Origin: an uncultured Lachnospiraceae bacterium
Lineage (GTDB): Bacteria; Bacillota; Clostridia; Lachnospirales; Lachnospiraceae
Length of the DNA: 52,473 nt
Assembly (NCBI GenBank): GCA_947565305.1
Contig: CANOFO010000007.1
Location: forward strand, 1 to 52,473
Direction of reading: 5' to 3'
Under the pieces are notes generated by a model that was given only the letters and a program-made list of their open reading frames with translations, did no database searches and was not told the DNA's origin. The stretch's first letter is position 1; every line of letters starts with the position of its first letter. The position numbers and the translations under genes were made by a program. Shown here piece after piece: positions 1 to 52,473 of this stretch.

Positions 1-36
1 AAAATGCAGTAAGCGATTTAAAAGGAGCAGGATACA

Positions 37-2559
37 ATGTATCTAGAACAGGAAGCCTTAAATAAGGATTTGTGGGAAATAGAAGAGGTTGGGTTCTCCT
101 ATTTGCTCTCTAAAATAGCAGAATCGCATACATTGTCGATTGCGGAGATTTCCGATTTAAAAAAGTATCCGGTAGACGAAAGGTACCTGTCGTATAATAT
201 CAATGTGCAGTATTTATGTGTTATCTTAAGGCTGGCGGATATTCTGGATTTTGATAAGGAGAGGACACCCGATGAATTATATAGAACGATAAGTTTTACA
301 AACAGTATCAGCATTCAGGAGTGGGAGAAACACCGCTCGGTGTTAGGTTGGGAGATATCGGATTCTATTATCCGCTTTACGGCACACTGTACCCATCCGG
401 CATATCAGCGGACTATTTACAAGTTTATGGATTATATAGAGGATGAATTAGTTCAGTGCCATGAACTGGTGAGGAATTTCCCGAAGAGATTAAGCGCTTA
501 TCAATTGAATATCCCTGTCAGGGTCAACAGAGATGGGATAAGGGCGAAAAACAATGCCTATCTCTATCACGATTTAGAGATTTCAATATCGCGAGATGAG
601 ATTGTCAAATTATTGATGATGGACGAATTGTATGAGGACAGATGTCTGTGTATCCGGGAATTGCTGCAGAATTCCTTAGATGCGTTGAGACATAGAAAGA
701 GCCTGTTTCAGAGCGTAGGTATCCCATGGGAAGCCGGAAAAGTTACATTCAGGCAATATGTGGATGAATTTGGAAGAATTAATTTAGAGTGCCAGGACAA
801 TGGAATCGGTATGGATGAAAGGATTGTCAGTTCCTATTTGACAAAAGCGGGCAGAAGTTATTATAAATCTCCAGAATTTGAACAAGTGCGCCTGGAGCTG
901 AGGAAGAAAGGCATTGATTTTAATCCGTGCTCGCAATTTGGCATCGGTTTTATGTCCTGCTTTATGTTAGGCGATAAGATACATATTCATACGCGCAGAG
1001 ATTATGGAGAGGGGAAAGCGCATGGAACGCCGCTTATTATAGAAATGAATGGCATAAGCGGCATACTGCTGATAAAGGAGGGAGAACAAAGCCAGCCTGT
1101 TGGCACGACAGTGCGGATTATATGCAAAGAAAAACCCAGATATTTTGATGAATGGGTGGATAAGATACGGTTACTGGATGTTCTGGATGGTTATGCCTTG
1201 GAATGTGAGTTTCCGATTGAGGCAAGGTGTGAGATTGAAGAGATACAGGGGGAGTGCACGATAGTTCCCCATACGTTGGTTAACAGGACAGTATTGGAGA
1301 TTGAGGAACTGGAAAACAGTATACGCACATATGAATATGATATGAATCAAATTAATCATAATTTGCATGGAAACATGCGGGTTTCCTTTTTAAAAGATAA
1401 AGATGGAAAAATAGCCTTAAAAAATGACAGGGCAGAATTAACAAAATCTACTGTATATGATTTTTTTATTTTTCGATGTGGGAATGAGGAAATTGATGTA
1501 GATTTTAAACATTACTCTAGTGTATGTTGTGATGGAATACTCGTCTGTGGGTTGCCAGGGCGGGATAGAAATAGATATACATTTGGTAGAATAGGAATGA
1601 GAACTAATTTGTTTTCGTTGGGTAATGTCTCTTATGTGGCAGATATCAGAGGTGATTTGAAACCGAGATTGACGCCAGCCAGGGTGCCGAAGGTAAATTC
1701 TCTCGCTAGGCATCCGAGCTGGAGATTGGTGGAGAGCGAGTTGCAACGTGCAAGTGGGAGATTATGGGAGTTGGTGTTTGCTGATTTAAGAAGTCAGCAA
1801 GAAATAGTCACAGGCATGATACTGGCAACCGTTTATGGTTTTCGCTTTAAGTATTTGCCGGAAGACGTAATATATGATAAACTATTTGTTCCCATATTGG
1901 AAGAGGGGAACATGCATTGGCGAAAATTAAGTGACATTGACAGATTTGCGATTGTTGATGGAATATTATGGCTTAATGATAAGCAGGAGGTTGGGGTGGA
2001 TGAGGAAATTTCTTATTATGAGATTTCAAGTCGTGGTATATCCTTAACGGAAAGCATAATCGCTGCCATTAAGAGTGTGTCCTGTCTGGTGGTTGAAAAT
2101 GGCAGAACGTATCTATATGTAAAAAAACCATATGAGATTCGTAATGTACAGGAAGTTTGCCTTATTAGTGATGGTATTATAGGAATTCATGTCATGAATT
2201 ATGCAGCAAATATGGACAGCTATCTTTCAATTATAACAGTATATAACACAGTCAATAAGAACCATCCGTTGATAAAATGTCTGCTGCCAGAGATATATCA
2301 TGAAGAATTGAGTCCGCTTGCAAGTTTTGTGAAGGCATTAATATTTTTTGTTACGAATGAGGATAATATAAAAGATATCAAAGAGGGGCAGAAAAGTATG
2401 GCTCAAAAAAGGCTCGGCTGCTATTATCTGGAGGTCAATTGGCAAGAGTATGAGGATGTATTAGCGGACGATTACAGAATATGGATGCCAGGCTATGGGG
2501 ATGTTGTAATTACAAAGGACATGCTGAAAGCGTGGGCGGAATACAAAAATCTTGAATAA
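37..2559 (+). CDS. HD-remnant / Hsp90-like (GHKL) ATPase protein
   Basis: 840 residues. An AAGGAG site 9 bases before the ATG supports this start, and two in-frame stops lie just upstream. Residues about 15-140 look like the second half of an HD-type domain (IAESHT, then YLCVILRLADILDFDKERTP); the metal-binding first half is not in the window. Residues 205-320 carry the ATP-binding signatures of the Hsp90/MutL/histidine-kinase fold: an N-box ELLQNSLDAL at about 208, DNGIGM at about 255 and FGIGFMSCF at about 302. The C-terminal 400 residues are unrecognised. In this family ATP binding closes a dimer; the client here is unknown. The middle of the gene is more AT-rich than its neighbours, hinting at transfer. 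It is not HtpG, because the domain order and C-terminus differ. The fold is confident; the cellular role is not. Confidence 0.8.
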   Translation: MYLEQEALNKDLWEIEEVGFSYLLSKIAESHTLSIAEISDLKKYPVDERYLSYNINVQYLCVILRLADILDFDKERTPDELYRTISFTNSISIQEWEKHRSVLGWEISDSIIRFTAHCTHPAYQRTIYKFMDYIEDELVQCHELVRNFPKRLSAYQLNIPVRVNRDGIRAKNNAYLYHDLEISISRDEIVKLLMMDELYEDRCLCIRELLQNSLDALRHRKSLFQSVGIPWEAGKVTFRQYVDEFGRINLECQDNGIGMDERIVSSYLTKAGRSYYKSPEFEQVRLELRKKGIDFNPCSQFGIGFMSCFMLGDKIHIHTRRDYGEGKAHGTPLIIEMNGISGILLIKEGEQSQPVGTTVRIICKEKPRYFDEWVDKIRLLDVLDGYALECEFPIEARCEIEEIQGECTIVPHTLVNRTVLEIEELENSIRTYEYDMNQINHNLHGNMRVSFLKDKDGKIALKNDRAELTKSTVYDFFIFRCGNEEIDVDFKHYSSVCCDGILVCGLPGRDRNRYTFGRIGMRTNLFSLGNVSYVADIRGDLKPRLTPARVPKVNSLARHPSWRLVESELQRASGRLWELVFADLRSQQEIVTGMILATVYGFRFKYLPEDVIYDKLFVPILEEGNMHWRKLSDIDRFAIVDGILWLNDKQEVGVDEEISYYEISSRGISLTESIIAAIKSVSCLVVENGRTYLYVKKPYEIRNVQEVCLISDGIIGIHVMNYAANMDSYLSIITVYNTVNKNHPLIKCLLPEIYHEELSPLASFVKALIFFVTNEDNIKDIKEGQKSMAQKRLGCYYLEVNWQEYEDVLADDYRIWMPGYGDVVITKDMLKAWAEYKNLE

Positions 2560-2656
2560 GACAAGCACTGTCCGATAAGGGAACGCCAGGAATACAAAAG
2601 TTTTGGGAATTAGGACCATGCGAACGCTAGTATAGTGACATTTGGGAGGTTAAGAA

Positions 2657-5644
2657 GTGAAACAGACATACACCAACAACAGCAACATCCGACAAAGCAA
2701 ATTCCTGACCGAGGGTTCTTCTGCCAGCCACGGCATCCAGCCGCAGCGCAGCAGCAGCCATGGCGTGACCCGCCTGATTCAGGATTATAAGGAGAAAGAG
2801 CGGCTGATTTTCCAACAGGATGATATCAACGGCACGATAGAACTGGTTCCCTATGTTAAGGTGTCCTATGGCAAAATCCATGTGGAATTTAAAATAGGCG
2901 GCAAGAAGAAATATGTGCTGAAAAATACCCAGGTATTTGCAGATTCCCTGCGGCGCAGGGAACTTGTGAAATATGGCAAGGAACTGGAATTTTACCACAC
3001 GTTGGAAGCATTCACGGGGGATAGCAGACCGCTGGCGGAATTCCTTCTGCAGGAAGCAGATACGCGCAGGACGGTCAGGGAAACCTGGGAATATTATGGC
3101 AATAAAGGGCGTTACGTGGAGATTCACAGCGCGAATATGGACGACTTTTTTGCAGCAGTCGGTGAGCGGGAATTTATGGTGGATATCGAGTTTGTTTCCA
3201 GGGGAATGTGGCATGTATGCAAGGATGATTATCTGCCGGAACTGATTGTGAGTGGACAGGAAGATGGGATAACGGTCCATACTGAGTCGGTATTTTATAC
3301 CCATGGACGCAATTATGCCTACCAGTGGATAGATGGTTCTGTGTACCAGATGCCTATGTGCAAGGCGGCAGAGATTATGCCGTTTTGGGAACATCTCAGT
3401 AATTTCAAATACGAAGAATTTTTTGTGGGAAGGGCAGAACTGCCAGCTTTCTGTAAGGAGCTGCTTCCGGTGCTGGAGCGTTATTACAGGGTGCAGCGGC
3501 AGCAGTTTGAGGAACACATCTACCTGCCGCCGAAGCCGGAGTATGAACTGTATCTGGACGCCCCGGATGCGCAGACGGTAACCTGTGAAATGTTTGCCGT
3601 GTATGGAGAGCAGAAATATAATGTCTGCGACAAGCCTCGGGTATTTGAAAATCGGGACGAACTGGAGGAACTGAAAGCCAGGAAGGAGGCGGAACGTTGG
3701 TTTCAGAATACAGACCCCCAGAAGAAGCAGATGGTAATTGTCGGCGAGGAGGAGAAGTTGTACCTGCTTCTGACGGAGGGCATGGAAGCTTTGGCGAAGC
3801 TGGGCGTCCTGTATGTCAGCGATGAGCTGGGAGGTATCCGTCTCAGGGAGGCGCCGATGGTTTCGGTGGGGATTTCCCTCAAAGAGGACCTTCTGGAACT
3901 GACGTTGGACAGCCCGGAAATGCCATTGTCCGAGTTGATGGAAATATTATCTGCTTACAGACGGAAACGCAGGTTTTTCCGGTTGAAGAATGGTGATTTC
4001 CTCAGCCTAGGGGAGGATGGGATTTCAGTACTCTCACGCATTCAGGAGGGAGTGGGCATCTCTGCCAAAGAATGGCAGACAGGCAGTGTCCGTTTGCCGA
4101 AATACCGCGCGTTGTTCCTGGATGGGGAACTGCATGACCAGAACAGATTCCATGCCACGAAGAATAAGAATTTCCGTGCGTTGATTCGCAACATGAAAAC
4201 GGTCGAGGACAATGATTTTGAAGTGCCCATATCATTGGAGAAAGTGCTGAGAGAGTATCAGAAAGAGGGATTTCTGTGGCTGAAAACCCTCAAAACCAAT
4301 GGATTTGGCGGAATATTGGCGGATGATATGGGATTGGGGAAGACACTGCAGGTGATAGCATTTCTGCTGTCTGAATGGGAGGAAGAGAGAATGTCATCCC
4401 ATTTTGCGCTGATTGTCTGTCCGGCTTCGCTTGTATATAACTGGAAGAGCGAGATAGAACGGTTTGCGCCAAGCCTTGCGGCAGTCACCGTCACCGGGAC
4501 GGCATCGGAACGTGAGGAGATTATTAAGAATGCTGGTGCAGGAGATATCCTCATCACCTCCTATGATTTATTGCGCCGTGACCTTGCCTGTTATGAGGGC
4601 TGCCACTTTGGCTGTCAAATCATTGATGAAGCGCAGTATATCAAAAACCACGTTACCAAGGCGGCGAAGGCGGTAAAGGAAATCCGTGCAGATTTCAGGA
4701 CGGCATTGACCGGAACGCCGATAGAAAACCGTCTTAGCGAACTGTGGAGTATTTTTGATTATCTTATGCCGGGTTTCCTGTTCCCATATAGCAGATTCCG
4801 TGAGGAACTGGAGATTCCCATTGTCGTGGAGCATGAGCGGGAAGAGGTGGAACGTCTGCAGAAAATGATTCGTCCTTTCGTGCTGCGCAGACTGAAAAAG
4901 GATGTACTGAAGGACCTGCCAGCCAAGATGGAGGAGGCTGTATTTGCCAAAATGGAGGGGGAACAGGATAAACTATACCGCGCCCATGTGCAGCGTCTGC
5001 GCTTGCTGTTGGAGGGGCAGTCCGAGGAGGAATTTGCCACCCAGAAGATTCAGATTCTTTCGGAACTGACGAGGCTTCGCCAGCTTTGCTGCGACCCGTC
5101 GCTGGTATATGAGGATTATGGAGAGGAGTCGGCAAAACTAACGATGTGCATGGAATTTATACAGAATGCCATAGAAAGCGGGCATAAAATTCTGCTGTTC
5201 TCGCAGTTTACGACCATGCTGTCAAGAATACAGGAGCAGCTTTTGCAGGCGAACATCCCATTTTTATGCCTCACCGGGGCTACCCACAAAGAATTGCGCG
5301 CAAAGATGGTGGAAGAGTTTCAGCAAGGGGAAGTTCCGGTTTTCTGTATCTCCCTGAAAGCCGGGGGGACAGGCCTGAACCTGACGGCTGCAGATATTGT
5401 GATTCACTATGATCCCTGGTGGAATGTGGCAGTGCAGAACCAGGCGACAGACCGCGCGCACCGGATTGGGCAGAAAAACCCGGTAACCGTGTATAAGCTG
5501 ATTGCCAAAGACACGATTGAAGAGAATATCCTTAAGCTGCAGGAGAAAAAGAGCCGGCTGGCAGAGCAGCTTTTGGGCAAGGAAGGTTTTGAGGGCGTGA
5601 AATTTACGCGGGAGGAGATGCTGGAATTGTTGGGGAATGCTTAG
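2657..5644 (+). CDS. SNF2-family DEAD/DEAH-like helicase
   Basis: 995 residues from a GTG start with GGGAGG 7 bases upstream; no better ATG fits. The C-terminal half has the full SNF2 motor: motif I DDMGLGKT at about 555, motif II DEAQ at about 657, motif III LTGTPIENRLSELWSIFDYL, motif V GGTGLNLTAADIVIHYDPWW, and motif VI QATDRAHRIGQ near 930. The N-terminal 450 residues match the bacterial SNF2-associated region. The SWIM zinc finger (CxC...CxH) usual at the start of this subfamily is absent; the first 40 residues are Ser/Gln/His-rich instead. Such proteins are ATP-driven DNA translocases. The gene lies 97 bases after the Hsp90-like ATPase gene on the same strand. It converges on the histidine kinase gene only 28 bases away, with no clear terminator between them. 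Confidence 0.92.
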   Translation: MKQTYTNNSNIRQSKFLTEGSSASHGIQPQRSSSHGVTRLIQDYKEKERLIFQQDDINGTIELVPYVKVSYGKIHVEFKIGGKKKYVLKNTQVFADSLRRRELVKYGKELEFYHTLEAFTGDSRPLAEFLLQEADTRRTVRETWEYYGNKGRYVEIHSANMDDFFAAVGEREFMVDIEFVSRGMWHVCKDDYLPELIVSGQEDGITVHTESVFYTHGRNYAYQWIDGSVYQMPMCKAAEIMPFWEHLSNFKYEEFFVGRAELPAFCKELLPVLERYYRVQRQQFEEHIYLPPKPEYELYLDAPDAQTVTCEMFAVYGEQKYNVCDKPRVFENRDELEELKARKEAERWFQNTDPQKKQMVIVGEEEKLYLLLTEGMEALAKLGVLYVSDELGGIRLREAPMVSVGISLKEDLLELTLDSPEMPLSELMEILSAYRRKRRFFRLKNGDFLSLGEDGISVLSRIQEGVGISAKEWQTGSVRLPKYRALFLDGELHDQNRFHATKNKNFRALIRNMKTVEDNDFEVPISLEKVLREYQKEGFLWLKTLKTNGFGGILADDMGLGKTLQVIAFLLSEWEEERMSSHFALIVCPASLVYNWKSEIERFAPSLAAVTVTGTASEREEIIKNAGAGDILITSYDLLRRDLACYEGCHFGCQIIDEAQYIKNHVTKAAKAVKEIRADFRTALTGTPIENRLSELWSIFDYLMPGFLFPYSRFREELEIPIVVEHEREEVERLQKMIRPFVLRRLKKDVLKDLPAKMEEAVFAKMEGEQDKLYRAHVQRLRLLLEGQSEEEFATQKIQILSELTRLRQLCCDPSLVYEDYGEESAKLTMCMEFIQNAIESGHKILLFSQFTTMLSRIQEQLLQANIPFLCLTGATHKELRAKMVEEFQQGEVPVFCISLKAGGTGLNLTAADIVIHYDPWWNVAVQNQATDRAHRIGQKNPVTVYKLIAKDTIEENILKLQEKKSRLAEQLLGKEGFEGVKFTREEMLELLGNA

Positions 5645-5672
5645 TACAGCGGGTCCCTCCTTATGATAAACG

Positions 5673-6953
5673 CTACCGCAGCATTATCACAAAAGTTGCC
5701 CCTCCGCCGGGGGTGTCTTCCACCCATAATTTGCCTTTGTGCATACTGATAATTTCCCTGGCAATACACAAGCCAAGCCCGAAATGATTCTTGTCTTTAT
5801 GTGATTTATCACATCGGTAGAAGCGGTCGAATACCGCTTCTTTTTCTGTGTCTGCAATGCCGGGACCATTGTCCGCAACGCGGATGGTAAACTTGTCGGA
5901 AACGGTATGCAGGGAAAGACAGATTTTACCGCCCTCAGGCGTGTAACTGAGGGCATTGTCGATTAAGATGGACAGTACCTGTTCGATGCGCTCCTTATCG
6001 CACTGGCAGCAAGGAACAGAACTGTCTGGCAAGGTAATCTGAAAAGAAATGTTTTTTTCTTTTGCCAGAGATTCAAATTTCTCATAGGCAGATAGCAGCA
6101 CAGTATCTAGTTCCACAGCAGTTTTGTGAAGGTCAAGGCGTGAATTGTCGGTGCCAGAGAGCGTCAGCATATCGTCAATCAGGCGGCTCATGCGTTTTCC
6201 CTCCAGGGCAATGGCAGCTGCGAATCGCTCAGAATCCTCCGTGGAGGCATTTTTCATGGCAGAAAGGCAGGACAGCATGACCGTCAGGGGAGAACGCAGC
6301 TCATGGGAGGCGGAAGCGATAAATTCTGTCTGTTTCCTGCGGCTTTCTATCAGGGGCAGAATCATACGCCAGGTAAAGAACCAGAAAAAAACGGCAAGAA
6401 AGAAAATGCCGGCAATATCTGCTCCGGCAAATAAAATCCGCTGTATGGTAATATTGTCCTGCAGTTCGTTTAAAGGGTGAAGGATGGCAATATTTAAGAT
6501 TCCCCCATTTTTAGGAATCAGTATGACAGAAGCATAATAGGGGCTGCCATTGCTGGTAAATTCAAATTCCGCATGTGTCGAGAGCAAGGACTGTGGGGTA
6601 AAGGATTCCTCATAGATGCGGTGCTCGTTGCGTGCCTTTTCGCGGACCAGGTCAAAGACAGGCTCCTTGGAGGAAGGCTTCAGGTTTCCAAAAGCCAATA
6701 GTTCACCGTTATCGCGGATATCCATCTCAAAATGGGTGTCTGAATGGAACTGCGAGAGCCAGTTATGGGAGATGATGGATTGGCTTTCCAGATAACTGAT
6801 TAACATATTGACATTTACCTGAAAGTCAGAAAAATAGCTCTCCCTGGATTCCGCTTCCTGAAAGGAAAGGCAGATAAACGACATAAAAACCAGGATGAAA
6901 CCGCTTACCAGGGTACATAAGAGCGTCAGGCGGATATGGAGTTTTTTAAACAT
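5673..6953 (-). CDS. Two-component sensor histidine kinase (system 1)
   Basis: 426 residues from the ATG at 6953, chosen because GGAGG lies 6 bases upstream; a longer frame to 6977 lacks such a site. Transmembrane segments are at about 8-28 and 170-195. They bracket an extracytoplasmic sensor domain of about 135 residues, followed by dimerisation (ASHELRSPLT, phospho-acceptor His about 217) and ATP-binding domains (N-box DNALSYTP, DNGPGI, FGLGLCIA). It overlaps the regulator gene by 8 bases, so the two are translationally coupled. Its partner is the OmpR-type regulator at 6946-7626. The divergent lipoprotein/transporter cluster is the probable target; the ligand is unknown but is read outside the membrane. 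Confidence 0.93.
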   Translation of the reverse strand: MFKKLHIRLTLLCTLVSGFILVFMSFICLSFQEAESRESYFSDFQVNVNMLISYLESQSIISHNWLSQFHSDTHFEMDIRDNGELLAFGNLKPSSKEPVFDLVREKARNEHRIYEESFTPQSLLSTHAEFEFTSNGSPYYASVILIPKNGGILNIAILHPLNELQDNITIQRILFAGADIAGIFFLAVFFWFFTWRMILPLIESRRKQTEFIASASHELRSPLTVMLSCLSAMKNASTEDSERFAAAIALEGKRMSRLIDDMLTLSGTDNSRLDLHKTAVELDTVLLSAYEKFESLAKEKNISFQITLPDSSVPCCQCDKERIEQVLSILIDNALSYTPEGGKICLSLHTVSDKFTIRVADNGPGIADTEKEAVFDRFYRCDKSHKDKNHFGLGLCIAREIISMHKGKLWVEDTPGGGATFVIMLR

Positions 6954-7626
6954 GCGGTACCTCCAGCTGGTAGCCAACGCCCCGGATAGTTTTCAGTTCC
7001 ACGGAACTTTCCACGCTCCGTAGACGCCGGCGGACAAAATAAATGTAATTGTCTAAATTTCCCTCTTCAACTTCCGTATCGATTCCCCAGATTTTTGAGA
7101 GTATGGATGCCCTGGGAATGGTCTGCCGGGGATTGCGCAGAAAGAATTCCAGCAAATCGCCTTCCCTGGCGGAAAGGGAGCAGGAGAGATTTTTGCAGTA
7201 CAGTTTTTTCTGTTCTGTATCATAGGACAGATCCCCATATTCGATGGGTTTGCTGCCCTCCCATTTGGATGGGCGCCTTAAGATACAGCGTATCCGTGCA
7301 AGAAGTTCCTCGAAATCAAACGGTTTTACCAGGTAATCATCTGCGCCGCAGTCAAGCCCGGTTATTTTGTCATTGAGGGCGCCTAAGGCGGTGACAAAGA
7401 TAATGGGCGTGGAGATATTTTTCTCCCGGGTGATTTTTAAGACGGAAATGCCGTCCAGCTCGGGAAGCATACGGTCAAGCAGAATCAAATCGTGCGCCTG
7501 CTGTTCAATATAGTGCAGCCCCTCTTCGCCATCATGGCACACATCTGTCTCAAAATTATTGCGCTCCAACTGGAAACGGAGCGTTTCAGCAAGGGATTTA
7601 TCATCTTCAATAATCAGAATTCGCAT
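6946..7626 (-). CDS. OmpR/VanR-type response regulator (system 1)
   Basis: 226 residues beginning MRILIIEDDKS. The ATG at 7626 has AGGAAAGG about 11 bases upstream; the alternative start at 7653 lies inside a repeat and is less likely. The receiver domain has the acidic pair D8-D9, phospho-acceptor D51 (LILLDRMLPELDG) and conserved K (LVKPFDFEEL). The C-terminal winged helix carries TIRGVGYQLE, typical of OmpR/PhoB members. Proteins of this class bind direct repeats about one helical turn apart. The TTAGAGA repeats 11 bp apart in the divergent promoter at 7765-7815 fit that well. One arm of that site points at this gene, so autoregulation is likely. Confidence 0.94.
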   Translation of the reverse strand: MRILIIEDDKSLAETLRFQLERNNFETDVCHDGEEGLHYIEQQAHDLILLDRMLPELDGISVLKITREKNISTPIIFVTALGALNDKITGLDCGADDYLVKPFDFEELLARIRCILRRPSKWEGSKPIEYGDLSYDTEQKKLYCKNLSCSLSAREGDLLEFFLRNPRQTIPRASILSKIWGIDTEVEEGNLDNYIYFVRRRLRSVESSVELKTIRGVGYQLEVPHV

Positions 7627-7642
7627 GGTTGTGACAGCCTTT

Positions 7643-7670
7643 CCTATGCGCACTGCGGCGCGTATAATAT
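7643..7670. repeat. 28-bp repeat, copy 1, in leader of two-component operon
   Basis: A GC-rich near-palindrome ending in GTATAATAT, repeated with two differences at 7714-7741 (71 bp away). It lies between the regulator start codon and its inferred promoter, so it would be in the 5' leader of that mRNA. This copy has a weaker hairpin than copy 2. Confidence 0.7.
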
Positions 7671-7713
7671 CTAACGGTATTATGCCATGAATTGCTGCGC
7701 AATCACATGGCTG

Positions 7714-7741
7714 CCTATGCGCGCTTCGGCGCGTATAATAT
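7714..7741. repeat. 28-bp repeat, copy 2, hairpin with TTCG loop
   Basis: Second copy of the repeat at 7643. GCGCGC-TTCG-GCGCG forms a compact hairpin, and a TATAAT sequence follows on the plus strand. On the minus strand it falls within the leader of the regulator/kinase mRNA, just downstream of the inferred -10. Confidence 0.7.
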
Positions 7742-7749
7742 TTGATAAT

Positions 7750-7830
7750 ATTATACCATGGTTATCTCTAATTAATCTCTAAAAAGTTATGGGGAATTTA
7801 GAGAATAGTTAGAGAATATTATGCTATCCT
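7750..7830. promoter_or_regulatory. Bidirectional operator/promoter of TCS1 and lipoprotein 1
   Basis: Two TCTCTAA sites (7765, 7776) and two TTAGAGA sites (7798, 7809) form an inverted pair of direct repeats, with starts 11, 22 and 11 bp apart. On the plus strand a -10-like TATCCT starts at 7825, 16 bp after the start of the last site. On the minus strand a perfect TATAAT (7755-7750) starts at exactly the same distance from its last site. Neither side has a good -35, as expected for activator-dependent promoters. This is the likely binding site of the adjacent OmpR-type regulator, driving both its own operon and the lipoprotein cluster. Confidence 0.8.
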
Positions 7831-7872
7831 ATTGTTGCGAACTATATTGGGAGGATGAAGGAGGATGTAAAT

Positions 7873-10149
7873 ATGAAATCTAAAAAGTGCAAAAGAGCGT
7901 TAGGGCTGCTGTTGGCAGCAATATTGATTTGCGCAGGCCTTATCGGATGCAGTAATGACGGCGCAGGAGAAAATGGGGAAGGGAGTGAAAGCAGCAGCAA
8001 AGGTAACCAGGGCAAAGAAGAGTCGGCGCGGGGACGTTTTCTGGAAGAAGAGTTGGATACAGGGGGAAAGTTCGACTATGTTCTTGATATGGGGAGGATG
8101 GAAGATGGAAGACTTCGCCTGGTTGCTCAGTCTGGTATAAACAGTTCAGTCTGGCAGTTGGCAGACGATGGCAAAAATTTGGATAAGGTATATGATTTTC
8201 CAGAAGAACTGCAGGCGTCTGCAAATGGCAGTATTAGTTGTGCTGCACTATCCCCGGATGGGCAGATAGTGTGCGAATTCACAGAATATGGAACAGATGA
8301 TTACCATTCCGTGCTTTATCTGATTGATAAGGAAGGTAAGGCAAATAAGCTGCCTTTTGAACTTCCGGAATTAGAAGAAGGTAAAAACTGGGCAGAGGAT
8401 GAGGAAATGTCAAATCAGGTAGAGGATTTGCAGTTTCCGGTAAATGACCAGGTGGTGCTGCAAGACAGAAATGGAACAGTTTTCCAGATAGACGCAGCGG
8501 ATGGCAGCGTGAAACACGAGTATGAGATGGATTCGGCCATGTTTCCTTTTCATATGTTTGCCATGGGAAATACTCTGGTTCTACAATCGGGGGATCAGGT
8601 AATTCTCTACGATATGAAGACCGGGGAACAGAAACAAGCGGAGGAAACGCTGAGAAGCGAAGGAGCAAAGAGCGGCGGCTACAGAGAGATGGATACGCTG
8701 GATGGTGGGGAGAGTATCTATTGCCTTTCCGCGGGCGGTCTGTACTATTATAAATTTGGCGGCAGCATCATGGAACAGCTGATTGATGGAAGCATGAATA
8801 CTCTGGGAACGCCGGATTTCTATCCGATGGCAATGGCGATGTTAGATGAGCAGAATCTTCTGGTAGCCGCCCATGGAGATTCTGGCACAGAAGGAATGGT
8901 ATTATACAAGTATACATATTCTGCGGACGTTCCGCTCAAACCGGATAAGGAACTGAAAATTTATTCTCTTTATGATGATGAGACGATTCGTGAGATTATC
9001 AATCGTTTCCGCAAAGAACATTCGGATGTGAATGTGAATTACCAGGCAGCGCTTTCAGAGGATAATGGAATGACGGTTTCCGATGCCTTAAAGACATTGA
9101 CAACGGAAATTATGGCAGGCAATGGACCGGATGTACTGCTGTTAGATGGTATGCCCATACAAACGTATATTGAGAAAGGTGTGCTGAAAGATTTGAGCCA
9201 GCTGTTAAAAGAGACCGGGGGCAGTTATTTTGAGAATATCACCAATGCCTATCAAGATGATCAGGGGCAGCTGTGCGCAGTTCCCTCAAGGTTTTTGATT
9301 CCGATGATTCAGGCGGGCAGCAAGTACTATTCGCCTGGGGAAGATTTTGATACTTTCATGGAGCGTAAAGATACCATGGTAAATATGCGTCCGCCAAATG
9401 TAGTGGGAAAGTTCTGGTATACCTGCGGAGCAGCCTGGCAGAAAGAAGATGGCACGTTGGATGAGGCAAAGGTTACAGAGTTTCTGGTTAAGCTGAAACA
9501 CGGATACGGCCAATATGACAGCAGCATAGAGGGATACGACTACAACCGGGAGCCAATGGAAAGCATGCTCCTGTTTTATGGAGATTATGAGTTGCTGAAT
9601 GGGAATTGGAATACGAATTTTGGCTTGTGCGGATATAAGGACTATGGATTTGAGGTGGCGATAAATGAGAAAGTGACAGACGGATGCGTAGATTTAATGC
9701 CAGGGCAGGCGGACCATGTATTTGTCCCTGCGATGGTGCTGGGTATCAGCAGCAAGAGTTCACAGCCTGAGTTAGCTGGGGAATTTGTCAAATATCTGCT
9801 CAGTCCCAATGCAGCGCAGGATATATTTACTCAATTCAGTGGCTTTCCAGTGGAAAAAGGAGCGTTTCGCAGTGCAATAGACGGACATAAGTATGAAAAA
9901 AATGAAAATAATATCACCTCTCAGCTTCACGATGGAGATGCTATTGAATATACCCAGGCGCCCACGCCAGAAGAGGAAATCACGAGGATGACGGAACTGG
10001 CGGAATCGCTGACGACCCCCTCCTTGCAGGATGACGTGATTAAGGAGGCTGTGGTTGAACAGGGGGTAAAGGTGCTGAAAGGAGAGCAAAGCCCAGAGGA
10101 GGGTGCAGTTGCCATCATCAAGAAAGTAAACATCTATCTGGCAGAGTAA
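7873..10149 (+). CDS. Lipoprotein 1: propeller-like + solute-binding fusion
   Basis: 758 residues from the ATG at 7873, which has AAGGAGG 8 bases upstream; the ATG at 7855 is too close to its GGGAGG. A signal peptide ends in a lipobox LIGC (Cys26), predicting a membrane-anchored lipoprotein on the outer face, followed by a flexible Gly/Ser/Glu linker. Residues about 50-350 are beta-rich repeats (LSPDGQIVCEF, DGSVKHEYE) like a propeller. Residues about 358-758 resemble a family-1 extracellular solute-binding protein (FRKEHSDVNVNYQ, GNGPDVLLLDG, FVPAMVLGISSKS). It is the first of three tandem paralogues and is followed by two MalFG-like permeases, suggesting capture of a sugar, glycan or peptide. 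The fold assignment of the N-terminal half is inference. Confidence 0.85.
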   Translation: MKSKKCKRALGLLLAAILICAGLIGCSNDGAGENGEGSESSSKGNQGKEESARGRFLEEELDTGGKFDYVLDMGRMEDGRLRLVAQSGINSSVWQLADDGKNLDKVYDFPEELQASANGSISCAALSPDGQIVCEFTEYGTDDYHSVLYLIDKEGKANKLPFELPELEEGKNWAEDEEMSNQVEDLQFPVNDQVVLQDRNGTVFQIDAADGSVKHEYEMDSAMFPFHMFAMGNTLVLQSGDQVILYDMKTGEQKQAEETLRSEGAKSGGYREMDTLDGGESIYCLSAGGLYYYKFGGSIMEQLIDGSMNTLGTPDFYPMAMAMLDEQNLLVAAHGDSGTEGMVLYKYTYSADVPLKPDKELKIYSLYDDETIREIINRFRKEHSDVNVNYQAALSEDNGMTVSDALKTLTTEIMAGNGPDVLLLDGMPIQTYIEKGVLKDLSQLLKETGGSYFENITNAYQDDQGQLCAVPSRFLIPMIQAGSKYYSPGEDFDTFMERKDTMVNMRPPNVVGKFWYTCGAAWQKEDGTLDEAKVTEFLVKLKHGYGQYDSSIEGYDYNREPMESMLLFYGDYELLNGNWNTNFGLCGYKDYGFEVAINEKVTDGCVDLMPGQADHVFVPAMVLGISSKSSQPELAGEFVKYLLSPNAAQDIFTQFSGFPVEKGAFRSAIDGHKYEKNENNITSQLHDGDAIEYTQAPTPEEEITRMTELAESLTTPSLQDDVIKEAVVEQGVKVLKGEQSPEEGAVAIIKKVNIYLAE

Positions 10150-10205
10150 CGCGCAGTTTGTGCGAATGGACATGGAGCGTTTGAAAAGCTATATGTTCAA
10201 AGCCG

Positions 10206-10271
10206 TCTCTATTTAATCTCTAAAATTTTTATTTAAAATTAGAGATAGGTTAGAGAAACCTGTGTTATCGT
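10206..10271 (+). promoter_or_regulatory. Second copy of the TTAGAGA operator, before lipoprotein 2
   Basis: TCTCTAT (10206), TCTCTAA (10217), TTAGAGA (10239) and TTAGAGA (10250) reproduce the 11-22-11 spacing of the site at 7765. A -10-like TATCGT starts at 10266, again 16 bp after the start of the last half-site. The leftward arm has no -10-like sequence at the matching place, so here only the rightward promoter is likely active. The arrangement suggests the operator was duplicated together with the gene. Confidence 0.75.
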
Positions 10272-10305
10272 ATTTTTAGCCCAAAACGATAAAGGAGGAC
10301 ACAAT

Positions 10306-12726
10306 ATGAGGTACAGAAAATGGAGACGAGTGATAGGTATGCTGCTGGCAGCCTCATTGATTTGTGCAAGCCTTACAGGCTGCAGTAAAGACACTGCAGA
10401 TGGAACTGGCAAGGATGGCGGCACAGGCGGCGGAGACGGTCAGGGAAATGGTACAGAGTCTGTCGGGGAACAGGCGATGGGGCGTTTCCTGGAAGAGGAA
10501 TTGGACACAGGGGTGGTATTCGGCAATATTTATGATATGAAAAAACTGGAAGATGGAAGCCTGCGCATTGTCGGCACAGATGGAGATAATGGAAATTCTG
10601 CCGTCTGGGACTCAACAGACGGTGGCAAGACTTGGCAAAGTGCATTTGATTTGCCGGCAGAAATACAAAATCCTGAAAAAGGGTGGATGGATTATGCTGC
10701 GGTATCTCCGGGCGGGCAGGTAGTATGTGCATTCAATGAAAATGTGCCTGGCGGCATCCACCCAGTTCTTTATCTGCTGGATAAGGAAGGGAAGGCAGAC
10801 AAGATGCCCTTTGAACTTCCGAAAAAGGAGGGAAAGGGCGGTTCCGTAGTAAGCAAGTCTGTTGAGGTGCCGGTGAGCGATACAGAGCAGCCAGAAGCAG
10901 GAGCAGAGGAACAGCCAGAAGCAGGAGCAGAGGGGCAGTCGGAAAGTGGAGGTTTTACAAATATCGTTACGGATCTGCAGTTTCCTGGCAATGAATGGGT
11001 TGTGCTGCAGGACGGCGCAGGGACGGTCTATCAGATAAATGTCCCGGATGGCAGCGTGAAATATACTTACGATCTTGACTCTGACACGAGCGTGTTTCAG
11101 ATATATGCCGTGGGAAATACCCTGCTTGCACAGGACGAGACGCAGGTGCTCTGCTACGATATGCAGACCGGGGAACAAAAAGATTCTGAGGAGGCTTTGA
11201 ACAGGGGCGGTTTGGAAAACGGTCTTTTCCATGCAGTCGATACGTTGGATGGCGGGGAGAGCGTCTACTGCCTTTCCGGAGGAGGTCTGTACCATTATAA
11301 ATTTGGCGGCAGCGTGATGGAACAGCTGATAGATGGGAATATGAATTCTCTGGGAGCGCCAGCCTTTTACCCAATTGCATTGGCGATGATAGATGAGCAG
11401 AATCTTTTGGTGGCTGCCAATGATACAAATTCATCCTCCGCGACCGGGGTCTGTGTGCTTAAGTACGCTTATTCTGCGGACACGCCGGCGAAACCGGATA
11501 AAGAACTGAAAATGTATTCCCTCTATGACAATAAGGAAATCCGCCAGTCCATCAGCCGTTTCCAGAAAGAGCATACGGATGTGTATGTCAATTATCAGGC
11601 TGCGCTCTCTGAGGATAATGGAATGAATGTTTCCGATGCCTTAAAGACGCTGGCAACGGAAATCATGGCTGGCAATGGACCGGATGTGCTGCTTTTGGAT
11701 GGAATGCCGGTGGAGACGTATATAGAAAAAGGCATCCTGAAAGATTTGAGCGCGCTGCTGAAAGAGAGCGGGGGCAGTTACTTTGAGAATATCATCAATG
11801 CCTACCAGGATGCGCAGGGGCAGATGTGCGCTGTTCCGGCAAGATTTATGATTCCTATGATTCAGGCTGGCAGCGCCTACTATTCACCAGGAGAAGATTT
11901 TAATGCATTTACGGAGCGCAAAGATACCATGGTGAATATGCTGCCGGGGACGGTGGTAGAAAAGTTCTGGTATACCTGCGGTGCAGCATGGCAGAAAGAA
12001 GATAAGACCTTAGACGAATCAAAGATTACAGAATTTCTGACCAAGCTGAAAAATGCATACGGTGAGTATGACAGCAGCCTGGAAGATGAGGCTGCAGGGG
12101 TAGGTGTGACGATAGAAGGCGCCGGTACAGAAGTAGTGAAGGATGTATATTTTACTCAGGGAAACCTTGAGTTGGCATTTGGAAAAATCAACACGAATTT
12201 CGGGCTGTATAGAGATATGGATTACGGAATGCAGCAGGCAGTAAATAAAAAACTGGAAAATGGCAATATGGATTTAATGCCAGGGCAGGCGGACCATGTA
12301 TTTGTCCCTACGATGGTGATGGGCATCAGCAGCAAGAGCGCACAGCCGGACCTGGCAGAGGAATTTGTCAAATACCTGTTCTCCCAGGAGGCACAGAAGA
12401 TTTCGCAATTCAGCGGTTTTCCGGTGGAGAAAGAATCATTCCGGAGCGTGATAGACGGACATGAGTATGAAGGGCAGGAAAATCTTGTCGGCGTTAGTGG
12501 CTTGGATATGGACGAGATACTTGATTTTGCCATGGAACCCACGCCGGAAGAGGAGATTACGAAGCTGACGGAGCTTGCGGAATCGCTGACGACCCCATCC
12601 TTGCAGGATGACGTGATTAAGGAAGCGGTCGTGGAACAGGGCGAAAAGGTATTGAAAGGAGAACTGAGTCCTGAGGAGGGCGCGGCTGCCATCATGCAGA
12701 AAGTAAATATTTATCTGGCGGAGTAG
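10306..12726 (+). CDS. Lipoprotein 2: propeller-like + solute-binding fusion
   Basis: 806 residues with AAAGGAGG before the ATG. The signal peptide ends in lipobox LTGC (Cys26). The N-terminal half contains a clear Asp-box (BNR) motif, STDGGKTWQ, as found in sialidase-type propellers, and repeats such as LDGGESVYCLSGGGLYHYKF. The solute-binding half starts near residue 398 and is very close to that of lipoprotein 1, including long identical DNA stretches (for example around 12272-12310). It is longer than its paralogues because of a duplicated acidic segment (QPEAGAE repeats) and an insert near residue 600. It has its own operator copy, so it can be transcribed separately from gene 1. Substrate unknown. 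Confidence 0.85.
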   Translation: MRYRKWRRVIGMLLAASLICASLTGCSKDTADGTGKDGGTGGGDGQGNGTESVGEQAMGRFLEEELDTGVVFGNIYDMKKLEDGSLRIVGTDGDNGNSAVWDSTDGGKTWQSAFDLPAEIQNPEKGWMDYAAVSPGGQVVCAFNENVPGGIHPVLYLLDKEGKADKMPFELPKKEGKGGSVVSKSVEVPVSDTEQPEAGAEEQPEAGAEGQSESGGFTNIVTDLQFPGNEWVVLQDGAGTVYQINVPDGSVKYTYDLDSDTSVFQIYAVGNTLLAQDETQVLCYDMQTGEQKDSEEALNRGGLENGLFHAVDTLDGGESVYCLSGGGLYHYKFGGSVMEQLIDGNMNSLGAPAFYPIALAMIDEQNLLVAANDTNSSSATGVCVLKYAYSADTPAKPDKELKMYSLYDNKEIRQSISRFQKEHTDVYVNYQAALSEDNGMNVSDALKTLATEIMAGNGPDVLLLDGMPVETYIEKGILKDLSALLKESGGSYFENIINAYQDAQGQMCAVPARFMIPMIQAGSAYYSPGEDFNAFTERKDTMVNMLPGTVVEKFWYTCGAAWQKEDKTLDESKITEFLTKLKNAYGEYDSSLEDEAAGVGVTIEGAGTEVVKDVYFTQGNLELAFGKINTNFGLYRDMDYGMQQAVNKKLENGNMDLMPGQADHVFVPTMVMGISSKSAQPDLAEEFVKYLFSQEAQKISQFSGFPVEKESFRSVIDGHEYEGQENLVGVSGLDMDEILDFAMEPTPEEEITKLTELAESLTTPSLQDDVIKEAVVEQGEKVLKGELSPEEGAAAIMQKVNIYLAE
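10888..10934 (+). repeat. 24-bp in-frame tandem repeat
   Basis: Two consecutive copies of a unit encoding roughly QPEAGAE(E/G) lie inside lipoprotein 2. The unit keeps the reading frame and lengthens a surface-exposed linker, a typical slippage-prone coding repeat. Confidence 0.8.
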
Positions 12727-12808
12727 CAGCGCTGTTGGTGTGTATGGACAGGGAAGGTTTGAAACGTTATCGTATTTCTAGCTTGCGAACGTTATAGGAG
12801 GATAAAAA

Positions 12809-15124
12809 ATGAAATATGGAAAATGGAAGAGGGCGCTAGGAACGCTGCTGGCAGCAATATTGATTTGTGTAAGCTTTGCCGGGTGCAGCAAGGGCGGAGA
12901 TGGCAAGGATAGCAGCGGAGATAATCAGGGAAAGGAGACACAGCCTGCCGGGGAGCAGGCGGTGGGGCGTTTCCTGGAAGAGGAATTGGATACAGGAATT
13001 GTATTCGGCAAAATTTACGATGTGAGAAAACTGGAGGATGGCAGCCTGCGTATTGTCGGCGCGGATAGAGATAATGGGAATGCTGGCGTCTGGGAGTCGT
13101 CAGACGCTGGAAAAACCTGGAAGAACATATATAATTTGCCGGCGGAAGTACAGAGTTCTTCCTATCTGCATCTGGCTGCACTATCTCCCAGCGGGCAGAT
13201 AGTATGTGCAGTCGATAAATATATATCTGGCGAGCCCCATTCGGTTCTTTATCTTGTAGATAAGGAGGGAAAGGCAAATGAGATGAGCTTTGAACTTCCG
13301 GAAATGGAGGGCGAGGGTGGTCCAACAGTAAGCAAGCCTATGGAAGAGAGAAACATCGTTTTAGATTTGCAGTTTCCAGGAGACAATTGGGTTATGCTGG
13401 AGGACATTTATGGGAAAGTTTATCAGATTAATTCCTCGGACAGCAGCGTGAAATATACCTATGATTTTACTGTGGGCGAGATGGCAGCTGGATTTCCGAT
13501 GTATGCTGTGGGAGATACCTTGCTTAAACAGGATGGGACACAAGTTCTTTGTTATGATATGCAGACCGGGGAACAGGAGTCTTCCGAGGAAGTTTTGGGG
13601 CAAAATGATTTGCAAAACGGTTTTTTCAGCGCAATTGATACTCTGGATGGCGGAGAAAGTATCTATTGCCTTTCTAAAGGAGGGGTGTATTATTATAAAT
13701 TTGGCGGAAGTGTGATGGAACAGCTGATAGATGGGAGCATGAATTCTCTGGGAGTTCCGTCCTCTGCCCTTACGGCGTTGGCGATGATAGATGAGCGGAA
13801 TCTTCTGGTGGCTGCTGAAAGTAAAGATTCATCCTCCGAGACCAGAGCCTGTATATTAAAGTACACTTATTCTGCGGATACCCCAGCAAAACTGGAAAAG
13901 GAACTGAAAGTGTTTTCCCTCTATGATAATTCGGAAATTCGCCAGTCCATCAGCCTTTTTAAGAAAGAGCATACAGATGTGCAGGTCAATTATCAGGTGG
14001 CGTTGTCTGAGGATAATGGAATGAATGTATCCGATGTCCTAAAGGCGCTGACAACGGAGATCATGGCAGGCAATGGGCCGGATTTACTGATTTTGGATGG
14101 AATGCCGGTGGAGACCTATATAGAAAAAGGTGTTCTCAAAGATCTGAGCGCCCTGCTGAAAGAAAGTGGCGGCAATTATTTTGAGAACATTCTCAATACT
14201 TATCAAGATGCACAGGGGCAGATGTGCGCAGTTCCGGCAAGGTTTTGGATACCCATGATTCAGGCGGGCAGCAAATATTTTGAGCCGGGTGAAGATTTTA
14301 ATGCATTTATGGAGCGCAAAGATACCATGGTGAATATGGATCCGAAGATGGTGGTGGAAAAATTTTGGTATACCTGCGGCGCAGCATGGCAGAAGGAGGA
14401 CAAGACTTTAGATGAATCAAAGATTACAGAATTTCTGACCAAGCTGAAAAATGCATACGGCGAATATGACCCTAACGTAGAAAGTGATAATAGCATGACC
14501 ATGACGCTGGAAGGAGGCGGCATGACAGAACTAACGAATAAGAGTTTTTTTGTAGGAAACATTAAGTTGCTATCTGGAGACTGGAACACGAATTTCGGCT
14601 TGTATGGAGAACTATATTATGGGATACAGGAGATGGTAAATGAAGCCCTGGAAAATGGCAATATCGATTTGATGCCGGGGCAGGCGGATCATGTATTTGT
14701 CCCCGCAATGGTGCTGGGCATCAGCAGCAGGAGCGCACAGCCGGAACTGGCAGAAGCGTTTGTGAAGTACCTGTTTTCCCAGGAGGCACAGCAGATTTTG
14801 CAATACGGAGGCTTCCCGGTGGAGAAAGAATCCTTCCGCAGTGCGATAGATGGACATCAGTATGGAGACCCGGATAGGGATATGGGCGGTGGTTTTTCGG
14901 ATTCTAATGGGAGAGAATACTTGTATTCCCATAAGCCTACGCCCGAAGAGGAAATAACGAGGATGACGGAGCTTGCGGAATCGCTGGAGACTCGCGCTTT
15001 ACAGGATGACGTGATTAAGGAAGTGGTCATGGAACAGGGAGAAAAGGTCTTAAAAGGAGAACTGAGTCCTGAGGAGGCAACGGGTGCCATCATACAAAAG
15101 GTAAATATTTACCTGGTGGAATAA
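12809..15124 (+). CDS. Lipoprotein 3: propeller-like + solute-binding fusion
   Basis: 771 residues, TAGGAGG before the ATG, lipobox FAGC (Cys26). It shares the architecture of lipoproteins 1 and 2: an Asp-box-like SSDAGKTWK in the N-terminal half and a solute-binding half from about residue 364 (GNGPDLLILDG, QADHVFVPAMVLGISS). The 82-base gap before it aligns with the gap before lipoprotein 2 at both ends but lacks the whole TTAGAGA array. It is therefore probably expressed by read-through from gene 2. The binding halves are more alike than the propeller-like halves, as if the outer half diversified while the transporter-facing half was held constant. Confidence 0.85.
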   Translation: MKYGKWKRALGTLLAAILICVSFAGCSKGGDGKDSSGDNQGKETQPAGEQAVGRFLEEELDTGIVFGKIYDVRKLEDGSLRIVGADRDNGNAGVWESSDAGKTWKNIYNLPAEVQSSSYLHLAALSPSGQIVCAVDKYISGEPHSVLYLVDKEGKANEMSFELPEMEGEGGPTVSKPMEERNIVLDLQFPGDNWVMLEDIYGKVYQINSSDSSVKYTYDFTVGEMAAGFPMYAVGDTLLKQDGTQVLCYDMQTGEQESSEEVLGQNDLQNGFFSAIDTLDGGESIYCLSKGGVYYYKFGGSVMEQLIDGSMNSLGVPSSALTALAMIDERNLLVAAESKDSSSETRACILKYTYSADTPAKLEKELKVFSLYDNSEIRQSISLFKKEHTDVQVNYQVALSEDNGMNVSDVLKALTTEIMAGNGPDLLILDGMPVETYIEKGVLKDLSALLKESGGNYFENILNTYQDAQGQMCAVPARFWIPMIQAGSKYFEPGEDFNAFMERKDTMVNMDPKMVVEKFWYTCGAAWQKEDKTLDESKITEFLTKLKNAYGEYDPNVESDNSMTMTLEGGGMTELTNKSFFVGNIKLLSGDWNTNFGLYGELYYGIQEMVNEALENGNIDLMPGQADHVFVPAMVLGISSRSAQPELAEAFVKYLFSQEAQQILQYGGFPVEKESFRSAIDGHQYGDPDRDMGGGFSDSNGREYLYSHKPTPEEEITRMTELAESLETRALQDDVIKEVVMEQGEKVLKGELSPEEATGAIIQKVNIYLVE

Positions 15125-15184
15125 ATAGGAAGATACGGCAGTGTGTTGTATGCAAAGAAATTTCATGAAAAGAACAGGTAGGTT

Positions 15185-16072
15185 GTGCGGAGGATGAGAA
15201 AGAAATTTTCAGGGAAAAGGAAAAGCCGAAAAAATAATAAGCATAAAAATATGCGGGGATTCCTGTGGATATTGCCAAGTTTCCTGGGAGTCATGGTATT
15301 CTATCTCCTGCCTTATGCAGATGTTGTCCGCCGCTCCTTTTTAGGGGCGGTTGACAACCGATTTGTAGGGATCGACAATTACAAGACAGTGTTGGGGAAT
15401 ACGGCGTTTCAGCTTGCCGTGAAAAATACGCTGCTGTTTACTTTGCTCTGTATCCCGGTATTAATTATCGTTGCGCTTTTTTGCGCAGTAACATTGTATA
15501 AGAGTAAATATGGCGGAATCATTAAAAGTGCATTTTTGATGCCGATGGCGCTGCCCGCAGTTTCGGTAGCGTTGGTGTGGCGGCTTCTCTTCCACTCCCA
15601 GGGACTTTTGAACCATTGGCTCAGCAATCTGAACATTGCCGGCAATGACTGGATGAATAATGGGAGCGCATTCTGGATTTTATTTGTCAGCTATATCTGG
15701 AAAAACCTTGGCTATGATATTGTTCTTTGGATGGCGGGGCTTGCCGGCATATCCTCGAACATCTACGAGGCGGCAAGGGTGGATGGTGCCGGGGAACGGC
15801 AGTGTTTTTTCTATATTACGCTGCCGAATCTCAAATCATCACTCTATACCATCACGGTTTTGTCTTTTCTCAATTCTTTTAAGGTGTTTCGGGAGGCATA
15901 CCTGGTTGCCGGCGATTATCCACACGAGAGTATTTATATGATGCAGCATTTGTTCAATAACTGGTTCCGCCAATTTTCTTTTGACAAGATGGCAGCGGCG
16001 GCAGTATTGGAAAGCGTGGTACTTCTAACATTGATTATGCTTTTGCAGAGGGCATGGGACAATAAGGCATGA
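15185..16072 (+). CDS. MalF/LacF-type ABC permease
   Basis: 295 residues from a GTG at 15185; an ATG at 15194 is an alternative because GGAGG touches it directly and the AGGTAGG further up fits either start poorly. Six predicted membrane helices follow a very basic N-terminus (KKFSGKRKSRKNNKHK). The cytoplasmic EAA loop is present (EAARVDGAGERQCFFYITLP), which docks to an ATP-binding subunit. This is a carbohydrate-uptake-type-1 permease, one half of a heterodimer with the next gene. The three preceding solute-binding lipoproteins are the obvious partners. No MalK/MsmX-like ATPase gene is nearby, so a shared ATPase encoded elsewhere is probably used. Confidence 0.93.
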   Translation: MRRMRKKFSGKRKSRKNNKHKNMRGFLWILPSFLGVMVFYLLPYADVVRRSFLGAVDNRFVGIDNYKTVLGNTAFQLAVKNTLLFTLLCIPVLIIVALFCAVTLYKSKYGGIIKSAFLMPMALPAVSVALVWRLLFHSQGLLNHWLSNLNIAGNDWMNNGSAFWILFVSYIWKNLGYDIVLWMAGLAGISSNIYEAARVDGAGERQCFFYITLPNLKSSLYTITVLSFLNSFKVFREAYLVAGDYPHESIYMMQHLFNNWFRQFSFDKMAAAAVLESVVLLTLIMLLQRAWDNKA

Positions 16073-16998
16073 CAAAAGAAAGGAACATGTCAGTTATGAA
16101 GAGATATTTCAAACAACGCAACATAAAAATCAGAGGCAAACGGGCAGTTTTCCATCCGGGGCGTACATTATTGTGGCTGTCGCTGACAATATTGGCAGTC
16201 ATAGTGCTGTACCCCATTGTGTTTCTGATTTCAGGTTCGCTGATGGGAAATGATGAGTTGGCAAATTATCTGGGCGCAGTGTTTTTAGGAAAAAGTGGAT
16301 ATGCAGACTTTCCTCCTTTGCCCATGTTTCCAACCCTGCGGCATTATGTGGAATTGTTTCTGGATTCGCCGGAATTCTTCGTGATGTTCTGGAATTCTGT
16401 GAAGATTACATTTGGCGTCCTCATTGGGCAGTTTATCGTGGGGACGATGGCAGCGTGGGGATTTGCCAAGTATGATTTTCCCTGGAAAAAGGGATTTTTC
16501 TTACTTTATATGATATTGATGCTGCTGCCTTTCCAGGTGCTGATGCTTTCAGATTACCTGGTACTGGACTTTCTCAGGCTTACAGACAGCCTGTGGGGCA
16601 TCATACTTCCGGGCGTGTTTTCTACGTTTCCAGTGTTTATTATGTACCGCTTTTTTGCGGAGATACCAGATAGCCTGATTGAATCCGCCAAACTGGATGG
16701 GGCCAAAGACTGGCAGCTGTTTTTATACCTTGCGCTGCCGATTGGCTCATCCGGGATTATTGCCTGTATGGTATTGGGATTTCTGGAATACTGGAGCCTG
16801 ATTGAACAGCCAATGACATTTCTGAAAGATAAGAGTTTATTTCCCTTGTCCATCTTCCTGCCGGATATCACAAGCGTGGACAAATCAGGCATGGCGTTTG
16901 CGGCATCTGTGGTCACATTTCTACCGGCAGTATTGGTGTTTCTGGGAGGGCAGGATTATCTGGAACAGGGAATTATGGCGGGTGCGGTAAAAGAATAG
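16069..16998 (+). CDS. MalG-type ABC permease
   Basis: 309 residues; the ATG overlaps the previous stop by 4 bases, so translation is coupled. It has about six membrane helices and an EAA loop (SAKLDGAKDWQLFLYLALP) typical of the second permease of CUT1 importers. The segment between helices 1 and 2 is longer than usual (around residues 60-95), giving a bigger outward-facing loop, possibly related to the unusual fused lipoproteins. The basic N-terminal 25 residues are cytoplasmic. It is followed 13 bases later by the membrane-fusion protein gene, which suggests one long operon. Confidence 0.93.
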   Translation: MTKERNMSVMKRYFKQRNIKIRGKRAVFHPGRTLLWLSLTILAVIVLYPIVFLISGSLMGNDELANYLGAVFLGKSGYADFPPLPMFPTLRHYVELFLDSPEFFVMFWNSVKITFGVLIGQFIVGTMAAWGFAKYDFPWKKGFFLLYMILMLLPFQVLMLSDYLVLDFLRLTDSLWGIILPGVFSTFPVFIMYRFFAEIPDSLIESAKLDGAKDWQLFLYLALPIGSSGIIACMVLGFLEYWSLIEQPMTFLKDKSLFPLSIFLPDITSVDKSGMAFAASVVTFLPAVLVFLGGQDYLEQGIMAGAVKE

Positions 16999-17011
16999 AA
17001 AGGAATTGCAT

Positions 17012-18637
17012 ATGAACAGGAAGAAAGTAATCAAACTATTCGGAGGTTTTCTGGCAGTGATGCTCATCTTTACTATCTTGTCAAGGGCGGTGAGCGGAGC
17101 TTCCATGGCGCGCGTTGATACGGTAAAAATAACAACGGGGACGATTGAGCATAAAGTAAGGGCAAGCGGCAGGGTAGAGGCTGGGCAGGAGGCTGCCGTA
17201 TACACAGAGAGCGGTCAGCGGGTAAAAGAAATCTGTGTGCGGGAGGGACAGACTGTAGAAGCCGGGGAAGTACTGTTTCGGCTGGATATGGAGGAATTGG
17301 AGGAACAGATTCTGGCAGCGCAGCAGGAGTTGGAGAAGACGAAGCTGCAGAACCAGGATGTAGCCAATGCCAAAGCTTTTGAACAAAGCAACCGTCAGAC
17401 CGCCAGGCAGCGCGCACAGGAGGATTACAACCAGGCGGTATCTCAGGGTGATTCAGCGGTGGCGGAAGCTAAGAGGGTCTGGGACGAAGCGGAGCAGGCA
17501 TTGCAGGATTATATCAACAGCAGCGCAGCAGCAGATAATGGCGGTGAAGCAGCCGGGGACCTGGGAGAGGATGAACAGCCCAAGGGGCAAGGACCAAGGA
17601 AAGAGGAGGGCACAGACACTGAGAAAGAGGAGGGGCAAGAAGAACCCGCAACTGACGGTTCTTCCCAGCAAGGGCAAGATTCCTCGGCAGATAAAGATTC
17701 ACCTGTGCAGGGGACAGATACCCCGCAAGATGGAGGAACGTTTAAGCAGGGAGAGGATAATCCAGCGGAAGGAGGCTCGCCTAACCCAGGAAATCAAGGG
17801 ACGCAAGGCAATGGCACGGCAGACAGGGAAGCCGAAAAGGAGGCTCTTGAACAGGCGGCAGCGGAAGCCAAGGCTGCTTATGATGCGGCTGTCTCTTCGA
17901 GGACAGACAGTGTCCGTTCTGCGGTGAGGGCGTTAGAAGATGCAGCAAAGCCTCAGAGTGCAGAGGACAGTACGCAGAAACAAAATGAGATTACAAGGCA
18001 GCAGCAGGATTTGGCATTAAACAAACTTCTTGCCCTGCAGACTGCACAGGGGGAGGTCAAAGCATCCGTCAGCGGCGTAATCAAACAGATTTTGGTGAGT
18101 ACTGGAGATTTTACTTCGGATGGCGCAGCCATGAGGATGGAGGATACCTCCAAGGGCGGCAGAATCGTGCTGTCTGTGGATAAATCCAATGAGAAATATG
18201 TCGGTAAAGGAAGTCCCGTAAAGCTAAAAGCTTTCGGCAGCAAAGATGTTATCACAGATTATGCAATTTCCAATATAACAGCGAATGAGCAAGATGGCAA
18301 TTTGCTGGATTTAACCATTGATTTGCCCAAGGGAGCTCTGGAGCCGGGGATTATGGTAGATGCCGAGATTGTCCCCAAGTCAGAGAGTTATTCCTCGGTT
18401 GTTCCCTTACAGGCGCTGCATGAAGAACAAAATGGATATTATGTGCTGGTACTGCAGGAAGAGCAAGGGGTACTTGGAACGCAGCTGGTGGCGAGACGCC
18501 TGAATGTGGAGGTTCTGGATAAAAATGATAAGGATGCGGCATTGGACGAAGGATTGCTGACAAGAGACCAGGAGATTATCAGCAGCTCCAGCAGGATGAT
18601 TCAGGATGGCAGCAGGGTCAGGAGGATAGAGCGATGA
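17012..18637 (+). CDS. HlyD/MacA-like membrane-fusion protein with low-complexity insert
   Basis: 541 residues from the ATG at 17012 (AAAGGA 8 bases upstream). One N-terminal membrane helix (about 8-28) is followed by a barrel-sandwich half-motif near 45-90 (GRVEAGQEAAVYTESGQRV), a helical hairpin of about 90-360, the second lipoyl half (GEVKASVSGVIKQILVSTGD) and a beta-barrel. Such subunits bridge MacB/FtsX-type exporters to outer layers. The hairpin is interrupted by about 90 residues (roughly 183-270) rich in Gly, Gln, Glu, Asp, Ser and Pro, a disordered, hydrophilic insert unusual for the family. The next gene overlaps by 4 bases. Two large FtsX-type permeases follow, so export or envelope sensing is more likely than a link to the sugar permeases. 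Confidence 0.88.
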   Translation: MNRKKVIKLFGGFLAVMLIFTILSRAVSGASMARVDTVKITTGTIEHKVRASGRVEAGQEAAVYTESGQRVKEICVREGQTVEAGEVLFRLDMEELEEQILAAQQELEKTKLQNQDVANAKAFEQSNRQTARQRAQEDYNQAVSQGDSAVAEAKRVWDEAEQALQDYINSSAAADNGGEAAGDLGEDEQPKGQGPRKEEGTDTEKEEGQEEPATDGSSQQGQDSSADKDSPVQGTDTPQDGGTFKQGEDNPAEGGSPNPGNQGTQGNGTADREAEKEALEQAAAEAKAAYDAAVSSRTDSVRSAVRALEDAAKPQSAEDSTQKQNEITRQQQDLALNKLLALQTAQGEVKASVSGVIKQILVSTGDFTSDGAAMRMEDTSKGGRIVLSVDKSNEKYVGKGSPVKLKAFGSKDVITDYAISNITANEQDGNLLDLTIDLPKGALEPGIMVDAEIVPKSESYSSVVPLQALHEEQNGYYVLVLQEEQGVLGTQLVARRLNVEVLDKNDKDAALDEGLLTRDQEIISSSSRMIQDGSRVRRIER

Positions 18638-19773
18638 AGAAGAAAATATATGTGAAATATATCATAGCCGCAGCCGCGGCAAGCGTGGGGCTTTTCCTGT
18701 TCTATCTGTCTGCTGTTTCCTGGGGGCAGCTGCTCCTGGCAAAAGACCGGGTAATGTTTTATCTGGAGCAGCCCCTGAGCGTACAGGATGCCGAAGAGGC
18801 AGAAAAAAAGAGCCAGGAGGAAAAGCAGATGGGCAGTGAGCAGGAGGACGGTACAGAGGGGATGCCGGAATTCTGTATTTGGGGGCAGAAAGACGAGGTG
18901 GAGATTACAAATAATAATTTATGCAGAAGCGCTCAGGCAGATGCGGTATTGATGTGCGGCAACCCGGAATTGCTGTTTGAGGACTGCCTCCTGCCTGGCA
19001 GGAAAGACACGCAGGGATGTTTGCTGGATGAAAATACGGCATGGGAATTATTCGGAAGCAGTGAAGTAGTCGGCAAGGAGATATCCTATGAGGGAAAGTC
19101 CTATGTAATAAGAGAGGTACTTTCAAGAAACGAAAGGATTTTTGCATTTCAGGCCAGCAGCCCAGGAGGAAGCGGGGAGTTGGAGGGAAGTCAGCCAGAA
19201 AATGAGGCAGCTGGCGGGGAACAGCATGGCGGGGACATTGTTTTAAACAGGATTACCATGCAAAAGCCAGAAGAAAAGTCCTTGCAGGATTTGCAAAATT
19301 TGTGGGGCAATAAATATGGCATATCTGTGACAATCCTCGATTTGCAGCTGCTTCGGGGAATTGGCGGGCTCTGTGTGCTGCTTGTTCCGCTGACATCATG
19401 CCTTTGTTTTCTGTGGTATCTCTTCTGTCTATACCGGCAACAGTCACAGCTTGTCTGGAAGGCTGCGGTGGCAGCGTTGGGTCTGGTGCTGGCAGTTTGT
19501 TTTTTTATCCTTTTAAAGAATCAGATAAATATTCCCGATGATTATATTCCCACGCGCTGGTCACAGTTTTCTTTTTGGCAGAATCTGTGGCTCCAGAAGC
19601 AGGAGGCGGTAAAGCTGCTGATACAGATGCCCAAAACAGATTTGGATTACGGCTGGGTGAAGATGTTCGGGCGAACCTTGGGCTGTGGGATTTTTGCAGA
19701 AATATTTATGCTTTTTGGTATTGCTTACATTCGTTTTTACGTTTGTAAGCAGTATGTTACAGTTCATCATTAA
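18634..19773 (+). CDS. Membrane protein with MacB-like extracellular domain
   Basis: 379 residues, start overlapping the previous stop by 4 bases. One N-terminal membrane helix (about 8-28) is followed by an extracellular part of some 210 residues and three more helices (about 242-365). The segment CLLDENTAWELFGSSEVVGK followed by ISYEGKSYVIREVL resembles the periplasmic core of MacB-type permeases (an x-E-x-x-A-x-x-LFG, GK-x-I pattern). The four-helix layout also matches a single FtsX-type half permease. An acidic stretch (residues 50-75) and a Gly/Glu/Ser-rich loop near 180-205 are low complexity. It is probably a divergent MacB-like permease working with the fusion protein; no family could be named with certainty. 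Confidence 0.65.
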   Translation: MKKKIYVKYIIAAAAASVGLFLFYLSAVSWGQLLLAKDRVMFYLEQPLSVQDAEEAEKKSQEEKQMGSEQEDGTEGMPEFCIWGQKDEVEITNNNLCRSAQADAVLMCGNPELLFEDCLLPGRKDTQGCLLDENTAWELFGSSEVVGKEISYEGKSYVIREVLSRNERIFAFQASSPGGSGELEGSQPENEAAGGEQHGGDIVLNRITMQKPEEKSLQDLQNLWGNKYGISVTILDLQLLRGIGGLCVLLVPLTSCLCFLWYLFCLYRQQSQLVWKAAVAALGLVLAVCFFILLKNQINIPDDYIPTRWSQFSFWQNLWLQKQEAVKLLIQMPKTDLDYGWVKMFGRTLGCGIFAEIFMLFGIAYIRFYVCKQYVTVHH

Positions 19774-19826
19774 AAATATTATTTCATATTTTACGCAGTT
19801 GTGCTGACAAATAAAAAATTTTTGCA

Positions 19827-19855
19827 TTGACATTATTTTCATAATGGTATACAAT
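19827..19855 (+). promoter_or_regulatory. Sigma-A type promoter before FtsX permease 1
   Basis: TTGACA, a 17-base spacer, then TACAAT. A direct repeat GACAAATAAAAAAT stands on both sides (19806 and 19864, 58 bp apart). The FtsX pair can therefore be transcribed independently of the lipoprotein operon. The mRNA leader would be about 120 bases. Confidence 0.65.
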
Positions 19856-19980
19856 TTCCCCAAGACAAATAAAAAATATTAGCGGTAAATAAAAATAGAA
19901 TTTAAAGAATGAATTTTATTTCCAATATGTGGAAAAAAGTTACACCAATAATATTTATCAATTGCTTAGGAGGTATACTT

Positions 19981-22900
19981 ATGAGAAAATCTCTTGCCCT
20001 AAAAATACTTCTGCGTTCCCCGGTTAAAACAATACTGACGTTTCTGCTGATAGCGGCAGCTTCGTTTGCCTTGTTTTCCCGGGTGACGGATTATGCCATC
20101 GTTAACCGTGAGTCCGCGAAAGCGGAGAGTTTCTATTATGGCGTTGCAGGGCTGGATAACAGTACGCCGCCGATGGGAGCTTATTTTCCAGACCCGAAAC
20201 CTTGGCCGGCAGAGGAGCAGATAGAAGAATTTACTTCTCTGCCTGGCATTACGCTGGTGGATACAAGGTATATGACGGATGGGCTGGTGGAGGATTATAA
20301 GCGCATCATAGACCCGGATGCCTCATCATCAAGAGAATTTGTGATAGAAGGCACTTATGAGGGATATGATGAATATGGGGAGGAGCCATACATCAGGAGA
20401 TATCTGAACTTTAATGACGTTACCGTATATGCGGGCGAGGTAAATCTTGACCCTGGTATGCCGATGAAAATAATGGTTAATCTTGCAGAAGAAATGCTCT
20501 CGTATTATAAACAGCCATTTTCCCAGGATTTTTTTGATGAATTGGAGCAAGGAAGCAGATATCTTGTTGTTGGCTATTACAGTGTAAAAACTGGAACTGC
20601 TTTTGAACTGGATTTATACAGTTATACTGCAGAACAGAGCATTCATCTGATAGACGGGCTGGAGGACGGTTATCTGGAAACGGAGGAGTTCTCCTGGTAT
20701 AAAGGAGACATTGAGGCGACGAATCAGAGCAAAATGACCTATGATATTGTCTATACCTCGGATATGCGCGCTATCCCCTATGTAAATGAGCGCAAGCTGA
20801 TAGTTTCTGAGGGACGCCCCTTGACAAAGGATGATACAGACGTCTGTGTCGTGAGTGAGCTTTTTCTGGAAACGTATGGTCTGTCCATCGGCGATAAGAT
20901 TCACATAAAACTTGGCGACAGGCTGTTATCTGGAATGCAGGGGCTGTCCAGCACACGACCGCGAAGTGCAGAGCAGATGTCAGAATTTCCAACTTCTGTG
21001 GAACTTGAAATTATCGGCGCTTATCGTTTTACCAATGAGTGGGACGAACGGATAATGGATTACAGCTGGAGTTATGGCGTGGCGGTGGTTTTTGTGCCAT
21101 CTTCGCTTCTGCCAGTGGAAGTTCCAGAGGACCATGAAACCCAAATGGGAGATTTTAGCGTCTTTGTTGAAGACCCTCATGATATACAGGCGTTTCGTGC
21201 GGCAGCGGAATCCGTGGCAGCAAAAATGGGTCTTGGGCTGCGTTTCTCAGACGGCGGCTGGTCAGGCATGAAAGAAAATTTCCAGACAGGCTCGCTGGCA
21301 TCGTTTCTGACGACTTTGCTGTATGTGCTGGGGGCAGCGCTGGCACTGCTGCTTGCGGTTCACCTTTATATTAGCAGGAATAGAAAATCGTATGCGATTA
21401 TGAGGACATTGGGAGTCCCAAGTAAAATGACAGGGAGGGCGCTTGCGCTGCCCTTTGGCTTCTTATCGGTGTTTGCGGTATTGGCGGGCGGGTTGGCTGG
21501 TTTGTTCTACGCCTCCTATACGGCAGCTAAAACGCTTGCAGGCATGTCAGGCAGCAGCGCTCCCGAAGGGTATGTCTATGTCCTTAATTCGGCGATTCCG
21601 GTTGGCGTGGTAATATTCTGCCTGGTTTTGGAACTGTTATATATCTTTCTTGTGACATTCTTTTTCCAGCAGAAAATGAAGAAAACATCCCCGCTGGAAT
21701 TGCTGCAGGAGGGCATGGGAGGTACAGGAACGGCAAAAGGGGCAGGGATTTTGTGGAATCCTTATGTAAGAGCGCGGGCAAAGCATGAGCCAGATATTGA
21801 AGATACGTCTTCTGTTCCTGACAAACTTGACATTGCCAGGCTTACTTTGGCCAATGAAAACCCTATGCATGGAAAATACAGCGCTCTGCGGCAGACAAGT
21901 GCGTATATCCTGCGCCATATGCGGCGGGGCATGGGAAAGACTGCGGTATCTCTGGTGCTTGCCGTTGTACTGGCTGCCGGAGTAGGGACGTTTGTGCTGG
22001 GCAAGCTTGCGTATCAGGATGCCTGCCGTGAAATGGAGGTAAAAGGCAGGGCAATGGAGTTTTCCTCTGCTAACCTTGTGGAATTGTCCAAATCCAGTTT
22101 GGTGAAAGATATTTATTATTATGGTAATTCCAGTGTGCGTGTGAATGGCGTAGGAGTTTTAGCTCCTATTACATTTACCAATGACTTTGACCAATATCTG
22201 GCTTGTGATTATACGGTTGCCTATGCCGAGGGGTATGACGCTTCCATCTTTGAAGGCACGGGCACGGTGTGCCTGGTGGGGCAGACGCTGGCAGAGAGGA
22301 TGAATATCCGTGCGGGTGATGATATAACCTTGATGTCGGAATCCTTGTATTCTTTCATGCCGCAGGTATATAAAGCGGAGGAACTGGAGGCTGCGATTGA
22401 GCGGGCAGGAATTATGTTTAAAGTGGCGGGGATTCTGGAGTCTGGAAATGCAGATGCAGACGCTGGTATTTTTGCAGCCGTAAACAGCGGGGCGGAGATG
22501 CTTTTTAGCAGCTTTCCGTTTCCGGTGGGCTACTGCGAATTCACGCTGGCGGATAATACCAAGATACTGGAGATGGACAACTTGTTGGAAGAATTGAAGA
22601 CAGGGAGCATACAGTATTCGCCGGCTGCTTATTACCACATTGATACGGATTTGCTGGAGAACACGAAGCGTATCCGGAATTTGCTGGTATCGCTGTTTCC
22701 CATTGCTGTGGCGGCAGCTGTCCTGATTGGGCTGTTCGGGCCGGGGCTGCTCATCCTGCAGTCGGCACAGGAAGCGGCATTTCTGCGGATTCTCGGTGTG
22801 ACAAAGAAACGTGCCAGATGTATGCTGATATTTGAACAGATACTTCTGTGCCTTGCCGGAATTGCCCTTGCGGCAGGGGTTCTTGCTTTGTTCAGCCCAG

Positions 22901-23037
22901 AGTGGTTTATGAGGAGCACACAGACGCTTGCTTTTTGCTGGTCGCTCTATTTTCTGGGAGGATTCTGCGGGGCGTTTGTGGCGGCAGTGCAGGTGACAAG
23001 GTATAAGCTGCTGGAACTTTTGCAGGTAAAAGAATAG
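19981..23037 (+). CDS. Large FtsX-type ABC permease 1
   Basis: 1018 residues from the ATG at 19981, chosen because GGAGG precedes it and the protein then aligns from residue 1 with its neighbour (MRKSLALK). It has a helix near 17-35, an extracellular domain of about 420 residues, three helices (about 440-590), a second extracellular domain, and a final three-helix block ending near 1005. This is the double-FtsX layout of exporters and peptide-sensing permeases. The motif LRILGVTKKRARCMLIFEQ in the last block is the coupling region. No LolD/MacB ATPase gene is adjacent; the only one in the window belongs to a different operon at 41082. The substrate is not inferable from sequence. Confidence 0.87.
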   Translation: MRKSLALKILLRSPVKTILTFLLIAAASFALFSRVTDYAIVNRESAKAESFYYGVAGLDNSTPPMGAYFPDPKPWPAEEQIEEFTSLPGITLVDTRYMTDGLVEDYKRIIDPDASSSREFVIEGTYEGYDEYGEEPYIRRYLNFNDVTVYAGEVNLDPGMPMKIMVNLAEEMLSYYKQPFSQDFFDELEQGSRYLVVGYYSVKTGTAFELDLYSYTAEQSIHLIDGLEDGYLETEEFSWYKGDIEATNQSKMTYDIVYTSDMRAIPYVNERKLIVSEGRPLTKDDTDVCVVSELFLETYGLSIGDKIHIKLGDRLLSGMQGLSSTRPRSAEQMSEFPTSVELEIIGAYRFTNEWDERIMDYSWSYGVAVVFVPSSLLPVEVPEDHETQMGDFSVFVEDPHDIQAFRAAAESVAAKMGLGLRFSDGGWSGMKENFQTGSLASFLTTLLYVLGAALALLLAVHLYISRNRKSYAIMRTLGVPSKMTGRALALPFGFLSVFAVLAGGLAGLFYASYTAAKTLAGMSGSSAPEGYVYVLNSAIPVGVVIFCLVLELLYIFLVTFFFQQKMKKTSPLELLQEGMGGTGTAKGAGILWNPYVRARAKHEPDIEDTSSVPDKLDIARLTLANENPMHGKYSALRQTSAYILRHMRRGMGKTAVSLVLAVVLAAGVGTFVLGKLAYQDACREMEVKGRAMEFSSANLVELSKSSLVKDIYYYGNSSVRVNGVGVLAPITFTNDFDQYLACDYTVAYAEGYDASIFEGTGTVCLVGQTLAERMNIRAGDDITLMSESLYSFMPQVYKAEELEAAIERAGIMFKVAGILESGNADADAGIFAAVNSGAEMLFSSFPFPVGYCEFTLADNTKILEMDNLLEELKTGSIQYSPAAYYHIDTDLLENTKRIRNLLVSLFPIAVAAAVLIGLFGPGLLILQSAQEAAFLRILGVTKKRARCMLIFEQILLCLAGIALAAGVLALFSPEWFMRSTQTLAFCWSLYFLGGFCGAFVAAVQVTRYKLLELLQVKE

Positions 23038-23098
23038 AGAGCCTTATAGTGTAGATGAAAGTTGGTTTATATGCCATTAGTTTTAGGAGGTATACAAT

Positions 23099-26000
23099 AT
23101 GAGAAAATCCCTTGCCCTGAAAACACTTCTGCGTTCTCCATTAAAGACCATGCTGACATTCCTGCTGATAGCGGCAGCTTCGTTTGCCTTGTTTTCCCGG
23201 GTTACGGATTATGCCATCGTAAACCGGGAGTCGGCAAAGGCGGAGAGCTTCTATTATGGCGTTGCGGCCCTGAATAACGGTGTGCCGCCTATGGGCGGTT
23301 ATTACTTTGAACCAAAACCTTGGCCGACGGAGGAGCAGATAGAAGAATTTACTTCGCTGCCCGGCATTACGCTGGTAGATACGAGGTATATGACGGATGG
23401 GCTGGTGGAGGATTATAAGCGTGTGATAGACCCGGACTCCCCTATAGAAGAAGGGGAATTTGTGCTGGAGGGTACTTATGAGGGTTTTGAGGAGTATGAT
23501 TCCGGCGCTATGTATTTATTATTTCGTGATATTACGACATATGCCGGCGAAATTAAGTTTGATGAGGACAGACCGTTAAAAATAAGAGCCAATGCAGAAT
23601 GGGATTTTGAAGATTTCTGGAGCAAGCAGTACCCTAGGGAGTTTTTTGAGGGAATTAAGGAAGGAAGCAGATGTCTCGTTCTGGGTACATACAGCGAACA
23701 GTCAGGAAGCGCTTTTGTTTTGGGTACATACAACGTATACTGGGATGGGCAGACGGACCTTCTGCGTGTAGTAGACGGACTGGGTGATGATTATCTGGAG
23801 ACCGAGGAGTTTGCCTGGTATAAAGAGAAGATTGAGGCAAGGAACCAGAGCACATCGTCCTATGATATTGTGTATACTTTGGATATGCGCGCAATCCCTT
23901 ATGTAAATGAGCGCAGGATTGTAGTTGCCAAGGGGCGTCCCCTGACAGCAGGGGATACGGATGCCTGTGTCGTAAGTGAGCTTTTTCTGGAAACGTATGG
24001 TTTGTCCATTGGCGATAAGATTCACATAGAGTTTGGCGACAGATTGCTGCGAGGACGACAGGGATGTTTGGGCACACGGTATCGGACGGCAGACGAGATG
24101 TCAGATTTTGTCGCTTCTGCAGAACTCGAAATCATTGGTGCGTACCGGTTTACGAATGATGGCAATGAACGGTTTAATGACGCCGAGTGGAGCTATGGTC
24201 CGGCTACAGTCTTTGTGCCGTCCGTGCTTTTGCCGGTGGAAGTGCCGGAAGACCACGAAATTGAGATGGGAGATTTCAGTGTATTTATTGAAAATCCTCG
24301 TGACATACAAGCGTTTCGGGAGGCAGCGGAAACCTGGGCAGCAGATATGGACCTGGGCTTACGATTCTCAGATGGGGGCTGGTTTGCCATGAAGAATAAC
24401 TTCGAGACGGGGTCGCTGGCATCCTTTTTGACGACCTTGCTGTATGTGCTGGGGGCGGCGTTGGCGCTATTGCTTGCCGTGTACCTTTACGTTGGCAGGA
24501 ATAAGAATGCATATGCCATTATGCGGACATTGGGAGTTCCCGGCAAAAAGGCGGGTGGGTCGCTTGTACTGCCTTTTGGTATCCTGGCATTGTTTGCGAT
24601 GGTGGTTGGCGGTATGGCAGGGCTCTTCTATGCCTCCTATACGGCAGCTCGGACACTTGCCGGAATGTCAGGCAGCAGCGCGCCGGAGGGTTATGTCTAT
24701 GTACTCAATGCCTCGATTCCAGTAGGTGCGGTACTGCTCTGTCTGGTTCTGGAACTTTTATTTATCTCCTTTGTGGCGTTGCTTTTCCTACAGAAGATGA
24801 AGAAAACGTCTCCATTGGAATTGCTGCAGGAGGGCGCGGGAAGTGCAAGCGCGGCAGGGAATGGAGGATTTTCGTGGAATCCTTATATGACGAAAAAGCA
24901 TGTGCTGAAAATTGCGGGTACCTCTCCTGTTCCTGATGGATTTGAAATTGGGAGGCTTTCGGCTGCACTGGACAGTCCCGATGTAAAAACTGGGGCAAAA
25001 GAGCGTACACCTGGGAAATACAATGCGCTGTGGCAGGTAAGTGCATATATCCTGCGCCATATGCAGCGCGGAATTGGGAAAACGGTGGTATCTCTTGTGC
25101 TTACCGCTGTACTGGCTGCCGGGATTGGCATGTTTGTGCTGGCAAAGCTCACGTATCAGGAGGCTTACCATGAGCTTGACGTAAAAGGCAGGGCAATCGG
25201 GTTTTCCACATCTGCTATTAAGGAATTGTCTAAGTCCGATTTAATAAAAGATATTTATTGCTATAGTACTTCCAGTGTGCGGGTGAATGGTGTTGGCGTT
25301 TTAAGCCCTATCACGTTTACGAATGACTTCGACCATTATCTGGCCAGGGATTACACAGTCACCTATGCCGAGGGATACGACATATCTGTCTTTGAAGGCA
25401 CGGGCACTGTATGCATGGTGGGACAGACGCTTGCAGAAACTCTGGGCATCCGTCCGGGCGATGATATAACCCTGATGTCGGAGGCGCTATATTCTTTCAT
25501 GCCGCAGGTGTATGAAGAGGAGGAACTTGAATTTGCAATTGAGCGGGCGGGAATTGTTTTTAAAGTGATTGGTATTCTGGAATCTGAGGATGCAGATGCA
25601 AACGCTTGCATTTTTGCACCAGTAAATGATGGAGCGGAAAGTCTCTATAGCAGTGCGCCTTTCCCTGTGGGCTACTGTGAATTCACACTGGCAGACAATA
25701 GAAAACTTATGGAGCTGGACAGTTTGCTGGAAGAAGAAAAAAACGGCAGCATAGCGTATTCGCCAGATGCGTCTTACCACATTGATTCGGAACTGTTGGA
25801 GAACACGAAACGTATATGGGATTTGCTGGTATCGCTGTTCCCCATTGCCGTGGCGGCGGCAGTGCTGATTGGGGTGTTCGGACCGGGGCTTATCATTATG
25901 CAGTCGGTACAGGAGGCGGCATTCCTGCGGATTCTCGGCGTTACGAAAAAGCGTGCCAGGTGTATGCTGGTGCTTGAACAGGTTGTCCTGTGCATGGTGG

Positions 26001-26179
26001 GAATTGCCCTCGTGGCAGCGGTTCTTGCCTTATTCCGTCCAGGACAGTTTATGAGGAGCACACAGACGCTTGCTTTTTGTTGGTCGCTTTATTTTCTGGG
26101 AGGTCTCTGTGGAGCGTTTGTGGCGGCAGTGCAGGTGACAAGGTATAAGCTGCTGGAACTTCTGCAGGTGAAAGAGTAG
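23099..26179 (+). CDS. Large FtsX-type ABC permease 2 (paralogue of 1)
   Basis: 1026 residues, TAGGAGGTATACAAT before the ATG. It is collinear with permease 1 over the whole length; near-identical regions include residues 1-60 and the last 120 residues. Differences cluster in the first extracellular domain (about 110-230) and just after the middle membrane block. It lies 61 bases after permease 1. The pair is probably a heterodimer or two specificity variants created by tandem duplication. Membrane layout and missing ATPase are as for permease 1. A promoter for the following blaI-like gene starts just after its stop codon. Confidence 0.87.
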   Translation: MRKSLALKTLLRSPLKTMLTFLLIAAASFALFSRVTDYAIVNRESAKAESFYYGVAALNNGVPPMGGYYFEPKPWPTEEQIEEFTSLPGITLVDTRYMTDGLVEDYKRVIDPDSPIEEGEFVLEGTYEGFEEYDSGAMYLLFRDITTYAGEIKFDEDRPLKIRANAEWDFEDFWSKQYPREFFEGIKEGSRCLVLGTYSEQSGSAFVLGTYNVYWDGQTDLLRVVDGLGDDYLETEEFAWYKEKIEARNQSTSSYDIVYTLDMRAIPYVNERRIVVAKGRPLTAGDTDACVVSELFLETYGLSIGDKIHIEFGDRLLRGRQGCLGTRYRTADEMSDFVASAELEIIGAYRFTNDGNERFNDAEWSYGPATVFVPSVLLPVEVPEDHEIEMGDFSVFIENPRDIQAFREAAETWAADMDLGLRFSDGGWFAMKNNFETGSLASFLTTLLYVLGAALALLLAVYLYVGRNKNAYAIMRTLGVPGKKAGGSLVLPFGILALFAMVVGGMAGLFYASYTAARTLAGMSGSSAPEGYVYVLNASIPVGAVLLCLVLELLFISFVALLFLQKMKKTSPLELLQEGAGSASAAGNGGFSWNPYMTKKHVLKIAGTSPVPDGFEIGRLSAALDSPDVKTGAKERTPGKYNALWQVSAYILRHMQRGIGKTVVSLVLTAVLAAGIGMFVLAKLTYQEAYHELDVKGRAIGFSTSAIKELSKSDLIKDIYCYSTSSVRVNGVGVLSPITFTNDFDHYLARDYTVTYAEGYDISVFEGTGTVCMVGQTLAETLGIRPGDDITLMSEALYSFMPQVYEEEELEFAIERAGIVFKVIGILESEDADANACIFAPVNDGAESLYSSAPFPVGYCEFTLADNRKLMELDSLLEEEKNGSIAYSPDASYHIDSELLENTKRIWDLLVSLFPIAVAAAVLIGVFGPGLIIMQSVQEAAFLRILGVTKKRARCMLVLEQVVLCMVGIALVAAVLALFRPGQFMRSTQTLAFCWSLYFLGGLCGAFVAAVQVTRYKLLELLQVKE

Positions 26180-26189
26180 CAGAACGCTA

Positions 26190-26218
26190 TTGACGGAACC
26201 AGCATTTAAGTATAAAAT
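26190..26218 (+). promoter_or_regulatory. Sigma-A type promoter of the blaI/blaR-like genes
   Basis: TTGACG, 17 bases, TAAAAT. Transcription would begin near 26225 and give a leader of about 120 bases that contains the long hairpin at 26274-26322. Confidence 0.6.
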
Positions 26219-26273
26219 AAATTTAATAAAAATAGAAAAAATTAATAGCAAATAGATTCATAAATTTGGATGG

Positions 26274-26322
26274 CACAACGGAAATTAAGTTTCTTAATGC
26301 AAAGAACTTGATTTCCGTTATG
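26274..26322 (+). promoter_or_regulatory. 22-bp-arm inverted repeat in the blaI-like leader
   Basis: Arms 26274-26295 and 26301-26322 pair at 20 of 22 positions around a 5-base loop (AATGC). The structure ends 22 bases before the start codon. It could be the repressor's operator (the dyad contains AACGGAAAT...ATTTCCGTT) or a leader-RNA hairpin. No U-tract follows, so it is not an ordinary terminator. Confidence 0.75.
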
Positions 26323-26344
26323 CTGGGAAAAGGGAGAATTAGAA

Positions 26345-26758
26345 ATGGCAACGAAAAAAGCAAAACATTTAACAGGCAGTGAAGAAGATTTGATGGAAAT
26401 GTTTTGGGAAAGTAAGGAACCCCTGACGAGTGTGCAAATTTTAGATATTTCTGCTGACCGCTCCTGGAATGGGAACTATGTACATATCATGCTGCGTTCG
26501 CTGTTAAAGAAAGGCATGATAAAGGTATGTGGTACGGTGCAGTGCGGCACGCAGTATGCAAGACAGTTTATCCCTGCAGTTACCAAAGAACAGTATGCAG
26601 CTAAGCTTGTGATGTCTAAGGGAATCGCGGGCAGTTCCATTGCAGCGGTTACGGTGGCAATGGTCAGTGAGGCAAATGAAGCGGATGGGGAAGGTCTGGT
26701 GAAGCAGTTAGAGGAAATCATAGAGGAACTGAAAAATAAAGGAACAAAGGAGCAATAA
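26345..26758 (+). CDS. BlaI/MecI/CopY-family repressor
   Basis: 137 residues, GGGAG before the ATG. The N-terminal winged helix is typical of the family (LTGSEEDLMEMFWESKEPLT, then VHIMLRSLLKKGMIKV). The C-terminus provides the dimer helix but contains an Ala/Val-rich stretch (SSIAAVTVAMVSEA) not usual in BlaI. Members repress by binding a dyad and are inactivated by proteolysis triggered by a BlaR1-type membrane sensor. Here that partner gene starts 2 bases after the stop. No beta-lactamase or mecA-like gene is next to it; the upstream FtsX permeases or the two genes themselves are more likely targets. Confidence 0.9.
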   Translation: MATKKAKHLTGSEEDLMEMFWESKEPLTSVQILDISADRSWNGNYVHIMLRSLLKKGMIKVCGTVQCGTQYARQFIPAVTKEQYAAKLVMSKGIAGSSIAAVTVAMVSEANEADGEGLVKQLEEIIEELKNKGTKEQ

Positions 26759-26760
26759 GT

Positions 26761-27837
26761 ATGCAGATTACGCTTTTTTCGTTATTTATGTCTGTGATTT
26801 GGAGCAGCGTACTGGCGGCATTTAACTATTTCTGCCGAAAAAAGCATTATTTTATCAGACAGCTGGGGATTACAAACATATTATTTCTCTATCTGTTTTC
26901 CATTGTCCGTATGCTCGTCCCCTACAAATTTTCCTTTACCAGGGTAATACCTTCCAAGGGGGCATTCAGCGATTTATGCAGGGGCGCTTACACCAATAAC
27001 ATAGGGACAGCCCAGATATCGCCCTTATCAATGCTTGCCATTGTCTGGACGGTTGTGTCAGCGGCGCTGCTTGTACGTTTTTTGGTTCAATACCTGAAAG
27101 CCATGCATGAATTTTCGGCGTGCCGTATCCGTGAGGACGAACAATGCCGGCGGGTATTCCAACGAGTGCTGAATCATAGTTCCAAACGGCTGAAGGTTAG
27201 GATTAGGGACAACGCCTGTATCAATATTCCTATGGGTGTTGGCGTTTTTCGAAAATCTATTATTTTGCCGGAAGAAACGTATACGGATTCGGAGTTATAT
27301 TATATCCTGCGGCATGAGTATACGCATTTCCTGAACAGGGATTTGGTCTTGAAGATTTTAATACATATTTACTGGTGCATATTCTGGTGGAATCCAGCAA
27401 TTTATCTGTTAAAAAGGGATTTTGCGCAGATACTGGAAATAAAATGCGATTTAGATGTCACTGAAAATATGGCAAATCAGGAGAAAGTCGGGTACCTGAC
27501 AACGATTGTGACATTGCTGAAAAAGGCAGAAATTAAAAGGGAGCAGAGAACGTTTTATGGAACGACGGCCCTGGTTGCCAAAAACTATGAATCAGAAATC
27601 ATTGAGCGGTTTAAGATTGTATCTGCCAGCTATGGGTTAAAAAGACGGAATCTCGTATTTACAGGCTCTTGGTTCTTGGTGTTCGGAATGCTGGTTATTT
27701 TATCGTATTCATTTGTTATCCAGCCAGACTATGGAACGGCGGAAGATGGGAGCGCTGCAGGGAAGCAGGCGGTGGACAGGCCCTATTATATAGAATGCAT
27801 TGACGACAAGTATTACGTGCATTTTGGTGAGGAATAA
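26761..27837 (+). CDS. BlaR1-like M56 membrane metalloprotease
   Basis: 358 residues, AAGGAG before the ATG. There are three N-terminal helices, the catalytic HEYTH (His185, Glu186, His189) with downstream NRDL, then a helix pair including IYWCIFWWNPAIYLLKRDF, and a final helix near 300-320. BlaR1/MecR1 proteins carry a penicillin-binding sensor of about 250 residues after the last helix. Here only about 35 residues remain outside, so this protease must sense something else or rely on a partner. Activated M56 proteases cause cleavage of the paired repressor. With the BlaI-like gene it forms a complete proteolytic switch beside the FtsX permeases. Confidence 0.9.
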   Translation: MQITLFSLFMSVIWSSVLAAFNYFCRKKHYFIRQLGITNILFLYLFSIVRMLVPYKFSFTRVIPSKGAFSDLCRGAYTNNIGTAQISPLSMLAIVWTVVSAALLVRFLVQYLKAMHEFSACRIREDEQCRRVFQRVLNHSSKRLKVRIRDNACINIPMGVGVFRKSIILPEETYTDSELYYILRHEYTHFLNRDLVLKILIHIYWCIFWWNPAIYLLKRDFAQILEIKCDLDVTENMANQEKVGYLTTIVTLLKKAEIKREQRTFYGTTALVAKNYESEIIERFKIVSASYGLKRRNLVFTGSWFLVFGMLVILSYSFVIQPDYGTAEDGSAAGKQAVDRPYYIECIDDKYYVHFGEE

Positions 27838-27856
27838 TGAAACGGAGGAGGAAGTT

Positions 27857-28114
27857 TTGAGAGGAAAAGGTTCTTGGATTATTATAATGGTGATGCTGAT
27901 AGGCCTTGTCATAGGCACAGTCATAGGCAGTTACTGCAGTGGGATATCTGCACTGAGCTGGCTGGACTATGGGAAAGTGTTCGGGATTACCAGCCCCATG
28001 GTGCTGGATTTGGGCGTCTTTGTGCTGACGCTGGGGCTGACAATTAAAATCAATATTGCAAGTATTATTGGAATTATCATATCGTTTTTACTCTACAAAT
28101 TGTTAGTGAGATAG
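27857..28114 (+). CDS. DUF4321 small membrane protein
   Basis: 85 residues from a TTG start at 27857 with a strong GGAGGAGG 5 bases upstream; no ATG is suitably placed, and a longer frame would run back into the BlaR-like gene. Two membrane helices (IIIMVMLIGLVIGTVIGSY; INIASIIGIIISFLLYKLL) are separated by a short loop with LDLGVFVLTLGLTIKI, matching the DUF4321 pattern of clostridial proteins. That family often sits near cell-shape or septum genes. Function unknown. It starts 19 bases after the BlaR-like stop, so it is probably co-transcribed; a terminator follows. Confidence 0.78.
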   Translation: MRGKGSWIIIMVMLIGLVIGTVIGSYCSGISALSWLDYGKVFGITSPMVLDLGVFVLTLGLTIKINIASIIGIIISFLLYKLLVR

Positions 28115-28144
28115 CAGGAGATAATGGCAATATTTGGCAGGAAG

Positions 28145-28174
28145 CGGCAGAGTGTAGGCTCTGTCGTTATTTTT
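28145..28174 (+). terminator. Rho-independent terminator after the DUF4321 gene
   Basis: CGGCAGAG and CTCTGTCG pair (8 bp, one G-T) around a 6-base loop, followed by TTATTTTT. Confidence 0.65.
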
Positions 28175-28198
28175 CTGCAAAGAAAACGCATGAATAAA

Positions 28199-28227
28199 TT
28201 GAAATGTTTCAGAGAATATGTTAAAAT
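28199..28227 (+). promoter_or_regulatory. Sigma-A type promoter of the PPK2 gene
   Basis: TTGAAA, 17 bases, TAAAAT, about 75 bases before the start codon at 28303. Confidence 0.6.
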
Positions 28228-28302
28228 ATTTGAAAAGTGATGAAAATTTGGACGAAATGTCACTGTGGGGTGTGGTTTGAGAGAGCTAAAGGAGGAGAAG
28301 GA

Positions 28303-29781
28303 ATGCTTAAAGATTGGAACCGGTTAGAGAAACCGGAGGCAGAGGAACTGGATGAACGGCTGGAAGCAGCGAAGGAGAAGCTGAATGTCCTGCAGATGCA
28401 GGTTAAGGACCGCAAGCTTCCGGTGCTGGTATTGTTTGAAGGCTGGGGAACTGCGGGGAAGGGTAGTACGCTTGGCAAGATTATCACGAACATCGATCCC
28501 AGGTTCTTTAAGGTTGCCACCATGGATATTCCCACAGAAGAAGAACGGCGCAAGCCGTTTTTGTACCGTCATTTTATAAAGATACCGGAAGCGGGCAAAT
28601 TCAGTTTTCTGGATTCCGGCTGGATGGATGAAGTAACCAGGGAATGTCTGCATGGGGCTCTGAAAGACAAAGAATATAAGAAGCGGATTGACAGCGTAAA
28701 GCGTTTTGAACGCCAGCTGACAGATAATGGCTATCTTGTGATGAAATTTTTCTTCCATATCAGCAAAAAGGAGCAGAAGAGCCGGATTAAGATGTTGGAG
28801 AAAGACCCCAGCACGAGATGGCGGGTAAGCAACAACGATGTGTGGCAGAATGAGCATTACGATAAATGCCTTAAAGTATATGACCAGTATCTGGACGACA
28901 CGAATGTCTCTACATCTCCTTGGTATATTGTGGATGCCCAGAGCAGGAAATGGGCGCAGCTGCAGGTGCTTGAGACGTTGACGAGCGGGATTGAGACGGC
29001 GCTGCAGAACAGTACGCTTGCTGTACCGCTTCTGCAGAATGTATTTCCGCTGGAGAAGGTTCCCAAGCTCAGCGAGATTCCTTTGGATAAGACGATTGCA
29101 GACGATGTATATAAGCGTGAACTGCAGGAACTGCAGGATAAATTGCGGAGGCTGCATAATGAGATTTACCGCAAGAAGATTCCGGTTATCATTGCCTATG
29201 AGGGATGGGATGCTGCAGGAAAGGGCGGGAATATCAAGCGGATTACCGGTGCGCTGGACCCTCGCGGATATGAAGTACAGCCGATTGCCAGCCCGGAACC
29301 ACATGAGAAGGCAAGGCATTATCTGTGGCGGTTTTGGACGCGTCTTCCTAAGACGGGGCATGTTACCATTTTTGACCGTACATGGTATGGCAGGGTCATG
29401 GTGGAGCGGTTGGAAGGATTTTGTTCAGAAAATGACTGGCGGCGCGCTTACAATGAAATCAATGAATTTGAAAAGGAATTATCTGACTGGGGTGCCGTAA
29501 TTATCAAGTTTTGGGTACAGATTGACAAAGATGTCCAATTAGAGCGTTTCAATGACCGGCAGAACAATCCAGCCAAACGTTGGAAGATTACGGATGAAGA
29601 CTGGCGTAACCGGGAAAAATGGGATTTATATGAGGAAGCAGTCAATGAGATGATGAAAAAGACGAACACCTCTTATGCCCCATGGCATGTGCTGGAATCT
29701 AATGACAAGAAATATGCAAGGATTAAGGCTTTGCGAATTGTAATTGAAGAGATTGAGAAAGTACTGGAAGCAAAAAAATAA
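28303..29781 (+). CDS. pap: Polyphosphate:AMP phosphotransferase (tandem PPK2)
   Basis: 492 residues from the ATG at 28303 (GGAGGAGAAGG just upstream; the upstream frame to 28237 has no ribosome site). Two PPK2 domains are fused: the first has Walker A-like EGWGTAGKGST near residue 49, the second EGWDAAGKGGN near residue 305, with FDRTWYGRVMVERLEGF in the second active site. In the first domain the corresponding stretch is LDSGWMDEV, so domain 1 is degenerate and domain 2 is probably catalytic. That matches two-domain class II PPK2 enzymes, which make ADP from AMP using polyphosphate. Length fits the family. It stands alone as a cytoplasmic enzyme of phosphate and energy balance. Confidence 0.92.
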   Translation: MLKDWNRLEKPEAEELDERLEAAKEKLNVLQMQVKDRKLPVLVLFEGWGTAGKGSTLGKIITNIDPRFFKVATMDIPTEEERRKPFLYRHFIKIPEAGKFSFLDSGWMDEVTRECLHGALKDKEYKKRIDSVKRFERQLTDNGYLVMKFFFHISKKEQKSRIKMLEKDPSTRWRVSNNDVWQNEHYDKCLKVYDQYLDDTNVSTSPWYIVDAQSRKWAQLQVLETLTSGIETALQNSTLAVPLLQNVFPLEKVPKLSEIPLDKTIADDVYKRELQELQDKLRRLHNEIYRKKIPVIIAYEGWDAAGKGGNIKRITGALDPRGYEVQPIASPEPHEKARHYLWRFWTRLPKTGHVTIFDRTWYGRVMVERLEGFCSENDWRRAYNEINEFEKELSDWGAVIIKFWVQIDKDVQLERFNDRQNNPAKRWKITDEDWRNREKWDLYEEAVNEMMKKTNTSYAPWHVLESNDKKYARIKALRIVIEEIEKVLEAKK

Positions 29782-29865
29782 AATCCGCACAAGTACGGTT
29801 GCTTAGCTCTATGCTTGCGGAATCGTGGAAGCTTGGAGAGGATGGACGAAAGGAAAAGGTGTAGC

Positions 29866-30645
29866 ATGGAATTAAAAGAATTTATGGATATGTCGAAACT
29901 GCAGAAAATTCAGGATGATTTCTCCAATGCGACAGGATTGGCAGCAATTGCAGTGGGAATGGATGGGGAATATCTCACAGAGGGGAGCAACTTTACAGAT
30001 TTTTGTATGAAATATACGAGGGGAAGCCAGGAAGGTTTAAGACGCTGCGTGAAGTGTGATAATGAGTGCTCTGGTACATATTTCTGCCATGCAGGTCTGA
30101 TGGATTTTTCCGTTGATATTATGATAAATGACGAGAAAGTTGGCGCAATCATTGGCGGTCAGGTGCTGCCGGTTGAGCCGGATGAAGATAAATTTCGGGA
30201 GACAGCTGTGGAATTGGGCATTGACCCGGAGCAGTATATCCAGGCATTGAGGAAAGTTCCCATAAGCACGGAAGCTAGAATTCGGGCTTCAGCGAATTTG
30301 TTAGGAATTATCGTTAACCAGCTTGTAAACCTAGAATATTTCAAGTACAGCAATGCGAGCCGTTTGGGCGGTGTGCAGCAGGGTGTGGAGCAGTCTAATG
30401 AACTTATCCAGACAATTAACGACAATACCAGCCACCTGAAAGCAATTGCCAAGAAGCAGAATATTCTCTCCCTGAATGCCAGTATTGAGGCTGCGCGCAG
30501 CGGTGAAGCAGGTGCAGGATTTGCAGTCGTAGCGAAGAATATGCAGGATTTGTCTTCTCAGTCTGCGGTGATTTATAATGATATTGAGAAGTCAGTGGCA
30601 GAGATTACGGAGCGGATTTCCTCTCTGGTATCATTCTTTGAATAG
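29866..30645 (+). CDS. Soluble PocR-domain / MCP-signalling protein
   Basis: 259 residues from the ATG at 29866 (AGGAAAAGG 6 bases upstream). No membrane segment. The N-terminal 160 residues form a PocR-type ligand domain with the cysteine cluster CVKCDNECSGTYFC. The C-terminal 70 residues are the tip of a chemoreceptor signalling hairpin (NILSLNASIEAARSGEAGAG, FAVVAKNMQDLS), the part that contacts CheA and CheW. The hairpin is very short compared with normal receptors, with no methylation helices of full length. It is likely a cytoplasmic sensor for a small metabolite or redox state feeding into chemotaxis or a related kinase. Confidence 0.88.
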   Translation: MELKEFMDMSKLQKIQDDFSNATGLAAIAVGMDGEYLTEGSNFTDFCMKYTRGSQEGLRRCVKCDNECSGTYFCHAGLMDFSVDIMINDEKVGAIIGGQVLPVEPDEDKFRETAVELGIDPEQYIQALRKVPISTEARIRASANLLGIIVNQLVNLEYFKYSNASRLGGVQQGVEQSNELIQTINDNTSHLKAIAKKQNILSLNASIEAARSGEAGAGFAVVAKNMQDLSSQSAVIYNDIEKSVAEITERISSLVSFFE

Positions 30646-30670
30646 CAAAATTAAAAATAAATCAAGGTAT

Positions 30671-30735
30671 AAAATGCCTCCGTTTACAGATACTAGTATC
30701 GAGAAATGATAAGAGATTTGTAAATGGAGGATTTT
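30671..30735 (+). promoter_or_regulatory. Stem burying the spoVT ribosome site
   Basis: 30671-30688 pairs with 30719-30735 over 17 bp (one G-T, one bulged G at 30676). The GGAGG of spoVT (30726-30730) lies fully inside the stem. The 30-base loop starts with a perfect palindrome, GATACTAGTATC. Six T follow the right arm, so it may also act as an attenuator. GTATA (30668) and GATACTA (30689) resemble a sigma-G/F promoter, but their spacing is 16; if that were the only start, the left arm would not be in the RNA. Confidence 0.7.
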
Positions 30736-30737
30736 TT

Positions 30738-31286
30738 ATGAAAGCAACAGGAATTGTTCGGAGAATAGATGATTTGGGAAGGGTGGTAGTGCCGAAGGAA
30801 ATTCGGCGTACATTGCGGATTCGGGAAGGGGACCCGCTGGAAATTTTTACAGACCGTGAGGGTGAGATTATTTTGAAAAAATACTCTCCTATTGGAGAAC
30901 TTGGACAGTTTGCCGGGATGTATGCAGAGAGCCTTGCGCAGACCAGCGGCTGTCTGGTATGCATTACGGACCGCGACCATGTAGTTGCCGCTGCAGGCAA
31001 TGGGAAAAAAGAGTTTGATGGTAAACCAATCAGCAAGCAGCTGGAAAATGTGATTACGGACCGTGAGACGTTCTGTGCCCGCAGGAATGAAAAAGGGTTT
31101 GTGAAAATAACACTGGATGATTCCGGGGAATTTCAATCCCAGGTAGTGTCCACGATTATCTGTGAAGGGGATGCCATTGGTTCCGTAGTAATGTATAACC
31201 GGGATGACAATGGCGGAATAGGGGAAGCGGAAAGCAAGATGGCGAAAGTGGCAGCCGGATTTCTGGGAAAACAGATGGAACAGTAA
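30738..31286 (+). CDS. spoVT: Stage V sporulation regulator SpoVT
   Basis: 182 residues (178 in Bacillus subtilis). The N-terminal 50 residues are the AbrB-type swapped-hairpin DNA-binding domain (GIVRRIDDLGRVVVPKEIRR, then TLRIREGDPLEIF); the rest is the GAF-like domain (SGCLVCITDRDHVVAAAG). SpoVT tunes forespore genes under sigma-G and spore coat/cortex formation, so the organism very likely sporulates. Its ribosome site is enclosed in a stem (30671-30735). The last codons form one arm of the terminator at 31261-31306. Confidence 0.95.
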   Translation: MKATGIVRRIDDLGRVVVPKEIRRTLRIREGDPLEIFTDREGEIILKKYSPIGELGQFAGMYAESLAQTSGCLVCITDRDHVVAAAGNGKKEFDGKPISKQLENVITDRETFCARRNEKGFVKITLDDSGEFQSQVVSTIICEGDAIGSVVMYNRDDNGGIGEAESKMAKVAAGFLGKQMEQ

Positions 31287-31315
31287 GTCCGTCTGTTTTC
31301 CCAGAAGGGTTTTTA
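31261..31315. terminator. Bidirectional terminator overlapping the spoVT 3' end
   Basis: 31261-31278 pairs with 31289-31306 over 18 bp (one G-T) around a 10-base loop that holds the spoVT stop codon; GGGTTTTTAA follows. The deacetylase gene converges on it and ends 7 bases beyond, so it can serve both strands. Confidence 0.85.
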
Positions 31316-32329
31316 ACGGTAATGCACGGTTTCTACGCTTTTGTCAAGGGAACGGAATTCATATCCGTTGTCTGACAGATATTCCAGTACGGAGGGAAGG
31401 GCTGCTAAGGTGGCATTCTTCCCTCTGCCGTCATGCATCAGCACCACGGGATGTTCCACATTGCCGACATTACTGCAGATATTGTCGATAATGTTTGAGG
31501 TTGTGGTCAGTTCGCTGCCGTCTCCAGAACTGACATTCCAGTCAAAATATTGGAAGCCGCGCTCCTCCATCTCGTCTATGATGCTGTTCACCACATATGA
31601 GGAGCCATTGTTGCTGCCGCCCGGGAAACGGAACAGAGAAGGGGTATAGCCAGTATTTTCCACAACCCAGTCGTATACTTTTTCGTAATCGCTGAGGAAA
31701 GCATCTTTGGAAGCATAGATTTCATGGTAATTATGGCTGTATGAATGGAGTGCGAGGGTGTGTCCCCGCGCTACGATTTCCGATAAGTATTCTGCGTATT
31801 CTTCATTATTCTTACATACAACAAAAAATGTCGCCTTAGCATTGTAGCGGTCCAGCAAATCCAACACTTGCGGCGTCAGGTTAGAGGGTCCGTCATCAAA
31901 TGTAAGGTAGACTATTTTTTCGGTATCTTTAGGAGAGCAGCCCTCAGCATAAAGGTTGGGGTAGGAATCAGAGGATGAACTGCTGTCTGTATCGCTGTCA
32001 TCCGCAGAAGCGCTGTCCGTCTCTTCCTGCCCATCATCTTCGCCGTTGGTGAGGGAATCAATCTGTTCAGATAATTCGGATATGTATTCTTTCTGTCCTG
32101 CCACATAACTTTCCCGTTCCTTTAATTGGGCCGTGCTGTCCGTCAGTTCTGTGTCCAGCTTTGAGTTGTCTTCCTGAAGCTTAGAATTGTTTTCCTGTAA
32201 TTGAAAGGCTTCTGTTTCAAGGTTCTGGCAACGGCTGTTGAGGCTGAAGCATCGGTATGCAAAAAATCCGCAGCAGGCCAAAAGCAGGGCTCCGCAGGCT
32301 AGTGCGGCAATAAATGGTGTTTTTTTCAT
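31313..32329 (-). CDS. Polysaccharide deacetylase (NodB domain)
   Basis: 338 residues, AAGGAG before the ATG. An N-terminal membrane anchor (about 7-25) is followed by a Leu/Gln/Glu/Asn coiled coil (residues 30-95) and an acidic Ser/Asp linker (100-125), then the NodB catalytic domain: TFDDGPS (metal and base Asp), HSYSHNY (zinc His pair), RFPGGSNN, and LMHDGRGKNAT near the end. All catalytic motifs are present, so a surface-tethered enzyme removing acetyl groups from peptidoglycan or another glycan is expected. This can confer lysozyme resistance. It is transcribed alone from a near-consensus promoter at 32378-32405. Confidence 0.92.
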   Translation of the reverse strand: MKKTPFIAALACGALLLACCGFFAYRCFSLNSRCQNLETEAFQLQENNSKLQEDNSKLDTELTDSTAQLKERESYVAGQKEYISELSEQIDSLTNGEDDGQEETDSASADDSDTDSSSSSDSYPNLYAEGCSPKDTEKIVYLTFDDGPSNLTPQVLDLLDRYNAKATFFVVCKNNEEYAEYLSEIVARGHTLALHSYSHNYHEIYASKDAFLSDYEKVYDWVVENTGYTPSLFRFPGGSNNGSSYVVNSIIDEMEERGFQYFDWNVSSGDGSELTTTSNIIDNICSNVGNVEHPVVLMHDGRGKNATLAALPSVLEYLSDNGYEFRSLDKSVETVHYR

Positions 32330-32377
32330 ATTGATTCTCCTTATAATTCTTTGGTATTGCTATGCTATCCGTATAAA

Positions 32378-32405
32378 ATTATATTCTTTTGAGGCGGTTT
32401 GTCAA
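32378..32405 (-). promoter_or_regulatory. Sigma-A promoter of the deacetylase gene
   Basis: On the minus strand TTGACA, 16 bases, TATAAT: both hexamers perfect. It lies about 50 bases before the ATG. Confidence 0.75.
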
Positions 32406-32431
32406 TACAGGCAACAGTTTTGGATTCAATC

Positions 32432-32460
32432 TTGTATATTCGCCATCAAAAGTGTAAAAT
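32432..32460 (+). promoter_or_regulatory. Sigma-A type promoter of the nuclease operon
   Basis: TTGTAT, 17 bases, TAAAAT, about 40 bases before the start at 32502; back to back with the deacetylase promoter. Confidence 0.6.
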
Positions 32461-32501
32461 AGAGAAGTAACTATTCAAAAAATACGAAGGAGAAATATTT
32501 T

Positions 32502-33545
32502 ATGAAGTTCATTCATATAGCCGATATACACTTAGGGGCAAGACCTGACAGGGACAAAGAGTGTGCAAATGAGCAGAGTTATAGCTGGCAGGCATTTACA
32601 GAAGTGATTGAAAAAGTGAAGGAAGAGCAGATACAGCTTCTGTTGGTTGCGGGTGATTTGTTTCACAGGCAGCCTTTGGCGCGGGAATTGAAAGATGTGA
32701 ATTATCAGTTCTCAAGAATTCCTCAGACGCAGGTGGTGGTGATTGCCGGAAACCGCGACTACCTTGCGCCGTCCTCCTGCTACCGGACATTTCGCTGGGA
32801 GCCGAATGTCCATTTCCTGGACTCAGAGGAGATGGATTATATTGAACTGGAGGGGTTGGATGCAAGGGTTTATGGTTTGAGTTACTGCCATAGAGAGATT
32901 TCAGAGTCTCGGTATAAAGATATTCAGGCGAAAGAGGATGATTTCAGTAATATATTGCTGGCGCATGGCGGTGATGACAGGCATATTCCGTTCCATGGAG
33001 AGGACTTTTCAGACAGTGGTTTTGATTATGTAGCGTTTGGACATATCCATAAGCCTATGCAGATTGTGCAGGATAAAGTGGTGATGGCAGGAGCGCTGCA
33101 GCCGGTAGATTATAACGACATGGGGGAACATGGGTATTTTCAGGGAGAGATAAAGGACCATGTATGCCATGTGGAATTTGTGCCGCTGCATTACTGTGAA
33201 TATGTTTCCCTCAAGCTTAAAGTCAGTCCGGAAATGACCCAGCAGGCATTGCAGGAATACATAGAGAAACAAATTCGTACTGCGCCTGTTTACCAGCAAT
33301 TTAAAGTGATACTCAACGGCTTTTGTGACAGGGAAAGCGCAATTGATACAGAAGGGATGAAATCTATAGAACGGGTGGTTGAAGTGGTTAACCAGTGCCA
33401 GGCAGACTATGATTTTGAAAAATTAAAACTGCAGTATGGGCAGCAGATTTTAGGACGCTACATCCGGACTTTGGAGGAGATGCCCCAGAATAAAGTGACA
33501 AAAAAAGCATTATACTATGGTGTGGAGGCATTGATGGCAGAATGA
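32502..33545 (+). CDS. SbcD/Mre11/YhaO-like phosphoesterase, altered active site
   Basis: 347 residues, GAAGGAGAAA before the ATG. Calcineurin-type motifs appear in order: DIHLG (Asp8, His10), AGDLFHR, IAGNRDY (residues 82-88), LAHGGDD, and FGHIHKP. In Mre11/SbcD the fourth motif is GNHD, whose His is needed for nuclease catalysis. Here it is Arg85 (codon CGC), while the metal ligands remain. The last 100 residues are the capping domain. It overlaps the YhaN-like ATPase gene by 4 bases, the usual SbcD-SbcC style pairing. It may be a metal-binding but catalytically altered DNA-end protein. The family call is firm; activity is uncertain. Confidence 0.87.
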   Translation: MKFIHIADIHLGARPDRDKECANEQSYSWQAFTEVIEKVKEEQIQLLLVAGDLFHRQPLARELKDVNYQFSRIPQTQVVVIAGNRDYLAPSSCYRTFRWEPNVHFLDSEEMDYIELEGLDARVYGLSYCHREISESRYKDIQAKEDDFSNILLAHGGDDRHIPFHGEDFSDSGFDYVAFGHIHKPMQIVQDKVVMAGALQPVDYNDMGEHGYFQGEIKDHVCHVEFVPLHYCEYVSLKLKVSPEMTQQALQEYIEKQIRTAPVYQQFKVILNGFCDRESAIDTEGMKSIERVVEVVNQCQADYDFEKLKLQYGQQILGRYIRTLEEMPQNKVTKKALYYGVEALMAE

Positions 33546-35194
33546 AAATTACAGAGATTCAGATTAAAAATTTTGGAAAGCTCCGTAATGTCAATATGCG
33601 TCCCCTTTCAGGGTTGAACGTAATTTATGGAGAAAACGAAACCGGCAAATCCACGATGCAGAAGTTTATTACAAGTATGCTGTTCGGTTTGGAAAAACAA
33701 CAGGGAAAGACAGGGAAAGACAGCAGTTATCAGAAGTATGAGCCCTGGAATGGAAATTCTCTTTTTGCAGGTGGGCTGAAATTTACGGTAGGGGATAAAC
33801 CTTTTTATCTGGAGCGGATTTTTGAGCATGAAAAGAAAGCGGTAAGGCTTACAAATGAAATGGATGGGGAAGAGCTGTCTGTGGAACAGGGGGATTTGGA
33901 AATGCTTTTAGGAGGCATGAAACAAGCTTCCTATGAGAATACATATTGCATCCATCAGGCGGAAATAGAGACGAAAGAAGAGTTTGCAGAAATTTTACAG
34001 AATTATTTTGTGAATATGTCTATGGGGGGCGAGGGCGATGTAGATTTGGCTGGGGCCTGCAAACACCTGCAAGACAGGAAGAAAGAAGCGGAGCAAACTT
34101 TGGAGAAACAGAGAAATATCCGCACGGAAGCAATAGAAAAGCTGCAGGTAGAAGAAGATATCTTAAACAGAGATATTGAGCAATTGCAGGAGCAGCAGAA
34201 AGAAAGCCATAAGAATATTTCCAGGCAGCAGCCAGGCATGGCTCCGCCGGAGCGTGACGGCAATCAGATGGCAGAATATCTGCGGGATATCCGCCAGAAG
34301 AAAATGCAGAAGGGTTACCGGGCGCGTCTGCTGATATCTGTGCTGATTACGTTATTCAGCCTTGCTTTGGGTATTGTCAACGCAGTGTCACATTCGCTGG
34401 TGCAGTCAGGAAACTGGGGCTGGCTGGTGTTGGAATTGGTATTGCTATTTGGATTTCTGGGAGGCGGAGGCAGTGTATGCCATTGGTTCCAGAAAGAGAG
34501 GAAGTTAAAGAGAATTATCCGGCAACAAGAAGAGGAGAAAAGGGAACGCACCATTTCTGTTTCCAAAGATATGGAATGGCAGAAGGTGCAGGAGCGAAAG
34601 GAGACAAAGGCAAAGCATAGTGCAGTGGAGGAACTGCTGCAGGAGCAGCTGGCAGAAAAGCAGACGTTACTGCTGAATCTGCAGGAAGAGATAGAGGAGT
34701 GTGCGGCACCTGGGGAAGAGGAACATGAATTGGAACTTCAGATAGAAGCGTATGAGTTAGCCTATAACACATTGCAGAATTTATCAAAGGATGTTTATCA
34801 GGATGCCAGAAAGCAGATGGAAGAAAAGATGTCCCAGATTTTGGCGGAGATGACCCAGGGGAAATATGACAGGATTGGTCTGGATGAGCAGATGAATCTT
34901 GTGCTGGAGAAAGATGGGCAGAAGCTGCAGCCCTGGCAGCTCAGCCAAGGCGTGATGGAGCAGATGTATATTGCGCTGAGGATGGGCGCTGGCGGAATTT
35001 TTACCCGCGAAGAATCCATGCCCATCATTTTGGATGAGGTGTTTGCGGCGTTTGATGAGAAGCGTCTGGAATCGGCGCTCAAATGGCTGAGCAGACAGAA
35101 AGGGCAGATTTTCCTCTTTACCTGCCAGCGCAGGGAGATGGAGATTCTTGAGCGGAATCATATCTCTTACGGAAAGATTTTGCTTAGCAGATAG
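33542..35194 (+). CDS. YhaN/SbcC-like ATPase with central membrane hairpin
   Basis: 550 residues, well short of the roughly 960 of Bacillus YhaN. Walker A GENETGKSTMQ is near residue 31. A coiled coil from about 180 to 235 leads into two hydrophobic helices (about 262-285 and 295-315: LLISVLITLFSLALGIVNAV; GWLVLELVLLFGFLGGGG), then a second coiled coil (about 325-410). The ABC signature LSQG and Walker B PIILDEVF with AAFD lie near 463-505. The membrane hairpin replaces the zinc-hook tip of Rad50-type coiled coils, so the ATPase head would sit on the membrane. Partner: the SbcD-like protein, overlapping by 4 bases. Confidence 0.85.
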   Translation: MKITEIQIKNFGKLRNVNMRPLSGLNVIYGENETGKSTMQKFITSMLFGLEKQQGKTGKDSSYQKYEPWNGNSLFAGGLKFTVGDKPFYLERIFEHEKKAVRLTNEMDGEELSVEQGDLEMLLGGMKQASYENTYCIHQAEIETKEEFAEILQNYFVNMSMGGEGDVDLAGACKHLQDRKKEAEQTLEKQRNIRTEAIEKLQVEEDILNRDIEQLQEQQKESHKNISRQQPGMAPPERDGNQMAEYLRDIRQKKMQKGYRARLLISVLITLFSLALGIVNAVSHSLVQSGNWGWLVLELVLLFGFLGGGGSVCHWFQKERKLKRIIRQQEEEKRERTISVSKDMEWQKVQERKETKAKHSAVEELLQEQLAEKQTLLLNLQEEIEECAAPGEEEHELELQIEAYELAYNTLQNLSKDVYQDARKQMEEKMSQILAEMTQGKYDRIGLDEQMNLVLEKDGQKLQPWQLSQGVMEQMYIALRMGAGGIFTREESMPIILDEVFAAFDEKRLESALKWLSRQKGQIFLFTCQRREMEILERNHISYGKILLSR

Positions 35195-35202
35195 GAAAGG
35201 CT

Positions 35203-37278
35203 ATGAGTGAAAAGAAAAAGCAGAAACATAAGAAGAAAAAGAAATACCGTGTATTCTGGTTTTTTGCAAAATTCCAGATTTTGCTGCTGTTATTGGTGGC
35301 AGTGGGGGTAGGCTGGTATTATTTTGGCGGTTATGCCCAGACGGTAAGTAAGCTGCAGAAGGAGGCAAAGCAGTTGGTGCGGGCTTCGGATGAGAGCACG
35401 TTCCGTTCGGTAGAGACCAGCCTTGTCTATGATGCCAATGGGACACTGGTCTCCACGCTCAAAGGAGAGAAGGACGTATATTATCTGGAATATGATAATA
35501 TACCGGCTTATGCGGCTGCTGCTATGGTGAGCATAGAGGATAAGAAGTTCTACAGCCACAATGGCATTGACGTCAAGGCTATCCTGCGCGCCGCCAAGGC
35601 AATGATTCAAAATGGCAAGGTTACGCAGGGCGGAAGCACGATTACCCAGCAGCTTGCCAGGAATATATTCCTCAACCAGGATGTCAAATGGGAGCGCAAA
35701 ATTGAAGAGATGTTTATTGCTGTAGAGTTGGAGAAGATTTACAGCAAGAATAAGATTATGGAATTTTACCTGAATAATATTTATTTTGGGAATGGCTATT
35801 ATGGGATACAGGCGGCAAGCAAAGGGTATTTCAATATGGATGTGAACGATTTGGATTTGTCGCAGATAGCATTCTTGTGTGCGATTCCCAATAACCCTTC
35901 GCTGTATGACCCGGTACAGCATCTCGATAACACTATTAAGCGCCGGGACAGAATATTGAATCAGATGCAGGAGGACGGCAAGATTAAGGACGATACCTGT
36001 GAGGAGGCAAAGGCGGAGGATATCGTCTTAAACCGCCCGCAGAAGACGAAGAGCGATTATGTGGAGACGTACACCTATAACTGTGCCATCCGAGAACTGA
36101 TGAAGCAGCAGGGATTTGAATTCAAGACCGAATTTGATACAGAGAAAGACCGTATGAAGTACGAGGAGGAGTATGACCTCATGTATGGCGAATGCCAGAA
36201 GAGCCTGTACACGCGGGGGTACCGCATTTATACTTCCATTGACCTGAACATGCAGCAGGTACTGCAGTCATCGGTGGATAATGGGCTGGCAGAATTTACG
36301 GAGCAGACGGAGGAAGGGATTTTTACATTGCAGGCATCGGCAGTGTGTGTGGATAACCATACCGGATATGTGAAAGCAATCGTAGGCGGCAGGAATCAGG
36401 ACTTGCCCGGTTACACACTAAACCGTGCTTACCAGAGTTTCCGTCAGCCGGGAAGTGCGATTAAGCCGCTGATTGTCTATACCCCGGTGCTGGAGCGAGG
36501 CTACACGCCGGATACCATGGTAGAGGATGTTAAGACAGAGGAAGGGCCAGCCAATGCTGGCGGCGGCTATGAGGGCAGCATTCCCCTGCGTTACGCAGTG
36601 CAGAAATCAAAGAACACAGTTGCCTGGAATCTGCTTGAGGAACTGACCCCGGAAGTGGGGCTTTCCTACCTGCAAGAGATGAATTTTTCCCGCTTAGACG
36701 AGCAGGACATGCGACCCACCAGCGCCCTGGGCGGTTTTACAAATGGCGTATCTGCGGTAGAGATGGCTTCTGCTTATGCAACATTGGAAAATGACGGCAA
36801 GTACCGGGAGCCTACCTGTATTACCAGAATTACCGATGCACAGGATAATGTGATTTTAGAGACCAAGAACGAGGAAAAAGAAATATATAAATCCAATGCG
36901 ACACGTATGATGACCGACATGCTGGTCTCCGTTGTGCAGTCAGGTACCGGGCGTGGTCTTGCGCTTGCTAACATGCCCTGTGCGGGTAAGACCGGAACGA
37001 CAAACGACAATAAGGACGGCTGGTTCGTGGGCTATACGGGTTACTATACCACCAGTGTCTGGGTGGGATATGATATGCCTAAGGAACTGCCAGGGTTGAC
37101 AGGTTCCAGCTACCCAGGGAATATTTGGAAGAACTTTATGGAGCAGATTCATGTGGGGCTAGAGCCGATAGAATTCCTGCCCTATATTGACGAGAACAAT
37201 TATGACTATAATGTAATTACGCCTGAGGAAGGCATGCCGCAGGGCGGAGAGCCTACGGAGGGCGTGCCTGGGCAGTAA
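35203..37278 (+). CDS. Class A penicillin-binding protein
   Basis: 691 residues, AGGAAAGG before the ATG, 8 bases after the ATPase gene. A Lys-rich cytoplasmic tail (16 of the first 22 residues are Lys/Glu/His/Gln) is followed by a membrane helix (about 25-45), then a GT51 glycosyltransferase domain (EDKKFYSHNGID, GGSTITQQLARN, KIMEFYLNNIYFGNGYYGIQ) and a transpeptidase domain with SxxK (GSAIK, Ser about 418), SKN and KTG (Lys about 596). It polymerises and cross-links peptidoglycan at the outer membrane face. All catalytic motifs are intact. The Pro/Gly/Glu-rich C-terminal tail is short. Confidence 0.95.
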   Translation: MSEKKKQKHKKKKKYRVFWFFAKFQILLLLLVAVGVGWYYFGGYAQTVSKLQKEAKQLVRASDESTFRSVETSLVYDANGTLVSTLKGEKDVYYLEYDNIPAYAAAAMVSIEDKKFYSHNGIDVKAILRAAKAMIQNGKVTQGGSTITQQLARNIFLNQDVKWERKIEEMFIAVELEKIYSKNKIMEFYLNNIYFGNGYYGIQAASKGYFNMDVNDLDLSQIAFLCAIPNNPSLYDPVQHLDNTIKRRDRILNQMQEDGKIKDDTCEEAKAEDIVLNRPQKTKSDYVETYTYNCAIRELMKQQGFEFKTEFDTEKDRMKYEEEYDLMYGECQKSLYTRGYRIYTSIDLNMQQVLQSSVDNGLAEFTEQTEEGIFTLQASAVCVDNHTGYVKAIVGGRNQDLPGYTLNRAYQSFRQPGSAIKPLIVYTPVLERGYTPDTMVEDVKTEEGPANAGGGYEGSIPLRYAVQKSKNTVAWNLLEELTPEVGLSYLQEMNFSRLDEQDMRPTSALGGFTNGVSAVEMASAYATLENDGKYREPTCITRITDAQDNVILETKNEEKEIYKSNATRMMTDMLVSVVQSGTGRGLALANMPCAGKTGTTNDNKDGWFVGYTGYYTTSVWVGYDMPKELPGLTGSSYPGNIWKNFMEQIHVGLEPIEFLPYIDENNYDYNVITPEEGMPQGGEPTEGVPGQ

Positions 37279-37342
37279 ATGGGTTAGGAAGTTAACATGA
37301 TTTGTCTTAATTTCTTTCGGCTGGTTGAACTGTTAATATGTA

Positions 37343-37399
37343 TTGACAAACGGATATACATTGTATATACTATAATAAAGGTATATCCGTTGTATATAC
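37343..37399 (+). promoter_or_regulatory. mazEF promoter with overlapping palindromic operator
   Basis: TTGACA (37343), 17 bases, TATACT (37366). CGGATATAC (37351) and GTATATCCG (37381) are a perfect inverted repeat around the -10. The palindrome GTATATAC occurs at 37363 and again at 37392. This is the usual layout for repression by the MazE-MazF complex. Confidence 0.75.
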
Positions 37400-37421
37400 T
37401 AACGAGAGAAGGAAAATAAAC

Positions 37422-37745
37422 ATGAATACAGATGTGATAACGAAAGAACAAACGAAAGAGGTACAAAGTACATTTACAACGCAAACGGTAATTAGGAGGT
37501 GGGGAAACAGCCAGGGAATCAGATTGTCAAAGGAAATGCTGGCAAAAATGGGTTTAAAAGAAGATGATACCATAGGGATAAGTATATACGACGGAAAAAT
37601 GACTATTGAGAAAGTCAATAAGCCCAAATACCTTAATTTACAAGAAAGGTTGGAAGCATTCTACAAAAGACCGATTGATGAAATTTATGTCGAAAGCGCG
37701 CAAGAGGTTGATGTAGGTGATCCGGTAGGGAATGAGCGGTGGTAA
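37422..37745 (+). CDS. mazE: MazE-like antitoxin
   Basis: 107 residues, AAGGAAA before the ATG. The core (VIRRWGNSQGIRLSKEMLAK) is the AbrB/MazE DNA-binding fold; GNSQGIRL is the family hallmark. The first 24 residues (rich in Thr, Lys, Glu and Val) are extra compared with short MazE proteins. The acidic C-terminal 40 residues (QERLEAFYKR, EIYVESAQEVDVGD) should wrap and neutralise the toxin. It represses its own promoter with the toxin. The toxin gene overlaps by 7 bases. Confidence 0.9.
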   Translation: MNTDVITKEQTKEVQSTFTTQTVIRRWGNSQGIRLSKEMLAKMGLKEDDTIGISIYDGKMTIEKVNKPKYLNLQERLEAFYKRPIDEIYVESAQEVDVGDPVGNERW

Positions 37746-38065
37746 CTTATAAACAAGGTGATATTATTATTATGGATTTCAACCCCCAACAGGGTCATGA
37801 ACAAAGCGGAAGAAGACCAGCAATTGTCCTCAGCAATGATATTTTAAATCGGCATAGTTCTCTGGCATTTGTATGTCCGATTACGAATACCAATAAAAAT
37901 CATCCTTTTCATATTGAACTGGACGAACGGACGCAGACGACAGGCGTAATATTATGTGACCAGGCAAAAATGTTGGATGTTAAGGCACGAAATGCTCAGT
38001 ATAAGGAGGAGTGTCCGCAAGATATTTGGAATGAAGCTAAGGATTTGATTATTAGTTTTATGTAA
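37739..38065 (+). CDS. mazF: MazF/PemK-type endoribonuclease toxin
   Basis: 108 residues from a GTG that overlaps the end of mazE by 7 bases, so toxin translation depends on antitoxin translation. Hallmarks: GDIIIMDFNPQQGHEQSGRR with PAIVLSN, and FVCPITNTNKNHPFHIEL. It cleaves single-stranded mRNA at short motifs when free of MazE. Length and motifs are intact, so the pair looks functional. The terminator at 38104 closes the operon. Confidence 0.93.
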   Translation: MVTYKQGDIIIMDFNPQQGHEQSGRRPAIVLSNDILNRHSSLAFVCPITNTNKNHPFHIELDERTQTTGVILCDQAKMLDVKARNAQYKEECPQDIWNEAKDLIISFM

Positions 38066-38103
38066 GGAATGACATAGGAAAATATTTTTGTATAAGATTA
38101 AAA

Positions 38104-38138
38104 GCCGCACCTAGAGTTTCCATGGGTGCGGCCGTTTT
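38104..38138. terminator. Terminator after mazEF
   Basis: GCCGCACC pairs with GGTGCGGC (8 bp, perfect) around 13 bases, followed by CGTTTTAT. An A-run before it allows weaker function on the other strand, towards which the permease gene converges. Confidence 0.75.
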
Positions 38139-38250
38139 ATCTTCCTGCCAGTTGTTTCAATTGTCATTCTTCTAATGCTGTTTCTATTATAATTGATAGC
38201 AGGTGAAGTGTAAAGCATTTGTTCTTGTTAAGATAAATCGGTAACTTTTG

Positions 38251-41085
38251 TTATAGGTTCTCATTCTTCAGCGTATCAATCGTGTTTTCTTTGCGAATCT
38301 TCCTCATGGAATAGAGCATGGTGGCAAACACCACGAGGAATACGCTGCCGACAGCAATCATGATGCTGTACCAGGGTACGAAGAAAGCGATTTCCAATCC
38401 CTGCCCGATGGCGCTGTAAATCATCCAGGTCATCAGAAAGGACACTGGCAGACCATACAGAAGCCCTTTAAATCCGTAGAGGAGGCATTCAAAGTCCATC
38501 ATTTTGGAAAAGGCTTTTGGCGTCATGCCAATTGATTTCAGCATGGCAAATTCCCTCCGGCGCAGGCTGATATTGGTGGAAATGGTGTTAAACACATTTG
38601 CCGCTGCAATCAGGGAAATCAGTACGATAAATCCATAGGAAAAAACATTGATTACCGTAACCATTGCACGGCTGCTTTCCACGGAGGCGGCATAGTCGAC
38701 AAGCCCTGAGGTAGAGAAGCCTTTCTGCATCAGCAGCTTTGTCATGTATGCGTAACTGTTCGTGGTATTGTGGTCCTGGCACTTAAAAAATAATTCCGTG
38801 TTTGTGTTCGCGCTGAGCGGCATATCGTTAATCTGGTAATAGTTGGTATTTTCTTTGAGTCCGGTGAAAACATAGTCCAGCATACTGTAGGGGTAGAACA
38901 GGCGTATGCTTTCATGTTCATCGGCAAAGAAATCCGGCGCCTGCTGCACGGTTGCCCCAATGGAGAGCGGAACTGGCAGGCAGGCCTCCTCCCTTGTAAA
39001 GGTGACGATTTCATCATCGTTAGCTAGATGGTAAAAGTCGCAGACAGGAACGCCGTTTTCTGTGCGGTATGTCCCGCCGTAGTCATAATTTTCGCGTTCT
39101 CTGGCAAGGTAAATGTTTATCTCGTCCGGGCTGTCGTCTGTGAATGCCGGAAAGCTGAAATACTTCTGTGAATTGCCGGAATACAGACGTAAAGAATCAG
39201 CAGCGACAGCCTTGGGAGCATCTGCGTTAAAATATTCGTCTTCCGGGAGGTTTAATTTCTGCAGATAAGCACGGAAGTCTTTATCTGCAAGGAAAAGCAG
39301 TGTCAGCTCCATATCGGTTTCTTCATATTCTTCATACGTTTCCTCTTGTGCCTCCACCTCTTTTCTCATATAATCCCGCAGCTGGGGATTAATCCTGGCA
39401 GTTTCCACAGGACAGGTAAAGAACAGTCGAGCCGTATAGGTAGAATCTGTGATTTCCGCTGGCTCTGACAGTTCGGCAAGCAGGGAATCCGGCGTCTCTT
39501 CTGTTTCTGGATTAAGAATGTAGGCTAAGTCGTAATCGTTATCGTTTAGTACAGTTCCGGCAGACAGAGAGAGGTATGCGCAGAAACTGCTCGCCGAGAT
39601 GAACAGTACAACGCTCAGGAAAAGTGAGATAACGGTTGCCCGGTATTTTCTGCGGTTACGCTTGTAGTTTTTGGTAGCAAGCATACCCTCAAAGCCGAAA
39701 AGTTTCTGTGTCAGCCGCGAAGTTTTTACTTTCTTTGAGCGGATAGAAATGTCGTTGCTCTGGCGGATGGCATCGATGGCAGATTTTTTCATGGCACGCC
39801 TTGCCGGGATATAGGCGGAAATAACCACTGTCAGCAGAGAGACGGCAATGGCAATGGCGAGTGCGCCGAAAGAGGGATGCAGACGCAGGGCGACGTTTTT
39901 GGCAGGACCGAAAATCATGGTAAGCCGCATCATCTGATAGCCATTATTAAAGGATACGCCCAGGACGTCTGCCATCATATCCTGTACAAAATAGAACGTG
40001 ATGCCAATACCCAGAAGTCCCGATAAGATGCCGAGTGGGATGCCGATTATGCTTAGGAATAACGATTCAAAGACTACGCTTCCGGTAAGCTGCCGTTTGG
40101 TTGCACCGATGGAGGCAAGCAGGCCGAACTGCTTTGTACGCTCACTGACAGAGATGGAAAATGCGTTGTAAATCAGTGAGATGGAGCCGAACATAATAAT
40201 GAGGATTAAGAGGGCTCCCAGGTTATTCATTACGTGGTTGTAAGAGGATTCGCCGGAATAGCCGTAGATTCTCAGCAAATCATAATTCAGCTCCCACGCA
40301 ATATCTTCGTACTCCATAAACATCTGCTGAATAGTTTCTCCTGCCTGTCTGCCAGGCGCTGTACGCAGATATAGACTGTAAGTGTGCGTGCTGCTGTTTT
40401 CGCCGATGGTCAGCGCCGTATAGCCAGGAGCCTGGTAAGCCTCATAGTTGGGGCGCTCATAGATTCCAACCACGGTATAATGATAAGTATTCTTGGAAGC
40501 CAGGCGTTCTGTGAGGGCAGATACGACATCGCCGTCTTGCAGGGCATCGTCTTCCCCATTGTTGTAGGAATCCTGGTTTGTCAGGACATCGCCGAGGTTG
40601 TTGACACGTGTGCCCAAGTCAAGGGAAAGCGCATCGCCCACCTGCCAGTCGATGCCGCCGTTGCTGCTTAGGTGTTCCGGCAGCAGAATCTCACGGCTGT
40701 TTTCCGGAAGCCGTCCTTCTAGCAGATGGACGGGCATCATATCTGTGAAATCTTCCTGGATGCCAAAGACGCAGAGATAAGGTTTGGCATCATTTTTGGA
40801 CTCTTTTAAGTCTGCGAATCCCAAAAGTTCCATAGAGACAGACCTTTTTGTGCGGGAATCGCCAGACAGTTTTTCTTTTTGAGAATCCGACAGTCCGTAT
40901 GCCGCACCATACCAGTTCCCCTCGGTGTAGATGGTGGAATTGACCAGGTAATTCCTCAGCGATGAAATACTGGTGGTTACGGCGGTGAACATTGCCGCTG
41001 AGAGAATCATGCCCACAATCGTTACCAGTGTGCGTGTGCGGTTTTCCGTTAAGTATCGAAGTGTGACTTTGTGAAATATATTCAT
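38251..41085 (-). CDS. FtsX-type ABC permease (peptide-resistance type)
   Basis: 944 residues; the start overlaps the ATPase stop by 4 bases. It has one helix near 20-40, an extracellular domain of about 220 residues, three helices (about 285-430), a large second extracellular domain (about 500-780, rich in Asp/Glu/Tyr), and three final helices to about 930 (ISTNISLRRREFAMLKSIGM is the coupling loop). With the LolD-like ATPase it makes a MacB/BceAB-like complex. The adjacent intramembrane-sensing kinase suggests a role in sensing or removing antimicrobial peptides. It differs clearly from the large FtsX pair at 19981-26179 in sequence and in having its own ATPase. Confidence 0.9.
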   Translation of the reverse strand: MNIFHKVTLRYLTENRTRTLVTIVGMILSAAMFTAVTTSISSLRNYLVNSTIYTEGNWYGAAYGLSDSQKEKLSGDSRTKRSVSMELLGFADLKESKNDAKPYLCVFGIQEDFTDMMPVHLLEGRLPENSREILLPEHLSSNGGIDWQVGDALSLDLGTRVNNLGDVLTNQDSYNNGEDDALQDGDVVSALTERLASKNTYHYTVVGIYERPNYEAYQAPGYTALTIGENSSTHTYSLYLRTAPGRQAGETIQQMFMEYEDIAWELNYDLLRIYGYSGESSYNHVMNNLGALLILIIMFGSISLIYNAFSISVSERTKQFGLLASIGATKRQLTGSVVFESLFLSIIGIPLGILSGLLGIGITFYFVQDMMADVLGVSFNNGYQMMRLTMIFGPAKNVALRLHPSFGALAIAIAVSLLTVVISAYIPARRAMKKSAIDAIRQSNDISIRSKKVKTSRLTQKLFGFEGMLATKNYKRNRRKYRATVISLFLSVVLFISASSFCAYLSLSAGTVLNDNDYDLAYILNPETEETPDSLLAELSEPAEITDSTYTARLFFTCPVETARINPQLRDYMRKEVEAQEETYEEYEETDMELTLLFLADKDFRAYLQKLNLPEDEYFNADAPKAVAADSLRLYSGNSQKYFSFPAFTDDSPDEINIYLARERENYDYGGTYRTENGVPVCDFYHLANDDEIVTFTREEACLPVPLSIGATVQQAPDFFADEHESIRLFYPYSMLDYVFTGLKENTNYYQINDMPLSANTNTELFFKCQDHNTTNSYAYMTKLLMQKGFSTSGLVDYAASVESSRAMVTVINVFSYGFIVLISLIAAANVFNTISTNISLRRREFAMLKSIGMTPKAFSKMMDFECLLYGFKGLLYGLPVSFLMTWMIYSAIGQGLEIAFFVPWYSIMIAVGSVFLVVFATMLYSMRKIRKENTIDTLKNENL

Positions 41086-41765
41086 GAACGAATCACCTCA
41101 TCTCTGAAGATTTTCCCATCCTCGAGGGCGAGAATGCGGTTTGCCTGTAAGGCGATATTTTCATCGTGGGTGATGACAATCAGGGTTTGCTTGTATTTCT
41201 CGTTAGAATATTTGAGCAGTTCCACAATTTCCTGGCTGTTTTTGGAGTCCAGGTTTCCAGTAGGCTCATCGGCGAGCACCACAGCGGGGGCGTTCATCAA
41301 TGCCCTGCCGATGGAGACACGCTGCTGCTGACCACCGGAGAGCTGGTTGGGCAAATGTCCTTCCCTGCCTTTGAGTGAGAGGATGCCAAGCAGTTCATGC
41401 AGCCGTTCTTCGTTGATTGGCCTTCCGTCCATGAGAACTGGCAGCGTCATATTTTCGGTTACATTTAAGACGGGAATCAGGTTGTAGAATTGGTAAATCA
41501 GACCGACCTGCCGTCTGCGGAAAATGGCAAGCTGGCTTTCATTCTGTGCATAGACGTCTGTGCCCTCCATATAGACTTTGCCGGAGGTTGGGGTGTCCAC
41601 GCCGCCCAGGACATGCAGCAATGTAGACTTGCCGGAACCGGATGGTCCAATAATGGCAAGAAATTCCCCTTTCTCTACAGTGAAGGAGACGTCATCTAAT
41701 GCTTTGACCTGGTTTTCTCCGGTACCATAGATTTTTGTCAAATGTTCTGCTTTTAAGATTTCCAT
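41082..41765 (-). CDS. LolD/MacB-type ABC ATPase
   Basis: 227 residues, AAAAGGAGA before the ATG. Walker A GPSGSGKST near residue 40, Q-loop YQFYNLIPVL, signature LSGGQQQRVSIGRAL near 142, Walker B VVLADEPTGNLD, and the switch His (VITHDE). All catalytic residues are present. It couples to the 944-residue permease, translated from an overlapping start. Expression is probably driven by the response regulator at 42955 through the GTGAC array upstream (41811-41848). Confidence 0.96.
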   Translation of the reverse strand: MEILKAEHLTKIYGTGENQVKALDDVSFTVEKGEFLAIIGPSGSGKSTLLHVLGGVDTPTSGKVYMEGTDVYAQNESQLAIFRRRQVGLIYQFYNLIPVLNVTENMTLPVLMDGRPINEERLHELLGILSLKGREGHLPNQLSGGQQQRVSIGRALMNAPAVVLADEPTGNLDSKNSQEIVELLKYSNEKYKQTLIVITHDENIALQANRILALEDGKIFRDEVIRS

Positions 41766-41794
41766 AACAATATCTCCTTTTTTATGATACCTAA

Positions 41795-41848
41795 AGTATA
41801 CCTACCTATGGTGACGCTCCGGTGACTGGAAAGTGACAGTTTTGTCAC
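41795..41848 (-). promoter_or_regulatory. GTGAC-array operator and promoter of the ABC transporter
   Basis: GTGAC begins at 41811, 41822 and 41833, exactly 11 bp apart, and an inverted GTCAC lies 11 bp further at 41844. Read on the minus strand these are three direct GTCAC repeats upstream of TATACT (41800-41795). The start of the nearest repeat is 15 bp from the -10, much as in the TTAGAGA promoter. No good -35 is present. This is a likely binding site of the OmpR-type regulator at 42955-43632. Confidence 0.75.
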
Positions 41849-41860
41849 GTATGAGAATAG

Positions 41861-42952
41861 TTATTGAGACTTCTTATAAAATTTTATAACGAATTTTGCC
41901 CCTCCCTCCGGGCGGTTCTCCGCTTTGAGGGTACCGTTCTGCTGCGTGACAATCATCCTTGCCAAGGCAAGCCCGATGCCTACGCTGTTTTCGGAGGCAT
42001 TTCTGCCTTTGTAGAAACGCTCAAAGAGGTGGGGCAGGTCCTCCTTAGCAAATCCAGGACCGTTATCTTCGATGACAATTTCGGTGAAAATGGCGTTCTG
42101 TGAAAAAGATACCTGAATCTGGCCGCCAATTGGCGTATGTTCCATGCAGTTCTTCAAAATATTTAAAATTGCTTCTGTAGACCAGGTGAAATCGCCTTGA
42201 AATTGTGGAATGTCTGTATTAGTGTGAATCCCGGGCGCTTCTCTGCGTTGTTCCGGCGGTTTTGCAGTGGGGGATTCCGCAGCCAGCCTTTGCCGTTTGC
42301 CAGGGATGATTTCCAGAGTCTGCTCCCGCAGTTCCATAGGAATCAGGAGTGGTTCCGCGGCCTGTCTGAGTAATTCAGGGACCGCGACAGGCCTACATTT
42401 AAAAGTAACGGTTCCGGCATCCATTTTCGACATTTTCAGCAGGGATTCGACCAGCCAGTCGATGCGTGACAGCAGCTGCATAAGTTCCCGCAATAGTTGA
42501 CTGCGACGTTCCGGGGACAGTTCCTGCTCCATCAAAAGGGAGAGAATCAGGTTTGAGGAGGTCAGTGGGGAGCGGATCTGATGGGAGATATCTGCCATCG
42601 AATCGGCAAGAAATTGTTTGTCATTGGCAAGAGCCGTTGCCTGCTCGCCCAGGCGAAGCGTCATCTTGGACAGTTCGCTTTCCAAGATAGAAAGTTCGCC
42701 TTCACGGTATCTTTGAAAGTTGATGGGAGTGTCGTTGTGGAGCATGGAATCCAGCTCCAGGCTTAGCTGTTTCAGCTTTCGGTAGCGGTTTACCGTAAAG
42801 AGATAATGTGTGAGGATATAAAGGGCAGAAAATAACAGCAAACACAGGGCAGTGTAAATATCATGGAACCAGCCCACTGTCACTGCCAGTACGGCAAGCA
42901 GCATGTGGATGAGCAGGCTTTTTTGGATTTCAGGATTGCGTATCATGTTCAT
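41861..42952 (-). CDS. Intramembrane-sensing histidine kinase (system 2)
   Basis: 363 residues, starting 2 bases after the regulator stop. Two helices near 12-28 and 30-50 are separated by only a handful of residues (GWFHD), with no extracellular sensor: the BceS-like intramembrane layout, in which the kinase usually takes its signal from a partner ABC transporter. Dimerisation domain ISHQIRSPLTSS (phospho-acceptor His near 125); ATP-binding motifs NCMEHTP, DNGPGFA and VGIGLALA. A Pro/Arg/Glu-rich insert of about 35 residues (near 225-260) separates the two, which is unusual. The adjacent transporter genes fit a flux-sensing module. Confidence 0.93.
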   Translation of the reverse strand: MNMIRNPEIQKSLLIHMLLAVLAVTVGWFHDIYTALCLLLFSALYILTHYLFTVNRYRKLKQLSLELDSMLHNDTPINFQRYREGELSILESELSKMTLRLGEQATALANDKQFLADSMADISHQIRSPLTSSNLILSLLMEQELSPERRSQLLRELMQLLSRIDWLVESLLKMSKMDAGTVTFKCRPVAVPELLRQAAEPLLIPMELREQTLEIIPGKRQRLAAESPTAKPPEQRREAPGIHTNTDIPQFQGDFTWSTEAILNILKNCMEHTPIGGQIQVSFSQNAIFTEIVIEDNGPGFAKEDLPHLFERFYKGRNASENSVGIGLALARMIVTQQNGTLKAENRPEGGAKFVIKFYKKSQ

Positions 42953-42954
42953 AG

Positions 42955-43632
42955 TCAGTCCCCCATCTTATAACCCAGTCCGCGGACTGTCTTAATAAGC
43001 AGAGGATTCTGCGGGTCTTCCTCGATTTTCTCACGCAGACGTTTGATATAGACGGTCAGGGTGTTGTCGTTGACAAATTCTCCGGCAAAGTCCCACAGCG
43101 CTTCTAACAGCCTTGTGCGGGATAAGACGATGCCCTGGTTGCTGAGAAAGTATAACAGCAGACGGTATTCCAGCGCTGAGAGCGTAATTTCCTGTCCATC
43201 TTTGCGGACCGCTGCCTTTACAACGTCAACGCTGAGATTTTTATATTCCAGCAAGGTATTAGCTTTGCCATATCGGCGTAAAATATTATGGATGCGTGAG
43301 ACCAGCTCCCGTGGACGGAAAGGTTTGGAAATGTAATCGTCTGCGCCCAAATCAAGCCCGGTTACCACGCTGTACTCATCCCCGGATGCAGTCAGGAAGA
43401 TAATGGGCAGGTTGGTGGTGGATTTGGCAGCGCGGCAAACGGCAAATCCATTTCCCTCAGCCAGGGATACATCTAAGAGGATTAAATCAAAATTTGCTGC
43501 GGATTCTTCCAACAGCGCGAGGGCTTTGGCCTGTCCATCGACGGATGTGATGGAGAAGCTTTCTTTCTGTAAGAATTCTGTTAAATTTGTGACAATGCTC
43601 TTGTCATCTTCGACCAACAGGATGTGTGCCAT
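42955..43632 (-). CDS. OmpR-type response regulator (system 2)
   Basis: 225 residues, AAAGGAGCTCC before the ATG. Receiver domain with Asp9-Asp10, phospho-acceptor Asp54 (DLILLDVSL) and SKPFRPRELV; the C-terminal winged helix ends TVRGLGYKM. It is paired with the intramembrane-sensing kinase and lies two genes from the ABC transporter it probably activates. The 11-bp-phased GTGAC array at 41811 is its likely target. Closest familiar type: BceR-like. Confidence 0.95.
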   Translation of the reverse strand: MAHILLVEDDKSIVTNLTEFLQKESFSITSVDGQAKALALLEESAANFDLILLDVSLAEGNGFAVCRAAKSTTNLPIIFLTASGDEYSVVTGLDLGADDYISKPFRPRELVSRIHNILRRYGKANTLLEYKNLSVDVVKAAVRKDGQEITLSALEYRLLLYFLSNQGIVLSRTRLLEALWDFAGEFVNDNTLTVYIKRLREKIEEDPQNPLLIKTVRGLGYKMGD

Positions 43633-43807
43633 AGGGAGCTCCTTTCTTTGTGGAGTTGTTATATGTTATCTTATCATTAGGGCAGGGGGTCATGCAAGGC
43701 TAGATTTATGTGCAATGGTACTTGTTAAGGAAAGAAAAATATGATACCATCAAAGAAATAGGCAAGCCATGAAAGAAAATCTGTAATTGAGAAGGAGAAA
43801 TAGGGCT

Positions 43808-44752
43808 ATGAAGAAATATGGGTTTGGAGTTGATATTGGCGGGACAACCTGTAAATTAGGGCTGTTTGAGACCACAGGAACACTTTTGGAGAAATGGGAA
43901 ATCCCTACGGATATCAGCAATGAGGGTGAGAATATCCTGTCAGATATTGCGAAATCTTTAAACGAGAAGATGGAAGAACAGATTATCCAGAAGGATGATA
44001 TTGAGGGAATTGGCATTGGGCTTCCGGGACCAGTGCGCCGGGACGGCGTGGTTCCCACATGCGTCAATCTTGGGTGGAAGAATATAAATGTCGCCAAAGA
44101 GATGGAGGCGCTGATGCCTGGTTTCAAGGTAAAGGCGGCGAATGATGCCAATGTGGCAGCTCTGGGAGAGATGTGGCAGGGCGGCGGCAGAGGCTGCAAG
44201 AATATGGTGATGGTGACGCTGGGCACCGGCGTAGGCTGTGGGATTATCATTGACGGAGAGATTGTGCCGGGCAGCAATGGCGCTGGCGGAGAGATTGGGC
44301 ATATGACGGTAAACAGGCATGAGACAGTCCCCTGCAACTGCGGCAGGAAAGGCTGTCTGGAGCAGTATGCTTCTGCAACCGGAATTGCGCGTTTAGCCAG
44401 GGAGCATCTTGCCAGAGAGCACGAAAGCTCTTTGTTGGAAGAGATTGGCGAGATATCAGCTAAGGCGGTATTTGATGTATATAAGGATGGAGATGATAAG
44501 ACGGCGGAGGCAATTGTTGAAGAATTTGCCCAGATTTTGGGAAATGCACTGAGCAATCTTGCCTGTGTGTTAGACCCTGAGGTCTTTGTGATTGGCGGCG
44601 GTGTATCCAAGGCAGGAAAACCATTGCTGGATGCAGTGGAGAAGCACTATAGGAAAGCAGCGTTTTCTTCCTGTGATTCCATCCGTTTTGCGCTTGCAGC
44701 TCTTGGCAATGATGCCGGGATGTATGGCTGTGTGAAATTGATTTTGGAATAG
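43808..44752 (+). CDS. glcK: ROK-family glucokinase
   Basis: 314 residues from the ATG at 43808, with AAGGAG about 10 bases upstream; a frame starting at a TTG at 43787 adds 7 residues without support. ATP-binding GVDIGGTTCKLGLF at the start, catalytic NDANVAALGEM, and zinc motif CNCGRKGCLEQYAS, all in order and at the usual length. It phosphorylates glucose with ATP in the cytoplasm. It is a single-gene unit with a strong terminator behind it. Confidence 0.94.
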   Translation: MKKYGFGVDIGGTTCKLGLFETTGTLLEKWEIPTDISNEGENILSDIAKSLNEKMEEQIIQKDDIEGIGIGLPGPVRRDGVVPTCVNLGWKNINVAKEMEALMPGFKVKAANDANVAALGEMWQGGGRGCKNMVMVTLGTGVGCGIIIDGEIVPGSNGAGGEIGHMTVNRHETVPCNCGRKGCLEQYASATGIARLAREHLAREHESSLLEEIGEISAKAVFDVYKDGDDKTAEAIVEEFAQILGNALSNLACVLDPEVFVIGGGVSKAGKPLLDAVEKHYRKAAFSSCDSIRFALAALGNDAGMYGCVKLILE

Positions 44753-44769
44753 GAGAATAATTAAAATTA

Positions 44770-44816
44770 AAAACAGTGCTTTTACTCAGTCGTAGTGAAA
44801 GCGCTGTTTTTTATTT
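44770..44816 (+). terminator. Strong terminator after glcK
   Basis: 44770-44786 pairs with 44794-44810 over 17 bp (two G-T) around a 7-base loop, ending in TTTTTTATTT. The A-run on the left makes it usable from the other strand too. Confidence 0.88.
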
Positions 44817-44922
44817 AGGAAAGAAATTGTCACGCTAACGCGCGAAAGTATCTTCCTATAAGACAAAAATAAGATGCGCACGTTGCTCCATTATAGATTC
44901 AAATATCTGAAAAGTATCCATT

Positions 44923-47358
44923 TTACTGTGGCAATAGTCCTGCGAGCATGCTGTCAGGGGAATGGTTAGCCTGGGCAAGAATGCTTTGCCCGGCCTGAAT
45001 GAGGATGTTGTATTTGGCATGTTCTATCATTTCCTCAGCCATGTCCGCATCCCGAAGACGGCTTTCAGCGCCAGAGGTGTTCTCGGCATTTATCTGGTTG
45101 ACCGCCATGGCGTGTTCCAGACGGTTCTGGGTAGCGCCGAATTGGCTGCGCATCTCAGATACCTTATCAAGGGCTTTGGCCGTGCTGGTGATGGCAGCAG
45201 ATGCGCTGCTGTGGGTGGAGACATCTATGCCGCCTATTCCCAAAATTCCAGTGTTCATGGAGGGGAGCGGAATTTTAATCCCTTGCTGCGAAAGCGGACC
45301 TGCCTGAATCATAATTTCACGTTTCCCACTTATTACCTGGGATCTGTAGCGGGCGTTATCGGTAGTTGCCGGGGAAGAAATCTGGGTCGTTGCCTTTAGG
45401 TTGCTGCCGTCATCTGTTTTCACTGAAATTTCTGTATTCTTCAATGCATTGCAAATATCCCCGACCAATGCATTCGTCTGGGAGGCTAAATTGCTTACAA
45501 GCCCTCGTTTAGGCGTTACGGAATAAGTACGCCTTCCGGTAACTGGATTGACGGAATAGCGCGTATCAAAATCGTTATTGTTCAGCCAGCCGCCAAAATC
45601 CATCGTATAGTTGATGTCCACGCTATAGTTAAAGGCGCTGTCCGTAAAAGTGAGGCTGCCGTTGTTGGAGGAATCCACAGAGGGACTGCCCATGCCTCCC
45701 TGTGTCATGTTTAAGTAATTCCGGTATGCAGAGGCATATTGGTTAATATAGGCATTCAAGCAGGAATCCACGCGTGACCTAATGTTGTCCTCAACATTGC
45801 TCGCCGAGAAATTGTATGTCTGGCCGTTGGCGTCCTTCATTGTAAAGGACAGCGTATCTGTGGCTAGGTCGTGGTCTAAGGTCATGCCGTTTTGAAGGAC
45901 AAGCTGGTTCGGGATATCCCGCCCCATAAGATTCTGGGTACCGTATGTATCCAGGGACGGTGAATGTTTGCCGATGCTGATGCTGGTGCCCGCTCCGGTA
46001 TAGCTTGCTTCAAAATTCATTTCGGTGTTTGTTGTGACAGTAATCTGCCAATTTTTGATTGCAGAAATAAGTTCGTTCTTGCTGACTTCTGAATCCACAT
46101 TAAATGAAATGGTAGTGCCCGTCATAGAATCACGGTATTGGTAGGTTCGATATTGTTCGCCGCCGGACACTGTACTGCCGGGGTTCACGCTTTCCCCTTG
46201 CATCCATTCAGACAGTCCTAAATCATCCCATGTCATATGGGTAAATTTAACGTCACCTTTGTTATCATTATACATGGAAGGCAGGTACATCTGTATGCCG
46301 TTGGCGTCAGCATGCATCCGGTAACCGCCAATTATGCTGTTAAAATAGTTGTTTCTGGGAATATAATCTTTCTTGCTTGTATCTATAGGGCTGATGTCGC
46401 TCATGTCGATACCCGGATTGACCGGAACACGAGGAAGGTTATAATCGCCGCTCTGTAGGCTGTAAGTCTCTAAGCCGTCTGCTTTCAGTTCGGTCATTAG
46501 CGAATCCAAATCCGTACCTTCACGAACATTAAAAGAAAAAGTCAGCCCTGCGTGTGTAAAAGAGTAGGTTCCGCTTTCAATGTTCTTCGGATTAAGCGCA
46601 GTGCCGTCAGATTTTTTGATATCGCTCCATGCATGCTGAATCTCATCAATGTATATGCCGTCAGTCCGCGGGTCAAGGATATATTTGCGCGCGCTGGGAG
46701 CCCTGTTGCCACCATCAAAAATCAAAGGAATAAGAACCTCTTTGCCACCTTCACCTTCCGCTTTAAGGGTATATTCCCCGGCAATAATATTATCATTTTT
46801 GTCAAATTTCACATCGAGGCTTGGCGAACCATAGGCATAACGTTTGCCGTTATAGAGGATACCGCCGTCCCGTACGCCTCTGTTAGAATCTTCATGGTAG
46901 ACCATGATGTCGGTAGGCGCCCCTTTAATCTCCGGTGTGTTGGTGGGCTTGAAGATTATAGTATCATTGAACATCGTATCTGTGCTGATACGGTTAATGT
47001 CTAACTTTAGTTCATTGATTTCTTTCTGTATGGCCCTGCGGTCAGCATCCGTATTCGTATCGTTGGCAGCCTGGACGGAAAGCTCAGTAATTCTATGTAG
47101 CATGGACTGGACTTCAGAAAGCGCTCCATCGGCAACCTGCACAAGGGAGACCCCATCCTGTATATTGCGGACATCTTGTCTCAGCCCCCTGACATTCCAG
47201 CGCATCTTTTCGGAAATGCATAGCCCGGCAGCATCATCAGAGGCTCGGTTAATTCGGTAGCCGCTGGAAAGACGCTCCATGTGCTTGGCATTCTTCGTTG
47301 TGTTGGTGTTCAGATTTCTGCTGGCAAACATGGAATTTTTATTATATTGAATAACCAT
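44923..47358 (-). CDS. Very large flagellin
   Basis: 811 residues, GGGAGG before the ATG. Residues 1-140 are the conserved N-terminal D0/D1 rods (LSSGYRINRASDDAAGLCIS, with LHRITELSVQAAN); the last 100 are the C-terminal partner (NAENTSGAESRLRDADMAEE, then GQSILAQANHSP). Most flagellins have 270-500 residues. Here about 570 extra residues, rich in Asn, Ser, Thr, Tyr and Gly, form the outward-facing hypervariable region, repeated in style (FSFNVREGTDLDSLM; ISFNVDSEVSKNELI). In the region recognised by TLR5, HRITEL keeps the Arg, Glu and Leu of Salmonella VRELAV-type sequences. No other flagellar gene is in the window. A candidate sigma-28 -10 lies upstream. Confidence 0.95.
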   Translation of the reverse strand: MVIQYNKNSMFASRNLNTNTTKNAKHMERLSSGYRINRASDDAAGLCISEKMRWNVRGLRQDVRNIQDGVSLVQVADGALSEVQSMLHRITELSVQAANDTNTDADRRAIQKEINELKLDINRISTDTMFNDTIIFKPTNTPEIKGAPTDIMVYHEDSNRGVRDGGILYNGKRYAYGSPSLDVKFDKNDNIIAGEYTLKAEGEGGKEVLIPLIFDGGNRAPSARKYILDPRTDGIYIDEIQHAWSDIKKSDGTALNPKNIESGTYSFTHAGLTFSFNVREGTDLDSLMTELKADGLETYSLQSGDYNLPRVPVNPGIDMSDISPIDTSKKDYIPRNNYFNSIIGGYRMHADANGIQMYLPSMYNDNKGDVKFTHMTWDDLGLSEWMQGESVNPGSTVSGGEQYRTYQYRDSMTGTTISFNVDSEVSKNELISAIKNWQITVTTNTEMNFEASYTGAGTSISIGKHSPSLDTYGTQNLMGRDIPNQLVLQNGMTLDHDLATDTLSFTMKDANGQTYNFSASNVEDNIRSRVDSCLNAYINQYASAYRNYLNMTQGGMGSPSVDSSNNGSLTFTDSAFNYSVDINYTMDFGGWLNNNDFDTRYSVNPVTGRRTYSVTPKRGLVSNLASQTNALVGDICNALKNTEISVKTDDGSNLKATTQISSPATTDNARYRSQVISGKREIMIQAGPLSQQGIKIPLPSMNTGILGIGGIDVSTHSSASAAITSTAKALDKVSEMRSQFGATQNRLEHAMAVNQINAENTSGAESRLRDADMAEEMIEHAKYNILIQAGQSILAQANHSPDSMLAGLLPQ

Positions 47359-47447
47359 TGCTGCAACCTCCCTGTTTCATAGCAATCATCCGTGATTCTT
47401 ATCTAAAGAACATGTCAAAAAATAAAAGGCAATAACAGATATTATAT

Positions 47448-47474
47448 ATATCGTCAATTATTATAATATTCATA
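47448..47474 (-). promoter_or_regulatory. Possible sigma-28 promoter of the flagellin gene
   Basis: Minus strand GACGATAT (47455-47448) matches 7 of 8 bases of the GCCGATAT -10 used for flagellins. The -35 at the right distance is TATG rather than TAAA, so support is weak. The rest of 47359-47610 is very AT-rich with no gene seen. Confidence 0.35.
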
Positions 47475-47610
47475 ATAATATTGGTCATATTTACTAACTT
47501 TACAATGAAAAATTAACTTTGTACAGATTGTTTGCTGGAAAATATCTATAAAAATTGTAAAACTATATCATTAATTTGTGAAGAATCGAAAAGATTTTTC
47601 AAATAAATGG

Positions 47611-48108
47611 TTATGTGACCTTTCTGGGGAAACCTTCCGGTAGCGGGCGTTTTTTGGCCGAATAGTTTTCCACAGTAATTTTCAAGACATTGACAATGGA
47701 TACAAGTTTCTCATTAAAAGTAAAATCCTTCCCGGTCTGGCTCTTCATGAGGATGGACATGCCAAGCTGTTTCTCCTCTGTGTCCGTGACAATCTCCGCT
47801 TTTCCCATGCCCATGATACTTCGGTAGGACATGCCATACTGGCAGGCAACTTTGCCCTCGAAGGGGATGGCATCGCATTCCATGGCAAATGAAACTTTGG
47901 GGTTTTGGCGGATAATGTCATATTTATAGCCTTCGGTGGCTCCGTGCAGATAGAAAATCAGTGCCTCATCCTCAAAAACATAACCGAAATTTAAAGGCAC
48001 AACATAGGGCTGCCCATCGTCGCTCAGACCCAGATGGAGGACTTTGCAGTTGTCTAATATGGAACATATTTCTTGTATATCAGTAACTTCCCTTTCGCGT
48101 TTTCTCAT
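47611..48108 (-). CDS. NimA-like FMN-binding split-barrel protein
   Basis: 165 residues, AAAGGAAA before the ATG. The pattern CKVLHLGLSDDGQPYVVPLN, then LIFYLHGATEGYKYDIIRQN and VSFAMECD, is that of the pyridoxamine-phosphate-oxidase-like flavoprotein family that includes nitroimidazole-resistance NimA. Members bind FMN (or heme) and act as small reductases. Substrate unknown. A folded-looking element at 48186-48290 lies in its upstream region. Confidence 0.88.
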   Translation of the reverse strand: MRKREREVTDIQEICSILDNCKVLHLGLSDDGQPYVVPLNFGYVFEDEALIFYLHGATEGYKYDIIRQNPKVSFAMECDAIPFEGKVACQYGMSYRSIMGMGKAEIVTDTEEKQLGMSILMKSQTGKDFTFNEKLVSIVNVLKITVENYSAKKRPLPEGFPRKVT

Positions 48109-48185
48109 GTTTCTTAATTTCCTTTTCTATGAAGATTATCAAGTTCGTGCAGTTCTCAGTTCCTCTTTAATAAAGAATAAACTTT

Positions 48186-48290
48186 GTATCGGCCGCCGCG
48201 TGTTCCTCCGGGGTAATCATATGCTTGAACCGAGACACCGGCGATACGGAAATACCTAAGTGATTGCCGCACTCCTCCCGGAACCGATAC
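48186..48290. other. Nested inverted repeats: possible structured leader RNA
   Basis: GTATCGG (48186) pairs with CCGATAC (48284); CGGG (48209) with CCCG (48277); GGTAATCA (48212) with TGATTGCC (48261). The pairs are nested on a common axis around a GC-rich core, unlike the AT-rich surroundings. It stands about 80 bases before the NimA-like start on the minus strand. It does not match a riboswitch that I recognise. Confidence 0.5.
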
Positions 48291-48335
48291 TGTACTTATT
48301 ATACTGCCTGCCCAAAAACTCTGCAAGAGAGATTG

Positions 48336-48821
48336 TTAATTCTGGTTACAGAGGACAACAATTCTTCTTGGCGTAGTCTGAGGTGGGATGCTCCTGGTGG
48401 TCACGGAATAGTATACCAACAGGAAGTTTCCACCGGGAGGGCAGGAGAAGCGCTGTCCGTTGAGCGTAATGATTTCCGTATTGCGTGCGATGTTAAGGCG
48501 CAGTGAGTTATCGCTGGCAGTGAGATTCCTGCGGAAGAAATTCAGCGTCACAGTCTCATCATTACGCATGGGCGCAATGATTTCAGCCTGATATTGAGGC
48601 GGATATATCAATGGCACCGGGCGGCTGCCGTCATAAAAAGCAGTTACCGGCATTCCGGTGCGTAACTGCGTGTTCCCGACAACTGCGGTGCCTGGAGAAA
48701 GCACAAAGTTGTTGATGCCGTTCGGCGTATTAACGGTAACCATCTGGCTGCAGCAGTTTCCGGGTGTCTGGGAAATATTGCGGATAATACCAGTTACAGG
48801 TATCAGATTTTCATAATTCAT
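48336..48821 (-). CDS. Unknown protein, beta-rich, no family recognised
   Basis: 161 residues, AAAGGA before the ATG. No signal peptide or membrane helix. Alternating hydrophobic/polar stretches suggest mostly beta strands (MVTVNTPNGINNFVLSPGTA, MPVTAFYDGSRPVPLIYPPQ, NIARNTEIITLNGQ). The N-terminal half looks like a small barrel module in which a CCSQ pair and a Gly-Asn turn stand out. There is a two-part layout with a proline-rich middle. It is followed by the NimA-like gene on the same strand (228 bases away) and is divergent from the chemoreceptor. Codon use resembles its neighbours, so it is a real gene of unknown function. Confidence 0.7.
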   Translation of the reverse strand: MNYENLIPVTGIIRNISQTPGNCCSQMVTVNTPNGINNFVLSPGTAVVGNTQLRTGMPVTAFYDGSRPVPLIYPPQYQAEIIAPMRNDETVTLNFFRRNLTASDNSLRLNIARNTEIITLNGQRFSCPPGGNFLLVYYSVTTRSIPPQTTPRRIVVLCNQN

Positions 48822-49027
48822 GCATAAATCCTTTTTCGTTTCTTTCTATAAAATATGCCAAAATTATTAATTGTTACAAATGATCAATTGTAGTGCAAGA
48901 CTATGTAATTTTATTCATATAAATTGTAAAGTCGAATCTTGTAATAAAAAAATGAATATGGTAAAATTTATTTATGAAATTTTAAGGATTTATACTATAA
49001 TTACATAAAGGTTTGGAGGAGAGGGTT

Positions 49028-50488
49028 ATGCAGCTTGACATTTTGAAAAACGAGGAAAAAAGAACGAATTTTGTAATGTTCCTGTTTTATGCGGCAGTTC
49101 CGCTTGTGGCATTTTTGTATGTATTGATTTTTAATGGCGGAGCAGCGAAAGACAGTATAGCAGTGACCATGGTGGCAGCGGGGTTTTTGGTGAAACTGTT
49201 AGAGAAAAAGCTTGGCAAATACGCCAAATATATATATGTCTCCATTTTACCGGTGTTTGGGGCGGTGACGATTATCATGGGTACGCCCAGGGCTTTCGGG
49301 GCAATGGCAGAAGCTTATTTCCTGATTCTGTTTCTGGCAGTTTCCTATTATGATTTGTCGACAATTATTGTCTATTCCGTAGTTCTTATTGTCTCGAACG
49401 CAGCCGGGCTGATACTGTTTCCCGATGCATATCTGTGCATGTATACATTGTCCATTTGGATATTTATCCTGATGGTATATGCGCTGGCGGTTTTGGCAGC
49501 CGTGATGGTTGTCACGAGGGCGCGCGCCTTATTTGATACGGTGCAGACCAAAGAGTCAGAGGCAGAGGAAATTCTGGGCAATGTACGTCAGGCATTTATG
49601 GGAATCCAGGAATCGACAGATAACATCCATACCTCGCTGAGCGGCTTTGGGCAGAGTACGCAGGAGATTGCAGATTCTACAGAAGAAATTTCAGCCAGTG
49701 CGGAAAAACAGATTGAGGAAGTGAGTGGGAGCATTGAAATTTTCAATACCTTGAATGAGAAAATCGAGGCTTCCGAGGAACAAGTTGACGTTACCATGAA
49801 GAATATGAGGCAGCTGAAAGAGAAAAATGATGAGGGAATCCATTCTATCTCACAGCTCTCCAAGAAATTTGACGATAATATCCAGGCAACCAGGGAGGCC
49901 GCTGAGGGCGTTGCTACTCTGAGCCAGAAGTCAAGCCTAATTGCGGGGATTGTAGACAGTATTGACCAGATTGCACAGCAGACCAACCTGCTTGCCTTGA
50001 ATGCAGCGATTGAAGCAGCGAGAGCCGGGGAAGCCGGCAAAGGGTTTGCCGTGGTTGCCAATGAGATTAACTCGTTATCCATGGAATCCTCGCAGGCGAC
50101 AAAGGAAATTGACGCTATCTTAAAAGATATCATAGAAACGGTCGAGGTGACCAATAAGATTATGGACAGGAACGGTATGACGGTCAGAGAATCTTATGAC
50201 CAGTTAAATGATACGGTGAAGATTTTTGAGACCATGATAGATTCTTCAGAGGAGGTGCTCTCAGTTATAGAGGTATTAAAGCTGGAATTGTCCAATATTG
50301 TGGAGATTAAAGAATCCTTACTGGAGTCCATGAACAGGCTGGAGGCAATTTCTGAGAGGGCTGCAGAGACTACAACGGAAATTAGCCTTTCAACTGGAGA
50401 ACAGGTGTCTGGCGTAGACAATATCCTTAAGTCATTGGAGAAAGCCCAGGAGGGCATTGAGCGGCTTGGCGGAGTGCTGAAAGATTAA
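49028..50488 (+). CDS. Membrane chemoreceptor without extracellular sensor domain
   Basis: 486 residues from the ATG at 49028 (GGAGGAGAGG upstream). About six membrane helices occupy residues 15-165 with only short loops, so there is no Cache or four-helix sensor. The C-terminal 300 residues are the methyl-accepting signalling coiled coil, with the conserved tip [20 protein letters not shown] followed by [11 protein letters not shown]. The multi-helix front suggests sensing inside the membrane or of membrane energy state. It lies close to the flagellin gene, consistent with a motility role. A terminator follows. Confidence 0.92.
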
Positions 50489-50496
50489 TAAATGAC

Positions 50497-50530
50497 AAAG
50501 CGGCGTAGCTTGTGCTATGCCGTTTTATAT
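50497..50530 (+). terminator. Terminator after the chemoreceptor gene
   Basis: AAAGCGGCGTAGC and GCTATGCCGTTTT pair around a TTGT loop (11 Watson-Crick pairs, one G-T, one mismatch), ending in T-rich sequence. Confidence 0.8.
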
Positions 50531-50568
50531 GCGCAGGGGAAGATGAATCTTCCCTACTCGATTGTCCA

Positions 50569-51087
50569 TTATCCTACCTGAAATATCCCCAGAGAAGGCG
50601 GGTAAACGGTGAATACCATAAAACCAATTGCCAGCAGAAGGACAAGCAGCCAGGGGAGAAGGGAACTTTTTCTTTTATAAGGGTTTTGCTCTTGGCAGCG
50701 TAAAGTTATGATATATACGATGGCAAACGCCAGAATCACACTGATATAAAAAATCAGAATATCTATTGGGGTGTATGTTCTGCCCAGAACGCCAGAATAC
50801 GTGTAAAAAAATATGGGAATGGCAAAGGTTCCTGCCAGAATTCCCAAAGGATAGGAAAAAGAGAGGCAGGGATATTCCTGCGCCAGTAGTGGGCAGACTA
50901 TGATACCGTAGAAGAGCATAGGAAAAAATAATAATTTCATATGTTCCCAGGTGGATTCACTTACCGGCGTGAAAAGTCCCACCAGAAAATTTTCGTTGGA
51001 CCATTCGTATGTGAAATGCGCTAGTGTGCCCACAATGGAAGTAAACAGAATGCCAATAACCGTGGTTAGCAATAGCTTATTTTGCAT
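50569..51087 (-). CDS. DUF6512-like integral membrane protein
   Basis: 172 residues from the ATG at 51087 (AAAGGAA 6 bases upstream; a TTG two codons earlier is less likely). Five membrane helices. The loop TPVSESTWEHMKLLFFP after the first helix matches the NES-WEH-K pattern of DUF6512 membrane proteins in Clostridia. Function unknown. It is single and flanked by the chemoreceptor and by the inverted-repeat element near thiT. Confidence 0.75.
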   Translation of the reverse strand: MQNKLLLTTVIGILFTSIVGTLAHFTYEWSNENFLVGLFTPVSESTWEHMKLLFFPMLFYGIIVCPLLAQEYPCLSFSYPLGILAGTFAIPIFFYTYSGVLGRTYTPIDILIFYISVILAFAIVYIITLRCQEQNPYKRKSSLLPWLLVLLLAIGFMVFTVYPPSLGIFQVG

Positions 51088-51201
51088 AATCAATTCCTTT
51101 CTTGCAGTTACGGAAACTTATTATGAAAGAAGTATATGCAAAAAAGAAAAATATATAAGCGACCTTGGCTTTTGCCGCAAATATTGCCTATTCCTCTGAG
51201 A

Positions 51202-51367
51202 CTAGTGTACTGACACGTTTATATTCAGGCAAACCTCCTTGCCTGATTGCCCATCAGGCTGCGTTGTCATCAGTCGACGATGCCACCGCATCGCCTCTTT
51301 CTTCCGCCTTGCCGATGAACAATCGTTCTGCGGAGTTTCGCCAGATATAAATGTGTCAGTACACTAG
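51202..51367. mobile_element. MITE-like inverted-repeat element overlapping the thiT 3' end
   Basis: 23-bp terminal inverted repeats (51202-51224 and 51345-51367, one mismatch; weaker pairing continues inward for about 15 bp) bound 120 bp. Inside are two hairpins: GCCTGAT-ATCAGGC (51231-51249) and CGATGC-GCATCG. The ends read C-TA-GTGTACTGACAC, so a TA target duplication of the IS630/Tc1 type is possible. It contains no transposase; a 61-codon frame inside is not convincing. The right end supplies the last four codons and stop of thiT. Confidence 0.7.
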
Positions 51368-51886
51368 GCGTTTGACTTGAGCCAGTGCATGGCGGACAGG
51401 GGGCAGTGCAAGGAGGATTATAGTGATAGCGGCTTCTGCTCCAAGATAAGAACCATTGTATGCCAGTGAGTAGAGAGGAGCGGCCATATTGTCGGGCGCG
51501 TAGGCGGCAAAGAAAATAATGCCGGAGAGGAAAGAGAAAAAGAAACGTCCCAATACACCCACCAGGTAACCGATGATAAGCCCGTGTTTCTGTTTATAAA
51601 AAAATCCGGAAAGACCCAGTGCGCCGAATGCCAGCGGATAATCTGTAAGCATTTGCGGGATAGTATAAAAAACAGGCTCTATCATGAACTGCAGCATTCC
51701 ATAGGCAGCTCCGGTCATCAGCCCTGCAGCGGGACCAAACCAGTAGCCTATCAGGACAATGAACAGCATACTCAGTAAGGTGACTGAGCCGCCCATAGGC
51801 ATTTCAATAATCTTAATCATAGATGCGACCTGGGCAAGGGCGATGGCGGCAGCGGAAAATACAAGTTTTTTCGTAGTCTTATTCAT
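51356..51886 (-). CDS. thiT: ECF-type thiamine transporter S component
   Basis: 176 residues, GGAGG before the ATG. Six helices; the GSVTLLSMLFIVLIGYWFGP and GAAYGMLQFMIEPVFYTIPQ signatures match ThiT, which binds thiamine outside and needs the shared EcfAA'T module for uptake. Length is normal. The last residues (RLVY) and the stop lie in the right end of the inverted-repeat element, so the insertion replaced the original tail with little effect. No TPP riboswitch is present in the 40-50 base leader, unusual for a thiamine gene. Confidence 0.92.
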   Translation of the reverse strand: MNKTTKKLVFSAAAIALAQVASMIKIIEMPMGGSVTLLSMLFIVLIGYWFGPAAGLMTGAAYGMLQFMIEPVFYTIPQMLTDYPLAFGALGLSGFFYKQKHGLIIGYLVGVLGRFFFSFLSGIIFFAAYAPDNMAAPLYSLAYNGSYLGAEAAITIILLALPPVRHALAQVKRLVY

Positions 51887-51931
51887 GAATGGAATCCTCC
51901 GTAATAATGTGTTTGTTCTAATTGCAGTCTT

Positions 51932-51960
51932 ATTGTAGCGGCTGCAGTTCTTTCTGTCAA
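51932..51960 (-). promoter_or_regulatory. Sigma-A promoter of thiT
   Basis: Minus strand TTGACA, 17 bases, TACAAT; the leader to the ATG is only about 40-45 bases. Confidence 0.75.
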
Positions 51961-52018
51961 TTGCATGATTATTTTACCACGTTGTCTCAATAAAGTACTA
52001 GAGAAATAAAGAAAATTC

Positions 52019-52047
52019 TTGCAAAATTGGAAAAATAATATTAAAAT
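52019..52047 (+). promoter_or_regulatory. Sigma-A type promoter of gdhA
   Basis: TTGCAA, 17 bases, TAAAAT; AAAGGAG and the ATG follow about 40 bases later. Confidence 0.55.
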
Positions 52048-52086
52048 GTACTTTGAAAACGAAAGTATGAATGTAAAGGAGAATGA

Positions 52087-52473
<387 letters not shown>

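Follow-up and report, generated by a model that had tools for sequence, protein, structure and literature searches.

The question raised by this locus is which protein acts on a short, mirror-symmetric set of repeats located between a response regulator gene and a divergent lipoprotein gene, and what it does to the two promoters that flank them. The locus is part of a stretch of 52,473 nucleotides (hereafter the window) from an uncultured Lachnospiraceae bacterium (contig CANOFO010000007.1 of assembly GCA_947565305.1). From the arrangement of the repeats, promoters and genes, and from comparisons with related genomes, we consider it likely that the repeats are an autoregulated, probably activating, bidirectional operator of the OmpR/PhoB type that belongs to the adjacent regulator. 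In the mechanism that we propose, the 51-bp element would be the shared operator of this OmpR/PhoB-family response regulator, and each tandem pair of repeats (seven conserved and four variable bases, twice) would bind one head-to-tail dimer. The bound dimer would occupy the usual position of a -35 box, next to an extended -10. The active regulator would recruit RNA polymerase both to the operon that encodes itself and the kinase and, on the opposite side, to a lipoprotein/ABC-permease operon. A duplicated operator would drive a second lipoprotein paralogue, but in a single direction. Binding by the regulator, activation, dependence on phosphorylation and cooperativity are parts of this mechanism that we infer.

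The genes on the two sides are those of a two-component system and of a putative transport operon. The regulator gene (6946-7626, minus strand) encodes a receiver domain and an OmpR/PhoB-type C-terminal DNA-binding domain (Pfam PF00072 and PF00486), so the element adjoins an OmpR/PhoB-family response regulator, its presumed binder. The more likely start of this gene is the ATG at 7624-7626 (MRILIIEDD); the open reading frame had been listed from 7653. Overlapping it is the gene of a sensor histidine kinase (5673-6977, minus strand; HisKA and HATPase_c by Pfam). Divergently, on the plus strand, there are three lipoprotein paralogues at 7873-10149, 10306-12726 and 12809-15124. Paralogues 1 and 2 have an SBP_bac_1 domain (Pfam) preceded by several hundred residues, and paralogues 2 and 3 are 63% and 60% identical to paralogue 1, respectively. 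This tandem array of three (7873-15124) compares with one lipoprotein copy in 17 of 20 other long loci from the genus. Downstream in the operon are two binding-protein-dependent permease genes (15185-16998, plus strand; the first identified by Pfam), both of which match permease families with scores below the family cut-offs. Further rightward, the genes encode an adaptor-like protein, a product of 379 aa for which Pfam gave no match, and two large proteins; the first of these two has a weak match to a LolCE-type permease model.

The element consists of four exact copies of TTAGAGA. Two are on the minus strand, an outer copy at 7765-7771 and an inner one at 7776-7782, and two are on the plus strand, an inner copy at 7798-7804 and an outer one at 7809-7815. 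Their left ends are 11, 22 and 11 bp apart, and the mirror geometry described in the original prediction was borne out when the letters were read again. Each pair is a tandem direct repeat with an 11-bp period of seven conserved and four variable bases. Because the half-sites of a pair are separated by roughly one turn of the helix, and the two pairs by roughly two, two dimers would probably lie side by side, and they may help each other. We also considered, and rejected, a strict 11-bp grid in which 7787 would be a fifth slot left empty: the slot reads TTATGGG, and the grid is broken in two genus genomes with inner distances of 21 and 20 bp.

The TTAGAGA word by itself was mildly enriched in the window (13 occurrences, compared to a mean of 6.55 and a maximum of 12 over 100 shuffles). 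The exact tandem pair, TTAGAGA-N4-TTAGAGA, was found at three places in the source genome (3.07 Mb scanned, from an assembly that is 83% complete), all at the operator locus. Allowing one mismatch added a single site away from this locus, located on contig C4 ahead of the gene of the most closely related paralogous regulator. Since that was the sole other pair at this stringency, no larger regulon was found in the source genome. Pairs with up to two mismatches were left unused and carry no meaning, because the reversed control gave more matches (65) than the pair itself (20). The C4 paralogue, which is 49% identical to the present regulator, has inverted pairs of its own (G000:C4:26698-26785), made of TTAGAGG and TTAGAGA words and separated by a wider inner distance than those at the present operator. 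Cross-talk between the present regulator and the box of the C4 paralogue is possible.

We searched for the element in 29 genomes of the genus, the source genome included; many of the genomes analyzed here are metagenome assemblies, and related genomes are non-independent samples. The regulator was present in 26 of the 29, with 25 orthologues 80-96% identical to that of the window. The exact four-site pattern (TCTCTAA-N4-TCTCTAA-N5..25-TTAGAGR-N4-TTAGAGR) was found in 24 of 29 genomes, compared to 0 of 29 for a reversed control. A regulator orthologue was located within the 3-kb locus at 23 of these 24 exact loci, and the contig ends in the 24th. Two more genomes contain the orthologue next to slightly altered repeats: one half-site ends in T in G014 (one mismatch), and a left half-site ends in G, a base excluded by the exact pattern, in G011. 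Conservation of the repeats beside orthologous regulators had been proposed as a check on the original prediction. All four half-sites were kept, with at most one mismatch, in each of the 26 orthologue-bearing genomes; the 22-bp inner distance, the other part of that claim, was found in 24 of the 26, being 21 bp in G002 and 20 bp in G012. The inner spacer was 15 nt in 22 of the 24 exact loci. No exact TTAGAGR pair was found in the three genomes that have no regulator orthologue (G006, G007 and G026). The distance from the operator to the gene was 51-422 bp for the regulator and 48-115 bp for the lipoprotein (23 of 24 loci measured for each), with lipoprotein starts picked by a simple ribosome-site rule. 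In a wider sample of 397 genomes from the family, the exact pattern, which overlooks looser or wider-spaced operators, was found in two, both from the source genus.

There were 92 exact TTAGAGR-N4-TTAGAGR pairs in the 29 genus genomes. The operator or its second copy (see below) accounted for 55 of them, including two in G001, where the contig ends before the regulator; another 22 adjoin the closest paralogous regulator. The 15 remaining pairs are compatible with chance, because the reversed control yields 27. One locus (L026; G021:C16:35213-35496) carries an inserted, MITE-like element between the regulator and the operator, bounded by inverted copies of AGGTAATTGCGAAACT that are 268 bp apart; the regulator leader is lengthened and the operator is spared. 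Similar insertion ends were found at L015, L018 and L034. The end word AGGTAATTGCGAAACT occurs 47 times in G021 and is present in 15 of the 29 genus genomes, often as inverted pairs 268-317 bp apart.

A -10 element flanks the operator on each side. On the minus strand, the extended -10 TGG-TATAAT (7750-7758) marks the predicted regulator/kinase promoter; its hexamer, at 7755-7750, begins 16 bp from the half-site 5' end at 7771. On the plus strand, the extended -10 TGC-TATCCT (7822-7830) marks the predicted lipoprotein/transporter promoter, and its hexamer, at 7825-7830, begins 16 bp from 7809. Direct reading thus agreed with the proposed start of both -10 elements 16 bp from the last half-site. 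TG is located one base ahead of the hexamer in both promoters. The TGn-TA...T motif is common in the window (127 matches, compared to a shuffle mean of 103.5), so the position of the motif is all that counts as evidence. On neither strand of 7600-7900 did we find a sigma-70-like promoter that includes a -35 box (shuffles gave a mean of 1.3). The boxes take the place of the -35, about one helical turn from hexamers at +16. The original prediction had described both promoters as lacking -35 boxes and as relying on the activator; the lack was confirmed, but the extended -10s, and not only an activator, would compensate for it. Between the regulator and the operator (7640-7762) there are two copies of a palindromic repeat that has a GC-rich core and includes the minus-strand -10. 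This stretch has 10 matching places in the source genome, itself included, and resembles a REP family.

The position of the -10 was also kept at the 24 exact loci of the genus. On the lipoprotein side, TA...T was found at +16 in 24 of 24 loci (TATTCT in 13, TATCCT in 7, TATGCT in 3 and TATATT in 1), and TG was present in all of them. On the regulator side, both TA...T at +16 and TG were found in 19 of 24; the hexamer is at +15 in L046, L050 and L053, and L049 and L054 have another sequence. With a -10 weight matrix, an offset of 16 scored best of 20 offsets at 21 of 24 lipoprotein-side and 17 of 24 regulator-side loci, counts that include L057, a locus without the regulator in which the two sides are possibly exchanged.

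A dimer bound over the -35 region could also repress. Extended -10 promoters can function without a -35, and the half-sites cover the -35 position on both sides, so the same regulator might shut off both promoters (autorepression), with the extended -10s providing basal activity. We regard this as improbable. The lipoprotein-side hexamers deviate from the consensus (TATCCT, TATTCT) and no -35 promoter was found, which fits promoters that need help, and the distance from box to -10 resembles that of activating PhoP boxes, as given in the relevant passages of PMC3335776.

To look beyond the genus, we scanned named genomes and analyzed the best 80 of 383 loci, whose titles are mostly Lachnospiraceae but also Ruminococcus and Oscillospiraceae. 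Thirty of these best 80 of 383 loci have a regulator at least 72% identical to that of the window, and many of these loci come from assemblies already included in the genus scan. The tetrad was present with up to one mismatch in 29 of the 30, and the remaining locus, L143, is cut by a contig end. A lipoprotein homologue was the longest divergent open reading frame near the operator in 25 of the 30; another open reading frame was the longest in L146, L148, L149 and L151. Locus L151, from Sporofaciens musculi, has the orthologous regulator and the operator on a record whose title says plasmid; its first and second tetrads are separated by a 272-aa open reading frame of another kind. We also searched 250 bp for repeated words de novo, without assuming TTAGAGA, in the 29 loci of this nearer group that were long enough. 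In 23 of 29 this search recovered the word, at a level higher than in any of 20 Markov resamples; in the six misses (L128, L129, L130, L135, L136 and L140) the operator is at or beyond the end of the 250 bp.

The other 50 of the best 80 of 383 loci have a regulator 52-64% identical to that of the window. Within the limits searched, a TTAGAGR tetrad with up to two mismatches was found in 11 of them, with inner distances of 22 bp (three loci), 21 bp (three loci), 10, 55, 90, 91 and 124 bp. A divergent lipoprotein homologue was found in 32 of the 50, indicating that the gene pair extends to more loci than does the four-site arrangement in its strict form. Nor is an inner distance of 22 bp a universal feature.

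That it is the adjacent regulator that binds the box is something we infer, and another DNA-binding protein might use the box, the regulator being a mere neighbor. To relate box to regulator, we sorted regulators by recognition helix, counting identical upstream sequences once and dropping those shorter than 150 bp. Because these classes track the family tree, and because relatives dominate the NLDNYI class, the following counts are not independent. Next to NLDNYI-type regulators (V or M variants included), TTAGAGR pairs spaced at 11 bp (no more than one mismatch) were found in 89 of 101, compared to 2 of 101 at 10 bp, 9 of 101 at 12 bp and 9 of 101 for a scrambled word; with two mismatches, the comparison was 93 to 35. 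The pair was also found next to NVDNY-type (6 of 8) but not VVW-type (0 of 7) or VEVY-type (0 of 4) regulators. Instead, TTTAAGR pairs accompany the VEVY type (4 of 4), and these were absent next to the NLDNYI type (0 of 101). A half-site word that changes with the recognition helix is what direct contact between protein and DNA predicts, and it supports a tie between the box and the regulator's protein family. The three genus genomes that have neither the orthologue nor an exact pair, and the match between the 11-nt tandem 7+4 repeats and those of the PHO box (as presented in sections of PMC4415409), likewise point away from an unrelated protein. We consider such a binder very unlikely and retain the adjacent regulator as the probable one. 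At three loci with VEVY-helix regulators (L092, L094 and L096), the TTTAAGR tandem pairs occur together with a divergent gene whose start resembles what we take to be polyphosphate-polymerase (VTC-like) domains.

A second operator with the same 11-22-11 layout is located at 10206-10256, ahead of lipoprotein paralogue 2 (plus strand). Its half-sites start at 10206 (minus strand; ATAGAGA, one mismatch), 10217 (minus), 10239 (plus) and 10250 (plus), and the hexamer of an extended -10, TGT-TATCGT (10263-10271, plus strand), begins 16 bp from the half-site at 10250. Upstream of paralogue 3, there is a TATCGT at 12768-12773, and neither a preceding TG nor half-sites were found. The second operator was found in four species of the genus (the window, L104, L105 and L122), all with several lipoprotein genes and with an inner distance of 22 bp, and two further copies were found in L146 and L151. 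No second tetrad was detected in the 17 long genus loci with a single lipoprotein gene, nor was a second copy found within the 3-kb locus sequences of L148 and L149, close relatives of L146 and L151.

The second operator has kept a pair of half-sites that has no promoter of its own. In the four species, the mean pairwise identity (ungapped) was 0.94 for the left pair and 0.90 for the right pair, compared to 0.34 for the 40-bp left flank (0.60 for the closest species pair), 0.59 for the inner spacer, 0.94 from the right pair to the -10 and 0.48 beyond it. We found no leftward -10 at the mirror position in these species (ACATAT, GCATAG, CAGCAT and CAGATA) or in the copies in L146 and L151 (TGAATT and TGATTT). 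The left pair accompanies the right pair in all six copies, each with a single mismatch in the outermost half-site of the left pair. Since the outward pair is kept without a leftward -10, it seems to help the rightward promoter, and we take the mismatches as evidence that this help places a weaker demand on the outermost half-site.

These observations bear on whether the mirrored pairs act together. One possibility is that neither pair acts on any promoter but its own, the 22-bp inner distance being inherited and without function. The variation of this distance in distant relatives and beside the closest paralogous regulator fits such independence, but the preservation of the left pair in four species and two further loci does not, and we think independence rather unlikely. 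The pairs are probably not just two separate promoter sites. Tentatively, and with some doubt, we suggest that the mirrored four-site element could be one cooperative unit, in which two outward-pointing dimers would assemble into something like a tetramer, with the outward pair boosting the neighboring promoter even where a divergent promoter is lacking, as at the duplicated operator. If so, divergent promoters that share an element would be switched jointly, not independently.

An inverted repeat of this kind could also act as an RNA hairpin. On the plus strand, 7765-7815 has a folding energy of -17.7 kcal/mol (z -4.7) and the second copy one of -13.8 (z -2.6), as expected of any inverted repeat, but the first element is included in neither of the predicted transcripts and no terminator was found at the second copy. 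In addition, the terminal outer pair is mismatched in three of six second copies (L122, L146 and L151), whereas the TTAGAG-like core is kept. We rejected a hairpin or terminator role, which we consider barely credible, in favor of an operator in DNA.

If the operator functions as proposed, this two-component system gains a defined box and a likely regulon, consisting of itself and the lipoprotein/ABC-permease operon. The locus and its relatives also offer two natural experiments. In one, the half-site word of related regulators changes together with their recognition helix; in the other, a duplicated operator retains a pair of sites that lacks its promoter. With short synthetic promoters, specificity and cooperativity become testable in OmpR/PhoB regulators.

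In a literature search, made largely by title, we found no description of the present two-component system or its box, which does not prove their absence in print. The kind of operator is already known. In the passages of PMC4415409 that describe it, the PHO box consists of two 11-nt direct repeats, each with seven well conserved and four less conserved nucleotides, bound head to tail. The present pairs have the same 7+4 repeat unit as this box of PhoB/PhoP in E. coli, Bacillus and Streptomyces, but with TTAGAGR as the half-site. The regulator scored 183.4 bits, compared to the PhoB equivalog cut-off of 296.2, and because it misses this cut-off we assign the element to the OmpR/PhoB operator kind and not to the Pho regulon proper; the genes under its presumed control have no known link to phosphate. 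In the phoRP-phoU region of S. filipinensis, as outlined in part of PMC6283541, the 11-nt repeats DRu1-DRu4, oriented toward phoU, make up two boxes of two repeats each. The arrangement is similar in that two boxes are located in a single intergenic region common to the regulator operon and a divergent gene, but the present pairs point apart as mirror images, each with its own -10 at +16. In the Salmonella PhoP promoters in the passages of PMC3335776 (architectures I, II and V were compared), a direct box precedes the -10 by about one turn, and some of the promoters add a second, upstream or reverse box. The present box is likewise about one turn from the -10 and accompanied by a reversed box, but the PhoP box is a hexanucleotide repeat with 5-nt spacing and another sequence, and its gap to the -10 is 12 nt in the simplest class, compared to 9 nt here as we define the box. 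A comparison of distances to the PhoP reverse boxes was dropped because the box registers cannot be matched. Those passages describe no mirror pair common to divergent genes. The present element would work in the manner of these known operators, with its pairs mirrored.
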